Shown: piece after piece, positions 1-10,294 of the stretch
Position numbering within the stretch: position 1 is the first letter of the stretch
Layout of the letters: each line of letters starts with the position of its first letter
NCBI GenBank assembly: GCA_002496635.1
Contig: DAKQ01000027.1
Location: 5,115-15,408 of the forward strand
Reading direction: 5' to 3'
Length of the DNA stretch: 10,294 bases
Origin: Euryarchaeota archaeon UBA82
GTDB lineage: Archaea > Thermoplasmatota > Poseidoniia > Poseidoniales > Poseidoniaceae
Notes under the pieces: model-generated
Told to the model about the DNA's origin: nothing
The model's database searches: none
Seen by the model: only the letters and a program-made list of their open reading frames with translations
Program-made: the position numbers and the translations under genes

Positions 1-65
1 TCAGCACGTCCAAGCATGGCTTCGATTTCTTCCCATGTTCGGTCATAGGTTCGTTCTGCTGACAT
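1..65 (-). CDS. Partial CDS, N-terminus of an unrecognised protein
   Basis: Reading leftward from an ATG at 65-63, 21 codons stay open to the window edge and give MSAERTYDRTWEEIEAMLGR followed by A. An in-frame TAA lies 27 bases before this ATG, and only one TTG codon lies between them, so the start is well bounded. The peptide is hydrophilic and acidic with no signal peptide. The gene lies 48 bases downstream of the sugar-phosphate nucleotidyltransferase on the same strand, so it may be co-transcribed or use the weak TATA-like box noted at 88-95. Too little is visible to assign a family. Confidence 0.55.
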   Translation of the reverse strand, partial: MSAERTYDRTWEEIEAMLGRA

Positions 66-87
66 GGTTTCTCTCAATGAGCGAGGG

Positions 88-95
88 TATTAGAA
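88..95 (-). promoter_or_regulatory. Possible TATA box of the partial leftward gene
   Basis: On the minus strand the octamer TTCTAATA is centred about 27 bases before the ATG at 65. That is the spacing expected of an archaeal TATA box driving a leaderless mRNA. There is no convincing Shine-Dalgarno before the ATG, which fits leaderless initiation. The match is short and AT-rich octamers are common, so this is tentative. Confidence 0.25.
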
Positions 96-113
96 CCCAA
101 TCCCTACCGTCAT

Positions 114-1157
114 CTAAGAAAGCCGATTATCATTGGTTTTCAAGCACTCGCTATCTCCAAGCACGATATTTACTGCTGAAACATTATCTTCAACAATTGC
201 ACCTGGAGAAAGAATACAACCTGAAAGAGAAACATTCGAACCAACGCTCGCACCTTCCATCAGTACGGTTTCCAGAAGAGTTGATCGATCCCCTACACTG
301 CATCCTGTTGCAATAACGGATTTGTGAAGTTCAATATTTGAACCAATATGTGCAGAGTTGGAAACGAACGAACCGTTGCCATCGACTGATCCATCAGGCA
401 TAGGGAATGGAAGGGTGTTGCGTTGTTCAATCAAAACATGTTGTGCCCGGATGAGTTCGGTTGGTGAACCAACATCGAACCAAACTCCATCGATAGCTTT
501 TGCATACATTGGCCATCCCATCTCTAAAAGTCGAGGGAAGAGATTCTTGGAGAAATCATATTTCTCACCCTCAGGAACAAGAGCCATTACCTCAGGTTCA
601 AGGATGTATAATCCTGCATTGATTACGTTAGAAAATGCTTCTTCAGGCTGCGGTTTCTCTTTGAATTTTCGAATGTATCCCTCTCGCAGTTCACCATCAA
701 CATCTCCTTCTTCTGAATTGGAAAGACCTACAATTCCGAATGGACTTGGGTCTTCAACTTCCCAAAGAGCCATCGTAGCTTTTGCACCACTGTCTTTGTG
801 TGCTTGGAGGAGAGCAGCTACATCAAAAGAAGCCACTGAATCACCAGAACCAATGATTACAGTATCAGTAATCTCATCCATGAGAAGTCGAACAGAACCT
901 GCAGTCCCCATAGGAGTATGTTCTTGGTTGATTCGTCCAGATGTTGATTCTGTATTCCATTGCTCCACATGAGCAGCGAGCATTTCTCCACGATATCCAG
1001 TGGTAACAATAAGTGAATCAACACCACCTTGGACCATTGAATCTTTTACAAAATCAATTACTGGGCGTCCTAAAACTTCAACCATTGGTTTAGGCCGAGC
1101 ATCGGTAATTGGCCTTAGACGAGAACCTTGGCCACCGGCCATGATGATTCCGAGCAT
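114..1157 (-). CDS. Sugar-phosphate nucleotidyltransferase with left-handed beta-helix tail
   Basis: A cytosolic enzyme of the COG1208 type, which transfers a nucleoside monophosphate from an NTP to a sugar 1-phosphate to make an NDP-sugar. The N-terminal Rossmann-like domain opens with MLGIIMAGGQGSRLRP and then RPKPM (residues 1-25), the family's nucleotide-binding signature with Ser in place of the usual Thr. GTAG lies near residue 86, GSGDS (metal-binding Asp) near 103-107, and INAGLYIL plus DFSKNLFP near 179-208. Residues about 260-335 show hexapeptide periodicity (HIGSNI, ASVGSN, GAIVEDN), typical of a left-handed beta-helix. The substrate sugar (mannose, glucose or GlcNAc) cannot be told from sequence. 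I chose the ATG at 1157, 5 bases after the stop of the upstream coiled-coil gene; a TTG at 1166 overlapping that stop (TTGA) is an alternative start adding three residues. The stop is TAG. The enzyme may feed protein glycosylation or surface polysaccharide synthesis, which is inference. Confidence 0.9.
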   Translation of the reverse strand: MLGIIMAGGQGSRLRPITDARPKPMVEVLGRPVIDFVKDSMVQGGVDSLIVTTGYRGEMLAAHVEQWNTESTSGRINQEHTPMGTAGSVRLLMDEITDTVIIGSGDSVASFDVAALLQAHKDSGAKATMALWEVEDPSPFGIVGLSNSEEGDVDGELREGYIRKFKEKPQPEEAFSNVINAGLYILEPEVMALVPEGEKYDFSKNLFPRLLEMGWPMYAKAIDGVWFDVGSPTELIRAQHVLIEQRNTLPFPMPDGSVDGNGSFVSNSAHIGSNIELHKSVIATGCSVGDRSTLLETVLMEGASVGSNVSLSGCILSPGAIVEDNVSAVNIVLGDSECLKTNDNRLS

Positions 1158-1162
1158 GTTGA

Positions 1163-2170
1163 TCAACGACGGCGTCGACCTGCGGACATATCCACTCGGC
1201 GCATCTTTTTCTTACCGCCACGACGTGGTGGAGGATTGTTTGCAGTTGTTTCTTCGTTACCCATACCACCAAAGGTAAGAGTTCCTTTGTCGAGTAGACT
1301 TGAAATCAATCCCTCAGCAACTTCTTCTGATTCAGCACCAGTTTTCAGGCTCTTTGAAACGGCCTCATTGTGGTCAGTCATCCATGATTTCCGCTCTTCT
1401 CGAGCCATGTTTAGTTCATCTCTGACCTTGTTGACATCTGTCATCATTTCATCGATTTTAGCATGTGTTTCGTCTGCTTTTCCTCGAAGTGCTACGTACT
1501 CATTGTGATGACGATCTCCTTCTGCTTTGAGAAAATCCCGAAGCGAAAAGGCTTCATCAACTTCTTTGGATTTTTCATCAGCACGACCAACTGCTTCAAG
1601 CATGGCCTGGTGTGATACATCAGCCTCAGCCTTGAGAGTTTTAATTGCAGAGTCGAGGTCATCAAGGTCAACTGCAACGAGTTCAAATGCTTCAACTTCA
1701 GGAGAGAGTTCTTGGATTCGACGACTCATTTGTTTGATCTTTTCCATGGTCTCTTTTTCCTTCTTAGGCCCCATTGCAGAGGTATTGTAGAGGTTTTCCA
1801 AGTTGGCAACATCTCGCTTTAATTGAGCATGTTCTGCAGATGCACTCTTTTTCTCATTCTTCTCTCCACGTCGTCCTTTAGCCTGGCCGATAATGGATCT
1901 GATTTGGTCTTGAATTGCGTTTCGCTTCTCTTTGAACAATCGGATTTCAGCTCGAATTGTCTTTACTTCTGCAAGAACAAGTTCCACCTTTTCCTTGTGC
2001 TCTTTATATTGACCTTGAATTGTGTTACGTTGATCTGCTGCAGAACGTGCCTCTGAACTGTAGTTATTACGAATATCTCGCAACTTTCGTACCTTTGCTT
2101 CCATAGCATGCAAACGGTCACGTAGTTCAGCATCAGGGCGTTCTTCTGCTTGGTCTTTGGAACCCAACAT
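1163..2170 (-). CDS. COG1340-like archaeal coiled-coil protein with basic tail
   Basis: A 335-aa protein, almost entirely charged heptad-rich helix from about residue 10 to 275, with no membrane segment or signal peptide. Family features of archaeal COG1340 coiled coils are visible: repeated RDxxN/RNxxQ segments near 31-95, a break with LENLYNTSAMGPKKEKE near 124-140 (the slot of the family's 'LEW..QT..L..E' hinge), and ADVSHQAM at 183-190. The C-terminus has SLLDKGTLT (291-299), then a Pro-rich linker and a strongly basic end, GKKKMRRVDMSAGRRRR (319-335). The basic tail suggests nucleic-acid or ribosome contact, which is inference; the family has no firmly established function that I know of. 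The ATG at 2170 is the first possible start after an in-frame TGA 27 bases upstream. The stop nearly abuts the nucleotidyltransferase start, so the two are probably one transcript. The 500-aa membrane protein ends 51 bases upstream. Confidence 0.85.
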   Translation of the reverse strand: MLGSKDQAEERPDAELRDRLHAMEAKVRKLRDIRNNYSSEARSAADQRNTIQGQYKEHKEKVELVLAEVKTIRAEIRLFKEKRNAIQDQIRSIIGQAKGRRGEKNEKKSASAEHAQLKRDVANLENLYNTSAMGPKKEKETMEKIKQMSRRIQELSPEVEAFELVAVDLDDLDSAIKTLKAEADVSHQAMLEAVGRADEKSKEVDEAFSLRDFLKAEGDRHHNEYVALRGKADETHAKIDEMMTDVNKVRDELNMAREERKSWMTDHNEAVSKSLKTGAESEEVAEGLISSLLDKGTLTFGGMGNEETTANNPPPRRGGKKKMRRVDMSAGRRRR

Positions 2171-2186
2171 ACCACTGCGTAGTGGT
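2171..2186. repeat. Perfect palindrome abutting the coiled-coil start codon
   Basis: ACCACTGCGTAGTGGT is a 6-base inverted repeat with a 4-base loop, directly adjacent to the ATG at 2170 of the 335-aa gene. On the minus strand it would form a small hairpin ending at the start codon if transcribed, or act as an operator in DNA. On the plus strand it is followed by TTTT, but no plus-strand gene ends here, so a terminator role is unlikely. Confidence 0.45.
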
Positions 2187-2221
2187 TTTGCATTTCAAAC
2201 CTATGGATTCAACAAAAGTGT

Positions 2222-3724
2222 TCAAACATTGAAAATATCGAGAAGTTCAAGCACGACTCCAAGACCTATAACCAACGAACCAAGCAACTGTCCACTTACA
2301 GATATGGAGCGGCGCAATCGTGTTCTAAACTCATTGCGAACATTGACATTGATTTGTCGACCAATCAGCAAGTCACCACTAGGCTCTTCTAATCGTACAG
2401 AAACTGTTGCATCGCCAAATCGTTCTGGTAAGAGCGTTTGCCATGCCATAGTACCATCCTGGAGCAATCCGGTCATCTTGCCAAGAACGTCTTCATTTCC
2501 GTCAACGGCAATAGGCAGTGATTCAGATGACCACCAGACTTCCTTTCCAGGTTCCAACTCGTATCGCATAGCAATTTCATGCGGACGGAAATCCGGAGAC
2601 TGTACGCGGAATACGACTGTCTTACTCTTTTTGGAAAGGTTGTGCATGAAGACAAAGAGATTGGCTCTTTTGGTAACCACATTTTCAAGGTCGACTTCGA
2701 AAACAAGATCTTTGAGTGCAGAGGGTCTACCAAATTCCATATCCTGTTCAATTCGATCGACAAGTCGGAAAAATGCTGGACATTGTGTTCTTGCATGTTC
2801 TATCAATTCAAGCCACAATTCAAGACTGAAGGAATCTTCTTCGAGCAACGCTTGTATTCCATCTTCTTTGATCACTTCTTCAAATTCGAGTTTCATAGTT
2901 TTAGAATCCATTCCATTGTAATGTCGATAGAGTGTCATCAGAATCTTTTCCCGTGCAAAATCATGCTTAACGCCACGCTTTACGTGACTTTGGACAGTTC
3001 GCATGAGTAAATCGTATTTTGATCGAAGTAACGGATCGAGATGAGTTCGAATCATGTCATCAAAGACACTTTGCAAGGTAGAAGGGTGAACGGGAGCCTC
3101 AAAGGCGTCTAACAAGCCTGATTTGTTGACCATGTTAAATCGATGCTGCCTTGTCGACATATGCAATCCAAGTGCGAGCATAAGTAAGCCCCATGATATG
3201 ATGAAGATGTTTCGACCAAGAGAAATATCAAGTCCAAAGAGGATAACAAAACCAAGACCTATACAGCCTAAAACTGCGCTTGTGAAGCAAAGTGAGTGAA
3301 TCCTTATTTGAACTTGAATACGGTGAGCCATCCCATCATAACCATGCAAAGCTTCGATGCTTTGATGTTGTTCTTGAGATAACTTGATGGCTCCGCTAAA
3401 AGCTGAATATGAGAGTGAAATTCTGTATCGATGCAATCCCAAAACCAACAACCATCCAATGCCAATAACTGAACCAAGAAGTAACAAGGTCGAACTGAAG
3501 GACTGTCCAATTGAAGGCTCAATACTTGATTCCCACCAATTTGGATCAGTTCCCTCATAGGCCCAAGAGCCTAATAAAATGAAAAGAGAAAACACTGGAA
3601 GGAGCAGGGTGAGACGCAATCCAGAGGAGAGAATCTGATTATCGATCGAGAGAAGAAATCGTTCTCTTTCCAAAAGAGGAGATTCCAAAACGGAGGGCAA
3701 GGATGAATCAACTGTCTCGCTCAC
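2222..3724 (-). CDS. Unrecognised multi-pass membrane protein
   Basis: I do not recognise this 500-aa protein. Hydrophobic stretches predict membrane spans near residues 34-54, 78-97, 146-166 and 172-190, and a last one at 477-497. The 280-residue middle part is soluble. Its first half (about 210-335) is helical and charged and includes HVKRGVKHDFAREKIL (247-262). Its second half (about 336-460) has alternating beta-strand character (TVVFRVQSPDF, EVWWSSESLPIAVDG), suggesting a beta-sandwich. The start is GTG at 3724. It is the earliest possible initiation codon: an in-frame TGA lies 63 bases upstream with no ATG, GTG or TTG between, and the next in-frame Met is residue 132. It lies 69 bases after the DtxR-family gene and 51 bases before the coiled-coil gene on the same strand. 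An even number of N-terminal spans would put both termini and the soluble part on predictable sides, but I cannot fix the orientation. Confidence 0.8.
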   Translation of the reverse strand: MSETVDSSLPSVLESPLLERERFLLSIDNQILSSGLRLTLLLPVFSLFILLGSWAYEGTDPNWWESSIEPSIGQSFSSTLLLLGSVIGIGWLLVLGLHRYRISLSYSAFSGAIKLSQEQHQSIEALHGYDGMAHRIQVQIRIHSLCFTSAVLGCIGLGFVILFGLDISLGRNIFIISWGLLMLALGLHMSTRQHRFNMVNKSGLLDAFEAPVHPSTLQSVFDDMIRTHLDPLLRSKYDLLMRTVQSHVKRGVKHDFAREKILMTLYRHYNGMDSKTMKLEFEEVIKEDGIQALLEEDSFSLELWLELIEHARTQCPAFFRLVDRIEQDMEFGRPSALKDLVFEVDLENVVTKRANLFVFMHNLSKKSKTVVFRVQSPDFRPHEIAMRYELEPGKEVWWSSESLPIAVDGNEDVLGKMTGLLQDGTMAWQTLLPERFGDATVSVRLEEPSGDLLIGRQINVNVRNEFRTRLRRSISVSGQLLGSLVIGLGVVLELLDIFNV

Positions 3725-3793
3725 GAACGTCCCTTGCGAACATGAGTCAAAAGCGTTCGTCCTGTAGAAGAAGGAAAACGGTCAGATTACAAC

Positions 3794-4450
3794 TCATTGG
3801 GTACGTACGATAATTGAATCTGAAATAGTCGAATCAAGTTCGACAAGTGTTCCATTCGTATCGAATTGGGATGAACCAAGTGATTTGATCACCGATCCGA
3901 TTGCTAATCGTTCTCCAAAGAGTCCAACCAGGTCTTCAGAAGCAAGAAGACCAACAATGGATGCTTCTTGCCCTTTTCCAAGCAAGGAAAGGGAGGTAAA
4001 TTGATTGATTTTGGATGAGATTCTGTCGCTGATCTCTGTAGTCGCTTTCGGTATGTCTCTTCCGCTTGGGTCAAATTCGGGATCTCCAAGTAATAGGGTC
4101 AATGCGACTTCTAGATCATCATCGATAGCATGCTCGAGACGACATGCTGTTTCGTGTGGATTTCCATCAAAGGGTATTCGTTCAAGAAGAACTTCTGCGA
4201 GACGATGACGTCTCTTCATAGTTCTACCATGAATCAATCCATTTTCGGTTAATTTGGCGCCTTTGTACCGTACATAATCGATGAATCCTTTTGCCGATAG
4301 ACGTTGAATCATTTCTGTAGCAGAAGCAGGAGAAACATTGAGTTTCTGGGCTAAGTCACCAGTTCTTACTCGCGAATGAGGGTCTGATTCAAAGAACTCA
4401 TACATGGTTTCAAGATATTCATCTTCGAACTCTTGAAAATGACCCGCCAT
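3794..4450 (-). CDS. DtxR-family metal-dependent transcriptional repressor with FeoA-like domain
   Basis: A 218-aa DNA-binding repressor sensing Fe(II) or Mn(II), of the DtxR/MntR/IdeR family, with the full three-domain layout. Residues 8-72 form the winged helix-turn-helix (RTGDLAQKLNVSPASATEMI is the recognition part). Residues 73-135 form the dimerisation domain, with likely metal ligands H82, E86, H99, C103, E106 and H107; these correspond to DtxR H79, E83, H98, C102, E105 and H106. E11 takes the place of DtxR M10, as in MntR-like members, so the primary site mixes iron-type Cys with manganese-type acid and the cognate metal is uncertain. LLGDPEFDPSGRDIP (120-134) matches the conserved segment ending the domain. 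Residues about 150-218 resemble the SH3-like FeoA domain. The start ATG at 4450 is preceded by GAGGGG as a possible Shine-Dalgarno. A palindrome at 4464-4477 may be an autoregulatory operator. No metal transporter gene is visible next to it. Confidence 0.9.
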   Translation of the reverse strand: MAGHFQEFEDEYLETMYEFFESDPHSRVRTGDLAQKLNVSPASATEMIQRLSAKGFIDYVRYKGAKLTENGLIHGRTMKRRHRLAEVLLERIPFDGNPHETACRLEHAIDDDLEVALTLLLGDPEFDPSGRDIPKATTEISDRISSKINQFTSLSLLGKGQEASIVGLLASEDLVGLFGERLAIGSVIKSLGSSQFDTNGTLVELDSTISDSIIVRTQ

Positions 4451-4463
4451 AGTCGCCCCTCGC

Positions 4464-4477
4464 TGTATTAAAATACA
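4464..4477. promoter_or_regulatory. Candidate operator and core promoter of the DtxR-family gene
   Basis: TGTATTAAAATACA is a perfect 6+6 inverted repeat with a 2-base centre, 14-27 bases before the ATG at 4450. On the minus strand it reads TGTATTTTAATACA and itself resembles a TATA box. A second AT-rich element, TTAATAAG, lies at 4488-4495 and would place the transcription start inside the palindrome. Either way a dimer bound here would block transcription of the repressor gene. Autoregulation is common in this family; the specific site is inference. Confidence 0.45.
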
Positions 4478-4495
4478 AGAGTCCCCTTATTAATC

Positions 4496-6994
4496 CTACT
4501 TTGCCGAAAATACTGTTGAGCAAGAAGGGCATCGCACAGAACCCTCATATTCAGAAGGTACTCGTAACTTCGAAGGACATTCAGGACATGAAATCTCAAT
4601 CTTGGCAGGAGGTGTTTCTATGATTTCTAAATCATCATCATCTTCGATTTCTTCTTCAATCTCTTCCTCGATTTCCGCTTCCACTTCGAACCGCTCAGAG
4701 CAATCAGGACAACGTACTGTACCTGAATAGTCGCCAGGAATACGTAATGTTCTTTCGCAAAATGGACATGAGCGCTCTACTGATTCAACTTCTTTCTTGA
4801 CGATCTTTTTCTTGTCCTTCTTTTTCTTTTCAGACGCCACACTTTCAGATTCTGATGAACGTCGAAGATGGAGAACCAAAATGATAGCAGCAGAAGTAGC
4901 GATACCTCCACCGATTGCTACCCATGGAACTTCAAACCCTTCTTCTTCAACTTCTTTATCTTGAACTGAAAAACTCTTCTCGGATTCCAACACAGTACTT
5001 GCAAAAGTCCATTGTGCAGTAAGAAGAAGTTCTGTTCCAGTAGGGACCTCAAACGACAGGTCGATTTTCGAGGTTGAACCCGCAGTCATTGCAGAAGTGG
5101 TCGTTTGGGCGAGTATGCTTCCATCTGAATCAATGAGCAGCATCTGTCCACTCGGGCCATTTAACTGCCCTGAGTTTTGAAGGTCAATGGTTACTGTTGC
5201 TAAACTACCCTCCTCCATTTCTCGTGGTATTGTAATCGGGCTGATGGACATCGAATAGATGGGCTCTTCTCCAGAGAGGGGCGCAGTAGCGATGTAACTT
5301 GTTGTAGAAGCAGTCCATCCTACAGGATCCATTCGTAAAATGACTTCAGTTCCAGGAACCTCACCTAAGGGCGTCTGTCCGCTAATGATTCCAGAACCGA
5401 GGGTAACGATCTGTTCAGAAACAAAAACATCTGTCCCAGAGATTCGATACCCATATCGCAACTTTACATCTCTTGTAACCCCATTATCGATTGAAACATT
5501 CCATCCTATGGTAACCTCGCCCTCTTCTTCAATAGCAATCACTTCGGCAAACATGCCTTGTTCTGAGCCAACATCCACCGAGAAGGTTCCATTCAATCCT
5601 TCGAGCACAATGCCATCAGAAGAGCGTATCATCCAATGGTATTCCTGAAGGCCTGATTGAGTAAGAGTGAACGAGAGAGCAATGTCGCCTGCTTGTCCTT
5701 GTTCGAGTGTAACAGAACTATTTGCAACGACCACATTCAAACTTGAGCGAATTTCCAAATCAGCTTGACCAGTTGAATTCCCTTGATTTCGCAGGAGTAA
5801 AGAAACATCGATGGTATCGTCAACATGCCATGGCCCTCCAATGAGCGCTAAACCGGAAGGTCCTGCTCCATCGAATATTGCAGAGTCGAGACCTTCAAGT
5901 GTGAACAATGTGATACCGCCGCTTGTTGCACCATTCCGATCCTCAATGAATATACATTCAAGGATTCCAGGACGTGCTGTGAACGTCAATAACTCTGAAA
6001 CCACCTCTTCTATAGAAAGAATGATGGATTGATTGTAGATCTCACTGTCTTGGAAATCACATATGATACGACCATCAAAGGAACGTTCTCCGTCGATATT
6101 TGATAGTGTTAGGTTGAAAGAAACATCCGATCCAGCAGTAACGTTTTGTGTCTGAATCTCCAAAGCCATCGTTGCGTTTGGCAAGGGAGGAGGGCCAATT
6201 GTAGCAATTACTGAAAGGGATGAAACAGATTGATTCATTGAAACGTTCATCCAAAGATTACCTTCTGTTGCCATAAACGTTGATTCGAATTCCAAGACTA
6301 CGCTCGAAGTGCCGTTAACGAGTACATCAACGTAGTGAATCGTCTCATTCCAAGTATCTTGCATGACATCAAGGACAAATGATGCAGTCCCATCAACATC
6401 ACCAAAGTTCTCTATTGGTATTTCTGCCTGGATGAAATCACCTTGCCGGATTGTTGAATTCGTAGTATATTCTCCAGTGGAATCAATAGCAGACAAAGTG
6501 ATTGCTGAAGTTCCTACAAAATCAATGGCTGAAGGTGCTAGGCGTTGCAATGAAACAATTGTTTCAGAAACAAATCCACTCGAGGGCTCACCAACATCAC
6601 CAAATAACTCAATATGAAGTTCCATGTATCCGATGTCGAGATCGGTCAATTGAATTAAAACCGCCTTGATTTCATTACCGGAAAGGGTGTGAGATTGATT
6701 TTGGGTCCACAGTATCTGGCCACTCAAATCGACAAGAGTTGAGTTGAGATGAACCGTACCAGCGGAGTTATTTTCTTCAACAAGATCGAGAGAAACATTC
6801 GTTGAATTCCCCAAAAAGGTCGATGAATCGTCAAAAATCAAACTTGACTCTTCCATTAAGATGGCACCACTGGAAGCCTGAACTGTTGGCAAGGAAAGCA
6901 CGGAACACAACAAAAGTCCGGCCATGAATATACGAGACAAAAATCTCGATTGGCCTTCCATACCTTGCTTGAACTCATGGGGGTTCTTGAGCAT
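4496..6994 (-). CDS. Secreted single-pass surface protein with twin cytoplasmic MJ0042-type zinc ribbons
   Basis: An 832-aa type I membrane protein. Residues 17-40 form a signal peptide (RIFMAGLLLCSVLSLPTVQA, cleavage probable after VQA). The long ectodomain (about 41-680) is beta-rich and looks like tandem Ig/CARDB-type domains (IENFGDVDGT, LLLRNQGNSTG, DLQNSGQLNG). It holds 18 N-x-S/T sequons, all between residues 63 and 499. One membrane span lies at 690-710, followed by a Lys-rich stop-transfer and linker. The cytoplasmic tail has two zinc ribbons of the form CxxC-x15-CxxC (C743/C746/C762/C765 and C803/C806/C822/C825), separated by a poly-Glu/Asp linker. The start at 6994 (MLKNPHEF) is chosen because a TATA-like box sits about 30 bases upstream; the in-frame ATG at 6961 (MEGQSRF) is also possible. 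The frame stays open further upstream to 7225, but that extension lies antisense to the divergent gene, encodes no plausible signal peptide and is rejected. Function is unknown; surface recognition or adhesion with inward signalling is a guess. Confidence 0.85.
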   Translation of the reverse strand: MLKNPHEFKQGMEGQSRFLSRIFMAGLLLCSVLSLPTVQASSGAILMEESSLIFDDSSTFLGNSTNVSLDLVEENNSAGTVHLNSTLVDLSGQILWTQNQSHTLSGNEIKAVLIQLTDLDIGYMELHIELFGDVGEPSSGFVSETIVSLQRLAPSAIDFVGTSAITLSAIDSTGEYTTNSTIRQGDFIQAEIPIENFGDVDGTASFVLDVMQDTWNETIHYVDVLVNGTSSVVLEFESTFMATEGNLWMNVSMNQSVSSLSVIATIGPPPLPNATMALEIQTQNVTAGSDVSFNLTLSNIDGERSFDGRIICDFQDSEIYNQSIILSIEEVVSELLTFTARPGILECIFIEDRNGATSGGITLFTLEGLDSAIFDGAGPSGLALIGGPWHVDDTIDVSLLLRNQGNSTGQADLEIRSSLNVVVANSSVTLEQGQAGDIALSFTLTQSGLQEYHWMIRSSDGIVLEGLNGTFSVDVGSEQGMFAEVIAIEEEGEVTIGWNVSIDNGVTRDVKLRYGYRISGTDVFVSEQIVTLGSGIISGQTPLGEVPGTEVILRMDPVGWTASTTSYIATAPLSGEEPIYSMSISPITIPREMEEGSLATVTIDLQNSGQLNGPSGQMLLIDSDGSILAQTTTSAMTAGSTSKIDLSFEVPTGTELLLTAQWTFASTVLESEKSFSVQDKEVEEEGFEVPWVAIGGGIATSAAIILVLHLRRSSESESVASEKKKKDKKKIVKKEVESVERSCPFCERTLRIPGDYSGTVRCPDCSERFEVEAEIEEEIEEEIEDDDDLEIIETPPAKIEISCPECPSKLRVPSEYEGSVRCPSCSTVFSAK

Positions 6995-7052
6995 GATGCT
7001 GAAATATGTCGCAGCGGGAGGTTTATTCAAGGTTGCAGAGTCGGCGAAACAT
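6995..7052. promoter_or_regulatory. Divergent promoter region with a shared central TATA-like box
   Basis: These 58 bases separate the two divergent gene sets. The only clear AT-rich element is GTTTATTCAA at 7021-7030. It reads TTTATTCA on the plus strand, centred about 28 bases before the ATG at 7053, and GAATAAAC on the minus strand, centred about 31 bases before the ATG at 6994. Those are the spacings expected for leaderless archaeal transcripts in both directions. Neither chosen ATG has a well-placed Shine-Dalgarno. The assignment depends on the two chosen starts. Confidence 0.45.
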
Positions 7053-7865
7053 ATGACGCCCGAGGAACTTTTGGCCATCACGCCTGAGTTTCTAGCGAAA
7101 GCAATACTCCACAGGCGAGAACGCCTTGCTTTGGAGATCCCAGAACAGCTGGATGCCAGGACAAATGAACTTACTGAAGCAGCAGCGATGGCTCGAGTTG
7201 CTAAAGAGAAAAGGGATTCAGTCAATCATAAGGTTGCATCTCTAAAACGAGAACGAAATGAAGCACAAGCAAAGGCAAAGCGTCTCTTTTTGGAAGCAAA
7301 TTCAATACGTGAAAGTGCGCCTAAGCCAAAAGGTGGCAGTGAGCCTGAACCTGAATGGGCAAAGGAACGCCTGCAGCAACGCCTCGATGCACTTGATCTC
7401 ACGCTCCAAACCAACTGGGGTACGCACCTTGATGAGCGTGCGACACTGAATGAAATGAAAAATCTTGTACGCGAACACGAAGCGTGGGTCGAAAAGAGGA
7501 AAGATTCCTTTTCTGAAATTCATAAGATGTTCGAGTTAAGAGAACAAGCGAAAAAGTTGCTTGAAACAGCTGATAAAGCCCATCAAGCAATGGTTCAACT
7601 CCATGATGAAAATCAAATCTTCCATGATACATATATCGACAATGAGCAAAAGAGGAAACATGCTGATGGGCGTACAACAAGACTTGCTCAAGCACTCGAT
7701 GAAAGTCAACGAGGTATTGATTTTTGGAAAGAGACGTTGAAATCTGGATTCCACGAATTGTTGATTGATGCAGAACGAGTAAATGAAGGTGGCAAATCCA
7801 CTCGAGCTCTTGCTCGAGAACGACGCAAGAAATCTGAAGAACAAGATGGAGGCGAGGAGGAATGA
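7053..7865 (+). CDS. COG1340-like coiled-coil protein, first gene of the TUTase operon
   Basis: A 270-aa soluble protein dominated by charged coiled coil. Residues 1-40 (MTPEELLAITPEFLAKAILH and on) may form a short helical head. A first coil spans about 35-90 (KEKRDSVNHKVASLKRERNE at 51-70). A Pro/Gly/Glu linker lies at 90-101 (PKPKGGSEPEPE). A second coil spans about 103-235, and the C-terminus is mixed-charge (ARERRKKSEEQDGGEEE). LDALDLTLQT (111-120) followed by an E-rich helix matches the hinge of archaeal COG1340 coiled coils. ADKAHQAM (173-180) closely resembles ADVSHQAM in the 335-aa protein on the other strand. The ATG at 7053 is preferred; ATGs at 6993 and 6996 keep the frame open but would overlap the start of the divergent gene. 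Its stop overlaps the TUTase start (ATGA), implying translational coupling and probably a physical partnership. It lacks the LLxKG and RVD tail of the other two coiled-coil proteins. Confidence 0.85.
   Translation: MTPEELLAITPEFLAKAILHRRERLALEIPEQLDARTNELTEAAAMARVAKEKRDSVNHKVASLKRERNEAQAKAKRLFLEANSIRESAPKPKGGSEPEPEWAKERLQQRLDALDLTLQTNWGTHLDERATLNEMKNLVREHEAWVEKRKDSFSEIHKMFELREQAKKLLETADKAHQAMVQLHDENQIFHDTYIDNEQKRKHADGRTTRLAQALDESQRGIDFWKETLKSGFHELLIDAERVNEGGKSTRALARERRKKSEEQDGGEEE
7848..7860 (+). promoter_or_regulatory. Shine-Dalgarno for the terminal nucleotidyltransferase
   Basis: GGAGGCGAGGAGG sits inside the last codons of the coiled-coil gene. The first GGAGG ends 9 bases before the ATG at 7862, a good archaeal spacing, and the second ends one base before it. 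Together with the ATGA overlap this supports 7862 as the true start and translation coupled to the upstream gene. Confidence 0.6.
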
Positions 7866-9982
7866 ACGTCTGTAGAACCACTGGTTTAACCGTGGAGCAA
7901 CAAGAACGTTGGCCGTTCCTTTACAGTCATCTTTCTTCAGAGATTGAGATTCCGTCCCTCAATGCGATGGATGAGCAATTCATTATTGAGATGGACAAGG
8001 AGATTTCAAGAATACTCAAACATATCGGAGATGGTAAAGCCAAAAGTAGAGAATCACTTACTCGCCACCTTAAGGGTTTATTACAGAGGAGATTCCAGAG
8101 AAACGCCAAGGTTGAGGCATTCGGTTCATCCGTCACAGGATTATCACTAGGGACTGGTGATCTCGACCTTTGTTTGTCTTTCAAGAAAGAACAACCGAAG
8201 AAGGTATTGAGAAAAGTCGCCGGGCTCTTAAGGGAAGAAGGCATGATGGATATTCAACAAATTCCTAGGGCGAAAATTCCAATTGTGAAATTCAATGACT
8301 CACGCTCTGGTCTTGATGTGGACATATCAATCGAAAACCGATTAGCGATTCACAACTCAAAGATGCTCAAGTCCTATGCCCAGGATAAGCGTGTGCGTGA
8401 ATTTATTCTAATGATAAAGTACTGGGCGAGTAGAAGAGGCATCAATACTGCGTATGAAGGGACTCTCTCTTCCTATGCATGGACCTTAATGAGCATCCAA
8501 CATTTGCAGATGACAAACCCACCTGTTGCCCCAAATAGGCAAAGTGGAAACAAACCAAATTTGGTTGAAATAAATGGAGAGTTATATGACATTTCAAATG
8601 ATTCTTCTCCATTTGATTCAGAGAATAAACAATCATTAGCTTTGCTCCTAATTACATTCTTTGATCGATTCGCAACCCGATGGGATTGGAATGAAATGGT
8701 TGTTTCAATACGGAATGGTGGCCCATTAAATGCCGAAAAGAAGCGATGGACACACACTGGCCCACTTCCGCTTGAAGTTGTTACGGGACAATCCAAGAAT
8801 CGAATGGAACATGTCATGCCAATCGAAGATCCCTTCGACCATGAACATGATTTGTCTAGGATTGTCAAAGCAGAAGGTGCCATGACAATCCAAGAGGAGT
8901 TCATGCGTGCATTACATCTCCTATCTGAAGGAAAATCCTGGAAAGAGATTTGCACCCCTGTTATGGAAATAGACGAAGAACCTGAAGACTTTTTCCATGA
9001 TTTGAGAACTCAAAATATTGATCTCTTGAAACAAAGTCTTGAAGAAATGAAATTAGAGGTTACTCAAGTTGAAGAGCACATACAATCACTGGTTACAGAG
9101 CGTCAAAACTCCAAAGAACTGTTGGATCTTTTGCGTGGAACGCTGCAAGAAACAAGAAACGTCAAATCAAATCGACAATCTATACTTGCTGAATTACGAC
9201 CATTGAGCATGAAAGTACAGGAATTACGCCAAACACGAGACGGAATCAATGAACGCATTGCAATTCCAACAAAACGAATCCGACAAGAAATGGTTCGTAT
9301 GTTTGATTCTCTTACCGCAGAAGTCGACGTATTCAATACGCAAAACCTTGGAAAGGAGAAAGGAGATTTCTCGTATTTCTTTGAATTACAAGCAATGTAC
9401 AAAGCCTCAATTCAGTCAAATGAAGTACATCAGGAGTTCATTCGATTGCGAAGAGAGCAAAATAAGGAATACAAAGCCCTCAAGAAAACCAATTCAAAAG
9501 AGGAAGATGTGCTTAATCGTCTTATCGAGAAGAACCCTGAACTCAAAGGCATTAATCTCCATCCAAAAACTGTCAAAGAGTTTCAACAAAACGCAAATAA
9601 ATTACAAAAATCCATCAACATCCAATATTCCAAGAAACATGAAGTAAGGCGGGAAATAGGACGAATTGAAGCATGGATACGCATTGCTACGAGTAAAGGG
9701 AAGCAACGCTCAAAGCGAGATTCTAAACCTCGAACTACCCGGCGTCAGGCACCTGCTGTCAACATTAACGAGGTTCGGGAACGAGCTTCAACCGGAGGTT
9801 CATTTTCACTCAATGAACTCGATGCTTTGTTGTCCAAGGGTGGAATTTCTGGTATTGAATCAAAAGATAAAGCATCAACTTCAAATCAATCCGATAGAAA
9901 GAAATCTGGGCGTAAGAAATCCACATATCGTGTAGATCTTAGACAAGGTCGAAAACGTGGCAAAAAGCAATCACGGAAGTGA
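7862..9982 (+). CDS. Cid1/TRF4-like terminal nucleotidyltransferase fused to a COG1340-like coiled coil
   Basis: Predicted to add nucleotides, probably UMP, to RNA 3' ends. The 706-aa protein has three parts. Residues about 36-215 are a polymerase-beta-type catalytic core: FGSS (87-90), then GDLDL with catalytic D100 and D102, and D154 in LDVDISIENRLAIHN as third carboxylate. IKYWASRRGIN (185-195) and YEGTLSSYAW (198-207) match the signature of eukaryotic Cid1/TUT and TRF4 enzymes. Residues about 256-330 are the PAP/25A-associated domain (SLALLLITFFDRF, VVSIRNGG, IEDPFDHEHD). N165, K186, Y205 and D323 fall where Cid1 contacts the nucleotide. H329 falls where Cid1 has His336, which selects uracil. 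Residues about 375-610 are coiled coil, followed by LLSKGGIS (656-663) and a basic tail with RVDLRQGRKR (690-699). The coiled-coil tail is not found on eukaryotic members I know of. Catalytic residues all appear intact, with no frameshift. The gene is ATGA-coupled to the coiled-coil gene upstream, and a GNAT-like gene follows 4 bases after its stop. An adenylyltransferase is the main alternative. Confidence 0.88.
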   Translation: MNVCRTTGLTVEQQERWPFLYSHLSSEIEIPSLNAMDEQFIIEMDKEISRILKHIGDGKAKSRESLTRHLKGLLQRRFQRNAKVEAFGSSVTGLSLGTGDLDLCLSFKKEQPKKVLRKVAGLLREEGMMDIQQIPRAKIPIVKFNDSRSGLDVDISIENRLAIHNSKMLKSYAQDKRVREFILMIKYWASRRGINTAYEGTLSSYAWTLMSIQHLQMTNPPVAPNRQSGNKPNLVEINGELYDISNDSSPFDSENKQSLALLLITFFDRFATRWDWNEMVVSIRNGGPLNAEKKRWTHTGPLPLEVVTGQSKNRMEHVMPIEDPFDHEHDLSRIVKAEGAMTIQEEFMRALHLLSEGKSWKEICTPVMEIDEEPEDFFHDLRTQNIDLLKQSLEEMKLEVTQVEEHIQSLVTERQNSKELLDLLRGTLQETRNVKSNRQSILAELRPLSMKVQELRQTRDGINERIAIPTKRIRQEMVRMFDSLTAEVDVFNTQNLGKEKGDFSYFFELQAMYKASIQSNEVHQEFIRLRREQNKEYKALKKTNSKEEDVLNRLIEKNPELKGINLHPKTVKEFQQNANKLQKSINIQYSKKHEVRREIGRIEAWIRIATSKGKQRSKRDSKPRTTRRQAPAVNINEVRERASTGGSFSLNELDALLSKGGISGIESKDKASTSNQSDRKKSGRKKSTYRVDLRQGRKRGKKQSRK

Positions 9983-9986
9983 TTCC

Positions 9987-10294
9987 ATGGATGTATCTTG
10001 GCGAGAAGGTCTTTCTCCAAAAGAGCTTACAATAGAATGGATAAAAACCATCCAAGAATTGTTTCTGGAAGGAACCGGTGAGCAATACTTTGCAGGTTCA
10101 ATACAAGCGTTACCTATTCCAAATTGGGAAGGAAATCTAATGCTTTTTGATTCAATCGAAAAAACACCTACATCGATGCGAGGACTCCTATGGACGGCTC
10201 CTTTCAAGGAAGATACAGTTCGAATTGTTTCATTTGTACTCGATGCAGGTTCCAGAAACAAAGGATGGGGCAGCCAAGCATGGAACAAACTTGT
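9987..10294 (+). CDS. Partial CDS, GNAT-like N-acetyltransferase
   Basis: The first 102 codons of a gene that leaves the window at the right edge, starting MDVSWREGLSPKELTIEW. The segment RIVSFVLDAGSRNKGWGSQA near residues 79-98 resembles GNAT motif A: a beta-strand followed by the acetyl-CoA pyrophosphate-binding loop (R/Q-x-x-G-x-G/A, here RNKGWG) and the start of a helix. Upstream, NLMLFDSIE and MRGLLWTAPF fit the beta-strands before motif A. The acceptor substrate cannot be predicted. The ATG lies 4 bases after the TUTase stop, and GGAAGTGA just before it may serve as a weak Shine-Dalgarno, so co-transcription with the TUTase is very likely. The C-terminal half, including motif B, is missing only because the window ends. 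Confidence 0.7.
   Translation, partial: MDVSWREGLSPKELTIEWIKTIQELFLEGTGEQYFAGSIQALPIPNWEGNLMLFDSIEKTPTSMRGLLWTAPFKEDTVRIVSFVLDAGSRNKGWGSQAWNKL

What the first reader, a model, noticed from the sequence alone, without database searches (positions are those of the whole stretch)
7862..9982. A eukaryotic-style terminal uridylyl/adenylyl transferase in an archaeal genome
Seen: FGSS-x9-GDLDL, a third Asp in LDVDISIENRLAIHN, IKYWASRRGIN, GTLSSYAW and a PAP-associated domain ending IEDPFDHEHD, all intact in a 706-aa ORF. Known: this combination defines the Cid1/TUT and TRF4/GLD2 families, described mainly from eukaryotes; archaea studied so far tail RNA with the exosome or not at all, and carry class I CCA-adding enzymes, which look different. 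Inference: this archaeon may have a dedicated RNA 3' tailing enzyme. This is the best candidate for an undescribed system here and bears on the origin of eukaryotic uridylation.
Basis: partly seen in the sequence, partly recalled or inferred. Interest (0 to 1): 0.85.

Follow-up and report, generated by a model that had tools for sequence, protein, structure and literature searches.

The report
Archaeal RNA uridine-tailing enzyme fusion
Surface-ocean archaea carry an intact, strongly conserved gene for an enzyme of the family that in eukaryotes adds uridines to RNA ends, fused to an archaeal coiled-coil protein, so they likely tag RNAs in a way thought to be eukaryotic, though this activity is predicted and untested.

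Summary
The 706-aa ORF holds a complete terminal nucleotidyltransferase core (Pfam MTPAP-like_central 2e-28, PAP_assoc 2e-12; closest solved structures URT1, TUT4/7, Cid1). Its AlphaFold model superposes on URT1 at 1.9 A over 317 residues. It is archaeal: a single-contig 2.06-Mb genome carries it and the neighbourhood is conserved. In the sampled phylum PAP_assoc is confined to one family, Poseidoniaceae (50 of 72 genomes; the one hit elsewhere has stop codons inside). The catalytic Asp triad is kept in 32 of 33 cross-genus copies, the histidine that selects UTP in Cid1 in 27 of 33. The nucleotidyltransferase was therefore joined to a resident archaeal gene, later decayed in one genus and was lost in others. 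Most likely it is a uridylyltransferase steered by the coiled coil. Activity, substrate and fate of tailed RNA are untested. Which way the domain moved between archaea and eukaryotes is unresolved (AU p = 0.24). I judge it a new variant of a known kind; no account of it turned up in the papers held here.

The parts
7862..9982 (+). Fusion gene: terminal nucleotidyltransferase plus coiled-coil protein, 706 aa
   Evidence: single open frame; full-length orthologs across Poseidoniaceae genera
7949..8971 (+). Terminal nucleotidyltransferase core, residues ~30-370
8120..8170 (+). FGSS...GDLDL, metal-binding D100 and D102
   Evidence: D100 and D102 in 107 of 107 full-length homologs and 32 of 33 cross-genus rows
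8321..8323 (+). Third catalytic Asp, D154
   Evidence: 107 of 107; 32 of 33
8633..8848 (+). PAP-associated domain with nucleotide recognition motif, residues 258-329
   Evidence: PF03828 E 2.1e-12
8846..8848 (+). H329, aligned with Cid1 H336, the UTP-selecting histidine
   Evidence: pairwise alignment; role of H336 from PMC4357723; His in 27 of 33 cross-genus rows
8984..9979 (+). Coiled-coil domain with basic disordered tail, residues 375-706
   Evidence: free-standing ortholog at the same locus in sister genomes; long helices 386-465, 496-557, 568-618 in the model; tail 615-706 pI 11.5
7053..7865 (+). Upstream coiled-coil gene, DUF7121-like, overlapping the fusion gene by 4 bases (ATGA); start at 7053 inferred from orthologs
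   Evidence: PF23435 E 1.9e-8 on the longer frame 6924-7862; overlap and start read; ortholog called beside the fusion or coiled-coil gene in 15 of 20 loci; the L054 ortholog does not hit PF23435
9987..10294 (+). Downstream acetyltransferase-like gene, cut by the window end; start inferred
   Evidence: clusters with proteins one of which hits GNAT PF00583; the window piece alone gives no Pfam match
1163..2170 (-). Further coiled-coil paralog on the far side of the conserved cluster
   Evidence: cluster c0; profile-profile match to the fusion's coiled coil, 97.0% over 276 columns

Best explanation
The gene encodes a Cid1/URT1-type terminal nucleotidyltransferase joined to a Poseidoniales coiled-coil protein, predicted to add uridines to RNA 3' ends and thereby likely mark those RNAs for decay. 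Shown: intact family core and catalytic residues, the UTP-selecting histidine in the nucleotide pocket, strong conservation, archaeal location, and a coiled-coil half that exists alone at the same locus in relatives. Inferred: two metal ions held by D100, D102 and D154 transfer UMP from UTP to an RNA 3' end; the basic coiled coil, with the upstream coiled-coil protein whose gene overlaps by 4 bases, brings the catalytic core to an RNA or ribonucleoprotein that the coiled-coil protein already served before the fusion. Inferred and weakest: a short U tail gives 3'-5' exonucleases (the exosome, or an RNase R-like RNB enzyme that many Poseidoniaceae carry) a landing site. In lineages with Arg, Ile, Val or Leu instead of His the added base is probably different.
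Against: No activity has been measured. The UTP histidine is absent in 6 of 33 cross-genus rows (R twice, I, V and L once each, Y in the degenerate copy). The enzyme is dispensable: decayed in G028, absent in several Poseidoniaceae genera. The suggested U-tail reader is not tightly coupled: among 72 Poseidoniaceae genomes 40 have both RNB and PAP_assoc, 10 only PAP_assoc, 13 only RNB, 9 neither; Fisher p = 0.084, without correction for relatedness. No LSM protein, a possible U-tail binder, was found in the 2 genomes searched. The RNB protein resembles RNase R more than Dis3L2, below the RNase R model's cut-off. No RNA-binding fold was recognised in the coiled coil; Foldseek gave generic coiled coils, none at E <= 0.001.
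Confidence: 0.68

Rival explanations
1. It is an RNA 3' tailing enzyme of this family but adds A, C or mixed tails rather than U, like GLD-2, TRF4 or CutA.
Against: The window protein itself has His329 followed by Asp; His also aligns in the Schizosaccharomyces Cid1 P0185 and in amoebal, haptophyte and plant relatives. His in 107 of 107 full-length rows, mostly close relatives.
Confidence: 0.2
2. It is a CCA-adding or tRNA-repair enzyme replacing the missing archaeal class I enzyme.
For: Class I CCA enzyme not found: PF09249 in 0 of 2 and TIGR03671 in 0 of 8 Poseidoniales genomes, while 4 archaeal controls were over the cut-off.
Against: A bacterial-type CCA/PolyA_pol enzyme is present in 7 of 8, with and without the fusion gene; only the incomplete window genome lacks it. 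The window protein matches no CCA family. PF22600 is in 0 of 24 sister-family genomes, which must mature tRNA otherwise.
Confidence: 0.02
3. It is a signalling or defence nucleotidyltransferase (OAS, CD-NTase, MiniNT toxin or antitoxin).
For: Shares the Pol-beta nucleotidyltransferase palm (PF01909).
Against: No PADLOC or PHROG match; PAP_assoc and TUT matches dominate; stable syntenic neighbourhood rather than a mobile island.
Confidence: 0.02
4. The contig or gene is eukaryotic contamination.
For: The closest relatives outside Poseidoniales that carry an organism name in the listing are eukaryotic.
Against: Present in a single-contig 2.06-Mb genome (G033) and in 24 of 36 own-family genomes of the relatives set, window genome included, plus one degenerate copy; same neighbours at the locus; same half-protein free-standing in the sister family.
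Confidence: 0.01
5. The nucleotidyltransferase half is a non-catalytic RNA-binding scaffold for the coiled coil.
For: One genome (G028) has a degenerate copy without GS and Asp motifs, and some relatives do without the domain.
Against: All three Asp kept in 32 of 33 rows across genera; dN/dS of the core is low.
Confidence: 0.07

Closest known systems
Arabidopsis URT1 (UTP:RNA uridylyltransferase 1)
   Different: Archaeal; C-terminal archaeal coiled coil in place of URT1's N-terminal extension (extension recalled); no close kinship with plants in the tree
Fission yeast Cid1
   Different: Cid1 has no fused coiled-coil domain (recalled)
CutA (Aspergillus)
   Different: Window protein has His
Free-standing Poseidoniales coiled-coil protein and DUF7121-type coiled-coil proteins
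   Same: C-terminal half is orthologous to the free-standing protein at the same locus; profile similarity to the neighbouring paralog c0a, weak or little to the DUF7121-like genes
   Different: No nucleotidyltransferase in the free-standing form; function of these proteins unknown (arCOG01159, a coiled-coil protein, is listed as uncharacterised in 492 of 524 archaeal genomes, PMC6393860 passage; that DUF7121 corresponds to it is recalled)
Archaeal exosome tailing
   Same: Adds 3' tails to RNA in archaea (PMC4227792 passages)
   Different: Phosphorolytic enzyme run in reverse, A-rich heteropolymeric tails made from NDPs; unrelated fold (fold recalled)

Membership tests
Cid1/TUT terminal uridylyltransferases | GS motif plus D-x-D and third Asp of the nucleotidyltransferase palm | tested here: met
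Cid1/TUT terminal uridylyltransferases | PAP-associated/central domain with nucleotide recognition motif | tested here: met
   PF03828 E 2.1e-12, residues 258-329
Cid1/TUT terminal uridylyltransferases | UTP-selecting histidine (Cid1 H336) | tested here: met
   H329 in the window; 27 of 33 cross-genus rows
Cid1/TUT terminal uridylyltransferases | Overall fold of the catalytic module | tested here: met
Cid1/TUT terminal uridylyltransferases | Phylogenetic place inside the eukaryotic uridylyltransferase clade | tested here: inconclusive
   archaeal rows lie outside the URT1/Cid1 group and at the base of TUT/GLD2/mtPAP
Cid1/TUT terminal uridylyltransferases | Template-independent UMP addition to RNA | not testable with these tools
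   needs an assay
GLD2/TRF4 non-canonical poly(A) polymerases | No histidine at the recognition position (with ATP preference) | tested here: not met
   window has His; the GLD2 chain printed has no His there; ATP preference not tested
Class I archaeal CCA-adding enzymes | TIGR03671 / PF09249 match | tested here: not met
   no such match of the window protein
OAS/CD-NTase/defence nucleotidyltransferases | Match to PADLOC defence models | tested here: not met
   0 matches at E <= 0.01
DUF7121 coiled-coil family (C-terminal half) | PF23435 above cut-off | tested here: not met
   the fusion protein does not hit PF23435; some neighbours do

The most novel reading that the evidence does not exclude
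Poseidoniaceae run a genuine RNA uridylation system, the first in archaea, in which a tailing enzyme is hard-wired to an archaeal coiled-coil RNA-protein factor and has diversified its base choice between genera; and the archaeal enzymes are a deep sister lineage of the eukaryotic TUT/GLD2/mtPAP families, so they could preserve the donor or an early offshoot of eukaryotic RNA tailing.
Probability: 0.12. Interest if true: 0.92.

Novelty: new variant of a known kind. Interest (0 to 1): 0.72.

Why it matters
3' uridylation as an RNA fate signal is treated as eukaryotic (recalled; also the title of PMC4442281); archaeal tails described so far come from the exosome running backwards (PMC4227792 passages). 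A conserved uridylyltransferase in one of the most abundant archaeal groups of surface seawater would give archaea a nucleotidyltransferase-made tail. Because sister lineages keep the coiled-coil half without the enzyme, and others show changed recognition residues, the group offers a natural comparison to find what RNA is tailed and why. The partner is a class of archaeal coiled-coil proteins with no known function, so the fusion also gives a hint that they act on RNA or ribonucleoproteins.

Tried and rejected
CCA-adding role: considered seriously because the class I enzyme was not found, rejected when the class II enzyme was found in 7 of 8 genomes. Fixed partnership with an RNB exonuclease: RNB looked family-restricted in the 60-genome set (24 of 60, all own family), but in 389 genomes it also occurs in 16 genomes outside Poseidoniaceae, and within the family the association is weak (p = 0.084). 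LSM proteins as U-tail readers: none found in 2 genomes. Nesting inside one eukaryotic clade (recent transfer from an alga or amoeba): not found. In one search the canonical PAP and yeast TRF4 attach by long branches, and the archaeal rows fall into two successive groups (one group in 11% of bootstrap trees); the tool flags the long branches as a possible artefact. In one search the archaeal rows are one group (97/99). Remnants of the nucleotidyltransferase beside coiled-coil-only genes: none in 16 such loci; the 17th locus searched, the degenerate copy of G028, was found. Coiled-coil fold: no informative structural match. NCBIfam gave no family above cut-off. The search for related loci returned 5 close Poseidoniales loci. 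PF22600 alone is not specific: it also rang in 4 of 14 control genomes, over the cut-off in 1; PF03828 rang in 0 of 14. Six of 23 other same-genus genomes had no match at all (all 67-83% complete, so absence there is not shown). PF22600 and PF03828 were searched only within the window's phylum plus controls, so absence from other archaeal phyla, Asgard included, was not tested beyond the protein search. There 120 of 217 hits were listed, many without a name; the named archaeal ones (P0071, P0081) are 66-69% identical to the window protein. Literature: searches found no description of an archaeal Cid1/TUT enzyme in their listings; the library lacks most subscription journals.

Rows left out: one search used 17 of 23 archaeal and 45 of 90 other proteins prepared, plus 4 PDB chains; one search used 11 archaeal rows, 21 of those other proteins and 10 PDB chains; one search used 39 of 49 rows (10 near-duplicates dropped). 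Of the 45 other proteins, 18 carry an organism name that I gave them from the listing; the rest are unnamed, and their label 'eukaryotic' is mine.
Full report

Active site. D100, D102, D154 and H329 are unchanged in 107 of 107 homologs of at least 660 aa among the 120 listed (mostly close relatives). In a broader set, the window plus 32 loci from Poseidoniaceae genomes chosen by me, the triad is kept in 32 of 33; the exception, G028, has lost the GS and Asp motifs. The position of Cid1 H336 is His in 27 of 33, Arg in G029 and G304, Ile in G030, Val in G396, Leu in G392, Tyr in the degenerate copy. Pairwise alignment pairs H329 with H in a Schizosaccharomyces Cid1 (P0185) and with N in the S. 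pombe entry P0188, which by its numbering is the published H336N mutant chain (my reading). H336 selects UTP in Cid1, and its change to Ala or Asn gives poly(A) polymerase activity (PMC4357723 passages); CutA, which prefers cytosine, has Arg there (PMC7498324 passages); GLD-2 lacks the His and prefers ATP (PMC7470959 passages). So UTP preference is the prediction for the window protein, and some sister genera probably differ.

Archaeal, not contamination. A same-genus contig is titled Candidatus Poseidoniaceae archaeon (L031). In the relatives set (60 genomes, own included) 53 match the full query; 25 of these reach into the nucleotidyltransferase half (own genome, one contig-cut copy and the degenerate G028 included) and 28 match only the C-terminal half. 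PF22600 is found in 23 of 36 genomes of the own family and in 0 of 24 of the sister family (it also rang in 4 of 14 controls, over the cut-off in 1). PF03828 is found in 51 of 389 genomes of the phylum: 50 in the own family and one, G208, whose frame is full of stops; 0 of 14 controls. Taking the draws to be the same 389 genomes, the own family has 72 in it. G033 is a single-contig 2.06-Mb genome with the gene. The family names Poseidoniaceae (MGIIa) and Thalassarchaeaceae (MGIIb) come from PMC6461757 (passages); that group f2 is Thalassarchaeaceae is my inference.

The other half. Residues ~375-706 are a basic coiled coil (helices 386-465, 496-557, 568-618; tail 615-706 pI 11.5). The same protein stands alone in the sister family and in some Poseidoniaceae. 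In 20 of 20 loci that I fetched, from 14 genera, the same divergent gene (c1) flanks it; the ortholog of the upstream coiled-coil gene was called in 15 of 20. Ten of the 20 have the coiled coil alone (5 of them sister family), nine the fusion, one the degenerate fusion. A profile of the free-standing form finds 41 of 42 genomes of the own family, 38 of 39 of the sister family, 0 of 6 of another family of the class, and 11 weak matches among the remaining 205 (counted from its kinship-sorted listing). On a tree of the coiled coil rooted with the sister family the presence of the catalytic half needs at least 3 changes: most simply one gain early in Poseidoniaceae and later losses in the g2/g5 line, perhaps g4, and part of g9; g4 and one g9 row are long branches. 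Sixteen coiled-coil-only loci keep no remnant. Profile comparison links this coiled coil to the neighbouring coiled-coil paralog c0a (97.0%, 276 columns), less to the upstream gene family (62.7%) and hardly to the second paralog c0b (22.1%); coiled coils inflate such scores.

Mechanism. Shown: family core, intact catalytic residues, UTP-type pocket, purifying selection, fusion to a resident protein, 4-base ATGA overlap with the upstream coiled-coil gene. Inferred: UMP transfer to RNA 3' ends, recruitment by the coiled coil, RNA decay as outcome. RNase PH-type genes are in 60 of 60 genomes. An RNB exonuclease closest to RNase R is in 53 of 72 Poseidoniaceae genomes; none of the other 16 of its 69 matches is in the sister family. 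Its association with PAP_assoc inside the family is weak (both 40, PAP_assoc only 10, RNB only 13, neither 9; Fisher p = 0.084). No LSM protein was found in 2 genomes. So the decay step is the weakest part. A weak hint for the coiled-coil class: its Thermococcus member TK2157 is listed among chromosome-fraction proteins together with ribosomal proteins (PMC7325993 passage; that TK2157 belongs to this class rests on PMC6393860 and recall).

Origin. Beyond Poseidoniales the nearest proteins that carry an organism name in the listing are eukaryotic (an amoeba 35%, a haptophyte 38%, plants, fungi, 120 of 217 hits listed, many unnamed). In a 66-row tree the archaeal rows are one group (97/99) outside a group of 46 rows with URT1 and Cid1 (88/79). 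With canonical PAP as outgroup (42 rows) the archaeal rows sit, in two successive groups, at the base of URT1/Cid1/TUT4/7/GLD2/mtPAP/TUT1, with yeast TRF4 outside; long branches meet there. A tree with all 29 eukaryotic non-canonical rows as one clade, so the archaeal rows outside, is not rejected (p = 0.237). The narrow archaeal distribution favours transfer from a eukaryote; the tree does not show it.

Known or new. The enzyme type is known; its presence in archaea, the fusion, and the syntenic with/without series are what is new to me and to the papers searched. JGI names some of these proteins DNA polymerase sigma. Two Marine Group II genome papers do not use the words nucleotidyltransferase or uridylyl- in their main text, and the searches named under Tried and rejected listed no description. 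I file it as a new variant of a known kind, interest 0.72.

Noticed in passing
G033, G029, G031, G024, G037, G044, G054; window genome incomplete: The archaeal class I CCA enzyme was not found in Poseidoniales (0 of 8), while a bacterial-type class II CCA/PolyA_pol enzyme is in 7 of 8: an apparent replacement.
   Followed up: partly
window 1163-9982 and 20 related loci: The cluster holds several coiled-coil genes (1163-2170 -, 7053-7865 +, the fusion, and in relatives a ~300-aa gene, often next to a DUF1246/DUF1297 gene) with a recurring small C-terminal motif of the type GGSLSLEDLxALLxxGGLS in the fusion family and looser forms in the paralogs.
   Followed up: partly
L050 7552-9546 (G028): A degenerate nucleotidyltransferase domain without GS and Asp motifs is still fused to the coiled coil, a likely pseudo-enzyme.
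   Followed up: partly
L048 (G029), L076 (G304), L022 (G030), L081 (G396), L082 (G392): The UTP-selecting position is Arg, Arg, Ile, Val and Leu, suggesting changed base choice in some genera.
   Followed up: partly
L090 1986-4241 (-), G000:C161: RNase R-like RNB exonuclease next to a DnaJ-like gene, in 53 of 72 sampled Poseidoniaceae genomes and in none of the sister family's matches.
   Followed up: partly
G000, G033: No LSM (PF01423) protein found in two Poseidoniaceae genomes, though 3 archaeal controls were positive.
   Followed up: no
G000:C70:13273-13656 and G000:C114:8812-9965: Three RNase PH-type genes in the window's genome, as in many of the 60 searched: an adjacent pair (exosome-like) plus a third, separate one of about 281 aa.
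   Followed up: no
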